From assembly GCA_030949385.1 (NCBI GenBank), contig JAUZSP010000007.1:1-64000 (forward strand): a DNA stretch of 64,000 nt, given 5' to 3'. Under the pieces are notes generated by a model that did not search any database, was not told the DNA's origin, and saw only the letters and a program-made list of their open reading frames with translations. Position numbers and translations under genes: made by a program. This document shows positions 1 to 64,000 of this stretch, one piece after another. Position 1 is the stretch's first letter. The number at the start of each line of letters is the position of its first letter. The stretch is from Gammaproteobacteria bacterium (GTDB lineage: Bacteria > Pseudomonadota > Gammaproteobacteria > JAUZRS01).

Positions 1-299
1 CGCGCATGATCTCGATCCACTTTCAGATGCACCGGGTCGAGACGAAAACAGACCCCCTCAGGCGCAACGCCGCTGTCGGCTAAATACGAGAGCGCGGCGC
101 TGGAATTTGAACGGGATTCAATAGAGAGGGGCAAAGCGTGCAACAACGCCTGCGAAAACGAGTCAGCCGAATCTTCACAGCTCTGCGCACGGGCTAAAAA
201 ACGCCGCAGTTGCGGCAACTGTGGCAAAAACCCCTCATCCACACCGTAATCGTTTAAGGAGTCTAATAATCCAGGTAGAATCAGGCGCAACGTACTCAT
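1..299 (-). CDS. Partial COG4255-like protein (often labelled cofactor-independent phosphoglycerate mutase)
   Basis: An open minus-strand frame begins at ATG 299 and runs off the left edge without a stop, giving about 99 residues that start MSTLRLILPGLLDSL. It contains a LDPVHLKVDRDHA stretch. From memory of the family, this resembles the uncharacterised COG4255 proteins of gammaproteobacteria, which carry an N-terminal lipid-like LLIPGLL segment and a conserved DPVHL-RAD motif. The function of that family is not established and the phosphoglycerate mutase label is doubtful. The gene is divergent from the PAP2 phosphatase, with about 130 bp between the two starts. Confidence 0.55.
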   Translation of the reverse strand, partial: MSTLRLILPGLLDSLNDYGVDEGFLPQLPQLRRFLARAQSCEDSADSFSQALLHALPLSIESRSNSSAALSYLADSGVAPEGVCFRLDPVHLKVDRDHA

Positions 300-433
300 A
301 AGACCACTCAATGGAAAAAGTCATTATAATAACTTGGATTCAACCCTAGCGACTACAGGTCTGTTTACGCTCATCGTAAAGCTTGTCGGATAAAACACGC
401 TCTGTTTCCCGCATTCACTCGGAACCCAAACCC

Positions 434-1003
434 ATGTCTCTTTTTCAGCCGCGTCTGTCTCGATTTTTATTGCCATTTTGCCTGCTCTTATTAACCAGCC
501 AGACGGTCAGTGCCGCCATCATCTCCAGCGGCACCTCCGATACCGAACGAGCCGGTGATCTAATCATGCTCGCCCTACCCTTGACCGGTTTAGCCATGAC
601 CTACGCCAACGACGACTCAGCAGGGCGCACCCAATTGCTCAAATCGGCCTTCACCACCGCTGCCATCACCAGCATCGTCAAAGTCGTTGTCAACAAAGAG
701 CGCCCCAACGGAGGCGACTACTCCTTCCCCTCCGGTCACAGCTCAGCGGCTTTTGCCGGAGCCAGCTTTATCCAGACCCGCTACGGCTGGCAGTGGGGCG
801 CACCCGCTTACGCCGCCGCCACCTTTGTGGCTTGGAGCCGGGTCGATGCCAACAAACATTATGTCGAAGATGTCCTTGCTGGGGCTGCTCTGGCGCTGCT
901 CGTCAACCGCCGATTTGTCACTCCCAAACTGGGCAAAATTGCTCTTAACGTCCTGCCCGTTATAGGCGGCGGCTACCAATTGAACGCCTCCCTGCATTGG
1001 TAA
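434..1003 (+). CDS. PAP2-family phosphatase with signal peptide
   Basis: This 189-residue protein is a PAP2 superfamily acid phosphatase. All three family motifs are visible: K-x6-RP in KVVVNKERP, the PSGH motif in SFPSGHSSAAF, and SR-x5-H-x3-D in SRVDANKHYVEDVLAG. Such enzymes dephosphorylate lipid or small phosphate esters outside the cytoplasm, but the substrate here is unknown. I chose ATG 434 because the residues after it (MSLFQPRLSRFLLPF..., ending TVSA) form a signal peptide. An upstream TTG at 383 would place 17 polar residues before it and hide the signal. The gene stands alone, upstream of gdhA on the same strand. Confidence 0.85.
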   Translation: MSLFQPRLSRFLLPFCLLLLTSQTVSAAIISSGTSDTERAGDLIMLALPLTGLAMTYANDDSAGRTQLLKSAFTTAAITSIVKVVVNKERPNGGDYSFPSGHSSAAFAGASFIQTRYGWQWGAPAYAAATFVAWSRVDANKHYVEDVLAGAALALLVNRRFVTPKLGKIALNVLPVIGGGYQLNASLHW

Positions 1004-1131
1004 TCGCCTTTAATCTGAAAATTGACGCAAAAAAAGCAACTCTAAGTGCAGAAAGGGATCAACCACACAGTCTAGGAGAACATCTTCTCCTATCCTTTTA
1101 GAGACCCCATTCCGAACAAGGAACCAGACCC

Positions 1132-2412
1132 ATGGATTCGATTTTTGACGACGCTCAATCCCGCCTCACCGAAGTCTTTAGCCGCATTGATCTACCCGAC
1201 GATGTGCGTGAACGCCTCGCTCACCCAAAACGCTCTCTGACCGTCAGCATTCCGGTACGAATGGACGATGGCAGTCTGAAAGTCTTTACCGGTCATCGCG
1301 TGCAGTTTGACGACACCCGTGGCCCGACCAAAGGCGGCATCCGTTTTCACCCTGATGTCACTCTGGATGAGATCACTTCCCTCAGTTTTTGGATGACGAT
1401 CAAATGCGCCATTATGGGTCTGCCCTTTGGCGGTGCCAAAGGCGGTGTGGTGGTCAATCCAAAAAACCTTTCTCGTCTGGAAGTGGAGCGCCTCTCGCGG
1501 GGTTATGTTCGCGCCATCGCCGACATTATCGGCCCAAAACGGGACATCCCCGCTCCCGACGTCTACACCAACAGCACCATTATGGGCTGGATGGCGGACG
1601 AATATTCCACCATCTGCCGCGAACAACTGCCTGCGGTCATCACCGGCAAACCGGTTCACCTCAATGGCTCTTTGGGGCGTGAATCCGCCACCGGTCGTGG
1701 CGCGCTGCACATTCTCGACCAGTGGGCAGAACGCCAAGGCATCAACCCCAAAAAGACCACCGTCGCCATTCAAGGCTTTGGTAATGCCGGTTACCATTTT
1801 GCCCGATTGGCCTTTCAGCACGGCTATAAAATAGTCGCCATCTCCGATTCCAAGGGGGCTATTTACACCGAACGCGGCCTGCACCCCGACAGCGTTATGG
1901 AACACAAACGCCAATATCAAGAGCTGAAGGCGATCTACTGCGATACCTCCGTTTGCGAAACCGGTGACTTTGAAACCCTCAGTAATGAAGAATTAGTCAC
2001 CATGAAAGTGGATGTCTTGGTCTTGGCGGCACTGGAAAACGTCATCACCATCGACAACGCCGACCGTATTCAGGCCAAAACCATTCTGGAAATCGCCAAC
2101 GGACCGATCACCTCGCAAGCAGATGCGATTCTAAATCAACACGACATTACCGTGCTGCCCGATGTGTTGGCCAATGCCGGTGGCGTGACCGTCAGTTATT
2201 TTGAGTGGGTACAAAATCGCTCCGGTCTCTACTGGGAGGAAGAGGAAGTCAATGAACGATTGGCTAAATTCATGCGCCGTGAAGCGGGGCATATTTTCAA
2301 ACGAGCGAAAAAAGAAGAAACTACCCTGAGAATCGCTGCCTACCTGCACGGCGTAGAGCGCATTGCAGGGGCGATTCAGGAACGCGGCACACGAGAATAT
2401 TTTAACGGTTAA
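1132..2412 (+). CDS. gdhA: Glu/Leu/Phe/Val dehydrogenase family, glutamate dehydrogenase
   Basis: The 426-residue product matches the hexameric glutamate dehydrogenase class, which interconverts glutamate with 2-oxoglutarate and ammonia. The active-site segment GLPFGGAKGG carries the catalytic lysine, and the Rossmann motif GFGNAG lies at about residue 215. The C-terminal NAGGVTVSYFEW motif is also characteristic. The length is typical of the small bacterial NAD- or dual-specific enzymes. The YcgN-type gene follows 23 bp later, so the two are probably co-transcribed. Coenzyme preference cannot be fixed by eye. Confidence 0.92.
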   Translation: MDSIFDDAQSRLTEVFSRIDLPDDVRERLAHPKRSLTVSIPVRMDDGSLKVFTGHRVQFDDTRGPTKGGIRFHPDVTLDEITSLSFWMTIKCAIMGLPFGGAKGGVVVNPKNLSRLEVERLSRGYVRAIADIIGPKRDIPAPDVYTNSTIMGWMADEYSTICREQLPAVITGKPVHLNGSLGRESATGRGALHILDQWAERQGINPKKTTVAIQGFGNAGYHFARLAFQHGYKIVAISDSKGAIYTERGLHPDSVMEHKRQYQELKAIYCDTSVCETGDFETLSNEELVTMKVDVLVLAALENVITIDNADRIQAKTILEIANGPITSQADAILNQHDITVLPDVLANAGGVTVSYFEWVQNRSGLYWEEEEVNERLAKFMRREAGHIFKRAKKEETTLRIAAYLHGVERIAGAIQERGTREYFNG

Positions 2413-2435
2413 AGCCGTAACAAGAGAGCTTGATT

Positions 2436-2885
2436 ATGACCGACAACACCCCACCCTTCTGGCAACAAAAAAGCCTCTTCGATCTCTCCCACGACGAGTG
2501 GGAATCGCTCTGTGACGGTTGTGGGCGTTGCTGTCTGGTGAAGCTCGAAGACGAAGAGACAGGCGAGCTGCACTACACCAGCGTCGCCTGTCGGTTACTG
2601 GACATCGACAGTTGCCGCTGTAAAAACTACAGCAAACGGCTGCAACTGGTCTCTGAGTGCGCCCAGATCAGCCCACACAAACCAGACCAATTCGAATGGC
2701 TGCCCCCCACCTGCGCCTATCGCCGCTTAGCCGAAGGCAAAGAGCTGCTGCCCTGGCACCCACTGATCTCCGGCAATGCCGACAGCGTGCATCAAGCAGG
2801 CATCTCCACCCGAGGATGGGCGGTCTCAGAGGAGTTTATCGAAGAAGACTTTTATCAAGAGTTTATTATCGACTGGCCAGAGTAG
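2436..2885 (+). CDS. YcgN-family cysteine-cluster protein (UPF0260)
   Basis: A 149-residue protein of the YcgN/UPF0260 family, with the N-terminal cluster CDGCGRCC followed by further cysteines in SVACRLLD, SCRCKNYS and PPTCAYR. This layout suggests a zinc or iron-sulfur site (family pattern YkgJ-like), but no biochemical role is established. ATG 2436 is preferred to the TTG two codons upstream, with CAAGAGAG as ribosome-binding region. It follows gdhA by a short gap. A strong inverted repeat begins within its stop codon. Confidence 0.85.
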   Translation: MTDNTPPFWQQKSLFDLSHDEWESLCDGCGRCCLVKLEDEETGELHYTSVACRLLDIDSCRCKNYSKRLQLVSECAQISPHKPDQFEWLPPTCAYRRLAEGKELLPWHPLISGNADSVHQAGISTRGWAVSEEFIEEDFYQEFIIDWPE

Positions 2886-2909
2886 AGGCAAGGCACGCCT
2901 TGCCTCTAC
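2882..2909 (+). terminator. Perfect 13-bp hairpin after the ycgN-type gene
   Basis: GTAGAGGCAAGGC is followed after two bases by its exact reverse complement, overlapping the end of the upstream gene. There is no immediate T run, so it may be a weak or Rho-assisted terminator, an mRNA-stabilising hairpin, or a dispersed intergenic palindrome. Confidence 0.5.
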
Positions 2910-2971
2910 CGAATTTTGTCTAAAAAACCTGTTAAAATCCCCGCCATCACAGCTCACTTACACACTCCGTT

Positions 2972-4489
2972 ATGAAACTACTCGGTTCACCCCCCAAAGC
3001 AACTCTGAAACTGCTCACCAGCCTGTTGATCTTTATCGCCTTTGCCATCGCCCTGTTTATGGTGTTGCTGCTCACAGAGAGTCTCTTCACCGTCTGGGCG
3101 CTGTTAGCGGAACAGTCTGGCTGGTTTATCGCCCTCTACGCCGGTGGCCTGTTTCTGCTTTCGGGCTTTTTTGTCCGCCTCATCTTGATCGTATTACGAC
3201 CGAAAAAACGCCCAAAAGTCAGCTCAAAACCACAACTACCACCCTCACAAGAACAGCTCCACGCAGAGCTGCAACAGGCCGCCGAACAAGGCATTGAGGT
3301 GGTAGAAGCACAAAAAGAGCTGGCAGAACTGCAACAACGCCAAACCGCCAAAGAGATCCACGTGGTGCTGTTTGGTTCCGTCAGTATGGGCAAAAGTGCA
3401 TTGATCAACGCCCTGCTACCAGGAGCCGAGGTAGAGACCGACCCACGCAGCGGCACCACTCAAACCATTCAACATTACCACTGGACTTCAGAACAGCAGC
3501 AAGCGCTGATTTTAACCGACATGCCCGGTCTGTTTGAACCCGACGGCCAATGCAGCCCGCTCTCCCAAGACGAAGCCAAACGCGCCCATTTGGTACTCTA
3601 CCTCTGTGATGGCGACCTGACTCGTGATCAGTACCACGAACTGGAAACCCTCATTGAGTGGCAAAAACCACTGGCTCTGGTGCTGAATAAAATCGACCGC
3701 TACAGTCAAGAAGAACTCGATCAGATCCAAACACGGTTGCGTTCACACCTAAAAACAGAACACCACATCCCCGTGATTCCGGTACAGAGCGGCGGCCAAC
3801 AAGAGGTGATTCGCGTTCTGCCCAACGGCGAAGAGGAGCGCGTCACCCGTACCCGCCCACCGCAAGTCAAAGCCCTCACTCACTATCTGGAGAGCACCCG
3901 CGAACAGCTCTGCCAACTGCACCAATCCCGCGACAATGGTTTTTTGCTGCTCGGCAAACAGAAACTGGAAAACGCCCTCAGTGACCACCGCCTGCAAGAG
4001 AGCAAAACCATCGTCAAAAGCCACACTCGCAAAGCGATCATCGGTGCAATGGCGGCGGTCACCCCAGGTACGGATCTGTTAATCCAAGGTTATCTTGGCA
4101 TTCAACTGGTGCAGAACTTGGGCAAGCTCTACGACATCCCCATTCAAGAGATCGACATTCGCCGTTTTATCAACATTGCCAGCAAACATGTGGGAAAAAC
4201 CTTGCCGATGATGCTCGCCATTGCCGGAAATGTGTTTAAATCCTTTCCCGGCATCGGCACCCTCACCGGCAGCCTGCTGCACGCCGTCGCTTACGGGATG
4301 ATTTTTGAAAGCCTCGGCAAATCCGTAGCTCAAACACTGCACACTTTTGGCAAGCTGGAACCCCAACACGCCATCCATCTGTTCGAGGAGAACCTGCGTG
4401 AAGATCTGGAACATCATGCGCGAAAACATGCCCAAATGGTCTTTGAGGAGCTCAAAAAGCAGCGAAAAAACCTCATCAGAAGGCGATAA
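2972..4489 (+). CDS. Membrane-anchored GTPase with C-terminal DUF697 domain
   Basis: The 505-residue protein has two N-terminal membrane segments (about residues 10-35 and 48-72), a Gln/Glu-rich linker, then a TRAFAC-type G domain. G1 is GSVSMGKSALIN, G3 is DMPG and G4 is NKID. The C-terminal 170 residues, rich in small hydrophobics (AAVTPGTDLLIQ), match DUF697, the domain of E. coli YcjF. Family members are linked to envelope or stress functions, but the partner is unknown. The end overlaps the start region of a second DUF697 GTPase in another frame, which implies one transcript and translational coupling. Confidence 0.85.
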   Translation: MKLLGSPPKATLKLLTSLLIFIAFAIALFMVLLLTESLFTVWALLAEQSGWFIALYAGGLFLLSGFFVRLILIVLRPKKRPKVSSKPQLPPSQEQLHAELQQAAEQGIEVVEAQKELAELQQRQTAKEIHVVLFGSVSMGKSALINALLPGAEVETDPRSGTTQTIQHYHWTSEQQQALILTDMPGLFEPDGQCSPLSQDEAKRAHLVLYLCDGDLTRDQYHELETLIEWQKPLALVLNKIDRYSQEELDQIQTRLRSHLKTEHHIPVIPVQSGGQQEVIRVLPNGEEERVTRTRPPQVKALTHYLESTREQLCQLHQSRDNGFLLLGKQKLENALSDHRLQESKTIVKSHTRKAIIGAMAAVTPGTDLLIQGYLGIQLVQNLGKLYDIPIQEIDIRRFINIASKHVGKTLPMMLAIAGNVFKSFPGIGTLTGSLLHAVAYGMIFESLGKSVAQTLHTFGKLEPQHAIHLFEENLREDLEHHARKHAQMVFEELKKQRKNLIRRR

Positions 4490-5781
4490 CAGCCCGCAAC
4501 CTCTGGAGCTGGCGCAAGAGAGCCTACGCACTCTGCTGCACGACAACCGCATTCCCAGCGCCATTCGTGAATCACTGGCGAGCGACTACCAGCAGGTCGA
4601 GCAGATGCTGGACAAAATGGAGCACGGCCACCTGCACATCGCCGTCTTTGGCCGCGTCAGTGTCGGCAAAAGCGCACTGCTCAACGCCCTCTTAGGCGAA
4701 AAACGCTTTGGGGTCAGCGCCCTGCATGGCGAAACCACACAAGCCAATTTTGCCAGTTGGCAACAGTTTCAGAGCGACGGCGTGTTTCTTATCGACACGC
4801 CTGGCATCAATGAAATCTCCGGCGAAGACCGTGAACGACTGGCACACGAAGTGGCTGGACGCAGCGATCTGGTGCTGTTCGTGGTGGACGGCGACCTGAC
4901 TGAAAGCGAATTAACCGCGCTGCGCACGCTGGCCAAAGAAAATCGCCCGATGTTATTGATCTTCAATAAGATCGACCGTTACACAAAAAAAAGAACGCAC
5001 CCTGATCCTCGAACACCTGCAACAGCGCAGCGACGGCCTACTGCCCAACAATCACATTCTGACCGCCTCGGCGCTGCCCAGCGAACGGCTCTACATTCAC
5101 GTAGATGAGGAGGGTAATGAAGAAGAGCTCTACAAAACCCCAAAAGCCGATGTGACACAACTGCGCGATCACCTCTGGCAGCTGTTGGAACGCGAAGGCC
5201 ATACCCTCTCGGCACTCAACGCCAGCTTGTTTGCCGGTAAATTGAGCGACCAAGTGGCGGCGCGCATCATCGCCGCCAAACACAACGTCGCCGAAAAAGT
5301 GGTGCGTTCTTACTCTGTCACCAAAGGGGTGGCCGTCGCCCTCAATCCGATCCCCATTGCTGACATCGTCGCCGCCTCCGCAGTCGATGCAACGATGGTG
5401 GTGCATCTGTCGCGCATCTACGGTATGCAGATCAAACGAGACGAAGCCGGTCAACTGATCAAAACCATCGGCGGACAGATGGCGCTGTTGATCGCTACGG
5501 TCTGGGGAGTCAACTTGATCTCCTCCGCCCTCAAGGCGGGCAGCGCCGGTCTCTCCACTCTGATCACCGCCAGCGCCCAAGGCGCGGTGGCCTACTACAG
5601 CACCTTTGTTGTTGGTCAAGCGGCAGAGCAGTACTTCGCTCAAGGAAAATCTTGGGGAGAGTCAGGGCCAAAACAGGTGGTGAAAACCATCTTGAACAAC
5701 CTCAATCAAGAATCGATTCTGCAACAAGCACGCGCAGACATCGTGCGTCACCTCAAGACCCAAACCTCAACACCACACTAA
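4416..5781 (+). pseudogene. Second DUF697 GTPase, interrupted by a frameshift at an A8 run
   Basis: The first frame encodes a soluble G domain with G1 GRVSVGKSALLN, G3 DTPG and G4 NKID, then goes out of frame just after NKIDRYTKK. Removing one A from the run of eight at 4985-4992 restores an open frame (ERTLILEHLQQ...) that continues through a DUF697-like C-terminus to TAA 5781. The whole would be about 454 residues. The start is uncertain: ATG 4416 or 4428, both inside the 3' end of the previous gene. The intact downstream frame suggests either an assembly error, a very recent mutation, or slippage on the A run. Unlike the first GTPase it has no N-terminal membrane anchor. Confidence 0.75.
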
Positions 5782-5858
5782 TTTCGTCGGATATTAATAA
5801 GACGGCGTATTGGATGATGTAGACCTGATTTTCACTCATCGTCACAGGCCACGAACGG

Positions 5859-6992
5859 ATGCCCACTGAATCCCAAACCCAACACTCCATTTTTTCCGAA
5901 TGTCAGCTCTGCACCGACCATAAGAATGAGAGCGTCAAACAGAGCTTCCTCTCTGCCATCAGTCACGAATTTAAAACCCCACTGACTAACTTACTCGGTT
6001 TCAGTGACATTTTACTGGCCAAAAAACAGAATCAAGAAGAACAAAAATTGCTTACCGACATTCAACAAGAAGGTGAAAAACTGCTGAGGTTGATCAATGA
6101 AGCACTGCACGCCAGGGAGCAGAACAAGCAGGCACCGGAAATGCAGCAACAACACGACGAACCCTTCTCTCTTAATATCCTCTGCAAAAAAATTGAAGAA
6201 CCTTACCAACTGCGCTGTAAAAACAAACACCTCGGCTTCTTTCTCAAAAACCATTTTGAAAATCGACAAGATCTTTTTTGCGGCGACCACCAACGTCTCA
6301 GATTAATTTTAGAAAACCTATTAGATAATGCCATCCAGCAGACAGAAAACGGCAGCATCGAGTTGGAGTTTGGCGGTCAGTACCAACAGACGCCCTTTTT
6401 TTTCTCCATCAACGTTAAACAAAATAACGCAACCCGAGCGCAGAGCAGATCAATGCCAGACCTGTACACCTGTCAGCGGCTCTTAAGGAAGATGGGCGGA
6501 AGATTGCACATGGAAAGTGAAATGAATGAACCTGTACGTTTTTGGGCTGAACTACCCTTAAAAGGCAGCACAACAGAACCCGTAGCAAAAAACCAAGCCC
6601 AACCGTCAAAACCACGCCTGTTGATCGTTGATGATATGGAAGAGATGCACCTGTTGCTTAAATTTTACTTACGCGGAAGTGATTGTTTATTGGACTTTGC
6701 CCACAACGGCAAACAAGCCGTCGAAATGCATCAACAACAACCTTATCAAATTATTATCATGGATATGAGAATGCCTATTATGGACGGCCTAGAAGCCACT
6801 CAACAGATCCGTCTCTGGGAGGCTGAACAACAACGAACAGCGAGTACCATTATCGCCTTAACCGCCGATCACAACTCACGACAACACTGCCTCTCCACAG
6901 GCTGTGATGAACTGCTGACCAAACCCGTACAACGTCAAAGATTGATCGACCTTATTACCATTTCACTTTCACAGGCGAGCCAAAAACCGTGA
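5859..6992 (+). CDS. Hybrid histidine kinase-like protein with degenerate ATPase domain and receiver
   Basis: Order of domains in 377 residues: a short N-terminus with CQLC, a HisKA dimerisation domain with the phospho-acceptor motif SHEFKTPLTN (about residue 36), a reduced HATPase region, and a C-terminal receiver (about 250-370) with the acidic pair DD, phospho-acceptor MDMRMPIMDG, LTAD and TKP. The ATPase keeps an N-box (LENLLDNA) but runs from SINVKQN straight to LLRKMGGRLHMES. The D-x-G-x-G, F and GtGLGL boxes are absent, so ATP binding is doubtful. No membrane segment is visible, so it is cytoplasmic. It overlaps the HPt gene by 4 bp and appears to be the first gene of a three-gene phosphorelay operon. 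Confidence 0.85.
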   Translation: MPTESQTQHSIFSECQLCTDHKNESVKQSFLSAISHEFKTPLTNLLGFSDILLAKKQNQEEQKLLTDIQQEGEKLLRLINEALHAREQNKQAPEMQQQHDEPFSLNILCKKIEEPYQLRCKNKHLGFFLKNHFENRQDLFCGDHQRLRLILENLLDNAIQQTENGSIELEFGGQYQQTPFFFSINVKQNNATRAQSRSMPDLYTCQRLLRKMGGRLHMESEMNEPVRFWAELPLKGSTTEPVAKNQAQPSKPRLLIVDDMEEMHLLLKFYLRGSDCLLDFAHNGKQAVEMHQQQPYQIIIMDMRMPIMDGLEATQQIRLWEAEQQRTASTIIALTADHNSRQHCLSTGCDELLTKPVQRQRLIDLITISLSQASQKP

Positions 6993-7294
6993 ACGACAAC
7001 CAACACCATGTCACCATTGATCTGGATCTTAAAGAGCTGATTCCGCTCTTCTTAGAGAATCGTCATAAAGACACCCTTTATTTACGCCAAGCACTCAATG
7101 ACCATAATCACCATGCCATTGCTCGCATTGGTCACAACCTTAAAGGCACCGCAGGCAGTTACGGTTTTGCCGGTATGGCGCAGCTGGGGCAAAAACTAGA
7201 ACAAGCAGCGCAGCAAGAAAATCCGAGCAAAGAAAACCAACTCATTGAGCGACTGGAAAGTCTACTCACCCTAACCGAAGTCTTTTACGAGTAG
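6989..7294 (+). CDS. Stand-alone histidine phosphotransfer (HPt) protein
   Basis: A 101-residue, mostly helical protein with the HPt signature HNLKGTAGSYGF, the histidine being the phosphoryl carrier. It starts with GTG overlapping the TGA of the preceding hybrid-kinase gene (GTGA), a sign of coupled translation. The next gene, a receiver-Ser/Thr kinase fusion, starts 3 bp after its stop. The order supports relay from the first gene's receiver to the third gene's receiver, though direction of flow is inferred. Confidence 0.88.
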   Translation: MNDNQHHVTIDLDLKELIPLFLENRHKDTLYLRQALNDHNHHAIARIGHNLKGTAGSYGFAGMAQLGQKLEQAAQQENPSKENQLIERLESLLTLTEVFYE

Positions 7295-7297
7295 ATC

Positions 7298-8575
7298 ATG
7301 CTTTCATTACAAACCCTAAAAGCGGAACCGGAAAAACCGCCCTCAATTTTAATTATTGATGACAGTGCCGATTTTCGTCGCCTGCTGCATCATTATTTGA
7401 AAAAACAATACCCCAACGCCGTAATTGAAGAGCGCGAGGGCCTCAACAGCAATATGGCTATGCATGAAGTATTGCATGCACGCTACAATATTATCCTGCT
7501 TGATTACCTGCTCGATTACACCCCAGGAGAACGCAACGGACTTGATATTCTGAGCGAATTGCGCCAATTAAAATGCAAAAGCAGCATTATTTTAATGACC
7601 GCTCACGGCGACGAACTGCTGGCGGTCAAAGCGATTCGCAACGGTGCATTTGACTACATCGTCAAACAAAATTTCAGTAAACAGGATTTCCTTAACAGCA
7701 TTGCCGAAGCGCTGTCGCATCAATTGGAGCTGCAACCTCAGAGCGCCAATACCCCCGATGTCACTGCCAGTGCCGAATTTGGTCACCACATGTTGGTGCA
7801 AGGTTATCGACCTCTCTACCGTCTCGGTGCAGGCGGGCAGGCGCTTACTTACCTAGCCGAATCGTTCAAAGACGGCCCCAAAGTGGTGCTCAAACTGCTG
7901 CCCAGCAACACCTCTGATACTCAAGTTCTGGGACGTTTTGTGCAAGAGTACGAAATGATCTCCAAACTGGAGCACCGCAATATTGTCCAGCTGCACAGCC
8001 AAGGCATCAGCGACAACACGGTCTTTATCGTTATGGAACATCTGCGCAACGGTTCTCTACGAGAAAAAATGTTGAGGCGCAAAATCCAGCCCCATGAAAC
8101 CCTCAGTATCATCCGCCAACTCAGCCAAGCCCTAAGCCACATGCACGAACACGGCGTATTGCACCGTGACATCAAACCCACCAACATCATGTTTCGTGAT
8201 GCCGACACGCCAGTCTTGATCGACTTTGGCGCGGCCAAACAGATGATCTCTCACAGCGATCTCACTCTGCACGGCGAAGTGCTTGGCACACCGCACTACA
8301 TGAGCCCTGAGCAAGCGCTGAGCGAACCGCTCAGCCCCGCAACCGACCTCTACAGCCTCGGCATTGTTTTTTATGAAATGCTCACTGGCGAGCTGCCCTA
8401 TCGCAGCGACCGCATTGCCGCCGTGATCGCCCAGCACCGCCTCTCGCCACTGCCAATTTTACCCAAACCGCTCAAGCACTTTCAGCCCATTTTAAACCGT
8501 CTGTTGGCTAAAAAAGCCCTGCTGCGCTACGATTCTGCTCGGGATTTAAAAGACGCACTGGCTGCGATACACTAG
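7298..8575 (+). CDS. Receiver-Ser/Thr protein kinase fusion
   Basis: The 425-residue protein has an N-terminal CheY-like receiver (about 15-135: acidic IIDDSADF, phospho-acceptor in ILLDYLLDY, LMTAHGD, conserved Lys in IVKQ) joined to a eukaryotic-type protein kinase (about 170-425). Kinase motifs are complete: glycine loop RLGAGGQALTY, ATP-anchoring Lys in VVLKLL, catalytic HRDIKPTN, DFGAAK, and activation-segment end SPEQ. There is no membrane segment or extracellular sensor. The likely input is therefore phosphorylation of the receiver through the adjacent HPt protein. The substrate of the kinase is unknown. Confidence 0.9.
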   Translation: MLSLQTLKAEPEKPPSILIIDDSADFRRLLHHYLKKQYPNAVIEEREGLNSNMAMHEVLHARYNIILLDYLLDYTPGERNGLDILSELRQLKCKSSIILMTAHGDELLAVKAIRNGAFDYIVKQNFSKQDFLNSIAEALSHQLELQPQSANTPDVTASAEFGHHMLVQGYRPLYRLGAGGQALTYLAESFKDGPKVVLKLLPSNTSDTQVLGRFVQEYEMISKLEHRNIVQLHSQGISDNTVFIVMEHLRNGSLREKMLRRKIQPHETLSIIRQLSQALSHMHEHGVLHRDIKPTNIMFRDADTPVLIDFGAAKQMISHSDLTLHGEVLGTPHYMSPEQALSEPLSPATDLYSLGIVFYEMLTGELPYRSDRIAAVIAQHRLSPLPILPKPLKHFQPILNRLLAKKALLRYDSARDLKDALAAIH

Positions 8576-8636
8576 CCAAAACAGTCAGATCTGTGGAATA
8601 CTCGCCAACCTCCTTGGTCAGTCGCAGAACAACACT

Positions 8637-9572
8637 ATGAAAAATCTCAGCAGCGCCGTCATTGGCGTCGGTTATTTGGGTCAATATCACGCCGAAAAAC
8701 ACCACAACATCAAAGGCATTGATCTCAAAGCGGTGGTGGATGCCGATGCAAAGCGCGCCCAAGAGATCGCCACCCGCCTCAACACCCACGCCTTAAGCGA
8801 CTACCAGTCGCTGCTCGGCCAAGTGGATCTGGTCAGTATCGCCTCTCCCACAGCCTCCCACTACCAAGTCGCGAAAGATTTTTTGCAGGCGGGCAGCCAT
8901 GTGTTGGTCGAAAAACCGATCACAGTCACCGTTGCAGAGGCGCAAGAGCTGGTCGATATTGCCAAGAAAAACAATTTAGTCCTGCAAGTGGGTCATTTGG
9001 AACGCTTTAACCCTGCCCTGCTCGGCATTGAAAAACAACTGCTCAAACCGATGTTCATCGAATCTCATCGACTGGCTCCCTTCACTCCCCGTGGATCTGA
9101 TGTCAATGTCATTTTAGATTTAATGATTCACGACATCGACATCATTCTCAGCATCGTTAACTCAGAGGTGAAAGAGATCGCTGCCAGCGGCACCTCGGTG
9201 CTCTCCAACGACACCGACATCGCCAATGTGCGTTTGGTGTTTGAAAACGGCTGCGTGGCCAACGTCACCGCCAGCCGCGTCAGTGTCAAAACCGAACGCA
9301 AAATGCGCTTTTTCCAGCACGATGCCTGCATCAGTGTCGATTTCCAGAACAAAACCCTCAATACCTATAAAAAGGGCGACAGCGAAAACGCAGCGGGCGT
9401 TCCTCAGATCATCAAACAAGAGACCCACTTTGAAAACAGCGATGCCATTATGGCCGAGACAACGGCTTTTATTAAAGCCATTCGCAACGGCAGCCGCCCC
9501 ATTGTCAGTGGCGAAGAGGGTAAACGGGCGCTGCACACCGCCATTCGCATCAGTGAGTTGTTGAACCTGTAG
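8637..9572 (+). CDS. Gfo/Idh/MocA-family NAD(P)-dependent oxidoreductase
   Basis: The 311-residue product begins with a Rossmann motif VIGVGYLGQYH and has the family motif VEKPITVT at about residue 98. The C-terminal half is the usual Gfo/Idh beta-sheet domain. Such enzymes oxidise a sugar or sugar nucleotide. The segment QVGHLERFNPA recalls the UDP-GlcNAc 3-dehydrogenase GnnA used for 2,3-diamino lipid A, but no gnnB- or lpx-type neighbour is visible, so the substrate is left open. It starts 61 bp after the receiver-kinase gene and may be read from the same transcript. Confidence 0.8.
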   Translation: MKNLSSAVIGVGYLGQYHAEKHHNIKGIDLKAVVDADAKRAQEIATRLNTHALSDYQSLLGQVDLVSIASPTASHYQVAKDFLQAGSHVLVEKPITVTVAEAQELVDIAKKNNLVLQVGHLERFNPALLGIEKQLLKPMFIESHRLAPFTPRGSDVNVILDLMIHDIDIILSIVNSEVKEIAASGTSVLSNDTDIANVRLVFENGCVANVTASRVSVKTERKMRFFQHDACISVDFQNKTLNTYKKGDSENAAGVPQIIKQETHFENSDAIMAETTAFIKAIRNGSRPIVSGEEGKRALHTAIRISELLNL

Positions 9573-9595
9573 AGATGAACCGTGTGTTCGCCCCG

Positions 9596-10003
9596 TTACA
9601 GCAACCAGTTTTCCACTTTTAAGCGAGGCACACGCTGAAATTCATTGCTGTTATCGGTCACCATGATTAAATTCTCCGCCAAGGCGTGAGCCGCGATAAG
9701 AAGATCATTTGGCCCGATGGGCGTTCCCGCTTGTTGCAATAGAGAACGAATTTCTCCGTAGTGACGATCTGCGGGAGATTTAAAATCAATTATATTGATG
9801 GATTCCAATACCCTTTCTACTCTCTCTGTTAAAGAGGCTGACGCTTTTTTTCGAATACCAAACTGCAATTCGGAAGCAACAATAATGCTGGTGAAAATAC
9901 ACTGATGCCCCACCTGTCGAATCTTTTCAGCAACACTCCCTTGCGGATTTTTTAGCATCGCAGAGAGAATATTAGTGTCCAACAGATAGCCTCTGTGCTT
10001 CAT
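9596..10003 (-). CDS. vapC: VapC-type PIN-domain toxin (ribonuclease)
   Basis: A 135-residue PIN domain with the acidic residues of the family: LLDTN near the N-terminus, ASELQFG, GPNDLLIAAHA and VTDN near the end. VapC toxins are Mg-dependent ribonucleases that cleave tRNA or rRNA and are held inactive by VapB. The start codon overlaps the vapB stop by 4 bp (ATGA), the usual coupled arrangement with antitoxin first. All four acidic positions appear intact, so the toxin should be active. Confidence 0.9.
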   Translation of the reverse strand: MKHRGYLLDTNILSAMLKNPQGSVAEKIRQVGHQCIFTSIIVASELQFGIRKKASASLTERVERVLESINIIDFKSPADRHYGEIRSLLQQAGTPIGPNDLLIAAHALAENLIMVTDNSNEFQRVPRLKVENWLL

Positions 10004-10251
10004 AACTCAATGTCATCCAGCGGTAACAGATCATTTTTCATCTCGTCTAGGCTTTCATTCATTGGCTCAAAGCTGTCCAACAATTCAACCAGATTCATCT
10101 GCTGGCTCTCCTCAATAATCAGCTTATTACCCACTTTACGAATAATAACCTCTCTGCCTTTCAACTCAAATTCACGCGGAATACGAATGGCCTGATTTCG
10201 ACCGTTGCGAAACAGACGGACGTGGCGCTCTTTTGTGGTCAGCATCGACAT
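10000..10251 (-). CDS. vapB: VapB-type antitoxin, AbrB-like DNA-binding
   Basis: The 83-residue protein has an N-terminal SpoVT/AbrB swapped-hairpin domain (VRLFRNGRNQAIRIPREFEL) and an acidic C-terminal tail that would wrap the toxin. ATG 10251 has GGGAG seven bases upstream, which favours it over the TTG at 10257 and the ATG at 10245. VapB neutralises VapC and, with it, represses its own promoter in known systems. The operator would lie in the short gap upstream, but no site is assigned. Confidence 0.88.
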   Translation of the reverse strand: MSMLTTKERHVRLFRNGRNQAIRIPREFELKGREVIIRKVGNKLIIEESQQMNLVELLDSFEPMNESLDEMKNDLLPLDDIEL

Positions 10252-10333
10252 AATCAACTCCCATTTGTATATGCCAAAAGCATAGGCCTAGTCCAAATAA
10301 GAGTCAAGAATGAACCCTCTAAAAAAACACCCA

Positions 10334-10361
10334 CAAAAAAGGGCGAACCGAAGTTCGCCCT
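10334..10361 (-). terminator. Intrinsic terminator after acnB
   Basis: On the minus strand AGGGCGAAC-TTCG-GTTCGCCCT is followed by a T run. The stem is 9 bp with a stable TTCG tetraloop, 28 bp past the acnB stop. Confidence 0.85.
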
Positions 10362-10389
10362 ACATCAATACCCCAGAAAAACGATCGTC

Positions 10390-12951
10390 TTAGGCAATCG
10401 CCACCGGAATCACCTTATCCGCCACCTCTTGATATTCCGCAATCTGATCAAAATTCAGATAACGATAAATGTCATCGGCCATTGGGGTAATGCTCTGCAT
10501 GTGCTGCATGTACTCCGCCACCGTAGGAATACGACCCAACAACGAGGCCACCGCCGCCAGTTCCGCCGACGACAGATAAACCATCGCACCGTTACCCAAG
10601 CGGTTGGGGAAGTTGCGCGTTGAGGTAGAGACCACCGTCGCACCATCCTTGACCCGCGCCTGATTGCCCATGCAGAGAGAGCAACCGGGCATCTCGATGC
10701 GCGCCCCCGCTTTGCCAAAGATGCTGTAATAACCCTCTTCGGTCAGTTGGCGTTCGTCCATTTTGGTGGGCGGCGCAATCCAGAGCCGTCCAGGAATGGT
10801 CTCACCCGCCGCTTCCAGCACCTTGCCTGCCGCTCGGTAGTGACCGATGTTGGTCATGCACGAACCAATAAAGACCTCATCAATCTCAACACCCGCCACC
10901 TCAGAGAGCAACTTCACATCATCAGGGTCGTTCGGGCAAGCCACAATCGGCTCTTTGATCTGATTTAGATCAATCTCAATGATCTCCGCGTACTGCGCAT
11001 CGGCATCGGGTTCAATCAGCTCGGGGTTCTCTAGCCAAGCCTGCATCGCCGCCACACGGCGCTCCAAGGTGCGCGCATCGCCGTAACCGTTGCCGATCAT
11101 CCACTTCAACAAAGTCACATTGGAATTGAGGTACTCGGTAATCGGCTCTTTGCCCAAACGCACCGTACACGCATTGGCCGAACGTTCCGCCGAGGCATCG
11201 GAAAGCTCAAAAGCCTGTTCGACTTTCAGATCGGGCAGCCCTTCGATTTCGATAATACGGCCGTTAAAGCAGTTTTTCTTACCTGCTTTTTCCACCGTCA
11301 GTAGGCCCTTCTGGATCGCTACATAAGGGATGGCGTTAACCAGATCACGCAAGGTGATCCCCGGCTGCATCTCGCCTTTGAAACGCACCAAAATGGATTC
11401 GGGCATGTCCAGCGGCATCATCCCCAGCGCGGCACCAAAGGCCACCAGACCGGAACCGGCAGGGAATGAAATGCCAATAGGGAAACGGGTATGAGAATCA
11501 CCGCCCGTACCCACGGTGTCGGGCAGCACCATGCGGTTCAACCACGAGTGAATCACCCCATCGCCTGGACGCAGCGACACCCCACTGCGGGTGTGCATAA
11601 AGTCCGGCAATTCGTGCTGCAAGGTGATGTCGATGGGTTTAGGGTAAGCGGCGGTGTGGCAGAAACTCTGCATCACCAGATCGGCAGAAAAACCCAAACA
11701 AGCCAACTCTTTCAGCTCATCACGGGTCATGGCTCCGGTGGTGTCTTGCGAACCGACCGTGGTCATTTTCGGCTCGCAGTAGCTGCCAGGACGCACCCCC
11801 GCCACACCGCACGCACGACCGACGATCTTCTGAGCTTGAGTAAAACCCACATCACTCGCTGCCGCTTCTGCGGGGCGGATAAAGAGGTCGGTGGCTGCTT
11901 TGCCCAATGATTCACGGGCTTTTTCGGTCAAACCACGGCCAATGATCAACGGGATACGCCCACCGGCACGCACTTCATCGGCCATCGTCACCGGTCTCAG
12001 ATCAAAACGGGCAATCACCTCACCTGCTTCGTTCTCCACCGTGCCTTGATAAGGGCGGATGGTGATCACATCGCCCATCTGCATCTGAGTCACATCACAC
12101 TCAATGGGCAACGCACCGGAATCTTCAGCGGTGTTGAAAAAGATCGGTGCGATTTTACCGCCGATCACCACCCCGCCTTGGCGTTTGTTTGGCACAAAGG
12201 GGATTTCGTCACCCATGTGCCACAACACGGAGTTGATAGCCGACTTGCGCGATGAACCGGTGCCGACCACATCGCCCACATAGGCCAAGGGATGGCCTTT
12301 TTTCTTCAGCTCTTCGAGGGTTTTCAGGCCGTCGGGCATTTTGCTGACCAGTATTGCTTTGGCGTGCAGGGGAATGTCTGGGCGGCTCCACGCTTCCGTG
12401 GCTGGAGAAAGGTCGTCGGTGTTGGTTTCACCCTCGACCTTAAAGACCGTTACCGTAATCGACTCGGCCAGTGGGGTTTTATTGGTAAACCATTCGCCCT
12501 CTGCCCACGACTCCATCACCTGTTGCGCGTAGCGGTTCGTTTTGGCTTTCGCCTCCACATCGTGAAAGGCATCGTAGACCAGCAAGGTTTTAGATAACCC
12601 TTCAGCCGCCACCGCTGCGGTCTCATCCCGATCCAGCAGTTCAATCAGGGGTTGAATGTTGTAACCACCGAGCATGGTGGCCAGCAGTTTTGTTGCGTGC
12701 TGCGGGTCAATCATCGGTGAACTCGTTTCACCTTTGGCCAGCGCCGACAAAAAGGCCGCTTTAACATAAGCGGCTTGATCCACGCCCGGTGGCACTCGTT
12801 CGGTCAGCAGATCAAGCAGGAACTCACCTTCGCCCTCCGCTGGGGTTTTTAACAACAGCACCAAATCGGCCACTTGGGCGGCACTTAAAACTAAGGGAGG
12901 CAGGCCTTCATTGGCGCGTTCTTCAACGTGTTTTCTGTATTGTTCAAGCAC
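10390..12951 (-). CDS. acnB: Bifunctional aconitate hydratase 2 / 2-methylisocitrate dehydratase
   Basis: At 853 residues this is AcnB, the main citrate-isocitrate isomerase of the TCA cycle. The N-terminal HEAT-like domain (about 1-160) precedes the swivel domain ([16 protein letters not shown]), as in AcnB but not AcnA. The three iron-sulfur ligands are visible as GSCMTNIGH and [11 protein letters not shown]. AcnB can lose its cluster under oxidative or iron stress and bind mRNA in other bacteria. It is monocistronic, with a terminator after it and about 195 bp upstream before the next minus-strand gene. Confidence 0.96.
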
Positions 12952-13146
12952 GGGGAGTAGTCCTCTTGATCACTGACGGTTATAAAAAAGGTGGCCTATT
13001 CTACCCGAAAGCGCGGCAAGAGCGAATTATGATTTTCTGTACTACGGCTCAAAGGGAATGCCATATGGTCAGTGGATTAAACCTGTATTTCAGCCCCGTC
13101 GTAGCCTAAATTATTCAAAGGCTCTTAACTCAAATTTGACCATAAT

Positions 13147-14163
13147 TTAAACCCAATCGCTCAACACCAGCTTACCAATCGAGTTCCCTTGCTCAATAAT
13201 TTGGTGGGCTTTACGTAAATTCTCAGCATTAATAGGACGCATAAATACGTTGGCAGTGGTAACCAGTACACCTTCGTTAATCAGATCAGAAACACAGTTT
13301 AATAATCGTTGCTGCTCTATCATATCATTCGTTTGGTACATAGCCCGAGTAAACATAAACTCCCAGACGAAGGTCGCGCTTTTGCTTTTTAACAATGAAA
13401 GATCGACCGCTGAAGTATCGACAATGGAACACATTCTCCCTTGAGGTTTAATGGCCTTTGTCATCGACAACCAGTGTTGATCCGTATTGTTTAAACAGAG
13501 TATATAATCCACCTGTGGATGATCTATTTTAGCCAATTCTTCATCTAAAGCTCCACGGTGATTGATGACACTGGTTGCCCCATGCTGCAAACACCACTCA
13601 CTCGACTCAGGACGGGAAGCGGTTGCAATGACGTTTAATTTCGCCAATTTATTCGCCAACTGTATGGCAATGGAACCTACGCCTCCCGCACCACCAATGA
13701 TCAAAATTGACTTCGCGGCATCATCACCGTGACGAGAAATGTCCAACCTTTCAAACAAGGCTTCCCAAGCGGTAATGCTGGTGAGTGGTAGCGCCGCAGC
13801 TTCAGAAAATGAAAGTGAGACTGGCTTTCTACCCACAATACGTTCATCAACCAACTGAAACTCACAATTGGAACCTGAGCGCGTAATATCACCCGCATAG
13901 TAAACCAGATCACCGACCACATAATGCTGCACCTGTGATCCAATTTCCATTACTTCACCCGCCGCATCCCAACCCAATATGCGCGGCGACACCTCGACCT
14001 GACCTTTAGAGGCGCGAACCTTAGTATCCACAGGGTTAACTGAAATTGCATTGACCTTTACCAACAAATCATGATCACCGATTTTAGGTTTTGGCAATGT
14101 AAAATCTTGCAAACTCGCTTTATTTTTGATCGCTAAATATTGGGTTAAACCAACGGCCTTCAT
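13147..14163 (-). CDS. Zinc-free MDR-family quinone/enone oxidoreductase
   Basis: The 338-residue protein belongs to the medium-chain dehydrogenase/reductase family. The N-terminal GroES-like domain contains NAISVNPVDTKVRAS and the cofactor-binding motif is IIGGAGGVGSIAIQLA. The catalytic zinc ligands are not apparent, as in quinone oxidoreductase or enoyl reductase members annotated as zinc-binding alcohol dehydrogenase. ATG 14163 is preferred over ATG 14190 because CAGGAG lies six bases upstream. The gene is visibly more AT-rich than acnB and begins the accessory stretch. Substrate unknown. Confidence 0.85.
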   Translation of the reverse strand: MKAVGLTQYLAIKNKASLQDFTLPKPKIGDHDLLVKVNAISVNPVDTKVRASKGQVEVSPRILGWDAAGEVMEIGSQVQHYVVGDLVYYAGDITRSGSNCEFQLVDERIVGRKPVSLSFSEAAALPLTSITAWEALFERLDISRHGDDAAKSILIIGGAGGVGSIAIQLANKLAKLNVIATASRPESSEWCLQHGATSVINHRGALDEELAKIDHPQVDYILCLNNTDQHWLSMTKAIKPQGRMCSIVDTSAVDLSLLKSKSATFVWEFMFTRAMYQTNDMIEQQRLLNCVSDLINEGVLVTTANVFMRPINAENLRKAHQIIEQGNSIGKLVLSDWV

Positions 14164-14201
14164 GCGTAGCTCCTGGCTAATAAACTGCATTATTAAAAAA
14201 A

Positions 14202-14372
14202 TTATTTTCCAACTCCCGCACCTTTACCCCAAAAGCGAGCCAGACGCTTTAAAAAATCCTCACGCGACCCAGCATTGATCCAGCATGTGGCAATCGTCTT
14301 GCTCAGCTCGCCATTCACCCGACCACGATGGATGTGAGAGGGAGAGGCCGGAAAGATCACCAGTGCCGCTGA
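14202..14372 (-). pseudogene. 3' fragment of an unrecognised gene, cut by the ISAs1 remnant
   Basis: A minus-strand frame reads SAALVIFPASPSHIHRG... and ends ...WGKGAGVGK at TAA 14202, with no stop for nearly 60 codons. Upstream it meets a stop exactly where the ISAs1 transposase remnant begins. I read it as the C-terminal end of a gene that once preceded the MDR gene and was truncated by the insertion. The family is not recognised. Confidence 0.35.
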
Positions 14373-14840
14373 TTTATGTCAAGCAACGCACCGTCATTGG
14401 GGGATAGAAAACAGTTTGCATTGGGTTCTGGATCAGGGCGATTGCACTACGTGTAACCCATCTAAATATACTGATATACAAGCATATTCAGGTGTTTGAC
14501 AGTTTTTCATGAAACCAAAAAGCTAACTATTGAATTACTCAAAACCAAGAAAAGCACCAAATGTTGCTAAAACACGTCATTATGTCGCTATCTGGTCATG
14601 ATCATAGTGCAATTGCCCTAGGTTCTGGATATGGCTTTTCGTGAAAATGAATGCCGAGTTAGAAAAGGGAATGGGGCTGAAAATTTAGCGAGATTAAGGC
14701 ACTTTTCATTAAACATGCTCAAACAAGATAAAATCTCGAAAATTGGAATTAAAAACAAACGCCTTAAAGCGGGGTGGAGCAATGACTATTTATTACAGCT
14801 TTTTGGCATTCAGCTGTAATTTCATAGTGCAATTGCCCTA
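14350..14840 (+). mobile_element. Truncated ISAs1-family element (transposase C-terminus and right end)
   Basis: The plus strand codes for HRHWGIENSLHWVLD up to 14433 and resumes at 14621 as VLDMAFRENECRVRKGN through KNKRLKAGWSNDYLLQ to TAA 14819. Both halves match the last ~90 residues of the intact ISAs1 transposase at 20221. The catalytic Glu region (HWGIENSLHW) is present, but the first ~280 residues are lost. The right terminal repeat lies at 14821-14840 and reads as TAGGGCAATTGCACTATG on the other strand. A second small element interrupts the coding remnant. Confidence 0.8.
14434..14620. mobile_element. 187-bp MITE-like element nested in the ISAs1 remnant
   Basis: The element is bounded by the inverted ends CAGGGCGATTGCACTACGTG (14434-14453) and TAGGGCAATTGCACTATGAT (complement of 14601-14620), 15 of 20 bases matching. 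It is flanked by a perfect 10-bp direct repeat GGTTCTGGAT at 14424-14433 and 14621-14630. Removing the element and one repeat restores the transposase reading frame. The interior has no convincing ORF. Its ends resemble those of ISAs1 elements, so it was probably mobilised in trans by such a transposase. Confidence 0.8.
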
Positions 14841-14884
14841 GGCAATTAACCCAGCTAGACGCATGTCATTGTGACAGCAGGTAG

Positions 14885-15208
14885 TCAGATGTCGTGGTTG
14901 ATCTCTTCATTATCTGGCGAAGGATCGATGTCTTCATCATGGGTGCTTATCGCCAAAATCAATGCAGCCAACGCATCGTGCAAGGTGGCAACGTCAGCAC
15001 TGCGAGATTCTCGGTAACTGGCTTCTGCAGCTTCACGGAGTTTATCGAAAGCCTCAACGATACGCCCATCTTTGTCTATAACCCCTTCTGCCCAGCCAAC
15101 TGTGCTGGTATATCGGGCTGCCTCGGTTGATAACAAATCGATGGTTGCAGCATCAACTGGCGTATTCAGTGCTGCACGCATACCACTGTAAAGTTCATTA
15201 ATATCCAT
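14885..15208 (-). CDS. Conserved-looking 107-aa protein encoded with cbbX, function unknown
   Basis: A 107-residue acidic protein, [15 protein letters not shown]..., predicted mainly helical, with an Asp/Glu-rich tail (HDEDIDPSPDNEE). I do not recognise a family. Its ATG overlaps the cbbX stop (TAATG), so translation is coupled to the RuBisCO activase, and it is the last gene of the cbb operon. No signal peptide, membrane segment or metal motif is visible. By position it could be a RuBisCO- or CbbX-associated accessory protein, but that is inference only. Confidence 0.65.
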   Translation of the reverse strand: MDINELYSGMRAALNTPVDAATIDLLSTEAARYTSTVGWAEGVIDKDGRIVEAFDKLREAAEASYRESRSADVATLHDALAALILAISTHDEDIDPSPDNEEINHDI

Positions 15209-16179
15209 TAATTATCTTCTATCGCATCACTGCCTTCATCAACGTCCATGTCGGGTTTTCCTTCGAGGAACACACGACTGGCTAAAATATCTTCGGCTTC
15301 GAGGGTCATCAGATCTGTTTTGCTCAGTGATTTGCTGGCGTCAGCAAACAGGCGATTGGCCTGGCGTAAGCGAGCACGATCCAAAGCATTTCGCACCGAA
15401 CGTGCGTTAGCAAAATGTTCCATTGTCATGCGTATTGTAATGTATTTAAAAAAAGCTTTTTCGGCATCGGGGCTAAATAAATAGTTTTGTTCTGCCAACA
15501 TCAGCTTAGCAATTTCCAGCAATTCATCGGCGCTGTAGTCAGGAAAATCAACGTGATGAGCAACGCGTGAGCGCATGCCTGGGTTACTGTGGAAGAATTT
15601 ATCCATGCGGTCTTTGTAACCTGCCAGAATCACCACTAAATCATCGCGATTATTTTCCATTGTTTGCAGTAGGATTTCAATCGACTCTGCACCATAGTCG
15701 CGTTCGTTCTCAGGCTTATATAAGTAATACGCCTCGTCAATAAACAGCAAGCCGCCCATTGCTTTTTTAATCACTTCTTTGGTTTTTGGTGCGGTGTGGC
15801 CTATGTATTGGCCAACTAGGTCATCACGAGTAACGGAAACCAAATGACCTTCGCGCACATAGCCTAGGCGATGTAATATTTCAGACATACGCATGGCTAC
15901 GGTAGTTTTACCGGTACCGGGGTTGCCGGTAAAGTTCATATGTAAGGTAGGGGTCTCGGAGCTTAAGGAAAATTGTTTACGCAACCGATCCACCAGTAGC
16001 AGCGCCGCGATTTCGCGGATGCGGGTTTTAACCGGTGTTAAACCGATGAGTTCATTATCAAGCTTGTCGAGGACTTCTTTAACATTCGAATCTTTAAATT
16101 CTGCGGCAAGATTAACCAGCGCATCTTCTGCCAAAGTAGTATCTGCAGTTAGTTCATTTTCATCAACAGTGTCGTTCAT
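15208..16179 (-). CDS. cbbX: CbbX, AAA+ red-type RuBisCO activase
   Basis: The 323-residue AAA+ protein has Walker [10 protein letters not shown] (about residue 87), Walker [13 protein letters not shown], and the pore-loop/sensor region typical of CbbX. Known CbbX proteins form RuBP-stimulated hexamers that pull the C-terminal tail of red-type RuBisCO large subunit to release inhibitory sugar phosphates. Both its presence and its place behind cbbLS fit a form IC enzyme. A terminator-like hairpin separates it from cbbS, and its stop overlaps the start of the 107-residue gene. The N-terminal ~40 acidic residues are less conserved in the family. Confidence 0.93.
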
Positions 16180-16241
16180 ATCAATTTTTCCAGTTTGTTC
16201 AATTTTTTAAGTTTGATCAATCTTCATAATTGAGCAAACTT

Positions 16242-16277
16242 AAAAAATGGCGGGTGGTAGATACCACTCGCCATTTT
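16242..16277 (-). terminator. Terminator or attenuator between cbbS and cbbX
   Basis: A 16-bp stem (16244-16259 with 16262-16277, one G-T pair) is followed on the minus strand by a run of six T. It lies about 40 bp past the cbbS stop. Partial termination here would make much less cbbX than cbbLS mRNA. A second inverted repeat, TTAAGTTTG / CAAACTTAA, follows at 16207-16243. Confidence 0.75.
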
Positions 16278-16316
16278 AAGCACTAAGCAATTAACTTAAT
16301 TGAATCAGTTAATTGA

Positions 16317-16751
16317 CTAGTAGCGCTCACCTTCTGGCTTATCTGTTGCGTAGGAATGGATAGAGTAACGCATGGTACGTCCCTCTGTTTCCATACGCGT
16401 TAGACCAAAGCCTGGTTCAACTTTAGGTCGGTTAACAATATACGACATGGTCACACTCTCTACACCACGTACTGCACTAAATGCAGTAACGCGAATGTAG
16501 TGATTAGGGAAAGTTTTGCGGGCGTTATTAACTTCCATCAAAATTCCGGCCGGGTCTTTCATGTCAAACATCGGGTTACCGAACATTTCCCAGTAAGTAT
16601 TACGTGGGTGCGGATCGTCGGTATATTCAATACCCAGCGACCAGCTTTGATCCAGTGCGTATTTGATTTGCTTAGAAATTTCCTCATCGGACAATGCCGG
16701 TAAAAAAGAAAATTGTCCTTGAGTAACTATCTTCGAAGGATTCGTCATCAT
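16317..16751 (-). CDS. cbbS: RuBisCO small subunit, red-type (form IC)
   Basis: The 144-residue protein matches red-type small subunits: N-terminal VTQGQFSFLPALSDEEI, the central NTYWEMFGNPMFD, and a C-terminal extension (RPKVEPGFGLTRMETEGRTMRYSIHSY) that forms the extra beta-hairpin of form IC/ID enzymes. It joins CbbL in an L8S8 complex. The start ATG at 16751 has AGGAG eight bases upstream and is followed by a second ATG. It begins 15 bp past the cbbL stop. Confidence 0.95.
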   Translation of the reverse strand: MMTNPSKIVTQGQFSFLPALSDEEISKQIKYALDQSWSLGIEYTDDPHPRNTYWEMFGNPMFDMKDPAGILMEVNNARKTFPNHYIRVTAFSAVRGVESVTMSYIVNRPKVEPGFGLTRMETEGRTMRYSIHSYATDKPEGERY

Positions 16752-16766
16752 AATAATTTCTCCTAA

Positions 16767-18400
<1,634 letters not shown>

Positions 18401-18704
18401 AAGTACACAATGCGGCAAAACATGACCGCTGTGCTGTTTTGTTCTTCCCGCTTTTTGGCGGGGTCAATGGGAATCGTCAGCAGCTTACCGAGTCCCTACC
18501 TCAGCAGGCGACTGTAACGCCGATCAAAATAAGTGACGCGCCGCTTCGGAAATGAACCTAGATCCTAATATTTGGCCAGATTTACTTGACCACTATACTG
18601 TCACCTTGGGGTTGGGAGAGGCATCATTTTACCTCTTGTTGGCTAGACAGATTGACTATGCCACTACAAAAAATGCCACTTTTTTCGATAGGCTACAGCT
18701 GTTT
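18401..18704. other. Intergenic stretch between cbbL and the flavin-fold gene
   Basis: No gene, RNA or repeat can be supported here. A plus-strand frame from 18552 (MNLDPNIWPDLLDHYTVTLG...) reads plausibly for about 40 codons and then turns to low-complexity sequence. It may be a decayed gene fragment but is not recognised. Confidence 0.4.
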
Positions 18705-19256
18705 TTAGCCATTTTTTTCGACAATGTGGGTTTTCTTACCATCAAGACTCTGCTCGTTCTTTTCCTTCCAATACGTCTTTATTCCTGCCTCTCCCTTTTT
18801 ATTTGCCCATTCATTTAACTGCTCTCTTTGCCCTGTGTATTCATACAATGGCACGCCCATCCCACAAGATGTCTGGACGAGATCAACGGTTAAATCAAAT
18901 ATTTGTCGCGCGCCAGGTAGCGCCTCGAATAAAACAATATTTTCCTGCCATTCAGGATCGTTCTTATGAATTACCCTCGCGTTTCCGTAGAGCCGGAGGA
19001 TCATTGGATTATCCTCTAATGCAGCAAACAATATTGTCATTCTAGGATTTTCCTGCACATGAGCAGATGTTTCATTTCCGCTTCCCGTAACATTTAGCCA
19101 CAATACCCGATTTGCGTTTAAAACACGTAACGAGTCCATTCCCTTCGGGGATACGTTGACTCTACTATCGGCGGTCGCCGTACCTACGAAGAATAATTTT
19201 TGTTGTTCAATAAACTGCTTAAGCTTATCGGGAATTTCAGTATATCGTTGACCCAT
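18705..19256 (-). CDS. Pyridoxamine 5'-phosphate oxidase-like FMN-binding-fold protein
   Basis: The 183-residue protein starts MGQRYTEIPDKLKQFIEQQKLFFVGTA and has the split-barrel flavin-binding pattern of the PNPOx-like family (FFVGTATADSRVNVSPKG, RVLWLNVTGSGNETSAH, NPRMTILF). Members of this subfamily are general FMN- or F420-type reductases rather than the PLP biosynthetic enzyme. ATG 19256 with GAGAG upstream is preferred over a TTG 34 codons earlier. The C-terminal ~20 residues (after TYWKEKNE) look non-conserved and may be read-through into former intergenic DNA. It is AT-rich and isolated. Confidence 0.75.
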   Translation of the reverse strand: MGQRYTEIPDKLKQFIEQQKLFFVGTATADSRVNVSPKGMDSLRVLNANRVLWLNVTGSGNETSAHVQENPRMTILFAALEDNPMILRLYGNARVIHKNDPEWQENIVLFEALPGARQIFDLTVDLVQTSCGMGVPLYEYTGQREQLNEWANKKGEAGIKTYWKEKNEQSLDGKKTHIVEKNG

Positions 19257-19716
19257 GTTTTGACTCTCTTTAATGTCTAATTTAGGCTGTAAAAAAACGT
19301 GATAAAGCCACAAGCCGTCTACATCTCGATTAATTCCTATTATTTTTACTAAACGCAATAAAGTGCGTTTAAGTAATGTGTCGTTATTGTTTCTGCATTA
19401 AATCTTGAGCCGCTTTATTTTATGATTTATTTTATTTATCGACCGAATTGTTCATAGATATCTTTTAATTTACATGAAATCCAGTCATTAGCTCTTATTT
19501 AAACACTGCTCCTTGCTTAAGATTGGGTTCCTAGCAATGTAGGAGAATCCAACCCAACAGGTGCAGTGGCTCTACTAATACTAATACGAATTTGTTTTTA
19601 GGCCCCTAACGTGACAGATTGGTTTTACACCCAAAGTCACCCAGTGTTGCTCCAATTTCATCTCAATATCCACCAGACCGTACCCTATCTCAAGCTGAGC
19701 ACATCAGTAGAATAGA
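19257..19716. other. Gene-free stretch
   Basis: AT-rich sequence with no supported gene, RNA or repeat. The part nearest 19717 may be decayed sequence of the IS91-type remnant, but no motif supports that. Confidence 0.4.
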
Positions 19717-20073
19717 CTATTTTTTCCCGTTTTTCAGCTTTTGACCGCACTGGATTCTCAGCCCCCCTCCTTGGCGCTGATCGACTGAGCTACTTTGGCA
19801 GTGATGAGCTGTGGATCTTGACCGTGAACTCAACCACTCCTCTCCAATTGAGGCGGAATCAGACACATCACACCGTGGCAAAACGTGTTGCAAAAAACGA
19901 CGAATGAACTCTGACCCGCTCAAGGGCATCACCTTATGTTGCTCATCTCGATAGTCGTGATAACTGATGTTACACAGTAAGTGACAAAACATGCGAACCA
20001 TTCCCCTCCGATGGAGGGGTGCCTCGAAAAGGTGGGGTGGTTTTTTCAACGCAGGGAAGAGTGCTGAATTCAC
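19717..20073 (-). pseudogene. IS91-type (Y2) transposase remnant
   Basis: A minus-strand frame contains NISYHDYRDEQHKVMPL followed by GSEFIRRFLQHVLPR. This matches the core of the Transposase_32 domain of IS91-family rolling-circle transposases, whose members read EFIRRFLxHVLPKGF. After this block the frame changes to unrelated sequence, so the gene is decayed and only about 45 residues are convincing. It marks the outer side of the cbb region, next to an intact ISAs1. Confidence 0.7.
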
Positions 20074-20133
20074 TTCAGAGGGGAATAAAAGCCCATGTTG
20101 TTTGAGTTCTCTACAAAGTTAGGACTTGGGGGA

Positions 20134-21357
20134 CAGGGCAAACGCACGAAAACGTATTGATTTAAAAGGGAAAAGTATAGGGTTATAATTGTTTCTCAGC
20201 TAATCAAGCGAGAATCGTTCATGCAAACCCAATCTTTAATAAAGCATATCAGTACAATCCCTGATCCTCGAATCGAAGGCAAATGCAGTCACAAATTGGT
20301 CGATATCATCGCGATTTCAATCTGTGCGATCATCTGTGGAGCTGAGGATTGGAACTCTATTGAAGAGTTTGGGCAAACAAAGCAGTCGTGGTTCGAAAGT
20401 TTTCTTGAGTTGCCCCATGGAATCCCATCGCACGATACGTTTCGGCGTCTTTTTTTCATGCTCTCCCCAGAGGCTTTTGAGCGTTTTTTTACAGAGTGGG
20501 TTCGAGATATAGCGGGATTAGTTCAAGGTGTGATTGCCATTGATGGTAAGACGCTGAGACGTTCTCACGATCGGCGGCTGGGGAAAAAAGCGATCCACAT
20601 GGTGAGTGCGTGGAGCGTAGAAAATCAGTTGGTATTGGGGCAAGTAAAAACAGAAGAGAAGTCAAATGAGATCACGGCGATCCCCAAGTTGCTCAATATG
20701 CTGGCGATCAAAGGCTGTATTATCACCCTTGATGCCATGGGTTGTCAGCGATCAATTGCTCAGCAAATCATTGATCAAGAAGGGGATTATCTGATGGCAT
20801 TGAAAGGCAATCAGGAAAAACTATCCAAAGCAGTGGAAGCCCTGTTTGATCAAGCTGACACAAACGGCTTTGAAGGTTGCGATTTTAGTTATCATGAGAC
20901 GAAAGAGGTTTCCAGAGATCGCACGGAGATTCGACGACATTGGACATTGTCGTGCGATGAGACATTGGAAGAGGCCAAAAAGTGGGCATCCTTAAACACC
21001 CTCGGTCGAGTAGAATCCGAACGAACGGTAAAGGGAAAAACGACGATAGAGCACCGCTATTACATTAGCTCCATTGAGAATAACGCAGAACTGTTTGGTC
21101 GATCTGTTCGCCAGCACTGGGGGGTGGAAAACTCACTGCATTGGCAGTTGGATGTGAGTTTTCGAGAAGATGAGTCTCGAATTCGCAAGGGGTATTCAGC
21201 ACAAAATTTCGCAGTAATGAGGCATATGGCATTAAACCTTCTTAAACAGGAAAAGAGCTTAAAGTTGGGTGTAAAAAATAAACGTTTAAGAGCAGGGTGG
21301 GATGAGGAATATTTGAAAATAGTACTTAATGGCACTTAATTTGATGCATTTGCCCTG
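20134..21357 (+). mobile_element. Complete ISAs1-family insertion sequence, 1224 bp
   Basis: The ends are inverted: CAGGGCAAACGCACG at the left (from 20134) and CAGGGCAAATGCATC on the opposite strand at the right (ending 21357). One full transposase gene fills the element. Together with the perfect 10-bp target duplication this is a complete, probably mobile copy. It separates the IS91-type remnant from cysC. Confidence 0.93.
20221..21339 (+). CDS. ISAs1-family DDE transposase
   Basis: The 372-residue protein is full length for the family and has the N-terminal PDPRIEGKCSHKLVDI motif. The catalytic acids are visible: first Asp in VIAIDGKTLRRS, second Asp in CIITLDAMGCQ, and Glu in QHWGVENSLHW. 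The C-terminus KNKRLRAGW is shared with the remnant at 14631. No frameshift or missing motif is seen, so it should be active, and it could act in trans on the MITE-like element near 14.5 kb. Confidence 0.95.
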   Translation: MQTQSLIKHISTIPDPRIEGKCSHKLVDIIAISICAIICGAEDWNSIEEFGQTKQSWFESFLELPHGIPSHDTFRRLFFMLSPEAFERFFTEWVRDIAGLVQGVIAIDGKTLRRSHDRRLGKKAIHMVSAWSVENQLVLGQVKTEEKSNEITAIPKLLNMLAIKGCIITLDAMGCQRSIAQQIIDQEGDYLMALKGNQEKLSKAVEALFDQADTNGFEGCDFSYHETKEVSRDRTEIRRHWTLSCDETLEEAKKWASLNTLGRVESERTVKGKTTIEHRYYISSIENNAELFGRSVRQHWGVENSLHWQLDVSFREDESRIRKGYSAQNFAVMRHMALNLLKQEKSLKLGVKNKRLRAGWDEEYLKIVLNGT

Positions 21358-21393
21358 ACTTGGGGGATTTGCTCTTACGCGCTTTTATCGCTC

Positions 21394-22026
21394 TCACCCA
21401 TCCTGAGACAAAGGCTGATAACCGCCATGCAAGGCATTAATCTCATCCAGGTAGGCCAAAATGTGATCCACCGACTCAGCAACCGAAAGACGGTTGGCAT
21501 CAATGTGTACCTCGGGCGCGTGAGGTTTTTCGTAAGGGCTGTCCACCCCCGTGTAATCTTTGATCTCGCCACGCAACGCCTTGGCATACAACCCCTTCGG
21601 GTCACGCTGCTGACACAGCTCCACCGACGCATCCACAAACACCTCCACAAACTGCCCCTCTGGCAGTAAATCCCGCACCGTCTGCCGATCCGCGCGAAAC
21701 GGCGAGATAAACGCCGCCAAAGTAATCAACCCCGCATCCACCATCAACGTCGCCACCTCACCCACTCGGCGAATGTTTTCTGCCCGATCTCGGTCACCGA
21801 AACCCAGATCTTGGCAGAGACCGTGACGCACATTGTCACCGTCCAGCAGATAAGTGTGGTAATTGCGCTCCACCAAACTCTGCTCCAACGCACCAGCTAA
21901 GGTCGATTTACCCGAAGCACTCAAGCCGGTAAACCAGATCAACAGCGGCTTTTGACCCTTCTGTTTGGCACGGCTGCTTTGCTCTGCCCGATGTGAATGC
22001 CACACCACATTGTTCTGCTTATGCAT
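21394..22026 (-). CDS. cysC: Adenylylsulfate (APS) kinase
   Basis: The 210-residue kinase phosphorylates APS to PAPS. Motifs seen are P-loop [12 protein letters not shown] (about residue 38), [15 protein letters not shown] for APS binding, and FISPFRADR. It stands alone without cysD or cysN, so it may serve PAPS supply for sulfonation or assimilation rather than a full CysDNC complex. ATG 22026 is preferred to the TTG four codons upstream. It is divergent from the sulfur-globule-like gene and borders the ISAs1 insertion at its 3' side. Confidence 0.93.
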
Positions 22027-22313
22027 ACATCCTCTCAAAATTGATCACGTCCATGAAAATCAAAGGCTCAAACCACAGACCAATTGTGGCATAACAACAA
22101 CCAGTAAATTCTTATTCTCACGCGCAATGTATTAGGGAATTCCCCTAAAAAGAGAATAAAATCAAGACTTTTTTCATATCAGCGTTTATTTACCAGCCAA
22201 ACAGTGTTCTAATCAGCCACGGATTGAGCGGCCTTCTGACTCAGAAGAACACCTGATCCTGTACCCAATTACTTCCGTTTTAGAAAACTCGACGATTCGT
22301 CTGGAGAAAGTTA
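22027..22313 (+). promoter_or_regulatory. Divergent intergenic region between cysC and the sulfur-globule-like gene
   Basis: This 287-bp gap must hold both divergent promoters. An imperfect palindrome TTAGGGAATTCCCCTAA lies at 22132-22148 and is a possible operator. GGAGAAAG sits six bases before ATG 22314, a strong ribosome-binding site suited to an abundant protein. No sigma hexamers are clear enough to assign. Confidence 0.4.
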
Positions 22314-22892
22314 ATGAAGAAATTTATTAAGGTTATTGCTGTCGCTACCTTGCTCACCGCTTCCGCTTCTGCTTCTGCTTGGAACAACGGCAACAACGGT
22401 TGGAACAACGGCAACAACATGCCGTGGAATGGCAACAACATGCCTTGGAACGGCAACAACGGTTGGAACAACGGCAACAACATGCCTTGGAACAACGGCA
22501 ACAACAACATGCCTTGGAACAATGGCAACAACAACATGCCTTGGAACAACGGCAACAACAACATGCCTTGGAACAACGGCAACAACGGTTGGAACAACGG
22601 CCCTTGGAACAACGGCAACAACATGCCTTGGAACAACAACGGTTGGGGCAACAACAACGGTACGGGTAACGGTGCTGGTAACGGCAACGCATCTGGCGAG
22701 ATGGGCATGAACATGAAAGGCAACGCAAAAGGCAACAGCAACTACCAAGGCAACAGCAACCAGGGCTACCACGGTAACAACGGTTACGCTCCTTACGGTA
22801 TGACTGCTCCTGCTGCAAAAGCGCCTGCCGCTCCTGCTGCAAAAGCACCTGCTGCACCCGTAGCTGCTCCTGCTACACCTGCTGCAAAATAA
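22314..22892 (+). CDS. Secreted Asn/Gly/Trp-rich repeat protein, sulfur-globule-protein-like
   Basis: The 192-residue protein has a clear signal peptide (MKKFIKVIAVATLLTASASASA, cleaved near residue 22). About 100 residues of imperfect repeats follow, built from MPWNNGNN and GWNNGNN units, then an Asn/Gly/Met segment and a Pro/Ala/Lys tail (PAAKAPAAP). Sulfur-globule envelope proteins of purple sulfur bacteria and sulfur-oxidising symbionts are likewise small, exported and rich in Gly, Asn and aromatics, so a coat on periplasmic sulfur globules is the best guess. It is followed by a strong terminator. The alternative is a general low-complexity surface protein. No cysteine is present. Confidence 0.7.
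   Translation: MKKFIKVIAVATLLTASASASAWNNGNNGWNNGNNMPWNGNNMPWNGNNGWNNGNNMPWNNGNNNMPWNNGNNNMPWNNGNNNMPWNNGNNGWNNGPWNNGNNMPWNNNGWGNNNGTGNGAGNGNASGEMGMNMKGNAKGNSNYQGNSNQGYHGNNGYAPYGMTAPAAKAPAAPAAKAPAAPVAAPATPAAK
22379..22670 (+). repeat. In-gene tandem repeat encoding MPWNNGNN/GWNNGNN units
   Basis: The DNA is built from repeated blocks such as ATGCCTTGGAACAACGGC and AACAACGGTTGGAAC with very little codon drift between copies. Copy number is therefore likely to vary by slippage or recombination. Confidence 0.85.
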
Positions 22893-22925
22893 GCGTTACT
22901 TCATAACCTCTTTATTGAGGGCATG

Positions 22926-22958
22926 AAAAAAGCCGCATCAACTTGATGCGGCTTTTTT
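22926..22958 (+). terminator. Intrinsic terminator after the sulfur-globule-like gene
   Basis: AAAAAAGCCGCATCA pairs with TGATGCGGCTTTTTT with a short loop and a T run on the plus strand. The A run on the other side lets it also serve purA transcripts arriving on the minus strand. Confidence 0.9.
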
Positions 22959-22998
22959 CGTTTAGGCTATCCCTAAAGATCAGCCAAACGTTCAGACA

Positions 22999-25475
<2,477 letters not shown>

Positions 25476-25491
25476 AATGTACAAACAGGGT

Positions 25492-25677
25492 TTATTTCAC
25501 CCAGTAAAGTAACGACACACCCACCAGCATACTGGCCAGCCCGAACCAACGCAGGTTCGAATCGGCCAGCTGAAGCATACGCGCCAGATTTTGTTTAAAC
25601 GCCGTCGGACTCAGAAACGGCAACAAACCTTCCACAACCAATAACAGCGCAATGGCGGTTAAAATTTCTTGCCACAT
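25492..25677 (-). CDS. DUF2065 small membrane protein
   Basis: A 61-residue protein with two hydrophobic segments (ILTAIALLLVVEGLLPFL and FGLASMLVGVSLLYW) joined by a short basic loop. It matches the DUF2065 family, which in many proteobacteria sits between hflC and hisZ or purA, as here. The start MWQEILTA at 25677 fits the family better than upstream codons. Function unknown. Its place suggests a link with the HflKC membrane complex. Confidence 0.82.
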   Translation of the reverse strand: MWQEILTAIALLLVVEGLLPFLSPTAFKQNLARMLQLADSNLRWFGLASMLVGVSLLYWVK

Positions 25678-25704
25678 AAAAAAAGATCTCAGCTCAGCGG
25701 ACAC

Positions 25705-25741
25705 AAAAACGGCGTTAGGCATCACGCCTAACGCCGTTTTT
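25705..25741 (-). terminator. Strong hairpin terminator after hflC
   Basis: A perfect 16-bp stem (AAAAACGGCGTTAGGC with its complement) and a 5-base loop end in a T run on either strand. It lies 14 bp past hflC and would separate hfl transcripts from the DUF2065-hisZ-purA group. Confidence 0.88.
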
Positions 25742-25754
25742 GGCTCAATTTACT

Positions 25755-26630
25755 CTAACGTACAGCTCCCCCATTGGGGTCATTAAAGTAACGGAAAAAC
25801 TTCGAATCCGGTTTCAACAACATCATGTCATTGCCACCGGAAAAGACTGATTTATACGCGTTCAAGCTGCGATAGAGATTGTAAAACTCCCGATCTTTAC
25901 CAAAAGCCTTGGCGTAGATACTGGATGCTTCGGCATCACCTTCACCGCGAATCTGCTGCGATTCACTGTAAGACTCGGCCAAAATCTCTTCTCGCTGCCG
26001 CTCTGAATCAGAACGAATGCCTTTCGCTTGCTCTTCACCACGAGAACGGAACGATTTCGCGACGGTTTCGCGTTCTTTCTCCATTCGGCGAAACACCGAA
26101 TTACTCACCTCGGAAGGCAGATCCACTCGTTTGACCCGCACATCCACTACGGTGATGCCCAGATCAATCGCTTGTTCACCGGCCTCTTTCTGCACTCGTT
26201 TCATAATTTCCGCACGTTCTCCGGAAATCACCTCTTGAATGGTACGTTTACCAAACTCATCCAACAGACCTTTTTTGATGAACTGAGCCAACAGATTCAG
26301 AGCACGGCGCTCATCGCCACCGGTGGCTTTGAAGAATCGCTCCACATCGGTAATACGCCATTTCACAAACGAATCCACAATCAAGTTTTTCTTCTCGCTG
26401 GTCAAAACCCGTTCAGGACGCGCATCCAGAGTCAAAATCCGCGAATCAAACTTATGCACGTTGTGATAAAGCGGAAACTTAAAGTGCAGCCCTGGCTGAT
26501 AATCCGAACGGACAATTTTACCCAGTGCCAACTTGATCGCCACTTCGGTCTCTTTAACCACAAAGGTCGCCGAGCTCAACAGCATCACAGACAACGCCAG
26601 CAACACAGACAACAGATTACTACGAGACAT
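25755..26630 (-). CDS. hflC: HflC, SPFH-domain FtsH modulator
   Basis: The 291-residue protein has an N-terminal membrane anchor (LLSVLLALSVMLLSS) and a band-7/SPFH domain (FVVKETEVAIKLALGK), followed by a helical region rich in Glu/Arg (EEQAKGIRSDSERQREEIL). HflC and HflK form a large periplasmic cage around FtsH and restrain its proteolysis of membrane proteins. Its ATG overlaps the hflK stop by 1 bp (TAATG). Confidence 0.95.
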   Translation of the reverse strand: MSRSNLLSVLLALSVMLLSSATFVVKETEVAIKLALGKIVRSDYQPGLHFKFPLYHNVHKFDSRILTLDARPERVLTSEKKNLIVDSFVKWRITDVERFFKATGGDERRALNLLAQFIKKGLLDEFGKRTIQEVISGERAEIMKRVQKEAGEQAIDLGITVVDVRVKRVDLPSEVSNSVFRRMEKERETVAKSFRSRGEEQAKGIRSDSERQREEILAESYSESQQIRGEGDAEASSIYAKAFGKDREFYNLYRSLNAYKSVFSGGNDMMLLKPDSKFFRYFNDPNGGAVR

Positions 26631-27790
26631 TAGCGGGTCTCCCGTGTACGACGGTTACGCACCGACTCACGCATCGGTGACGGCACCGAGGCACTGTCAC
26701 TGCTGGGGATCATAGGATCAAGAGCAAAGTCAGTACTGGCCGAACGACCCCGACCGCCTTTACCCATCAATTGATCCAGTGGCAAATACATCAAGTTATT
26801 GCTGCCCTCAGCGTCCATCAAGATTTTGCTGGTATTGGACAGCACATGCTCTACAGAATCAATGTAAAGACGATCACGGGTCACCTCTGGCGCTTTTTGA
26901 TATTCAGCCAACACCCGTAAAAAACGATTCGATTCCCCTTCTGCGGCTTTCACCACCCGAGTCCGATACGCTTTCGCCTCTTCCAAGACTTGTTTCGCAT
27001 TACCCCGTGCCTGAGGAATGATGCCGTTGCTGTAAGCTTCGGCTTCATTGATAAACCGCTGTTCATCTTCACGGGCTTTAATCGCATCGGCAAAGGCCGC
27101 TTGCACCGCTTCCGGTGGTTGCGCGCCTTGCAAGTTGACCGTCTGCAAATCCAAACCGGTTTTGTAATCATCCAACGTCGCTTGCATCAGCTCTTGAGTG
27201 GCAGCAGCAATGGCATCACGACCTTGGGTGATAATAAAGTCCATGTCGTTTTTACCCACCACTTGACGCAGCGCACTTTCGGCCACTTGTGCCAGAGTTT
27301 CATCGGGGTTACGAACACGGAAGAGAAACTGCTCAGCATTTTTGACGTTGTACTGCACCGCCAAATCCACCTCAACAATGTTCTCATCTTGAGTCAGCAT
27401 CGCCTGTGAACGCAGACGCACACTGCGGTTTTGATCCACATTGACCCGTTGTTCACGATCAATCGGCCACGGCAGATGCCAGTGCAAACCGGCGGTTTCT
27501 GAACTAACATAAGCACCGAAACGCGTCACCACACCACGCTCGGCAGGCTGGACAATGAAAAGACCGGACAACAGCCATAAAATAAATAAGATCAGGAAAA
27601 CAATACCACCGCCCCAAGAGAGCGCTGCACTGCTTCCACCACCACTGCCACTGCTACCGCCCCTTTTTCCAAACAAGTCGGTTACTTTGTCCTGAACTTT
27701 CTTAAACGCTTCATCCAGATCGGGAGGCCCTTTGTCGTTCTTATTACCCCAAGGGTCTCGATTACCACCACCCGGTTCATTCCAGGCCAT
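26630..27790 (-). CDS. hflK: HflK, SPFH-domain FtsH modulator
   Basis: This 386-residue protein has a Gly-rich cytoplasmic N-terminus (MAWNEPGGGNRDPWGN), one membrane segment (about 58-80, GIVFLILFILWLLSGLF), an SPFH domain beginning IVQPAERGVVTRFG, and the EDEQRFINEAEAYSN helical region. It partners HflC. ATG 27790 has GGAG seven bases upstream; the GTG two codons earlier would place the site too close. A hairpin precedes it in the gap after hflX. Confidence 0.95.
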   Translation of the reverse strand: MAWNEPGGGNRDPWGNKNDKGPPDLDEAFKKVQDKVTDLFGKRGGSSGSGGGSSAALSWGGGIVFLILFILWLLSGLFIVQPAERGVVTRFGAYVSSETAGLHWHLPWPIDREQRVNVDQNRSVRLRSQAMLTQDENIVEVDLAVQYNVKNAEQFLFRVRNPDETLAQVAESALRQVVGKNDMDFIITQGRDAIAAATQELMQATLDDYKTGLDLQTVNLQGAQPPEAVQAAFADAIKAREDEQRFINEAEAYSNGIIPQARGNAKQVLEEAKAYRTRVVKAAEGESNRFLRVLAEYQKAPEVTRDRLYIDSVEHVLSNTSKILMDAEGSNNLMYLPLDQLMGKGGRGRSASTDFALDPMIPSSDSASVPSPMRESVRNRRTRETR

Positions 27791-27850
27791 AGACACGCTC
27801 CAATATTATCAATCAATTCCGCACGAAGACAAGTACTGCTAACAGACAAA

Positions 27851-27868
27851 AGAGCCTTGCAAGGCTCT
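27851..27868 (-). terminator. Hairpin between hflX and hflK
   Basis: AGAGCCT-TGCA-AGGCTCT is a perfect 7-bp stem followed by TTTT on the minus strand, 43 bp past hflX. It looks like an intrinsic terminator or attenuator, so hflKC may have its own promoter or depend on read-through. Confidence 0.7.
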
Positions 27869-27911
27869 TTATGAATTTTAAAGCAGTCCAGAAAGCTACA
27901 TTCTATTGAGC

Positions 27912-29231
27912 TTAGGCCACAGTAGCAAGATGCTCAGGCAAATCAGCCAATAATTCTTCTTGATCCAGTGATTCATGTTTGCACAAACGCACCCAATCAC
28001 GCAGCTCCATATCCAACTGCAATAAAAAACCGCCGTTTTTCTGCTGGCGCTCGGTGCTGACCGCTTTTAACTCAAACAGTCGTGCCCGCAAGCGCCCCTG
28101 CTCAGGCGCAAGCACCAACCAACCCAGTGCCCGCTCTTGTGCCAAGCGTTTTTCCAACACCTGCCGCAGCAGCTCCAGCCCCTCACCACTCTGAGCCGAG
28201 AGCCACACCTGCGGCAACACATCGGGATTAACCTCATCCAGCTGAGCAGGCGTGCCATCCACATCAATCTTATTGAAGACCTTCAAACACGGGATGCCAT
28301 CAGCACCAATGGCTTTCAGTACCTGCTCGACGTTTTCTATGTGCTCCTCACGCATCTGATCGGAGGCGTCAATTACATGCAATAACAGCGTTGCGTCTTT
28401 GGTCTCTTGCAATGTGGATTGAAACGCGTTGACCAAATCATGAGGCAAATCACGAATAAAACCCACCGTATCCGCCAGCACCAACTTAACCCCGTTTTCC
28501 AGATGCAAACTGCGCAAGGTGGGATCAAGGGTGGCAAACAGCTGATCCTCAACGTAAACAGAGGCCTCGGTCAGAGCGTTGAAGAGGGTTGATTTACCCG
28601 CATTGGTGTACCCCACCAGCGCCACCGTCGGAACAGACGCTTTACGCCGTGACTGCCGTCCCTGCTCTCGTTGACTGCGAACCTTGCTCAAACGGCCATT
28701 GATTTGCTTGATGCGCACCGCCAACAGACGACGATCGGTCTCCAGCTGAGTCTCTCCAGGACCACGCAGACCGATGCCACCTTTTTGCCGCTCCAGATGA
28801 GTCCAGCCTCGAATTAGGCGGGTCGAGAGGTGTTTTAGCTGCGCCAGCTCAACCTGTAATTTGCCCTCAAAAGAACGCGCACGCTGGGCAAAAATATCCA
28901 GAATCAAACCGGTACGATCCAAGACACGACACTGAAACAACGCCTCTAAATTACGTTCTTGAGCAGGCGACAACAGATGATCGAACAACACCAGCTCCGC
29001 ATCCAGAGCACGCACCTGCTGAGCAATTTCATCGGCTTTACCACTGCCAACAAAGGTACGCGCATCAGGACGTTTACGGCTACCGGAAATAACGGCTAAA
29101 GGAAGAGCGCCTGCCGAAACAGCAAGCTCTCGAAATTCACTCAGATGCTCTGCGGCATTGGTTTCACGGCCAAAACTGACCTGAACCAGCAAAGCACGCT
29201 CCCCAGCCTGGGGACGATCAAATAACTGCAT
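27912..29231 (-). CDS. hflX: HflX, ribosome-splitting GTPase
   Basis: The 439-residue GTPase has the N-terminal HflX domain, the Gly-rich IGLRGPGETQLETDRR motif that leads into a coiled linker, and a G domain with G1 GYTNAGKST, G3 DTVG and G4 NKID. HflX splits stalled 70S ribosomes under heat stress. The hfq gene is 24 bp upstream. The conserved order hfq-hflX-hflK-hflC is complete, but miaA and mutL, often found upstream of hfq, are not in the window. Confidence 0.96.
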   Translation of the reverse strand: MQLFDRPQAGERALLVQVSFGRETNAAEHLSEFRELAVSAGALPLAVISGSRKRPDARTFVGSGKADEIAQQVRALDAELVLFDHLLSPAQERNLEALFQCRVLDRTGLILDIFAQRARSFEGKLQVELAQLKHLSTRLIRGWTHLERQKGGIGLRGPGETQLETDRRLLAVRIKQINGRLSKVRSQREQGRQSRRKASVPTVALVGYTNAGKSTLFNALTEASVYVEDQLFATLDPTLRSLHLENGVKLVLADTVGFIRDLPHDLVNAFQSTLQETKDATLLLHVIDASDQMREEHIENVEQVLKAIGADGIPCLKVFNKIDVDGTPAQLDEVNPDVLPQVWLSAQSGEGLELLRQVLEKRLAQERALGWLVLAPEQGRLRARLFELKAVSTERQQKNGGFLLQLDMELRDWVRLCKHESLDQEELLADLPEHLATVA

Positions 29232-29255
29232 CAGTTACCCTGCAAAAAAAGAAGT

Positions 29256-29510
29256 TCAATCTTGAAGGTCGCCATTGCCATTACCACTGGTAGGAGGAGG
29301 CATCTTCACAACTCGTGATGGCACCACGGTAGAAATGGCGTGTTTATACACCATCTGACTGACGCTGTTTTTCAACAACACCACAAATTGATCAAAGGAT
29401 TCAATTTGACCTTGCAACTTAATGCCATTCACCAGATAGATTGAGACGGGGACACGTTCCTTGCGCAACACATTAAGGAAGGGTTCTTGTAAAGACTGCC
29501 CTTTTGCCAT
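29256..29510 (-). CDS. hfq: RNA chaperone Hfq
   Basis: The 84-residue protein is a standard Sm-like Hfq: [30 protein letters not shown] (Sm1, given here as short family cues QEPFLN and [10 protein letters not shown]) and Sm2 [12 protein letters not shown]. It forms a hexamer that pairs small RNAs with mRNAs. The C-terminal tail is short ([14 protein letters not shown]). It heads the hfl operon, with a ~200-bp gap upstream that separates it from divergent trmO. Confidence 0.97.
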
Positions 29511-29714
29511 GATAACACTCCTAAAATCGGGTCTGTAATGAGCCAGTTTTGAATTAAATTCATTACCAGCAGGATTAATTTATTTACTGCTTTTTTTTAG
29601 TCAGGCCATAATAACAGCCCTGAAGAGAGGAAGCCCACCCAAAGCCCACAGTTGTTTTTGGTCTTCGACTCCTGCCCCCCTAATAATTTATGATTCTGTT
29701 CACAAGAGAGAACA

Positions 29715-30419
29715 ATGAACCTCAAGCACCACTCTATCGGCCTACTTCACTCCTGCTTCAAAGAGAAATTTGGCATTCCTCGCCAGTCAGGTCTGGCCAG
29801 CCACGCCACCGCACAACTCGAATTCCATCCAGAATACGGCTCAGCCGAAGCCCTACGTGGCCTTGAGCAATTTTCCCACCTGTGGGTTATCTTTGAATTT
29901 CACGCTTGCCCAGAACAGCAATGGCGACCAACGGTACGGCCACCGCGTCTGGGCGGCAACCAAAAGATCGGTGTGTTTGCCAGTCGCTCCAACTTTCGTC
30001 CCAATCGCATCGGTCTATCGGCGGTTAGGCTGATTAAAATAGAACAACGAGCCAATACGCATTGGCTGCACCTCAGCGGCGGCGACTTTCTTGACGGCAC
30101 ACCCGTACTGGACATCAAACCTTATCTGCCGTACAGCGACAACATCGAAGAGGCTCATGGTGGTTTTGCCAACAACGCACCAGAAAACAGCTATAAAATT
30201 GACTTTAGTTCACAAGCAAAAGCCAATATTGAAAGCAGAAAAACCAGCCACCCGAAACTGAAGCAGTTGATTGAAGAGGTGCTGCAACAAGATCCGCGCC
30301 CCGCCTACCGACAAACAAAACCGGATCAACATGAATACGTTTGTCACCTGTACGACTTTGATCTGCACTGGCAAGTCAAAGGCAAACTCATCTACGTTAC
30401 CGGTATTTCACCTCGATAA
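29715..30419 (+). CDS. trmO: tRNA (N6-threonylcarbamoyladenosine(37)-N6)-methyltransferase TrmO
   Basis: The 234-residue protein matches TrmO (YaeB/TsaA), which methylates t6A37 in tRNA-Thr using SAM. Signature segments are FGIPRQSGL near the N-terminus, [19 protein letters not shown] (cue [11 protein letters not shown]), [16 protein letters not shown] and the C-terminal DPRPAYR. ATG 29715 has AAGAGAGAA upstream. Its last 23 bp overlap the convergent 3' end of greA. Confidence 0.94.
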
Positions 30420-30873
30420 TCTCATACTCGATGTTGCCACCTGGTGCGCGCACATCGGCCACATCGCCCTCTTCTTTACTGATCAGGGCGCGGGCGATGG
30501 GTGAGTTTACCGAAATCATGCCCTGTTTAATGTCCGCCTCATCTTCACCAACGATTTGATAGGTCACCTCCTCATCGGTCTCCACATTAAGCAGATCCAC
30601 GGTAGCACCAAAGATAACCCGGCCATGGGCGTCGATGTTGGTGATATCAATCACCTGAGCGTTAGAGAGTTTGCCATCAATCTCTTTAATGCGCCCCTCA
30701 ATAAAACTCTGCTGCTCACGCGCAGCATGGTATTCAGCATTCTCTTTCAGATCACCGTGCGCCCGCGCTTCAGCAATCGCTTCAATCACCTTGGGTCGTT
30801 CAACGGTTTTTAAAATACGCAACTCTTCGCGCAGCTTTTCCGCACCGCGCAGCGTTAATGGAATTAAGTTCAC
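30397..30873 (-). CDS. greA: Transcription elongation factor GreA
   Basis: The 158-residue factor rescues backtracked RNA polymerase by stimulating transcript cleavage. The N-terminal coiled coil shows the basic start [14 protein letters not shown] and the acidic tip [14 protein letters not shown], and the C-terminal FKBP-like domain ends [11 protein letters not shown]. It starts at GTG overlapping the carB stop (GTGA), giving the usual carA-carB-greA order. The 3' end overlaps trmO on the other strand. Confidence 0.96.
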
Positions 30874-33800
30874 AGCATCTCCTCATGCAATTCTTGTAAA
30901 CGACTCACATTGGTGTTATCCGCACTGGCAATGGCCAAGCAGATCGCTTTGCCACCAGCCAAAGTGGTGGTGTAGGCCACCTTGGAGCTGAGCGCCGCGC
31001 GGCGGATGGTAAAGGAATCTGAAATGGCCGACTTGCCTTCAGTGGTGTTGATGATCAAGCTCACACCGCCGTTTTTGATCAAATCCACAATGTGCGGCCG
31101 CCCCTCTTTGACTTTTTTCACCTCAGAACAACTGATGCCTGCGGCTTCAATCTGACGCGCTGTGCCACGGGTGGCCACCAGCTCAAAACCTAACTTGTTC
31201 AGATCACGGGCAATTTCAACCGCGATACTTTTGTCTTTATCGCGCACACTGATCAACGCTTGACCCGAACTGGGCAACTGCGTCCCCGCCCCAAGCTGAC
31301 TTTTGTAGAACGCCTCACCAAAACTGCGCCCCACCCCCATTACTTCACCCGTAGACTTCATCTCAGGCCCCAGCAGTGGATCAACACCTGGGAATTTCAC
31401 AAAGGGGAAAACCGCTTCTTTAACACAGAAATAACTGGGAATTTTTTCCTCGGTATGACCCTGCTCAGCCAAGCTAACCCCCATCATGCAACGTGCCGCC
31501 ACTTTGGCCAGCGCCACCCCCGTTGCTTTGGAGACAAACGGCACCGTGCGCGAGGCACGCGGATTGACCTCCAAGATAAAGATCTTCTCGCCTTGAATGG
31601 CAAATTGAGCGTTCATCAAGCCCTTCACCCCCAGCGCCAAGCCCATCTGTTTCATCTGTGCGCGCATCCGATCTTGCACCGCCGCACTCAAGGTGTAGGG
31701 TGGTAAAGAACAAGCCGAATCACCGGAATGAACTCCCGCCTGTTCAATGTGCTCCATCACTCCACCGATCAGCACATCGGTGCCATCACAGATGGCATCA
31801 ATGTCCACCTCCACCGCATCGTCCAAAAAACGATCCAGCAAAACGGGCGAATCATTGGAAACAGAAACCGCCTCGCGCATGTAACGGCGCAGGTCTTCTT
31901 CGTTGTGCACAATCTCCATTGCCCGACCACCCAAAACATAAGAGGGGCGCACCACCAAGGGGTAGCCGATCTCTTCTGCTTGGGTGACCGCTGTTTCGGG
32001 GTCACGCGCAGTACGATTGGGCGGCTGGCGCAAACCGAGTTTTTCGATCAGCTGCTGAAAACGCTCACGATCTTCAGCCAAATCAATGGAGTCAGGGCTG
32101 GTACCGATGATCGGCGCACCCGCTGCTTCCAGCGCTTCAGCCAGCTTCAACGGCGTTTGACCGCCGTACTGCACAATCAAGCCTTTAGGGTTCTCTTTGT
32201 GCAAAATTTCCAACACGTCTTCCAGCGTCAACGGCTCAAAATAGAGTCGATCCGAGGTGTCGTAATCAGTGGAGACGGTTTCAGGGTTGCAGTTGACCAT
32301 GATGGTCTCGTAACCGTCTTCGCGCATCGCCAACGCTGCATGTACACAGCAGTAATCAAACTCGATGCCCTGACCGATGCGGTTTGGCCCGCCTCCCAAC
32401 ACCACCACCTTGTCGTTGTCTGTGGGGTCAGATTCACACTCTTCTTCATATGTGGAGTACATGTAGGCGGTGTTGGACGCAAACTCCGCTGCACAGGTAT
32501 CGACCCGCTTGTAAACGGGGCGAATGCCCAGTTCATGACGATGCGCGCGCAGCTCACCTTCAGAGCAGGCCAGCAGCTGCGCCAAACGACGGTCAGAAAA
32601 GCCTTTGCGTTTCAAACCGTACAACTCCGCATGTGCCAGATCGATGAAAGAACGGCCACGCAAGGTCTCTTCGTGCTGAACCAGATCTTCGATCTGCACC
32701 AAAAACCACGGATCAATGGCGGTCAGTTCAAACAGCTCTTCACGGCTGTAACCTTGACGAAACGCATCGGCCACATACCAAAGACGACGATCACTGGGTT
32801 CACTCAGTTCTTGGCGCAGTCGGGCTTTAATCTCATCCGCCGACAAATTGCTCGGCAAAATTTCATTCAAACCGTCGGTGCCAATTTCCAAGCTACGCAA
32901 AGCCTTTTGCAAGGATTCTTGGAAAGTACGCCCAATGGCCATTACCTCACCCACGGATTTCATCTGCGTGGTCAACAACGCATTGGCTTGCGGGAATTTT
33001 TCAAAGGTGAAACGCGGAATTTTTGTTACCACATAATCAATGCTTGGCTCAAAAGAGGCCGGAGTCGCACCACCGGTGATCTCATTGGAGAGCTCATCCA
33101 AGGTGTAACCGATGGCCAATTTAGCCGCCACCTTGGCAATCGGGAAGCCCGTCGCCTTAGAAGCCAACGCCGAGGAGCGCGACACCCGTGGGTTCATCTC
33201 AATGATGATCATGCGACCGTCTGCGGGATTGATGGCAAACTGCACATTGGAGCCGCCGGTTTCAACGCCGATTTTACGCAACACCTGCAAAGAGGCGTTG
33301 CGCATGATCTGATACTCTTTATCGGTCAAGGTCTGCGCAGGGGCGACGGTAATAGAGTCACCGGTATGCACCCCCATTGGATCGAGGTTTTCAATCGAGC
33401 AGATGATAATGCAGTTGTCGTTGCGATCTCGCACCACCTCCATCTCATATTCTTTCCAACCGAGCGCCGACTCTTCCATCAGCACTTCGGTGGTGGGTGA
33501 CAGATCCAAACCACGGATAATAATTTCTTCAAACTCGTCACGGTTATAAGCGATGCCACCCCCGCTGCCGCCCATGGTAAAGGAGGGCCGAATGATGCAG
33601 GGGAAACCAATCTGCGCCTGCCCTTGCCACGCCTCTTCCATGCTGTGAGCGATAAACGCACGCGGCGTTACTAGACCGATTTCCGCCATCGCTTTGCGGA
33701 ATTTATCTCGATCTTCCGCCATGTCGATGGCTTCACGAGAAGCCCCGATCATCTCGACGCTGTATTTTTCCAGCACCCCTTCTCGATCCAGATCCAGCGC

Positions 33801-34094
33801 ACAGTTGAGCGCCGTCTGGCCGCCCATGGTGGGCAGCAGCACATCGGGGCGCTCTTTTTCGATGATGCGTTCCACCACCTGCCAATCAATGGGCTCGATG
33901 TAGATCGAATCAGCCATATCGGGATCGGTCATGATGGTGGCGGGGTTGGAGTTAACCAAGATAACTCGACACCCCTCTTCACGCAGCGCTTTACACGCTT
34001 GCGCACCGGAGTAATCAAACTCACACGCTTGGCCGATGACAATCGGGCCAGCGCCGATAATTAAGACGCTCTTTATATCTGTACGTTTTGGCAT
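30870..34094 (-). CDS. carB: Carbamoyl-phosphate synthase large subunit
   Basis: At 1074 residues this is full-length CarB with two ATP-grasp halves ([19 protein letters not shown] at the start; [18 protein letters not shown] at about residue 560) and a C-terminal methylglyoxal-synthase-like allosteric domain. With CarA it makes carbamoyl phosphate from glutamine, bicarbonate and ATP for arginine and pyrimidines. The long open frame on the opposite strand is a composition shadow. Confidence 0.98.
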
Positions 34095-34123
34095 AAGTCT
34101 CTAAACAGTCCGTATCGGCAATA

Positions 34124-35260
34124 TCAGGCGCGCGCCGCATGCATTAATTCGATGAAGTGGTCAAACAGAGGAGCCACATCGTGAGGTCCTGGGCTCGCTT
34201 CAGGGTGTCCCTGAAAACCGAACGCCGGTTTGTCGGTGCGATGCACCCCTTGCAAAGAGTCATCAAACAGAGACCGGTGTGTGGCGCTCAGATTGTCTGG
34301 CAAGGAGCTTTCGTCTACCGCAAAACCGTGGTTCTGACTGCTGATCATCACCACACGGCTGGCCAGATCCTGCACCGGATGGTTGGCACCGTGATGACCA
34401 AACTTCATTTTCATGGTTTTTGCACCGCAGGCCAGCGCCAACAGTTGATGCCCCAGACAGATGCCAAACACCGGCACCTCGGTCTCCAGAACCGCACGAA
34501 TCGCCTCAATGGCGTAATCGCACGGCTCGGGATCACCCGGTCCATTGGAGAGAAACACCCCATCGGGCTGCATCGCCAATACGTCTGCTGCCGGAGTCTG
34601 CGCCGGCACCACGGTCAGACGACAACCGCGATCCACCAACAGGCGTAAAATATTGCGTTTCACGCCGTAATCGTAAGCCACCACATGAAACTGAGCTTTT
34701 TCGTCACTCAGCTCGCGTTGCGGTTGCCCCAACGCCCAGCTTGCTTCACGCCACGCATAAGAGGCATCGGTTGTGACCTCTTTGGCCAAATCCATCCCCT
34801 TCAAACCAGGGAAGGCTTTGGCCGCGTGCAGTGCAGCCTCTTCGTCAATGGCATCAGCCGCAATAATGCAGCCACTGAGCGCGCCTTTTTGACGCAAAAT
34901 GCGCGTTAAACGACGGGTATCAATATCAGCAATGGCGACAATCTTGTGACGTTGCAGATAATCGTCCAAGGATTCGCTGCTGCGCCAGTTGCTCGCCAGC
35001 AGCGGCAGATCACGAATCACCAGACCGGCAGCGTAAACACCCTCGGCCTCTTCGTCATCGGCATTGGTACCGACGTTGCCAATGTGGGGGTACGTTAACG
35101 TAACAATCTGACGACGGTAGGAAGGATCGGTCAGAATTTCCTGATAACCGGTCATGGCGGTATTGAATACCACCTCACCGACGGTCTCTCCCAAAGCACC
35201 AATGGAGGTGCCTCGAAACAAAGAGCCATCTTCAAGCACCAATAAAGCGGGTTTACTCAA
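34124..35260 (-). CDS. carA: Carbamoyl-phosphate synthase small subunit
   Basis: The 378-residue glutaminase subunit has the class I amidotransferase nucleophile in [12 protein letters not shown] and the His/Glu of [10 protein letters not shown]. The start is best placed at TTG 35260 ([15 protein letters not shown]), with AGAGGGA seven bases upstream; this matches the family N-terminus, and no suitable ATG exists. carB follows after 29 bp. A hairpin with a T run lies in the leader. Confidence 0.96.
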
Positions 35261-35285
35261 CGGATTGTCCCTCTCACGCGCAAAC

Positions 35286-35319
35286 AAAACGGGAAAGCCC
35301 GATGGACGCTCCCGTTTTT
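35286..35319 (-). terminator. Hairpin with T run in the carA leader
   Basis: AAAACGGGA and TCCCGTTTT flank a 13-base loop and are followed on the minus strand by TTTT, ending 25 bp before the carA TTG. It may end transcripts from the upstream Nudix operon or act as an attenuator for carAB. The sequence does not decide which. Confidence 0.55.
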
Positions 35320-35421
35320 AGGATTAATTAGATACATCGCAGCACCCAGCTATTTTGGGCGCAATTCTACTGCATTACCCCCAAAGATGTCCATGCAGAG
35401 AACGCCCTTTTATACGCGCCA

Positions 35422-35829
35422 TTAAGCAAAATCATCCAAATTGAAACCCTGCTGCAATAAAGTCAGAGTGGGTTGAAACAGCGGCTGGGGCAGATTCGAC
35501 CACATAAACCAATCCCAGCGACGACATTTGTCCCGTTCCAGAGCCTCTGGCTGACCCGATCTCCAATCGGCGATCACAAATAGGGTGATGTACTGCGTGT
35601 TCGCAGGCAGAAAAACATCGTTGCAATACGGGCCGATACGCAAATTGTCAATCTGCAAACCGTTCTCCTCCAACACCTCGCGGCGCGCACACGCCTCAAC
35701 GCTCTCGCCGAACTCCAGATGACCACCCGGAAACTGCCAGCAATCTTGGCCTGTTGGGTTAATCCGCTCACCTAACAACACTCGACCGGCTTTTTTGATG
35801 ATCACCGCTACGGCTACGGCGGGTCTCAT
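35422..35829 (-). CDS. Nudix hydrolase
   Basis: The 135-residue protein has the Nudix box in GGHLEFGESVEACARREVLEENG (G-x5-E-x7-REV-x-EEN-G spacing). It hydrolyses a nucleoside-diphosphate-linked substrate; the GDP-mannose/NUDT15-like MRPAVAVAVIIKK start is common in sanitising enzymes. ATG 35829 lies 2 nt past the stop of the EAL region; an alternative GTG at 35835 overlaps it. It ends the peroxidase / c-di-GMP operon. Confidence 0.88.
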   Translation of the reverse strand: MRPAVAVAVIIKKAGRVLLGERINPTGQDCWQFPGGHLEFGESVEACARREVLEENGLQIDNLRIGPYCNDVFLPANTQYITLFVIADWRSGQPEALERDKCRRWDWFMWSNLPQPLFQPTLTLLQQGFNLDDFA

Positions 35830-35831
35830 AT

Positions 35832-38346
35832 TCACAACAAACGCTCAAACTGATCCGCAGGCAGGGGTTTTGAAAACAAGTAACCCTGCACATACTCACA
35901 CTGCAACTGTTGTAACATCTGCTGCTGGCCTGGGGTTTCCACTCCTTCAGCAACCACCTTCAAGCCCAAACTTTTTGCCATTGCTAAAATGGCTCTAACC
36001 AAGGTTTCATCTTCACCGTCATCGGGCAAATTTTTAATAAACGCACGATCCACTTTCAAAATATCCAGAGGAAATCGCTTTAAATAACTCAAAGAAGAGT
36101 AACCGGTACCAAAGTCATCAATGGAGAGTGTGACCCCTAACGCTTTGATCTCCGTCAACCATTGAATAACCTCATCACTGTCGCTCAAAAACAGGCTTTC
36201 GGTAATTTCCAACACCAAATTTTCCGCTGCTATTCCATTTTTCAGAAGCAACGCCTGAATAACTTTATAGTTGATCGTCTCAGGACTTTGGCGACTGGAA
36301 ACATTCACCGACAAGGTGACCACCTTACCCTCACGCTTCCAAACCCCCAATTGTTGACAAGCCTGCTGCAAAACCCACACACCCAGGGTTGTAATCAGAC
36401 CACTTTCTTCCGCTAAAGGGATAAATTCATTGGGCAACATCAAGCCGTACTTTGGGTGTAACCAGCGCACCAAAGCCTCGGCGCTCTTCATTTCATCACC
36501 CGCAACAGTCATAATCGGCTGGTAATACAACTGCAACTGCCCCCCCACTTCTAAAGCCACGCGAAGATCCTGTTCCAGCTCCATATTGCGACTGACTTTT
36601 TCTTGCATACTGACGGTGAAGAATTGAAAATTATTACGCCCCGCGTCCTTAGCACGATACATGGCCATATCGGCGTATTGCAGCAACTGATCCGCTCCCA
36701 AACTGTCCTCGGGAAACAGAGCTAATACCGATACTGCAACCAATATAAATGTTTCGGTTTTCAATCTGAAAGGGTTTGGCCAGAGAATGAATGATTTTTT
36801 CCGAAATCAGCGCCGCATTTTCTGCATCATGAATGTCTTGCAATAACAGCACAAACTCATCGCCACCAAAACGCGCCACCATATCCATCGCCCGCACGCA
36901 CTCTTGCAACCGTTGTGAGACCGCTTGCAATAAGGTATCTCCCGCTTTATGCCCCAAGGTATCATTAACAGATTTAAAGTTATCCAGATCCAAAAACAAC
37001 AGCGCCATCAACCAGTGCTCTCGTTTCGCCGTCACAATCGACTGCTGCAAACGATCCAACATCAAACTGCGGTTGGGCAGACCGGTCAAAGCATCGTATT
37101 GAGCTTGATACAGCACTTGCTCTTCAGCCTGTTTGCGCAGACTGATGTCCTCTTTCAAAGCAATATAGTGACTGACCTTGCCTTTATCATCTTTCAAAGA
37201 GGAAACCATCACACTTTCCCAATAGAGCGAACCGTCTTTACGAATGCTATTAACCTCGCCGCGCCAGGTTTTACCCGCACTGACCATTTTCCACAGGCGG
37301 ACACACTCCGTTTTGGATTTATCTTCAATTTGCATCAAGCTGAAATTTTGCCCAACAACGTCAGCAAAGGCATAACCGGAAGCCTGTTCAAAATGGGGGT
37401 TAACGTACTCAACAAAGCCGTGTGTATCGGTAATGATAATCGAGATGGGACTCTGCTCGGTGGCCAAACTCAATTTTTTCAGATCAACCAGCGCTCTTTG
37501 CAAATTCATCTCAGAGTATCCCAACTGTGCTACCAGTCGCGTCAAACCCCATAATAAAATTAAAATACAAAACCAGAGCAAATAACTGAACTGCTCCGAA
37601 CGTTGACGGCTGGAATTGTAAAAATTACGGTAAGCAAGGCGTAAGCTCTCAAAACTATCAACACTTTGTACCGCAGAGTAACGATTTTGCAGAGTTGCCA
37701 ACATTTTCAAACTGGTTAAATTAGACGACATATGAAACAACACGTTATCAACCAATTTTTGCTGTTTATTCGAACTCATCTGCACTTTTTTCAGCGCGGT
37801 CAACTTCCGCTGTAAAAAATTAAAATGCACTTCATCCGGAAAAATAGTGTACCGATACAACTCATCTAAAAAGGCGATAACCTGATCTTTTTTAGGCTCG
37901 TTTACTTGCCGCAACTCAGTCGCAACAAGGGTCAAGTAGTGCAACCCATTGCGCACCAGTGCCGCCCGTGATTTAATCCGTTCCAGCAACCATATTTTTG
38001 CATTCAAATCGCTGCTGTAACGATCCAAATAATGGGCAATAACACGATTGGTGCGATGACGAAAACCATTATCAAGCGTGGAAAATTGGCCAATGATGTC
38101 ATACAGACCATGAGTCACATCCAACAGCGGATCGTATTGCACCAAACTCAATGAAGCAACTTGCAACACCCCTTGATCCAAGCGTGCCTCTAAACCTCTG
38201 GCCTCAGACAGCAATTCCAAGCGTTCATTATGCAGGCTGACATCAACGTCACGACTCCAGAGTAACAAGCCCAAAATAAACACCACAAAGACCAATAACC
38301 AAAGAAGCTTCAAACGCCACTGCTTAGCAAAAAAATCAAATATCAT
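35832..38346 (-). pseudogene. Membrane DAHL-PAS-GGDEF-EAL c-di-GMP protein split by a frameshift
   Basis: The first frame gives a membrane segment (about 13-33), a long helical periplasmic region of DAHL type ending near residue 250, a second membrane segment, PAS/PAC (about 295-405) and GGDEF with FGGDEFV. Near 36723 one extra base shifts the frame. The second frame carries on exactly at the expected point (ALFPEDSLGADQLLQYADMAMYRAK; cue ADMAMYRAK) into a full EAL domain with EALVRW, ITESLF and DDFGTGYSS. Skipping that base would give SIGIALFPED, the normal family sequence. The whole is about 838 residues. If the shift is real, the EAL half could be made separately only from an internal start. 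Confidence 0.8.
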
Positions 38347-38361
38347 CGTGTTAGCAATTCA

Positions 38362-39357
38362 TCACTGAGAAACAACCGTTGGTTTTGAAAAAGCTGGAGG
38401 CAAATCACCCAGTAGTGATTTCAAAAATGCTTCGATTAAAACAATGTCTTTATCTGGCAGTTTTCTGCCCAACTGATATTTGCCCATTATTTGAATCGCC
38501 TCTTGTAAAGAATCAACACTGGCATCATGGAAAAAGTAACGATTCACTGCCGCAAAGCGCAAACTCGGTACTTTAAACACATGTTTATCGTCTTCATGGT
38601 CGGTGAGGGTAAATAGCCCTAAATCCGACTGTTTCATATCGTCGTTGCGGTCGATAAAATAATTGCCCATCGCCCCCATGCGGGCAAACATATTACCACC
38701 CACATTTTGCCCCTGATGGCAACTGATGCAGCCATACGATTTAAACAGAGCGTAACCCTGCAAGGCCTTTTTGGAAAGCGCAGACTCTTCACCTCGAAGC
38801 CAACGGTCAAAGGCTGAATTGCTGCTGATCAAGGTGCGTTCAAAGGTGACAATCGCATCCACCACCGAGTTTTTATCCAGACCCTGTTCATAAATTTGCC
38901 CAAACTGCTGGCGCAATGCCTCATCCTTACGCAATCGAAAGAGTAACTGCTGCCAATTGTTATTCAATTCTAATTGATTCTCAATCGTAGCCTCAACCTG
39001 CTCCGCTAAGGTCACCACCCGTCCATCCCAAAACTGACGAAAGTTAAACTGACTGTTGATCACCGTCGGGGTCTTTACCTCTTCAAGCTGCTCATTCGCA
39101 CCTATCGAGAAAGCCTCTCTTTCCATACCGTAATAATCCAAACGGTGGCAACTGGAGCAGCTGATCTGACCGCTGGCAGAAAGACGTTTGTCTTGAAACA
39201 GCTGCCAACCCAGAGCCACCTTAGCCGGATCCTCCGCACTGCTTAGGGGCAGCGGTCGAATCGGTTCATCCCGCATTTCCAGCTCTGCTCCAGACAGCGA
39301 CGGTAAAAGCAGCAGCGTTGCCAAGCAAAAAACAACAATCAAAGCGTCTCGACACAT
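38362..39357 (-). CDS. Periplasmic dihaem cytochrome c peroxidase family protein
   Basis: The 331-residue protein has a signal peptide (MCRDALIVVFCLATLLLLPSLSGA) and two haem c sites, CSSCH (about residue 66) and CISCH (about 209), in the arrangement of bacterial cytochrome c peroxidase/MauG. FWDGRV and LRFAAVNRYFFHDA-type segments are family features. It would reduce hydrogen peroxide, or oxidise another substrate, in the periplasm. ATG 39357 is preferred to upstream codons because the signal peptide begins there. The GGDEF-EAL gene starts 15 bp downstream, so the two are co-transcribed. Confidence 0.88.
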   Translation of the reverse strand: MCRDALIVVFCLATLLLLPSLSGAELEMRDEPIRPLPLSSAEDPAKVALGWQLFQDKRLSASGQISCSSCHRLDYYGMEREAFSIGANEQLEEVKTPTVINSQFNFRQFWDGRVVTLAEQVEATIENQLELNNNWQQLLFRLRKDEALRQQFGQIYEQGLDKNSVVDAIVTFERTLISSNSAFDRWLRGEESALSKKALQGYALFKSYGCISCHQGQNVGGNMFARMGAMGNYFIDRNDDMKQSDLGLFTLTDHEDDKHVFKVPSLRFAAVNRYFFHDASVDSLQEAIQIMGKYQLGRKLPDKDIVLIEAFLKSLLGDLPPAFSKPTVVSQ

Positions 39358-40795
<1,438 letters not shown>

Positions 40796-40872
40796 CCTCG
40801 ACAGCACCCGTTCCTAAAGCTGCTCAGCGCAGCTTCGCAGGCACCCCCCTTTTTTCAATATCCGACTGACAC

Positions 40873-41742
40873 ATGCGGCCACTTTTTCAGAAAAACACAG
40901 CTCTCAATTTACGCCTGTTTTTTTTTATGGCTCTCTCTGCTGCTGCCATGTTAACCGACCATCGTCACCAGCATTTGCAAGAGGTGCGCAGCAGCCTCAG
41001 CCAAGCCCTCTATCCACTGCAATACTTAGTGAACCTGCCCTCACGGTTGGCCAACTGGAGTTCGGAGATTTTTAGCAGTCACGGTCAACTGCTGCAAGAA
41101 AACCAGCGACTCAAACAACAACAGCTGCTGCTGCAAGCCCGTCTGCAAAAACTGGAGATCATCGACAGCGAAAATGCTCGTCTGCGCGAACTGCTGCACG
41201 CCTCTTTCAAAGTCGGAGAAAATGTCTTGGTGGCAGAGATGTTAGCCGTCGATATGGATCCTTATCGTCAACAGGTCGTGATCAACAAGGGCAGCAACGA
41301 CAACGCTTATGAAGGCCAACCCCTCATCGACGCCCACGGCATTATTGGTCAAATCATCCATGCTTATCCTTATTCATCAGAAGCACTGTTACTGACCGAC
41401 CTGAGCCACTCTATACCGGCACAACTGAATCGCAACGGTCTGCGCACCATCGTCTCTGGTACCGGCAAAACCAATCAGTTAAAGTTACTCTATATCTCTA
41501 ACAGCGCCGATATTCGTATTGGTGATCGCATTATCAGTTCCGGTTTAGGCGGCATCTTTCCCGCCAACTACCCTATTGGTGTAGTCCGCACGGTGAAACA
41601 TTATCCAGGGCGTGATTTTGTCGAGGCCTACGCAACCCCCAGTGCCCACGTTGGCCGCAGTCGTGAAGTGTTGTTGGTCTGGGATAAAGCCAAACTCGCA
41701 GCTGATACTCAGGCTGCTGAAGCGGCTAAGGCGCGGCCATGA
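40873..41742 (+). CDS. mreC: Rod shape-determining protein MreC
   Basis: The 289-residue protein has one N-terminal membrane helix, a coiled coil (about 65-105, QENQRLKQQQLLLQARLQKLE; cue NQRLKQQQLL) and two periplasmic beta-barrel domains with ISSGLGGIFPANYPIG. It bridges MreB/MreD and PBP2. Its stop overlaps the mreD start by 4 bp. Confidence 0.96.
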   Translation: MRPLFQKNTALNLRLFFFMALSAAAMLTDHRHQHLQEVRSSLSQALYPLQYLVNLPSRLANWSSEIFSSHGQLLQENQRLKQQQLLLQARLQKLEIIDSENARLRELLHASFKVGENVLVAEMLAVDMDPYRQQVVINKGSNDNAYEGQPLIDAHGIIGQIIHAYPYSSEALLLTDLSHSIPAQLNRNGLRTIVSGTGKTNQLKLLYISNSADIRIGDRIISSGLGGIFPANYPIGVVRTVKHYPGRDFVEAYATPSAHVGRSREVLLVWDKAKLAADTQAAEAAKARP

Positions 41743-42227
41743 TGACCCATTGCAAACATTACTGGGTGGTACCTGTCAGTCTCAGCATCGCCTTAATTCT
41801 AATGATCATGCCACTGCCGCCTCATTTACAACCCTTCCGCCCCGACTGGTTAAGTTTGGTGGTGCTCTACTGGGGGATGGCCATTCCAAGCCGCTTCGGT
41901 CTCGGCTTAGCGTGGTTGTTTGCGCTGTTACTGGATGTCTCTCAAGGTACTCTTCTAGGACAACACGCCTTTGGTCTCTGCCTGATCCTCTACGTTGTTT
42001 TGCGTATGCACCGTCAAGTCCGCGTCTCCAGTTTTATCCAGCAAGCCATCTTTATTGCCGTGCTGCTGCTGCTCAAACAACTGCTGGTACTGTGGGTCGA
42101 TGGCATCGTTGGCCGCTCTGTGGAAAGTCTCTGGCTCTATTTCACCCCCTCGCTGATCGGCATGCTGCTCTGGCCATTTGTGTTTATTATTCTGCGTGAC
42201 ATTCGCCGCAGCTTACACATTCGCTAA
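41739..42227 (+). CDS. mreD: Rod shape-determining protein MreD
   Basis: The 162-residue integral membrane protein has about five hydrophobic segments and the family cue RPDWLSLVVLYW near the N-terminus. It completes the mreBCD operon; the start overlaps mreC as ATGATGA. The dehydrogenase reading frame begins 4 bp after its stop. Confidence 0.93.
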   Translation: MMTHCKHYWVVPVSLSIALILMIMPLPPHLQPFRPDWLSLVVLYWGMAIPSRFGLGLAWLFALLLDVSQGTLLGQHAFGLCLILYVVLRMHRQVRVSSFIQQAIFIAVLLLLKQLLVLWVDGIVGRSVESLWLYFTPSLIGMLLWPFVFIILRDIRRSLHIR

Positions 42228-42231
42228 GCCA

Positions 42232-43197
42232 TTGAAAAACGTCACCACCGTGCTGTTAGACCAAAATTCCCTCGGCCCACAACTCGATTTCAGCCCCTTT
42301 GCAACTCTGCCACTGGATTGGCAAAGCTTCAAGCAGAGCACAACAAAAGAGACCCTACAACGCATTCAAAACGCTGAAATCATCATCAGCAATAAAGTGA
42401 TCTTGAGCCGTAAAACATTACAACAGGCCAAACAACTTAAACTGATCTGCATCGCCGCCACCGGCTGCAATAACGTCGATCTACAGGCCGCCACCGATCT
42501 GGGCATCACGGTCTGCAATGTCAAAAATTACAGCACCGCTTCTGTGGTACAACACGTTTTTGCCGCTCTGCTCGCCCTCACCACTCAGCAAGCGGCTCAC
42601 CAAAAAGCCGTACAAATGGGCAAATGGCAACACAGCCCCTTTTTTTGCCTGTTTGAACAGCCCATTTATGAATTGAATGGCAAAACGTTGGGCATCGTCG
42701 GTTACGGCACGTTGGGCAAAGCCGTAGCTCACGTGGCCAGCGCCTTTGGCATGAAGGTATTATTGGCACAACGCCCTGACAGCTCATCAGCACAGCCCAA
42801 CCGACTGCCACTGCATCAACTGCTGCCTCAAGTGGACGTGCTCAGTTTGCACTGCCCCCTGACCCCAGCAACCCAAAACCTGATCGGAGCTGATGAACTG
42901 GCACTGATGAAACCCAGCGCCCTACTGATCAACACCGCTCGTGGTGGCATCGTTGATGAACAGGCTCTGGCGACGGCACTGCAAAACGGCACGCTGGCGG
43001 GAGCCGCCATTGATGTTTTGAGCCAGGAACCCCCCAACAACAGCAATCCACTGCTGCAAAAAAACAGTCCCAATCTGATTTTAACTCCGCACGTTGCGTG
43101 AGCCAGCGTCGAAGCTCGGCAACGGCTGCTACAGCAGTTAGTAAAAAACATAGCCGCCTTTTTAAACGGCACGCTACGCAACGTCATCACCCCTTGA
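42232..43197 (+). pseudogene. D-2-hydroxyacid dehydrogenase with in-frame TGA at a conserved Trp position
   Basis: The product matches NAD-dependent D-2-hydroxyacid (glycerate/hydroxypyruvate type) dehydrogenases: ATGCNNVD, Rossmann GIVGYGTLGKAVA, INTARGGIVDE with the catalytic Arg, and the catalytic His in LTPHVA. Immediately after LTPHVA the frame has TGA at 43099, where the family has TGG (HIAWAS). It then continues in the same frame as ASVEARQRLLQQLVKNIAAF (split here) to TGA 43195. The predicted protein is 290 residues if TGA stops and 321 if it is read through. The start is TTG 42232, 4 bp after mreD. Whether it is a true nonsense mutation or a sequence error is open. Confidence 0.8.
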
Positions 43198-43204
43198 GAA
43201 CCCT

Positions 43205-43408
43205 ATGAACCAACGCATTGACGAGCTAGAGATCAAGCTCACTCTACAAGAACAGACCATTGACGAACTCAACAGCGTCATTACCGGCCACGAGCAACGC
43301 CTCAGCCAACTGGAACAGCAACTGCGTCTGCTGCACACCCAGCTCAAAACCATCACCAGCAGCAACGTCACTCCCGCAGGTGAAGAGCCACCGCCACCGC
43401 ACTACTGA
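43205..43408 (+). CDS. slyX: SlyX-like coiled-coil protein
   Basis: A 67-residue protein, nearly all coiled coil (ELEIKLTLQEQTIDELNSVI), ending in PPPPHY. This is the SlyX pattern, including the Pro-rich end and final Tyr. Function unknown. It sits 7 bp after the dehydrogenase frame and overlaps the convergent Rieske-fold gene by 7 bp. Confidence 0.88.
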   Translation: MNQRIDELEIKLTLQEQTIDELNSVITGHEQRLSQLEQQLRLLHTQLKTITSSNVTPAGEEPPPPHY

Positions 43409-43923
43409 GCACCTCCCTCCAGCCACAACCCACCGTTTTCAAAACGATACGCTGGCAGCCGCAAATCTTCATCAGCAGCCTGTTCTTTAAACACCCGCCC
43501 AGCCACGTCGTAACGGGAACCATCGCAAAGATCCACAAACCCACCCAGCCAGCTACGCCCCAAAAAGGCAGTGCCATCGGCAACTCGATAACTCACGGGG
43601 CAATTCAGTTCACCAATGGCAAACAACACCGAATAAAGCCCCGTTCTTTCGCCTACTGAGTCAGGTCGTTTTAATAACTGATGAGTTTTTTTCAAATCGG
43701 CCAACATCTGCGGCGTACGATGCAAAATCAACATTCGATGCTGCTGCCACTGCACAAATTTCACCTGTCCTGCGGGTAAGTTTTTCAAAGACTGCCACAG
43801 AGGTGACAAACGAGGCGACTCGGGGCGCTGAAACGCAGCGGCAAACAGCACCCACAACACCCCTAAAATCGCCACTGAAAACATCAGCTTTAAAACCACC
43901 TGCAACAGCAAACGCCGCCCCAT
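43402..43923 (-). CDS. Membrane-anchored Rieske-fold protein lacking cluster ligands
   Basis: The 173-residue protein has one N-terminal membrane helix (VVLKLMFSVAILGVLWVLF). Its C-terminal half follows a Rieske pattern, GGFVDLCDGSRYDVAGRVF, ending LRLPAYRFENGGLWLEGG. In true Rieske proteins the boxes are C-x-H-x-G-C and C-x-x-H-G-S. Here the first box is NCPVSY and the second LCDGS, so both His ligands are gone and a [2Fe-2S] cluster is unlikely. It lies next to dnaQ, as similar hypothetical proteins do in some gammaproteobacteria. GTG 43938, overlapping the dnaQ stop, is an alternative start. Confidence 0.65.
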   Translation of the reverse strand: MGRRLLLQVVLKLMFSVAILGVLWVLFAAAFQRPESPRLSPLWQSLKNLPAGQVKFVQWQQHRMLILHRTPQMLADLKKTHQLLKRPDSVGERTGLYSVLFAIGELNCPVSYRVADGTAFLGRSWLGGFVDLCDGSRYDVAGRVFKEQAADEDLRLPAYRFENGGLWLEGGAQ

Positions 43924-43934
43924 CGTTTTAGCCT

Positions 43935-44630
43935 TCACGCCTTCCAAAGACAGTGACCACCGCTCTCTTTCCGTACGGTTTCCAATAGGCTTTCATGCGC
44001 CTCCAGCTCAGCCGAAGTGGCTTTAATTACGGGAGTCACTTGATGCACCACCTGCACCTCGCCCGCCGCAGCACCGTTGTGCAGATCCCCAAAACTAAGG
44101 CTCACCTGACCGCCGGTCATGGCCAAATAAACGTCGGCTAAAATCTCAGAATCAAGCAGCGCGCCATGCAGATCACGCTGGGTGTTGTCCACCCCGTAAC
44201 GTTTGCACAGCGCATCCAAACTGTTGCGCTGCCCAGGATGACGTTTGCGTGCCATCTTCAGAGTGTCGAGAATCGTGCAGACCCCAGCACTGTCGATGGC
44301 AGGCAACACCTGACCCAACAAAACAAACTCATGATTAATAAAACCGACATCAAAAGGCGCATTGTGAATGATCAACTCAGCCCCTTTGATGTAATCAAAA
44401 AACGGTTGAGCAATCTCGTCAAAGGTTGGTTTATCCGCCAAAAATTCATTGCTGATGCCGTGCACCGCCATCGCCCCTGCATCCACTTCACGTTGCGGAT
44501 TAATGTATTGGTGGTAATGATTGCCGGTCAAATTACGATTCATTAATTCCACACAACCGATCTCAATAATGCGGTGTCCCGATTTAGGATCAAGACCCGT
44601 GGTCTCTGTATCCAATACAATTTGACGCAT
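43935..44630 (-). CDS. dnaQ: DNA polymerase III epsilon subunit (3'-5' exonuclease)
   Basis: The 231-residue proofreading subunit has ExoI VLDTETTGLD, ExoII HNAPFDVGF and ExoIII HGALLDSEILAD. The C-terminal segment would bind the polymerase subunit. ATG 44630 overlaps the rnhA stop (TGATG). The rnhA-dnaQ order is common, though usually divergent in enterics; here both are on the same strand. Confidence 0.96.
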   Translation of the reverse strand: MRQIVLDTETTGLDPKSGHRIIEIGCVELMNRNLTGNHYHQYINPQREVDAGAMAVHGISNEFLADKPTFDEIAQPFFDYIKGAELIIHNAPFDVGFINHEFVLLGQVLPAIDSAGVCTILDTLKMARKRHPGQRNSLDALCKRYGVDNTQRDLHGALLDSEILADVYLAMTGGQVSLSFGDLHNGAAAGEVQVVHQVTPVIKATSAELEAHESLLETVRKESGGHCLWKA

Positions 44631-45082
44631 CAACGACTCTCCAACTCATCCAGACCCTCATTAGCCAACTGATCCACACGCTCATTTTCAATATGACCGC
44701 TATGACCTTTGACCCACTTCCACTCCACTTGATGTGGAGCGGCGGCTTTTTCCAGCCGCTGCCAGAGATCGGCGTTTTTCACCGGTTTACGCGCAGCGGT
44801 CATCCAATTGCGTTTTTTCCAATTTGTAATCCACTCGGTGATGCCTTTTTTGACGTATTGAGAATCGGTGGTCAGTGCAACCACCGATTCCCGCTTCAAG
44901 CTCTCCAGCCCTCGAATCGCCGCCATCAGCTCCATGCGATTATTGGTCGTATCCGACTCTCCTCCCTTCAGCTCCTTCTCCGTATCTTGGTAACGCAACA
45001 ACACCCCCCAACCACCGGGACCTGGATTGCCGCGACAGGCACCGTCGGTAAAAATTTCAATCAACTCACTGCTCTCACTCAC
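44630..45082 (-). CDS. rnhA: Ribonuclease HI
   Basis: The 150-residue enzyme cleaves RNA in RNA-DNA hybrids. Catalytic residues are visible in [30 protein letters not shown] and [11 protein letters not shown]. The start is GTG 45082 ([11 protein letters not shown]), overlapping the methyltransferase gene by 8 bp. Confidence 0.96.
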
Positions 45083-45815
45083 CTTCTGAACTCCTCTGTG
45101 CTGGCTCTGCCAACGGGGCAGGCATTAATATTTCCGCTCGCCAACGAGGACGAATCAAGGTCATCGGCACAGTCTGTTTGCGTGCCAACAACAAATATCC
45201 GCCACCCAAAGTGGGAAACAGACGACGCAAACCCTCCAGCGGTAGCAACCACTGCAACAGTTTCAGCTGTGAAATCGGCGGGCGAAACAGCACACTACGA
45301 CGATGCACGGTCTGAAACTGCAACAGAGACAACCAATCGCTGACCCGCCCCATGCTGCAAAAACGCCCCTGCCACGGCATCGACTCACGCCAACGCAGTG
45401 GGTAACGCAACAAACCCCAAAGACTCCAAGGGTTAAAACCGATCACCAACACATAACCGCCGTCCACCAAAACACGATCCACCTCACGCAGCAGCTGGTG
45501 CGAATCTTGGCAAAAATCCAAACTGTGCGCCAGCACCAGCAGATCCACCGACGCGGTCTTCAACGGCAACCGCTGCACATCGGCCAACAATTGGGCATTA
45601 AAGCTGGCTCCATCCAACAAGGCACGATGGTAATGACCGGTTTTTCTCAGCAAATCCATAGAGTCATCCAGATCACCCAATTGAAAGGCGTGGTGACCAA
45701 AGGTCTCGGCCAACAGCAGATCCGCCTGCTGCTGTACAGCCAGCGCAAATTGCTGCCCCAAAGGTTTGGCATACCATCTGCGTAAATGCGCCATTGAGGC
45801 GACATATTCTGACAT
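45075..45815 (-). CDS. Class I SAM-dependent methyltransferase next to rnhA
   Basis: The 246-residue protein has a small-methyltransferase core ([23 protein letters not shown] and [17 protein letters not shown]; each a cue of the Methyltransf_11 type). The SAM-binding glycine motif is weak, replaced by [12 protein letters not shown]. It matches the conserved but uncharacterised methyltransferase found beside rnhA-dnaQ in pseudomonads and relatives. The start is ATG 45815 ([16 protein letters not shown]) or ATG 45794. Divergent from mltD. Confidence 0.8.
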
Positions 45816-45987
45816 TAAAATGAACCTTTTAAAAATCGAAAGCGTAGAGTTAAACCATGCCCCAAAACAGCACCGGTTAGCCCCCTTTTTAGGCGGCAAT
45901 TTATTGCAGTTTTGGCAACTCATCCGTATAGTGGCGAGCAACGTCGAGACGGAAAATCATCAACCGCCGTTAGGCCAACAGGGACAC

Positions 45988-47373
45988 ATGGACAGAAGTC
46001 ACAACCCCTTATTTTTATTGCTCTTTGCACTGCTGTTAAGCACTCTGCAAGGCTGTGTGCAACATGCCAGCAAAAGCAGCCAATTACAAGCCAGCACCTC
46101 CAGAAATCTCACTCTACCACCAGCGGAACGCAGCCAACAAAATCATCTCCTTACAACTCAAAACAACCCACACGATCTTTGGCAACGGATTCGCGAAGGC
46201 TTTCAACTGCCCACCGCCCATCAGCAGCAATTTCGTCCACAGATGCGCCACTTTCTCTCGCTGGATAATTTTTTTGTAAACGTCAGCCAAAGAGCCGAAC
46301 CGTTCCTCTATTTTATCGTTGACAGTCTAGAGAAACGCGGGCTGCCCACGGAGTTAGCGCTGATCCCCGTCATTGAAAGCGCTTTCAAACCTTTGGCACA
46401 CTCCAGCAGCAAAGCCGCCGGTATTTGGCAGTTTATCCCCTCCACCGGTCGCCTCTACGATCTGAAACAAAACCACTGGTACGACGGTCGCCGCGATATC
46501 TACGCTTCTACTCTGGCGGCGATAAACTTGCTGGATGATCTGGGCAAACAATTTAACGGTGACTGGTTGCTGGCCATCGCGGCCTACAACGGTGGCCCAA
46601 CTATGGTGCTTAAGGCAATGGCAAAAAACCGCCGTCTGGGCAAGCCCACCGATTTTTGGCACCTTGAGCTGCGCTCCGAGACCCAACGTTATGTACCCAA
46701 ACTGCTGGCAATCCGTGAAATCATTCTCAACCCCAAACGCTATCGCATCAACCTGCCCTTGATCCCCAATCATCCGCAGCTGGCAAAAGTCAATTTAAGT
46801 GCGCAAATCAGTCTTAAAACCGCAGCCACCCTTGCCGAACTTTCGACAGCGGAAACCACGCGCTTGAACCCAGGTTTCAAACGCGGTATCACCTCCCCTC
46901 ACGTGCAATATCTGCTGCTGCCGATGGAACAAGCAAAAATTTTTAGCTTCAACCTAAAGAAAATCCAGCGGAAACGTCTTAAAAAAACGGAGCCAAACAG
47001 AGAAAAATCAAGACAAAATCATTACCGCGTACAGCAAGCAGACACCCTCTGGAGCATCGCTTATCGCTTTGGCACCACCGCTCCACAACTGGCGCTCTGG
47101 AATCAAATCGGTTTACAGTATAAAATTCGCGTCGGGCAACATCTACGCATCGCAAGTGGTCGGGAAAAGACCACAGAAGTTGCCTTTAAAACTCGCCACC
47201 CACTGCACCACCGGGTCAAGAAAAACGAGTCGCTGTTTCTTATTGCCAGACGGTTCGAGCTAAACATAGCCGATCTGCGCCGTTGGAACCGGATCGATTA
47301 CGGTCAGCAACCGAATGTCGGTCAGTTGTTGCGCCTCACCCCAGAGCGTAAGGTGAGATTAAACGCGAGTTAA
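45988..47373 (+). CDS. mltD: Membrane-bound lytic murein transglycosylase D with two LysM domains
   Basis: The 461-residue lipoprotein has lipobox LQGC (Cys 23), a lysozyme-like SLT domain with catalytic Glu in PVIESAFKPLAHSS and GIWQFIPSTGR, and two LysM peptidoglycan-binding repeats (HYRVQQADTLWSIAYRFGT and HHRVKKNESLFLIARRF). It cleaves glycan strands to 1,6-anhydro ends. ATG 45988 with GGGA upstream starts the lipoprotein signal; longer frames upstream lack sense. Confidence 0.95.
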   Translation: MDRSHNPLFLLLFALLLSTLQGCVQHASKSSQLQASTSRNLTLPPAERSQQNHLLTTQNNPHDLWQRIREGFQLPTAHQQQFRPQMRHFLSLDNFFVNVSQRAEPFLYFIVDSLEKRGLPTELALIPVIESAFKPLAHSSSKAAGIWQFIPSTGRLYDLKQNHWYDGRRDIYASTLAAINLLDDLGKQFNGDWLLAIAAYNGGPTMVLKAMAKNRRLGKPTDFWHLELRSETQRYVPKLLAIREIILNPKRYRINLPLIPNHPQLAKVNLSAQISLKTAATLAELSTAETTRLNPGFKRGITSPHVQYLLLPMEQAKIFSFNLKKIQRKRLKKTEPNREKSRQNHYRVQQADTLWSIAYRFGTTAPQLALWNQIGLQYKIRVGQHLRIASGREKTTEVAFKTRHPLHHRVKKNESLFLIARRFELNIADLRRWNRIDYGQQPNVGQLLRLTPERKVRLNAS

Positions 47374-47472
47374 AACACCAGTTTGGTTGCTTTCTACTGA
47401 TGCAACCGGTACCTTTTAGAGCTTTCTCGACCCATTTGGAGTCGCTCTTGGATCTATGGATCACATTGCATT

Positions 47473-48579
47473 ATGGGTAACCCTGTTAATAAACGGCTTC
47501 TCACCACCCTGATACCGTTAAATGCGTTGCGGCCTGAAAGCCTCAATGAACTGGCGAACAAAGCAAAAACCGCTAAGTTACGCTCGGGTCAGTTCTTGTT
47601 CAAAGCCGGTGATCACGACAAACAGCACATCTATCTGCTTTCAGGCAAGGTGGAGCTGCTCTCGGATCACGACGTGGTCTCCAACGTAAAAGGAGGGACT
47701 GATGCGTCCAAACACGCCATCGGCCACACCCAACCGAGAACCCTCTCAGCGCGCGCCAAAAGCGATGTGCATTATCTGCGCATCGACAGCGACCTGCTGG
47801 ACATTATGCTCACCTGGGATCAAACCGGCAGCTACCAAGTAGAAGAGTTGCAGGCCGACAACCCCACTTGGGTCAACACCACCAGCGCCGATTGGATGAC
47901 TCAGATCCTGCAAACACGCGCGTTCCATCGCATTCCACCGGCCAATATTCAGGCCATGTTTATGCGCATGGAGTTGATCAGCTATAAATCAGGCGATGTC
48001 ATCATTCGCCAAGGTGAAAACGGCGACTACTTCTACACCATCACCGACGGTCACTGTTTGGTCACCCGTGCCACCCCATCACAGCCTCGTGGGGTGAAAT
48101 TAGCTGAGCTGGGACCCGGTGACAGTTTTGGCGAAGAGGCGTTGATCTCCAGCGCCAAACGCAACGCCACCATTACCATGCTCACCGCTGGCACCATGAT
48201 GCGCCTCTCCAAAGAGGACTTTATGTCGCTGCTCAACGAACCCTTGCTCAATTGGGTAAACTACGCCGATGGGCAAGCAATGGTGCAGCACGAACGTTCC
48301 GTCTGGATTGATGTCCGTCTGCCGAGCGAATATCAACACGGCCACATCAAGGGCAGCATCAACATTCCACTGATATTTTTACGCATTAAGATCAAGAACT
48401 TAGATAAAACACGCAAATATCTTTTATGTTGCGATACCGAACGGCGCAGTTCAGCCGCCTCGTTTATTTTAAACGAACACGGCTTTGATGTTTATTTGTT
48501 GCAAGGAGGCATACCCAGCGTTCCCGCTGCCAATATTGTCACAGGAAAACCGCCTGTAGCAAAAACAAACCCCTCGTAG
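47473..48579 (+). CDS. Double cyclic-nucleotide-binding domain protein with C-terminal rhodanese
   Basis: The 368-residue protein has two cNMP-binding (CAP-like) domains, about 1-130 and 140-265. The second is better conserved (GDVIIRQGENGDYFYTI, LGPGDSFGEEALISS, RNATI). A rhodanese domain (about 275-355) follows, with DVRLPSEYQHGHIKGSINIPL and active-site loop CCDTERRSS, which retains a Cys nucleophile. There is no HTH, so it is not a CRP-type regulator. The first domain is weak in its phosphate cassette. It precedes the CHASE2 kinase by 22 bp and is likely co-transcribed. A cAMP- or cGMP-gated sulfurtransferase or scaffold is a reasonable guess. Confidence 0.88.
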   Translation: MGNPVNKRLLTTLIPLNALRPESLNELANKAKTAKLRSGQFLFKAGDHDKQHIYLLSGKVELLSDHDVVSNVKGGTDASKHAIGHTQPRTLSARAKSDVHYLRIDSDLLDIMLTWDQTGSYQVEELQADNPTWVNTTSADWMTQILQTRAFHRIPPANIQAMFMRMELISYKSGDVIIRQGENGDYFYTITDGHCLVTRATPSQPRGVKLAELGPGDSFGEEALISSAKRNATITMLTAGTMMRLSKEDFMSLLNEPLLNWVNYADGQAMVQHERSVWIDVRLPSEYQHGHIKGSINIPLIFLRIKIKNLDKTRKYLLCCDTERRSSAASFILNEHGFDVYLLQGGIPSVPAANIVTGKPPVAKTNPS

Positions 48580-48601
48580 CTTAAAGCGACCGTAACCTTA
48601 A

Positions 48602-51157
48602 ATGAAAACAACACTGTGGCGACAAGATTGGTTTATTATTCTGCTCATATCGCTGGCCGTGCTGCTTTTTTCTGGTGGCGTTTTTTTACAAGACTTGGAG
48701 CGCAGTGCCTACGACTGGGGCATTCGCAACGCGGCTAAAACCCCTTCCAAAGAGATCGCCATTATCGCCATTGATAAACGGAGTCTCGAAAACATCGGCC
48801 GCTGGCCTTGGCCACGCAGAAAACATGCCGATTTTATTAATCTGCTGAACAGTAAAGCCCAACCCAAACTGATTGCCTACAGCGTGCTTTTTTTAGAGCC
48901 ACAGACCGACCCTGGGCTGGCACACATCAACGACCTCATTAAACAGTTTGATGACTCTGGTCTGCAAGAATATGCCGACAACAACCGTTCTACCCCAGAT
49001 CAAAATACAGCGCGCAGTCTCACCAACCTAAGAGCAGAATTGTCACAGGCACAACAGGATTTAGAACAAGACAAACCCTTTGCCCAAGCTTTGAAAGAAG
49101 CCAACAATGTTATTCTACCCACGCTGTTTGATATTCGACCTTCCGTCAATAGGTATAACCAAACCCTCTCAAAATCCTTACAACAATACGCATTAAACTA
49201 CCAAGACAATGACAATGCCATTCAGCGCGGTGACCTGCCTCTCACAGCCTACAATGCCATTCCGCTCCACGAACCCTTTGCTCAAGCCAGTAACGGTATT
49301 GGTCACCTCAATATCGAACCTGACCCTGATGGCAGCATTCGCAGTGAACTGCTCGTCATCAACTACAACAGCAAACTCTATCCGTCCATTGCTCTGCAAA
49401 TTGCTATCAAAGCACTCAATCTTAAACCGCAAGATGTAGATGTACTGCTGGGCGAAGGGATCAGGTTAGGACATGTGCGCCTGAACATTAACTCTGATAT
49501 GCGTATGTTAATGACCTTTTACAATCAAGATAGATTTTCCATCGACTCCTACTACGATGTGATCAGCGGCAAAATTAATTTGGCAAAATACCGCAATAAA
49601 ATCATTCTGATCGGCTCCACCTCCTCAGGCTTGGGTGCCAATCAATTAACGCCTATAGACCCTACAATGCCTCCTGTTTATCTGCTCGCCCATGCGGTCT
49701 CCAGCATTTTACAACAAGAGTATTACTCCACTCCCTACTGGGGCGCAGCGCTCAAATCAGCACTCATTTTGCTTGTTGCACTCTATTTGATCCTACTCGT
49801 ACCCCGAGTTAACAGTCGTACCGCGCTTTGGTTGTCGTTCTTTATCGGCGGCGGCTTTATCACAGCGCACTTTTTCTCGATGTTGCAACACGACCTCTGG
49901 CTACAGCTGATGGCCCCCCTGTTTCTATTGGTCGTGGGGCACTTAACTCTACTGACCAAACTTTGGTTGAGGGCTGAAAAAGGCATTCTGCGCTCCGATG
50001 CCGCCTCTGCCGAGAGCAACCGAATGCTGGGTCTCTCACTGCAAAGCCAAGGACAACTGGATGCCGCCTTCGATAAATTTCGAAAATGCCCTCTAGATTC
50101 GTCACTGTTGGAGATCCTCTACAACCTAGCCTTGGATTTCGAACGCAAACGACAATTCAATAAAGCATCGGAACTCTATCGTTACATCAGTGACTTTGAC
50201 AATGGCTTTCGAGACGTGCAAAGCCGCATCACCCGCAACAAAGCGATGGAAGACACCCTCATTCTGGCCGCTGCCGGTGGCACCAATGCCAGCCTTCTCC
50301 TCAACAGCGACAACGGCATCGCCAAACCCAAACTCGGGCGTTATGAGATAGAGCGAGAACTGGGCAAAGGGGCGATGGGCGCAGTCTATTTGGGCAAAGA
50401 CCCCACCATCAGTCGTACCGTGGCGATCAAAACCTTGGCGCTCTCAAAAGAGTTTGACGGCGATGAATTAATTGCCGTTAAAGAACGTTTTTTCCGTGAA
50501 GCAGAGACTGCTGGCCGTCTCAATCACGCCAACATCGTCACCATTTACGATGCCGGTGAAGAACACGATCTGGCCTACATCTCGATGGAATATCTAAAAG
50601 GCCACGAGATGTCTCGTTACACCAAACCAGACGCTCTGTTGCCCGTCGCCAAGGTGTTAGAGCTAATGGCTCAAGCCGCCGATGCACTCCACTACGCTCA
50701 TGACAATCAAGTGGTGCATCGAGACATCAAACCGGCCAATCTGATGTACGAGCCTAAAACCGATACACTGAAAATCACCGACTTTGGCATCGCTCGCATC
50801 ACCGATTCCAGCAAAACAAAAACCGGCATGGTCTTAGGCACCCCCTCATACATGTCTCCGGAACAACTTTCAGGCAAAAAAGTAGACGGGCGATCAGATC
50901 TATTTTCCTTAGGAATCATGCTTTACCAACTCTTAACCGGAAAATTACCCTTTTATGCAGACTCTATGGCCACTTTAATGTATAAAATCGCCAACGAGAA
51001 ACACCCCGATCCGCTTCTGATACGGCCTGATCTGCCCTCTTGTGTACGCAGAGTGCTGAATAAGACCCTCTACAAAGACGCAGAACAGCGCTATTCCAGC
51101 GGCAATGAATTAGCTCGTGACATTCGAGCCTGCATGAAACAGCTGATCATCAATTAA
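48602..51157 (+). CDS. CHASE2-domain transmembrane Ser/Thr protein kinase
   Basis: The 851-residue protein has an N-terminal membrane helix, an extracytoplasmic CHASE2 domain (about 25-370; IAIIAIDKRSLENIGRWPWPR) and three membrane helices (about 383-455). A TPR-like linker (about 480-545) leads to an eukaryotic-type kinase (from about 577) with GKGAMGAVYLG, VAIKTL, HRDIKPANLM, DFGIAR and SPEQLSG. It would sense an external signal and phosphorylate cytoplasmic targets. The next genes are a PP2C phosphatase (25 bp) and an FHA protein, forming a kinase-phosphatase-reader operon. Confidence 0.94.
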   Translation: MKTTLWRQDWFIILLISLAVLLFSGGVFLQDLERSAYDWGIRNAAKTPSKEIAIIAIDKRSLENIGRWPWPRRKHADFINLLNSKAQPKLIAYSVLFLEPQTDPGLAHINDLIKQFDDSGLQEYADNNRSTPDQNTARSLTNLRAELSQAQQDLEQDKPFAQALKEANNVILPTLFDIRPSVNRYNQTLSKSLQQYALNYQDNDNAIQRGDLPLTAYNAIPLHEPFAQASNGIGHLNIEPDPDGSIRSELLVINYNSKLYPSIALQIAIKALNLKPQDVDVLLGEGIRLGHVRLNINSDMRMLMTFYNQDRFSIDSYYDVISGKINLAKYRNKIILIGSTSSGLGANQLTPIDPTMPPVYLLAHAVSSILQQEYYSTPYWGAALKSALILLVALYLILLVPRVNSRTALWLSFFIGGGFITAHFFSMLQHDLWLQLMAPLFLLVVGHLTLLTKLWLRAEKGILRSDAASAESNRMLGLSLQSQGQLDAAFDKFRKCPLDSSLLEILYNLALDFERKRQFNKASELYRYISDFDNGFRDVQSRITRNKAMEDTLILAAAGGTNASLLLNSDNGIAKPKLGRYEIERELGKGAMGAVYLGKDPTISRTVAIKTLALSKEFDGDELIAVKERFFREAETAGRLNHANIVTIYDAGEEHDLAYISMEYLKGHEMSRYTKPDALLPVAKVLELMAQAADALHYAHDNQVVHRDIKPANLMYEPKTDTLKITDFGIARITDSSKTKTGMVLGTPSYMSPEQLSGKKVDGRSDLFSLGIMLYQLLTGKLPFYADSMATLMYKIANEKHPDPLLIRPDLPSCVRRVLNKTLYKDAEQRYSSGNELARDIRACMKQLIIN

Positions 51158-51182
51158 CAAAGTGTCAAGATAAGGCAACAAC

Positions 51183-52010
51183 ATGATGGATTTAACGGGA
51201 AAACTGGAGATTGTGGGCAGAACCGACAAAGGCATGGTTCGCTCCCACAATGAAGACAGTTACGGCAGCGAAATCGGCAGTGGCATCACCGTGCTCGCCG
51301 ATGGCATGGGCGGCTACAAAGCAGGCGAGGTGGCCAGCGCCCTGGCGGTCAATACCATTATTGGTGACATCGCCAGCCGTCTGTTTGAGCTTGATCACAA
51401 AACGATGCGCGAAAACACCGGTTTTCGTGCCGAAAGCATCGCCTGCCGCCTGACCGTTGAAAAAGCCAACGAGGTCATTTATCAAACCTCGCAAAACCAG
51501 CCGCAATACAGCGGCATGGGCACCACCTTGGTTATGGCGCTGTTTTACGACAACCGCATCTCCATTGCCCATGTCGGTGATTCTCGTCTCTATCGCTTTC
51601 GCGAAAACAGCCTGGAACAGATCACTGTTGACCATACCTTGTTGCAAGAATTGGTAGAACGCGGCTTTTACACCCCAGAGGAAGCGAAAGCCTCTCTTAA
51701 TAAAAACTTAGTCACTCGTGCTCTGGGCATCGAACCCTTTGTCAAAGTTGACCTTCGAGAAGACATTGTCCTACCAGAGGACATCTATTTGTTGTGTTCT
51801 GATGGACTTAACGATATGTTGGAAGACAGTGCGATAAGCTTAACGTTACAAAAATTTAGTGATAACCTTGAAGAGGTTGCTAAGCAACTGATTGATCAAG
51901 CCAATGCCAACGGTGGAAAAGACAATGTTTCCGTCATTTTAATCAAGTCTTTGAAGACTTTTCCAGCCAAAAAACGCTGGTACCAAAGACTGTTTTCACG
52001 TTCTAACTAG
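51183..52010 (+). CDS. PP2C-family Ser/Thr protein phosphatase
   Basis: The 275-residue phosphatase has the metal-binding residues of the PPM family: SHNEDSYG, VLADGMGGYKAGE, HVGDSRLYRF, LCSDGLND and GGKDNVSVILI. It is soluble and presumably reverses phosphorylation by the kinase encoded just upstream. The FHA gene follows 22 bp later. Confidence 0.95.
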   Translation: MMDLTGKLEIVGRTDKGMVRSHNEDSYGSEIGSGITVLADGMGGYKAGEVASALAVNTIIGDIASRLFELDHKTMRENTGFRAESIACRLTVEKANEVIYQTSQNQPQYSGMGTTLVMALFYDNRISIAHVGDSRLYRFRENSLEQITVDHTLLQELVERGFYTPEEAKASLNKNLVTRALGIEPFVKVDLREDIVLPEDIYLLCSDGLNDMLEDSAISLTLQKFSDNLEEVAKQLIDQANANGGKDNVSVILIKSLKTFPAKKRWYQRLFSRSN

Positions 52011-52032
52011 AGACCCTGGTGGATAATGTAAG

Positions 52033-52731
52033 ATGTCCAAGTTAATTCTTAGTCTCGGCGGAGACACCCTCGGCGAGTACCAGCTCAGCAAAGAGCACAT
52101 CGTCATTGGGCGTAAATCCGGCAATGAAATTCAAATCGACAATCTGTCGGTCAGTGGTGCCCATGCTAAAATCATCACCATCCTCAATGACTCTTTCCTT
52201 GAAGATCTCAACAGCACCAACGGCACCTACGTCAATGGCTCACTGATCAAACGTCACGCCCTGCAAGACGGCGACATTATCAGCATTGGCAAACACCAGC
52301 TGAAATACGCCAAGCAGGGTCACCCCATGAACGAAACCGATGTTCATGATCGTGCCAAAACCATGCAAGCCGCTGGCATTGCTGAAGTGTTTCCCAATGC
52401 AGAAGATGGTGAGACCGCTGGGCGCATCGGCACCCAAGCCTCACCGGACATTTACACCTACGCCGCGCGTTTGCAAGTCGTTAGTGGTAAAAATCGGGGT
52501 AAAAAATTACAGCTCACCAAAGCCCTCACCACCGTCGGCAAACCCGGCAAGCAGGTCGCTGCCATCACCCGTCGCCCACACGGCTATTTTATTATCCATG
52601 TGGAAGGCGGCAAAGGTGCTAAATACCCTTCCGTCAATGGCCAACTGATCGGCACTCAAGCGCAAGCACTGAGCGACAAAGATGTAATCGAAGTGGCGGG
52701 GGTAAAAATGGAGTTTGTCCTCAACACCTAA
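52033..52731 (+). CDS. FHA-domain phosphothreonine-binding protein
   Basis: The 232-residue protein has an N-terminal FHA domain (about 18-90) with IGRKSGNEIQID, VSGAHAKI and DLNSTNGTYVNG, giving the Arg, Ser-x-x-His and Asn residues that read phosphothreonine. The C-terminal half (about 145-230) resembles a second, degenerate FHA fold (TTVGKPGKQVAAI, SVNGQLIG) without the full residue set. It is the reader of the kinase/phosphatase pair. Its stop overlaps convergent cysM by 4 bp. Confidence 0.92.
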   Translation: MSKLILSLGGDTLGEYQLSKEHIVIGRKSGNEIQIDNLSVSGAHAKIITILNDSFLEDLNSTNGTYVNGSLIKRHALQDGDIISIGKHQLKYAKQGHPMNETDVHDRAKTMQAAGIAEVFPNAEDGETAGRIGTQASPDIYTYAARLQVVSGKNRGKKLQLTKALTTVGKPGKQVAAITRRPHGYFIIHVEGGKGAKYPSVNGQLIGTQAQALSDKDVIEVAGVKMEFVLNT

Positions 52732-53615
52732 GAGGAGAAAACGTTGGTGGAAAGATAACGGTCACCCCGATCACAGATGATGGTGACGATCACCGCATTC
52801 TCCACCTCCTGATCCAACTGCAATGCAGCGGCCACCGCCCCTCCCGATGAAATACCACAAAAAATACCCTCTCTCTGCGCCAAATCCCGTGTCGTCTGCT
52901 CAGCATCTTGCTGACTCACATCCAAGGTACGATCCACTCTTGATTCCTCAAAAATGGTCGGCAAATACGCCTTTGGCCAGCGGCGAATACCTGGAATCTT
53001 AGAACCTTCCATCGGCTGCACCCCAACAATTTGAATCGCTTCGTTCTGTTCTTTCAAGTAACGTGAGACCCCCATAATCGTACCCGTGGTCCCCATCGCA
53101 CTGACAAAATGAGTCACGCGCTGTTCACTGTCAGACCAAATTTCTGGCCCCGTGGTCTGGTAATGCGCCAACGGGTTATCAAAATTAGCAAATTGATCCA
53201 ACACCTTACCCTGCCCCTCACGCTCCATCTGTTTGGCCAAATCACGCGCGCCCTCCATGCCCTGTTCTTGAGTCACCAAAATGATCTGAGCACCGTAACT
53301 GAGCATCGCCGCGCGGCGTTCAACACTCATGTTATCGGGCATAATCAACTTCATCTTGTAACCTTTGATCGCCGCAGCCATCGCTAAGGCAATGCCCGTA
53401 TTACCACTGGTGGCCTCAATCAGGCAATCTCCCGCTTGAATATCACCACGGGCTTCCGCCTGCTGAATCATGCTCATCACCGGACGATCTTTTACCGAAC
53501 CGGCAGGGTTATTGCCCTCCAATTTCAATAAAATGGTATTGGAACTGTGACTCAAACGTTGCAGTCGCACTAAAGGCGTATTTCCCACACAGGACTCAAT
53601 CGTAGCAAACGACAT
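52728..53615 (-). CDS. cysM: Cysteine synthase B (O-acetylserine sulfhydrylase)
   Basis: The 295-residue PLP enzyme makes cysteine from O-acetylserine and sulfide or thiosulfate. The PLP lysine lies in NPAGSVKDRP, with TSGNTGIALAMAAA and GTTGTIMGVSR loops; the subfamily pattern fits CysM rather than CysK. Use of thiosulfate suits a sulfur-oxidiser. The gene is transcribed against the flanking signalling genes. Confidence 0.94.
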   Translation of the reverse strand: MSFATIESCVGNTPLVRLQRLSHSSNTILLKLEGNNPAGSVKDRPVMSMIQQAEARGDIQAGDCLIEATSGNTGIALAMAAAIKGYKMKLIMPDNMSVERRAAMLSYGAQIILVTQEQGMEGARDLAKQMEREGQGKVLDQFANFDNPLAHYQTTGPEIWSDSEQRVTHFVSAMGTTGTIMGVSRYLKEQNEAIQIVGVQPMEGSKIPGIRRWPKAYLPTIFEESRVDRTLDVSQQDAEQTTRDLAQREGIFCGISSGGAVAAALQLDQEVENAVIVTIICDRGDRYLSTNVFSS

Positions 53616-53710
53616 ACTTTTTTCTCCTATTCATAAACTTGATTTTTCGATAGACTTGCAATGAATAACTTCAAAACACCAGCACAACAATCACAATACA
53701 AAATCACACA

Positions 53711-54529
53711 ATGACCAAAACCGCTCTCCACCTCTTAATCGTCGATGATCACAACATCAACCTTGAACTGTTAAAGCAATTTTTACTGCTGCTCGGCCTG
53801 CACGTGGATTGTGCCCAGTCGGGGCAACAAGCCATTGAGAAACAGTCAGTCAACAAGTACGACCTGATTTTTATGGATCTGCACATGCCGATGATGGATG
53901 GCCTACAAACCACCCGATTGATCCGTCAATCCAACAGCATCAACTGCAAAACCCCCATTATCGCTCTGACCGCAGACGTGCTGGCCAGCCGTTTAGAAAA
54001 AGCTCTAAAGGCCGGTATGGACGACATCATGATCAAACCGGTCATGATGGCAAAACTGCAAGCCATGTTAAAAAAATGGTGTGCCTCAACGGACTTCGAA
54101 GCAAAAAAACCAGCTCCCGCTGCCAAAAAAAAACCGATCAGCGAAACAAACCCACTGCCCCTCATCGACCCAGCTCTGGCTCTGCAACAAGCGGCGGGCA
54201 ATCAAAAACTGGCCAACGAGATGCAAGCCATGTTGCTCGACATGTTGCCAGAACAGCGTCAAGCGCTGAAAGTGGCCATCCAACAACGACACATCCAACA
54301 AGTGCATTTTCACGCCCACAAACTGCACGGTGCCAGCAATTACTGTGGTACACCCGCACTGACCCACGCCGCCAATCTAGTGGAAACGCAGATCAACGCC
54401 CGTCAGCTGGGCAAACTGGACCATCAAGTGGGCATGTTACTGATCGTCATTGATCAATTGATGGCCGCACTTAAAGCCCCTCAAACAGCACCATCCCAAC
54501 CACATACTCCTTCTCATCCGAAACAGTGA
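53711..54529 (+). CDS. Orphan receiver-HPt protein
   Basis: The 272-residue protein has a receiver (about 8-125: VDDHNINLELL, phospho-acceptor MDLHMPMMDGL, LTAD, IKPV). A Lys/Pro/Ala linker leads to an HPt domain (about 150-245) with the acceptor His in HAHKLHGASNYCG. This is the C-terminal half of BarA/GacS-type hybrid kinases without sensor, HisKA or ATPase. No frame upstream supplies the missing half. It may act as a soluble phosphotransfer hub or phosphate sink. Its 3' end overlaps convergent acpS by 59 bp. Confidence 0.88.
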   Translation: MTKTALHLLIVDDHNINLELLKQFLLLLGLHVDCAQSGQQAIEKQSVNKYDLIFMDLHMPMMDGLQTTRLIRQSNSINCKTPIIALTADVLASRLEKALKAGMDDIMIKPVMMAKLQAMLKKWCASTDFEAKKPAPAAKKKPISETNPLPLIDPALALQQAAGNQKLANEMQAMLLDMLPEQRQALKVAIQQRHIQQVHFHAHKLHGASNYCGTPALTHAANLVETQINARQLGKLDHQVGMLLIVIDQLMAALKAPQTAPSQPHTPSHPKQ

Positions 54530-54851
54530 CGTGGCTGCTGGTCACACCCATTTTCACAGCCTGCTGCTGTGCTTTGCCCGCTAGAACCAGTTGAGGTTTC
54601 CCCAATTCCGTATGCGTCACACTTAAATCCTGCCAACCAATGCCATTGCGAAACCCCGTACCTAACGCCTTGACCGCCGCCTCTTTAACCGCAAAGCGTT
54701 TCGCCAGCAATGGCACAGGATCGGCTACCATCAACGCTGTTTTTTGCTCCATCGGAGTTAAAATACGCTGCACAAAACGTTCGCCGTAACGCTGCCAAAG
54801 TCGCTCAATGCGCGCCACCTTAACAAGATCCACCCCCACGCCTAAAATCAC
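54471..54851 (-). CDS. acpS: Holo-[acyl-carrier-protein] synthase
   Basis: The 126-residue enzyme transfers phosphopantetheine to acyl carrier protein. [15 protein letters not shown] and [16 protein letters not shown] are the two conserved motifs. The GTG start overlaps the pdxJ stop (GTGA), the usual pdxJ-acpS pairing. Confidence 0.96.
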
Positions 54852-55582
54852 CGCTGCCGTGCCGCCCGCATCAACGCCTTCATCTCCGCCACCGCTTCCG
54901 GCAAGCCAGTAAACAGCGCTCTGGCCATAATCGCATGACCGATGTTCAACTCATGCAGTGCCGGAATTTCAGCGATTTTCTCAACATTATGATAATGCAA
55001 ACCGTGTCCCGCATTGACCACCAAACCCTCGGCCACAGCCAGATCCACCCCAGCCACAATGCGCTCAAACAGACGCTGCTGCTCTTCACCAGCCGCATCA
55101 GCATAATGCCCCGTATGGATTTCAATCACCGGTGCAGCGCAACGCACAGAGGCTTCGATCTGCGCCGGATCCGCATCAATAAAGAGTGAAACACGCACCC
55201 CAACAGCGGCCAAACGCACACACGCCTCTGTAATCGCCGCTTCATGCGCCACCACATCCAAACCACCCTCAGTGGTCAGCTCTTCGCGTTTTTCTGGCAC
55301 CAAACAGCAATCTTGCGGACGAATTTTTTCTGCAAAGACCAACATTGACTCGGTCACCGCCATCTCCAGATTCAATTTGGTGTGCATGGTCTGCTGCACC
55401 AGCAACACATCACGCTCTTGAATGTGGCGGCGATCCTCACGCAAATGCATCGTAATGCTGTCCGCTCCCGCCTGCTCAGAGAGCTGGGCAGCAAAAACAG
55501 GATCAGGATAGACCGTGCCTCTGGCTTGACGCAAAGTGGCAATATGGTCGATGTTCACACCAAGAAAAATCTGTTTACTCAC
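54848..55582 (-). CDS. pdxJ: Pyridoxine 5'-phosphate synthase
   Basis: The 244-residue TIM barrel condenses 1-deoxyxylulose 5-phosphate and 3-amino-2-oxopropyl phosphate. [26 protein letters not shown] and [11 protein letters not shown] are conserved sites. It heads the pdxJ-acpS pair; recO and era, often upstream, are not here. Confidence 0.97.
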
Positions 55583-55816
55583 ACGCTGTTCCTATAAATT
55601 TCGGGTTACATTGGCCTTGGCCAAAATCATGGAAAGATTGCCGGTTGAATTACCTTCACACGGACGGCATCATCCCACAGCAATTAACAATAAAACAGCG
55701 CCGATCCCATTTAAACGCCACTCAAATCTGGCTAAAGTGAATTATGTTAGTCTGATCTCGCTTTAGTCGTAGAAGAGCACACTATTTATGCCCGCACCGT
55801 CATCAGGGAGTCAAGA

Positions 55817-58054
55817 GTGATCCGTCAACAGAGCGCTCGACTGCTGTTCAGTTTATTGATTGTTCTGGTTTTTCTGCTGCACACCGCAAACGTGTTTCCC
55901 ATTTCGTTTTTGCAAAAACTGGAAAACGTCTCCTACGACGTGCGCCTCAACACCACCTTGCCCAAAATCCAAGACAGACGCATTGTCATTCTCGACATCG
56001 ACGAAAAAAGTTTGGCCGCCCTCGGTCGCTGGCCTTGGTCGCGTAATCGTATGGCAACTCTGGTGGACAATCTCTTCGACAAATATCAAATCAAAGTACT
56101 CGGTTTCGATATTTTGTTTGCCGAGCAAGATACCAGCTCCGGCCTGCCTCTGTTGCAACGGCTGGCTCGCGAACAACTGCGCGACAACCCTGCTTTTTTA
56201 CAACAGCTGGAACAACTGCAACCCCAGCTTGAATACGACCAACTGTTCGCCACAAGTTTGCAAGGGCGCAAGGTACTGCTGAGCTATTATTTTAAGGGCA
56301 AAAACAACGTCGATGGCCACCGCCGCATCGGCCAACTGCCAACGGCCATCAGCGAAATACCGCCCCTATGGCGCGGTCGCCTGCTGTTTAAAGAGCCTGT
56401 TGGTTACAGCGCCAATCTAGCTCAACTGCAAAGTGCCGCCTTAGGCGGCGGCTTTTTTGACAACCCACTGGTGGACATCGACGGCATTTTTCGGCGGGTA
56501 CCGCTGTTGCAACTGTTTGAAAACCATCTTTACGAATCCCTCGCCCTCGCCGTTGCCCGAGCGGCACTGAACGAAAACAAAGTTCAAATTGTGGTCGCCT
56601 CCAATAAAGACAAACAGGGCGGCTACTCTGCTCTGGAAGCGATCAAGCTCGGCAATTACACCATTCCAGTGGACGCGGAAGCGGCGGTTTTAATCCCCTA
56701 TCGCGGCCCACAAAACAGCTTTCCGTATATCTCCATCATTGACCTGTTTAATGATCAGGTCGATGAAAAATTGCTTAAAGATGCCATCGTACTGGTGGGC
56801 ACCACCGCACCTGGATTACTGGATCTGCGCTCCACACCGGTACAAAACGTCTATCCTGGAGTGGAGATTCACGCCAACATCATCTCCGGCATTTTAAATC
56901 AGAACATCAAACACCAACCGGCCTACACGCTGGGTTACACCTTCCTACTCTTGGTTCTGATCGGCCTCATTATGAGCACTCTGCTGCCCAGAATTTCCCC
57001 GCTACACACCTCCCTACTAACCCTTGCAATGGCCGCCACCATCACCACTATGAGCTTTTACGCTTGGAACCGTTGGAACCTAGTTTTGCCGATGGCCACC
57101 CCACTGCTGTTGACCCTAAGCCTTTTTATTCTGCACATGTCCTACGGCTTTTTTGTTGAATCGCGTAGCAAACGTCAGCTGGCACGTCTGTTTGGCCAAT
57201 ACATTCCTCCCGAATTGGTAAACGAGATGGATCAACATCTTGATGACGAGGTCATTTCACTGGAAGGTCAAAGTCGTGAAATGAGCGTTTTATTCACCGA
57301 CGTGCGCGGTTTCACCCCCATTTCAGAAGGGCTTGAACCCAAAGAACTGAGCCAATTAATGAACGCCTTTCTTACCCCCATGACCCGCACCATTCACAAA
57401 CATCGTGGCACCATCGACAAATACATGGGCGATGCCATTATGGCCTTTTGGGGTGCGCCCCTCAAAGACGAACAACACGCCGAACATGCGCTGAACTCCG
57501 CCATGGAGATGATAGAAACCCTAGAAGAGATGCAAGCAGACTTTCAAGCCAAAGGCTGGCCAGAGATCAAAATCGGCGTCGGTCTCAATACCGGTCCCAT
57601 GAGCGTTGGCAATATGGGCTCGGAATTTCGCATGGCCTACACGGTTCTTGGCGATGCGGTCAATTTAAGCTCACGACTGGAAGGATTAACCAAGGTCTAC
57701 GGTGTCAACATCATTGTCAGCGACACCACCCGTCACTCGGTACACGGCTACCTCTACCGAAAACTGGATCATGTGCGAGTCAAAGGCAAACAACAGCCCG
57801 TGGCGATCTACGAACCACTGGGGCGCAAAGAACAGGTGCGCCCTTCGATAAAAAGTGAACTCTCTCGTTATCACAAAGCCCTGCGGCTCTATCAACGCCA
57901 ACAGTGGGATCTGGCCGAACGTGAATTTTTTGCCCTCACCCAGCAAAACTCAGCGTGTTACGTCTATCAACTCTATCTTGACCGTGTGATCTATTTCAAA
58001 ACCCGCCCTCCAGAGCCGGATTGGGATGGGGTGTTTACCCACCACCACAAATAA
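55817..58054 (+). CDS. CHASE2-domain transmembrane class III adenylate/guanylate cyclase
   Basis: The 745-residue protein has an N-terminal membrane helix, a CHASE2 sensor (about 20-365; IVILDIDEKSLAALGRWPWSR), three membrane helices (about 375-440) and a class III cyclase domain (about 480-665). Catalytic segments are VLFTDVRGFTPISE, IDKYMGDAIMAFWGAP and VLGDAVNLSSRLEGL, with both metal-binding Asp residues present. Substrate, ATP or GTP, is not certain; the family is usually annotated as adenylate cyclase. The CHASE2 region resembles that of the kinase at 48.6 kb. A short C-terminal helical tail follows. Confidence 0.94.
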   Translation: MIRQQSARLLFSLLIVLVFLLHTANVFPISFLQKLENVSYDVRLNTTLPKIQDRRIVILDIDEKSLAALGRWPWSRNRMATLVDNLFDKYQIKVLGFDILFAEQDTSSGLPLLQRLAREQLRDNPAFLQQLEQLQPQLEYDQLFATSLQGRKVLLSYYFKGKNNVDGHRRIGQLPTAISEIPPLWRGRLLFKEPVGYSANLAQLQSAALGGGFFDNPLVDIDGIFRRVPLLQLFENHLYESLALAVARAALNENKVQIVVASNKDKQGGYSALEAIKLGNYTIPVDAEAAVLIPYRGPQNSFPYISIIDLFNDQVDEKLLKDAIVLVGTTAPGLLDLRSTPVQNVYPGVEIHANIISGILNQNIKHQPAYTLGYTFLLLVLIGLIMSTLLPRISPLHTSLLTLAMAATITTMSFYAWNRWNLVLPMATPLLLTLSLFILHMSYGFFVESRSKRQLARLFGQYIPPELVNEMDQHLDDEVISLEGQSREMSVLFTDVRGFTPISEGLEPKELSQLMNAFLTPMTRTIHKHRGTIDKYMGDAIMAFWGAPLKDEQHAEHALNSAMEMIETLEEMQADFQAKGWPEIKIGVGLNTGPMSVGNMGSEFRMAYTVLGDAVNLSSRLEGLTKVYGVNIIVSDTTRHSVHGYLYRKLDHVRVKGKQQPVAIYEPLGRKEQVRPSIKSELSRYHKALRLYQRQQWDLAEREFFALTQQNSACYVYQLYLDRVIYFKTRPPEPDWDGVFTHHHK

Positions 58055-58056
58055 CC

Positions 58057-58470
58057 TCACCACGTACTTTTTAACAGCGTTAATTTGACCCGCAAACGAC
58101 GCAGCTGCTGCGCATCGGCACTGTCTGCCCATAAAACTAGAGAGCACCGTTTGCCATTTTCGCCAACAAAAGACAACAACAGCAACGCTCCCAACATGAC
58201 ACCGCCACTCAACTGCACGGATTGACGTAGCCCCTTTTTATCCGTCAAAGCCCACTGCCGTTCATGCAGACAAGAAAGCGAGCGATAACCCGCCAATGAC
58301 CGCCAAGAAAAAAACAGACTGACCCACAATAATAAGCCGATCCCAAACAGCCAAAGAGGCTCAAGCACAAACACAAGCGCCAAAAAGGCGCTCAGATGCA
58401 ACAACAATAAAAACAGAGAAAGACCATAGGAAGGCGAGAGATCCAGACAAAGAGGCTCTGCTGTTTGCAT
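58057..58470 (-). CDS. YgfX-family small membrane protein
   Basis: The 137-residue protein has two hydrophobic helices (about 17-50) and a soluble C-terminus ending LVLWADSADAQQLRRLRVKL, the pattern of the YgfX/CptA family. In E. coli YgfX is encoded with SdhE (YgfY), and was described as its toxin partner. Here no sdhE is adjacent: the ATG overlaps the stop of a CAP-domain lipoprotein gene (TAATG). ygfZ lies 1.6 kb away on the other strand. Confidence 0.75.
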   Translation of the reverse strand: MQTAEPLCLDLSPSYGLSLFLLLLHLSAFLALVFVLEPLWLFGIGLLLWVSLFFSWRSLAGYRSLSCLHERQWALTDKKGLRQSVQLSGGVMLGALLLLSFVGENGKRCSLVLWADSADAQQLRRLRVKLTLLKSTW

Positions 58471-59741
58471 TAACTTAAACCGTCACGCACACAACGCACA
58501 AACGCCACCGTACCTGACCACGGCAACAGAGCCCCCACCGAAGATTGCTCATAAGGAACCGTCAAAACACCATAATAAGCGCCATCCAGCGCCACCGAAA
58601 TCGTCGCCGGACACCAGCTGGGAGCCGAATAATCGAACTGAATGCCCTCATCTGCGTTCACTTTTCTAACGATCTGACTCAGCTCAGCTGGGCGCGGCAA
58701 ACGCCAATCGGAATAACCGGCGGAAACCAAATTATCGCAATACACTGGGGCATTATGAAAATCACCAATGTTCTTATTCCAACTGGAAATCGATGCATCG
58801 GCGTTATCCAACCAAGTCAAATTACTGCCACTGTCCTCAATAACACCGCGATTAAAATCCGCCACCAACTCCGCCGAGACATTCAAACCACGAGGGTAAA
58901 AGGGTGCCGGTGTTCCCGCCATCACCGGCACACGTTGAGTCAAGCGGTAATCCCAGTTGGCATTAGCATCAAACGCGTTCAGCACCACCACCGCCGCAAA
59001 ACGATAACGATGCCCATTGATACTAAACGACCCCTTCGCCACTCCCAATCCCATCACACCCTCCTCGCCTTGCAGAGCCGTGTTGTCGTTATAACCGGTA
59101 TAAAGGATAAAGTGGCGATGCTGCCAACCTTCACCAGCGTCATTATAGAGCCAGTTAAACAGAGACCGCTCCACCAACATCTCTGGCAAAACCGAATCAC
59201 TGGCAAAATAAGCCAAGTTTTCGCCAAAATGAATCTTCTCACGTCCGCGTTTAATCTCGTCATTTCTGTCCATACGCAACCAAGGCGTCTGGCCATCGGC
59301 ACTGTGTCCCTGCTGATCCCTACTCTGTAAAAACTCGGCATACTGTTGCGACACCTGATTCAAACGTGAATCAAATCCAGCCAAAACCGCTTGACCGCGA
59401 TCCAGGCGTTCACTGTTGATTAAATACAACATTTTCTCAACGGGCGTGTATGAATCCCACACACTTTGTGCAGGCAACTGCATGTCTTTAATAACCGAAC
59501 TGTCTTTACGACGCGCTTTATTAAAGGCATTGGCAATCTCCAGAACCGAACGGCTCTTGGCTTGCCAAGGCACATCATTTTTAGGGTCGTCAGGATAAAG
59601 GCATTGACAACGTTGAGCGTAATCCGAGCTGCTCTGTTCAGCGCTAAGCAGTGGATTATAAGAGACTTCTAAACCCTCACAGGCCAGAACCAACAGTGCT
59701 GAGCCAACAATAAAAACCACGCGACTTATTTTTGAAATCAT
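58470..59741 (-). CDS. Lipoprotein with CAP/SCP domain and C-terminal DUF1566 region
   Basis: The 423-residue protein has a lipoprotein signal with lipobox LVLAC (Cys 21), then a CAP (SCP-like) domain at about 95-260 (LYLINSERLDRG, GHSADGQTPW, GENLAYFAS). A C-terminal DUF1566/Lcl-type domain (about 295-420) follows, with NLTWLDNADASISS, YSDWRLPRPAELSQIV and VRCVRDG. CAP proteins include proteases and lipid binders; the role here is unknown. It is coupled to the ygfX-family gene. Confidence 0.85.
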   Translation of the reverse strand: MISKISRVVFIVGSALLVLACEGLEVSYNPLLSAEQSSSDYAQRCQCLYPDDPKNDVPWQAKSRSVLEIANAFNKARRKDSSVIKDMQLPAQSVWDSYTPVEKMLYLINSERLDRGQAVLAGFDSRLNQVSQQYAEFLQSRDQQGHSADGQTPWLRMDRNDEIKRGREKIHFGENLAYFASDSVLPEMLVERSLFNWLYNDAGEGWQHRHFILYTGYNDNTALQGEEGVMGLGVAKGSFSINGHRYRFAAVVVLNAFDANANWDYRLTQRVPVMAGTPAPFYPRGLNVSAELVADFNRGVIEDSGSNLTWLDNADASISSWNKNIGDFHNAPVYCDNLVSAGYSDWRLPRPAELSQIVRKVNADEGIQFDYSAPSWCPATISVALDGAYYGVLTVPYEQSSVGALLPWSGTVAFVRCVRDGLS

Positions 59742-60075
59742 GACAAACGTTCCCAACGTTGCCACATCCTTGTGTGAATAGTAACCCTAAATGGCAGCTT
59801 AACGCTGCTCTAATGAACGGCAGCTTAACGCTGCTCTAATAGAATCTATGCTAAATGAAACAGAGCACTAAGAATGCCAACCCCATCCCACTTTTGCCAA
59901 AACACAACAACAACGTACCATAAAGACAACCAATTACCAATAAATAACAACAACAGTTGCTAAAAAGATACAACACACGATCTTTAAACCGAATTTAGCA
60001 CTAAAATCCCTACTGACAGAGTCAGGAATATTCACTAAACTCCAGTTTTCTCTAACAAAAATAGCCACACACCTT
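59742..60075. other. AT-rich intergenic region between the CAP lipoprotein gene and ygfZ
   Basis: About 330 bp with divergent promoters expected. Apart from the 22-bp duplicated hairpin at 59793-59840, no gene, RNA or clear operator is visible. Confidence 0.5.
59793..59840. repeat. 22-bp direct repeat, each copy a small hairpin
   Basis: GGCAGCTTAACGCTGCTCTAAT occurs twice (59793-59814 and 59819-59840), identical and 4 bp apart. Each copy contains GCAGC and GCTGC around a 5-base loop. Possible regulator site or recent slippage duplication. Confidence 0.8.
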
Positions 60076-61134
60076 ATGAAGACTCACACCCACACTGACT
60101 GGTACGACTTTCTAACTGATCTGGGCGCTGTTGTAACAGACGATCACGTTCAACACTACGGCTCTGCGACCGACGAGCAACAGGCCGCACTTAACGGCGC
60201 GGTGCTCTGCGATCTCAGCCATGAAGCGGTTATTTGTGCCAGCGGCGAAGAGGCCGAAACCTTTTTACAAGGCCAACTCAGCAACGACACCCGCTTGATT
60301 GATGCACAGCACAGTCAACTGAGCGCCTACTCCACCCCCAAAGGTCGCATGTTGGCACTGCTGCGCCTCTTTCGGCACACTGACAGCCTTCATCTGCGTC
60401 TGCCTCACTCATTGTTGGAGAGCACCCTCAAACGCCTGCGCATGTTTGTTATGAGATCCAAAGTCACATTGGAAGACCACAGCACGCAGTTGATTCGTTT
60501 TGGCCTCAGCGGCGCGCAAACAGAAGCGTGGTTAAACACGCACTTGGGGTCGGTGGCCAAAAACAATGATGACGTAGTGACAAGCAACGGCATCACTCAG
60601 ATTCGAGTTGCCGGAGCCGTACCGCGCTTTGAACTCTACGGCGAGCCAGAGGCGATGATCGCCCTCTGGAAAAAACTGCAACAACACGGTGCCCTGCCCG
60701 CAGGCGCAGACGTTTGGGCGCTGCTGGAAATTCAAGCGGGCATTCCCAGCATTCACCCCGCAACCCAAGAAGCCTTTGTGGCGCAAATGACCAACCTGCA
60801 ATTTCTCAACGGCATCAGCTTTAAAAAAGGCTGTTACACCGGCCAAGAAATCATTGCGCGGATGCAATATTTAGGTAAAGTCAAACGCCGCATGTACCGC
60901 ATTCATATGGATACCGACAGCGCCAAAGCGGGCGACGGACTGTTCAGCCCGACAGAAAAATCAGCGCAAGGCACCGGTAAAATCGTTGATGCGCGACCTC
61001 ACCCCGACGGCGGTATGCACGCCTTAGCGGTCATTGCCATCGCCAGCGCAGAAAACCAGAGCGTGCATCTGCACAGTATTGAAGGCCCCAAAGTAACTAT
61101 TTTAGATCTGCCTTACTCACTGGAGGAACAGTGA
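60076..61134 (+). CDS. ygfZ: Folate-binding YgfZ-like protein (iron-sulfur repair)
   Basis: The 352-residue protein is a T-protein-like fold that binds folate and supports certain iron-sulfur enzymes. The signature KGCYTGQEI, containing the functional Cys, is present at about residue 253. The N-terminal ASGEEAETFLQGQLSNDT is also typical. The usual neighbour sdhE is not seen. Stop at 61134 is followed by the DUF924 gene 41 bp later. Confidence 0.92.
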   Translation: MKTHTHTDWYDFLTDLGAVVTDDHVQHYGSATDEQQAALNGAVLCDLSHEAVICASGEEAETFLQGQLSNDTRLIDAQHSQLSAYSTPKGRMLALLRLFRHTDSLHLRLPHSLLESTLKRLRMFVMRSKVTLEDHSTQLIRFGLSGAQTEAWLNTHLGSVAKNNDDVVTSNGITQIRVAGAVPRFELYGEPEAMIALWKKLQQHGALPAGADVWALLEIQAGIPSIHPATQEAFVAQMTNLQFLNGISFKKGCYTGQEIIARMQYLGKVKRRMYRIHMDTDSAKAGDGLFSPTEKSAQGTGKIVDARPHPDGGMHALAVIAIASAENQSVHLHSIEGPKVTILDLPYSLEEQ

Positions 61135-61175
61135 GATAAAGCGTTACAGTTCTCTTTTGAGTTGAGGTGAAGGTG

Positions 61176-61793
61176 ATGGAAAACAGCGCAGCAACAGAGA
61201 TCAATTCCGTCTTACATTTTTGGTTTGGTAAGCTGGAAAAACCAGCAGACTACCATCCGGCTAAAATGGACATGTGGTTTAAAAGCGGTGCCGAGTACGA
61301 CCATGAAATCAGCACTCGCTTTGGCCAACTGCACGCCGCCGCTGTTGCCGGTGAATTGAATCACTGGTGCGACCACGCTCAAGGCAGATTGGCGCTGATC
61401 ATCCTGCTCGATCAATTTTCACGACACATTTATCGAGGCAGCTCACAAGCCTTTAGCCAAGACCACAATGCACAAGAATGGGTGATTACGGGTTTGGAAA
61501 AACAACATGACTTAGAGTTGCGTTTTATCGAACGCAGCTTTTTTTATCTGCCACTGGAACACGCCGAGAACATCACCCTGCAAAATCTCGCCGTGGAACG
61601 CTACGCCCATTTGCTGGAAGCGGTACCTGAACCCCTCAAAGAATATTATCAAGGCACCTTGGAGTACGCCGAAGCACATCATAAAGTGATTGAACTGTTT
61701 GGCCGCTTTCCAGAACTGAATCAAATCCTAAATCGCCCCAGCTACCCTGAAGAGGAGCAGTTCCTGCACAACCACAAATACCACTTTTTATGA
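61176..61793 (+). CDS. DUF924 family protein
   Basis: The 205-residue, mainly helical protein starts near NSVLHFWFG and has ALIILLDQFSRHIYRG, the hallmark of DUF924 (TPR-like fold). The function is unknown. ATG 61176 is preferred to GTG 61167. Its 3' end overlaps the convergent GGDEF gene by 6 bp. Confidence 0.88.
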   Translation: MENSAATEINSVLHFWFGKLEKPADYHPAKMDMWFKSGAEYDHEISTRFGQLHAAAVAGELNHWCDHAQGRLALIILLDQFSRHIYRGSSQAFSQDHNAQEWVITGLEKQHDLELRFIERSFFYLPLEHAENITLQNLAVERYAHLLEAVPEPLKEYYQGTLEYAEAHHKVIELFGRFPELNQILNRPSYPEEEQFLHNHKYHFL

Positions 61794-62546
61794 AATGCTC
61801 ACCACCCGATCCAAACGCTGACGCACCCGATTTCGACCGGCTTTTTTAGCCAATACCAGCGCGTCACTGGCCAACTGAATCATGGCATCCACACTGGAAC
61901 CTTGCGGGTAACGACAGATCCCCACCCCGACGCTGACGGTCATCTCTAGCTCAAACCCAATTTTAGGGCAGACCACTTGCTCCGCCACACAGCGACGAAA
62001 ACGATCACCCAGTGCCAACATCTCTCGATCATTGCCCGCCGACAGCACCACCAAAAACTTACCGCCCGAATAACACCCCACACTGTCCTCTTTGCGACAG
62101 ACTTTCAACAACCGCTGAGCCACGGTTTTCAAAACCTCATCGCCCATCTGATGACCGTAATAATCATTAACCCGTTTTAGGTCATCCACATCCACCATCA
62201 CCACCGCAAAACTGCGCTGCTCACGAACGGTGCGCGCCAACTCTTTGGCCAACAGCTCCTGAATGCTGCCTCGACACCACAAACCGGTCAAAGCATCGCG
62301 GGTGGACTGTCGCTGCAAACGCACATCCGTCTCACGCAACTGACGCTGCAACTCTGCAATACGCAGCTGAATGGGCTTGATCAACAACAACAGTGGCTCT
62401 AACTCTTCAGCAGCCAAACCCGACTTCTGCAATAGCAATTGCAACTGTCGGGTCAGATCAAGCAACACCCCTTGATTTTCATCAACACACTCAGTCGCCA
62501 ACATCGACTCCAGACCATCCACTTCGGCATTCTCCCAAATCAGCAC
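61788..62546 (-). CDS. GGDEF-domain protein with non-catalytic signature (SGGKF)
   Basis: The 252-residue protein has an N-terminal helical region (about 1-80) and a GGDEF fold (about 85-250: RDALTGLWCRGSI, VVMVDVDDLKRVNDYYGH, VSVGVGICRYPQG). Where active cyclases have GGDEF it has SGGKF, so the metal/GTP acids are lost and diguanylate cyclase activity is unlikely. It may bind GTP or c-di-GMP, or only dimerise. The GTG start at 62546 is not well supported by a ribosome-binding site. Confidence 0.85.
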   Translation of the reverse strand: MLIWENAEVDGLESMLATECVDENQGVLLDLTRQLQLLLQKSGLAAEELEPLLLLIKPIQLRIAELQRQLRETDVRLQRQSTRDALTGLWCRGSIQELLAKELARTVREQRSFAVVMVDVDDLKRVNDYYGHQMGDEVLKTVAQRLLKVCRKEDSVGCYSGGKFLVVLSAGNDREMLALGDRFRRCVAEQVVCPKIGFELEMTVSVGVGICRYPQGSSVDAMIQLASDALVLAKKAGRNRVRQRLDRVVSIS

Positions 62547-62704
62547 AACAAGGGATTCAAAGGAGCAAACATTACGCCAGTTAAATCAGTGCATGAACCA
62601 TAAAAAAACTAATAGACCCATAGGTTAATTCAAACGGACTCTGAAAGAAAAAACGGGTATATTTCCCCCTGACTAAAATTCTCACCCACTTAAGGTAAAT
62701 CACC

Positions 62705-63352
62705 ATGAGACTGATTCTGTTAGGCGCACCAGGCGCTGGTAAAGGCACCGTTGCCAAGCTGTTGACCGCCGTTGACGGTTCCGTACAAATTTCCACAGGC
62801 GACATCCTGCGTGCCGCAGTGAAAGCCGGTACCGAACTGGGTAAAAAAGCCGAAGCAGCCATGAAAGCCGGTGAACTGGTCTCTGATGATCTGATCATGG
62901 GCATTATGGGTGAGCGCCTGCTGGAAGACGATTGCAAAGCGGGCTTCTTACTCGACGGCTTCCCTCGCACCATTCCCCAAGCGGAAGCACTAAAAGTGTT
63001 GCTGACCAAACTGAACATCGAACTTGATGCAGCGGTCAACCTTGACGTGCCTCGTGACGTGATTTTGGATCGCCTCACCACCCGTCGTACCTGTGTTGAT
63101 TGCGGCGCGATCTACAACGTCAAATCCAGCCCTTGCAAAGTCGAAGGTGTGTGTGACGTAGAGGGATGTGGCGGTAGCGTAGTACAACGTGACGATGAGA
63201 CCGAAGAAGCGATTTCCAAACGCCTCGACGTTTTCAACGAACAGACCGCACCTCTGGTGGGTTTCTACAAAGGCGAAGACATGCTGCTCGACATCAACGC
63301 CACCTCCAGTGATGCCGTTGTTGATGCGATCAAAACCAAAGTGGGCATCTAA
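62705..63352 (+). CDS. adk: Adenylate kinase
   Basis: The 215-residue long-form enzyme interconverts ATP + AMP and 2 ADP. P-loop GAPGAGKGT, STGDILRA, GFPRTIPQA and DRLTTRRTC are seen. Its LID carries several Cys (TCVDCG, SSPCKVEGVCDVEGC) like zinc-type LIDs, unlike the E. coli enzyme, though ligand spacing is irregular. A strong terminator follows. Confidence 0.97.
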   Translation: MRLILLGAPGAGKGTVAKLLTAVDGSVQISTGDILRAAVKAGTELGKKAEAAMKAGELVSDDLIMGIMGERLLEDDCKAGFLLDGFPRTIPQAEALKVLLTKLNIELDAAVNLDVPRDVILDRLTTRRTCVDCGAIYNVKSSPCKVEGVCDVEGCGGSVVQRDDETEEAISKRLDVFNEQTAPLVGFYKGEDMLLDINATSSDAVVDAIKTKVGI

Positions 63353-63379
63353 ACTCTTCTGCTCGCAGTTGATTGATGC

Positions 63380-63411
63380 AAAAAAAGGCGGCCAAATTGG
63401 CCGCCTTTTTT
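63380..63411 (+). terminator. Bidirectional terminator between adk and the ClC gene
   Basis: AAAAAGGCGGCCAA pairs with TTGGCCGCCTTTTT. The stem is GC-rich, with a T run on the plus strand and the complementary run for the minus strand, so it can serve both convergent genes. Confidence 0.92.
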
Positions 63412-63431
63412 ATTGCCCTCTCAATCAAAAA

Positions 63432-64000
63432 TCAACTGTGAAATTTCTTTCCTTCCGGCAAAAAGTTATCCGCCAAGGTGCTGTAAATCGGCGTGTGACA
63501 GATCATTTTAGAGAATGCGGTACCAATAAATGCCGCCACCATCAACGGCAAAATCAACTCATGTTTGTCGGTCATCTCCATCACAATCACAAACGCGGTA
63601 ATCGGCGCTTGCACCACCCCAGAAAAATAAGCCACCATGCCAAACAGAACCAAAGCTCCGTGTGGATACATGCTCAACCAATCGGCAATCAGAGCCCCCA
63701 CACCCGCTCCGGTGGCCAACGACGGCGCAAAAATGCCACCAGGAATGCCACTGAGATAAGAGATCACTGTAGCCAAAAATTTCATCAAGGCAAATTCAGC
63801 TCCCAAAGAGTCATCATTGGTGACCAGATGAGTCGCCTCCAAATAACCTGTTCCATAGGTCAAATGACCTGAAAAATAGCCCACAACCGCAATCCCTAAA
63901 CCGCACACCCCCGCCACCAAATAGGGTTTTTTAAGGCGAATGGGGGCCACCCAGCGATTGCCTCGAATCAACAACAGACTGAACAAGCCACCTAAAATAC
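63432..64000 (-). CDS. Partial ClC-family chloride channel/transporter
   Basis: The frame stays open to the right edge (reading ILGGLFSLLLIRG at the border), so only the C-terminal ~189 residues are in the window. The family filter motif GIPGGIFAPSLATGAG is visible, followed by GMVAYFSGVVQAPITAFVIVMEMT and the last helices. No CBS domain follows. The N-terminal gating glutamate region lies outside the window, so channel versus Cl-/H+ exchanger cannot be told. Confidence 0.9.
   Translation of the reverse strand, partial: ILGGLFSLLLIRGNRWVAPIRLKKPYLVAGVCGLGIAVVGYFSGHLTYGTGYLEATHLVTNDDSLGAEFALMKFLATVISYLSGIPGGIFAPSLATGAGVGALIADWLSMYPHGALVLFGMVAYFSGVVQAPITAFVIVMEMTDKHELILPLMVAAFIGTAFSKMICHTPIYSTLADNFLPEGKKFHS

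Follow-up and report, generated by a model that had tools for sequence, protein, structure and literature searches.

The window, the whole stretch of 64,000 nucleotides analysed here, carries at 5859-8575 on the + strand three genes, called as open reading frames (ORFs), for a HisKA-receiver protein, a free HPt protein and a receiver-Ser/Thr kinase (REC-STPK). The genes and their domains are as follows.

5859..6992, + strand: gene 1, HisKA - degenerate HATPase - receiver; ORF of 377 aa with ATG start
5937..6107, + strand: HisKA (DHp) domain (Pfam PF00512); acceptor His36, codon 5964-5966, in HEFKTP
6282..6563, + strand: degenerate HATPase (pseudo-CA) domain (Pfam, alignment); N box ENLLDNAI kept
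6621..6956, + strand: receiver 1 (Pfam); acceptor Asp302, codon 6762-6764
6989..7294, + strand: gene 2, free HPt; ORF of 101 aa with GTG start
7298..8575, + strand: gene 3, receiver - Ser/Thr kinase; ORF of 425 aa with ATG start
7346..7690, + strand: receiver 2 (Pfam); acceptor Asp69, codon 7502-7504
7790..8572, + strand: Hanks-type Ser/Thr kinase domain (Pfam); all catalytic residues

All Pfam matches of the three proteins were above the curated cut-offs. The GTG start of gene 2 lies within the stop of gene 1, giving a 4-bp overlap, and a gap of 3 bp separates the HPt stop from gene 3. This tight coupling had been claimed in the original prediction and was found as described, with the same trio in G001, the other species of the genus. 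Pfam placed a DUF697 GTPase gene upstream of the trio and a Gfo/Idh/MocA oxidoreductase gene downstream, and a promoter and terminator scan over 5700-8700 gave nothing usable. The GTPase-DUF697 gene (window 4347-5781) is broken into two frames near 5100; its G001 counterpart is unbroken, a single ORF of 487 codons, and the split in the window reflects a recent frameshift or else an error of assembly.

The second and third proteins have all the acceptor and catalytic residues of their domains. Protein 2 matched Hpt at 1.4e-11 and contains the H-x-x-K-G pattern, its acceptor His49 (codon 7133-7135) lying in GHNLKG. Protein 3 matched Response_reg at 3.3e-16 and Pkinase at 2.4e-46. Its receiver has the full D-D-D-T-K set (D21/D22/D69/T101/K123) and its kinase domain all the catalytic residues (K199/E217/D291/N296/D309), among them the defining residues of the Hanks type: the VAIK Lys K199, the alpha-C Glu E217, the HRD Asp D291 and the DFG Asp D309. 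The kinase is PknB/StkP/PknA-like by sequence, and its fold matched PknB/PknA. The structural model of the protein had a mean pLDDT of 84, with receiver 2 mostly at 84-95 outside residues 51-80; since a disordered linker occupies residues 147-164, we claim no interface between receiver and kinase. A fold search with the REC-STPK returned kinases alone among its best matches and no receiver-kinase arrangement. Together with the first protein, residues and Pfam matches confirmed the HEFKTP acceptor, the two receivers with intact Asp, the HPt acceptor His and the full eukaryotic-type kinase that had been read from the sequence before.

Protein 1 is of a different kind. It matched HisKA at 4.8e-13, Response_reg at 1.6e-21 and HATPase_c at 3.2e-7, the last weak and just above the cut-off. 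The H box is present (HEFKTP, H36), and receiver 1 has its phosphorylation set intact (D258/D259/D302/T335/K355). An alignment with nine intact kinases, drawn from this genome and from related modules, showed that the protein is about 25 residues short and has neither a G1 box (DxGxG) nor an F box nor the G2 glycines; the G001 protein lacks the same three elements. Most of the N box is the sole remnant of the ATP-binding boxes in both species. The phmmer alignment of protein 1 with ShkA breaks at the same place as the missing boxes, and an AlphaFold model from a shallow alignment, of modest confidence with a mean pLDDT of 72, shows a GHKL-like core. The best fold matches were ShkA over the full length and then the kinase region of RetS, which also matched by sequence; the best structural matches to receiver 1 include the GacS D1, PA1611 and SLN1 receivers, which come from hybrid kinases working with an HPt partner. 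Protein 1 looks soluble, shows no recognised sensor or membrane domain and has about 24 residues ahead of HisKA. Those residues include a CxxC motif (ECQLC-x-DH, window 5901-5921) that is conserved in G001 and is possibly a metal or redox site replacing a sensor domain.

It is well established for this family that a kinase without the G1, F and G2 boxes cannot autophosphorylate. As all three are lost in both species, protein 1 does not work as a kinase, and an autophosphorylating protein 1 was ruled out on this ground. The earlier suspicion that the first protein is unable to bind ATP was thus borne out and sharpened to three missing boxes. The residues retained point to a putative phosphotransferase, phosphatase or partner-dependent protein rather than an autophosphorylating head of a relay.

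The order to which the window genome (G000) belongs is represented by two genomes only, G000 and G001. In G001, the genes for HPt, REC-STPK and the oxidoreductase lie on contig C257, whereas gene 1 is split by the assembly across the ends of C151 and C257, again with the GTPase gene upstream. Identity between the two species is 82-83% for gene 1, 98% for the HPt and 94% for the REC-STPK. Nei-Gojobori estimates of dN/dS were 0.27-0.31 for the two G001 pieces of gene 1 and 0.34 for its pseudo-ATPase part, against 0.04 for the HPt and 0.06 for the REC-STPK. These values indicate that all three genes are under purifying selection, strong in the HPt and REC-STPK and least in gene 1, and that protein 1 evolves several-fold faster than its neighbours. 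The conservation and the low dN/dS argue that the trio is not a product of chance.

To place the kinase in a wider context, we surveyed full-length REC-STPKs with profiles built from six and later seventeen full-length rows. About 20 of the 274 sampled genomes of the class contained one (~7%, borderline loci checked), in agreement with the view that receiver-STPK fusions are rare. The hosts include named Woeseiaceae, Thiotrichaceae and other Gammaproteobacteria, and the spread is patchy. A phylum-wide distribution was considered and rejected: at E <= 1e-80, only G000 and G086 among 399 genomes had a full-length match, and the other matches of the phylum sample were to the kinase domain alone. 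The gammaproteobacterial relatives share the two-domain architecture over the full length at 30-41% identity but differ from the REC-STPK of the trio in being mostly orphans, many of them with non-phosphorylatable receivers.

Most REC-STPK copies have no phosphotransfer gene nearby. Linkage to such genes was found in at least four other lineages, scattered across the family tree, and in several forms. In G289, an HPt gene lies directly upstream of the REC-STPK on the same strand, 63 bp apart; in G043, a convergent HPt gene of the same subfamily, its product 36% identical to the window HPt, adjoins it. In G245, a PAS-HisKA-HATPase-REC hybrid kinase overlaps the REC-STPK by 4 bp, and beyond lie an HPt-like protein (Pfam 24.5 bits, just below the cut-off of 24.6), a CheY-like receiver and a second REC-STPK; its sister G133 has two REC-STPKs at about equal spacing. 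A CheA-like hybrid is found about 100 bp upstream of the REC-STPK in G140, and G209 has a row of CheA-like sensor, CheY, CheX and REC-STPK. The window genome itself has a REC-STPK paralogue of 41% identity (C1, L021 6083-8602) divergent from a REC-HPt gene, which is an independent HPt/REC-STPK pairing. On a maximum-likelihood tree of the REC-STPKs, the linked label needs four changes, two of them forced by well-supported branches, with the reservation that the backbone is poorly resolved and long branches were flagged. The exact trio was not seen outside the order of the window in the neighbourhoods examined, where the order amounts to two genomes, and we rejected the idea of the trio as a widespread module. 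The original prediction expected the three genes to occur together more than rarely, and here the survey was divided: the linkage of HPt and REC-STPK recurs, and the full trio is confined to two genomes, which counts in part against the prediction.

Two further loci were recorded in the survey. The G289 pair (L231 1-8403, C171) has as neighbours genes whose products resemble export proteins of the membrane-fusion and peptidase-like kinds, and a gene for a long protein with an LEPRxMMSADP start; these neighbours suggest control of an export locus by the HPt and REC-STPK. In G086, contig C6 (L065 7504-10323) has tandem REC-STPKs 12 bp apart with largely intact receivers, and no phosphotransfer gene was found alongside.

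The state of the receiver differs between linked and unlinked copies. The D-D-D-T/S-K set was complete in 8/8 linked REC-STPKs and in 8/34 unlinked ones, the remaining 26/34 having lost at least one receiver residue (Fisher p about 1e-4, a value that ignores kinship, the degenerate Woeseiaceae being one clade). In the Woeseiaceae clade the acceptor Asp is lost altogether. The orphan REC-STPKs of loci L088-L106, mostly from Woeseiaceae, have receivers without the acceptor Asp, Thr and Lys, with LLG replacing LLD, and are pseudo-receivers fused to intact kinases. With most members orphan and many receivers degenerate, phosphorylation is not essential to the REC-STPK family.

The window HPt is a member of a subfamily of free HPt proteins of about 100 residues, with strong matches in about 30 of 369 genomes of the class. 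The acceptor motif GHNLKG is identical in G001 and reads GHNLRG in the G043 HPt. Elsewhere in the class, the subfamily is flanked by a HisKA sensor kinase and a regulator of ~450 residues that contains a receiver and resembles NtrC in length and layout; in another setting it directly follows a HisKA-REC hybrid. Among the 274 genomes searched for both, with counts read by hand, 13 of the 20 with a REC-STPK also had this HPt subfamily where 1.7 were expected (hypergeometric p 1e-11, ancestry ignored). Counted by family, the numbers were 9 of 13 and 1.1 expected (p 1e-8 by the same test, ancestry again ignored). In most of the co-occurring genomes the two genes are non-adjacent, so the link, if functional, would act in trans.

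We also searched the window genome for possible sources of phosphate and found 15 HPt and 27 HisKA matches. The best 20 of the 27 HisKA loci include seven HisKA-REC hybrids that contain the G1 box and lack an HPt. Free HPts are two, the window's and one at C3:240299, and so small a number is as expected if the window HPt serves several kinases, as HptB does. Since protein 1 is not an ATP-using head, has no recognised sensor domain and evolves fast, the phosphate would come from elsewhere.

Taken together, the trio probably forms the final, output-giving part of a multistep His-Asp phosphorelay, with a Hanks-type Ser/Thr kinase attached to the last receiver. Phosphate would be supplied by ATP-competent hybrid kinases elsewhere in the cell and may enter at receiver 1, at His36 in a mixed dimer or directly at the HPt. 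From His49 of the HPt it would pass to Asp69 of receiver 2, and phosphorylation there would switch the attached Ser/Thr kinase; its sign cannot be read from the sequence, and we favour switching on. Protein 1 would serve as a local adaptor, either a phosphotransferase or, without signal, a drain. A relay feeding the REC-STPK is supported by the recurrent linkage and the intact receivers of linked copies; that it is complete and dedicated, as first proposed, was not supported, as protein 1 cannot be its ATP-using head.

Other readings give protein 1 or the whole trio a different part. It could be a negative regulator, RetS-like or of a phosphatase type, whose DHp domain or receiver acts on the HPt or on another hybrid kinase by binding or draining it, the HPt being loaded by other hybrid kinases in trans only, as in Pseudomonas HptB. 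The rank of the RetS kinase region behind ShkA among the structural matches, the sequence match to RetS and the presence in the genome of seven hybrid kinases that lack an HPt are consistent with this, as is the input that HptB receives from three hybrid kinases (PMC6482189). The intact residues of receiver 1, however, would be needless in a pure scaffold. RetS moreover is a sensor in the membrane and has a periplasmic domain of its own, and nothing of this kind was recognised in protein 1; on balance we consider such a regulator somewhat unlikely. That gene 1 is a decaying remnant beside a working unit of HPt and REC-STPK appears improbable: its catalytic boxes are gone, its dN/dS is 0.27-0.34 against 0.04-0.06 for its neighbours, and in G289 (where the contig end is close) and G043 an HPt adjoins the REC-STPK with no hybrid kinase alongside, but both species have kept the reading frame, the H box and the residues of receiver 1, and the dN/dS is well below 1.

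The three genes could also be mere neighbours with no phosphotransfer between them, the REC-STPK being constitutive or served by acetyl phosphate, and the many orphans in the family would fit this. Against it stand the junctions of 4 bp and 3 bp, conserved between the two species, the recurrence of HPt and CheA linkage elsewhere and the intact receivers of all linked copies, which make this account quite improbable. A self-contained relay headed by an autophosphorylating protein 1 could appeal to the intact HisKA domain and receiver, the retained N box and the HATPase_c match just above the Pfam cut-off; with G1, F and G2 missing in both species and ~25 residues deleted in comparison with nine intact kinases, its chances are minimal.

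The proposed output of a phosphorelay resembles known systems in parts. In Pseudomonas aeruginosa, the hybrid kinases PA1611, SagS and ErcS' act through HptB on HsbR, a receiver-PP2C-kinase (PMC6482189). As in HptB-HsbR-HsbA, a free HPt would connect hybrid kinases with a receiver that is joined to enzymes of Ser/Thr phospho-signalling. The pathway differs in that its hybrid kinases are encoded by separate genes and feed in trans. The output of HsbR differs as well: it is a PP2C phosphatase together with an anti-sigma kinase of the GHKL type, whereas that of the trio is a Hanks-type kinase with no PP2C or GHKL domain, and no HsbA-like partner adjoins the trio. Degenerate kinases that act as phosphotransferases are known in PhyT, Spo0B and ChpT (PMC5898713, PMC9981736). 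Protein 1 shares with these an intact acceptor His and a degenerate ATPase domain but has an extra C-terminal receiver and a separate HPt alongside, and PhyT is membrane-bound. The likeness to RetS lies, besides the fold, in a relative of hybrid kinases that modulates another hybrid kinase; protein 1 differs in looking soluble and in being operon-linked to an HPt and its output. The HOG pathway of yeast, Sln1-Ypd1-Ssk1-Ssk2, likewise uses a hybrid kinase, an HPt and a receiver to control a Ser/Thr kinase. There, the receiver and the kinase are two proteins, Ssk1 and Ssk2, and Ssk1 activates in its unphosphorylated form, whereas the trio has receiver and kinase in one polypeptide and a first protein without ATPase motifs. 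HptB-HsbR and Sln1-Ypd1-Ssk1-Ssk2 are the closest analogues of the trio, which belongs to neither class.

Other genes in the window inform on the host. About 40 kb downstream of the trio (window 47473-52731), a cluster encodes a cyclic-nucleotide-binding/rhodanese protein, a CHASE2-Ser/Thr kinase of 851 aa, a Stp1-type PP2C phosphatase and an FHA protein. It is a second Ser/Thr signalling locus, and its kinase, phosphatase and FHA protein mean that Ser/Thr phospho-signalling exists in the organism. A stand-alone REC-HPt protein of 272 aa, similar to the BarA C terminus (53711-54529), adjoins the PP2C/FHA cluster. On the minus strand at 15208-18242, genes read like the large and small subunits of RuBisCO and a CbbX-like ATPase, and on their account the host is probably an autotrophic gammaproteobacterium.

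Searches of open-licence full texts turned up no account of a REC-STPK paired with an HPt, a result that speaks weakly for novelty. In most descriptions, bacterial His-Asp relays and Hanks-type kinases are kept apart and come into contact where a response regulator is the target of a Ser/Thr kinase. In a broader and more tentative reading, several hybrid kinases might converge as on a hub on a single free HPt, which would in turn switch a Hanks-type kinase, with a histidine-kinase pseudoenzyme as adaptor. We can suggest only with similar reserve that this would be a bacterial counterpart of Sln1-Ypd1-Ssk1-Ssk2 in fused form, assembled more than once around a single REC-STPK family. The contrast within that family between linked copies with intact receivers and orphans with dead ones makes the gating of a Hanks kinase by a receiver testable, and the histidine-kinase pseudoenzyme beside an HPt is a second testable oddity. 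If the proposed phosphorelay is true, the usual order would be reversed, with the relay directly controlling a Ser/Thr kinase and both phosphorylation systems joined in one line.
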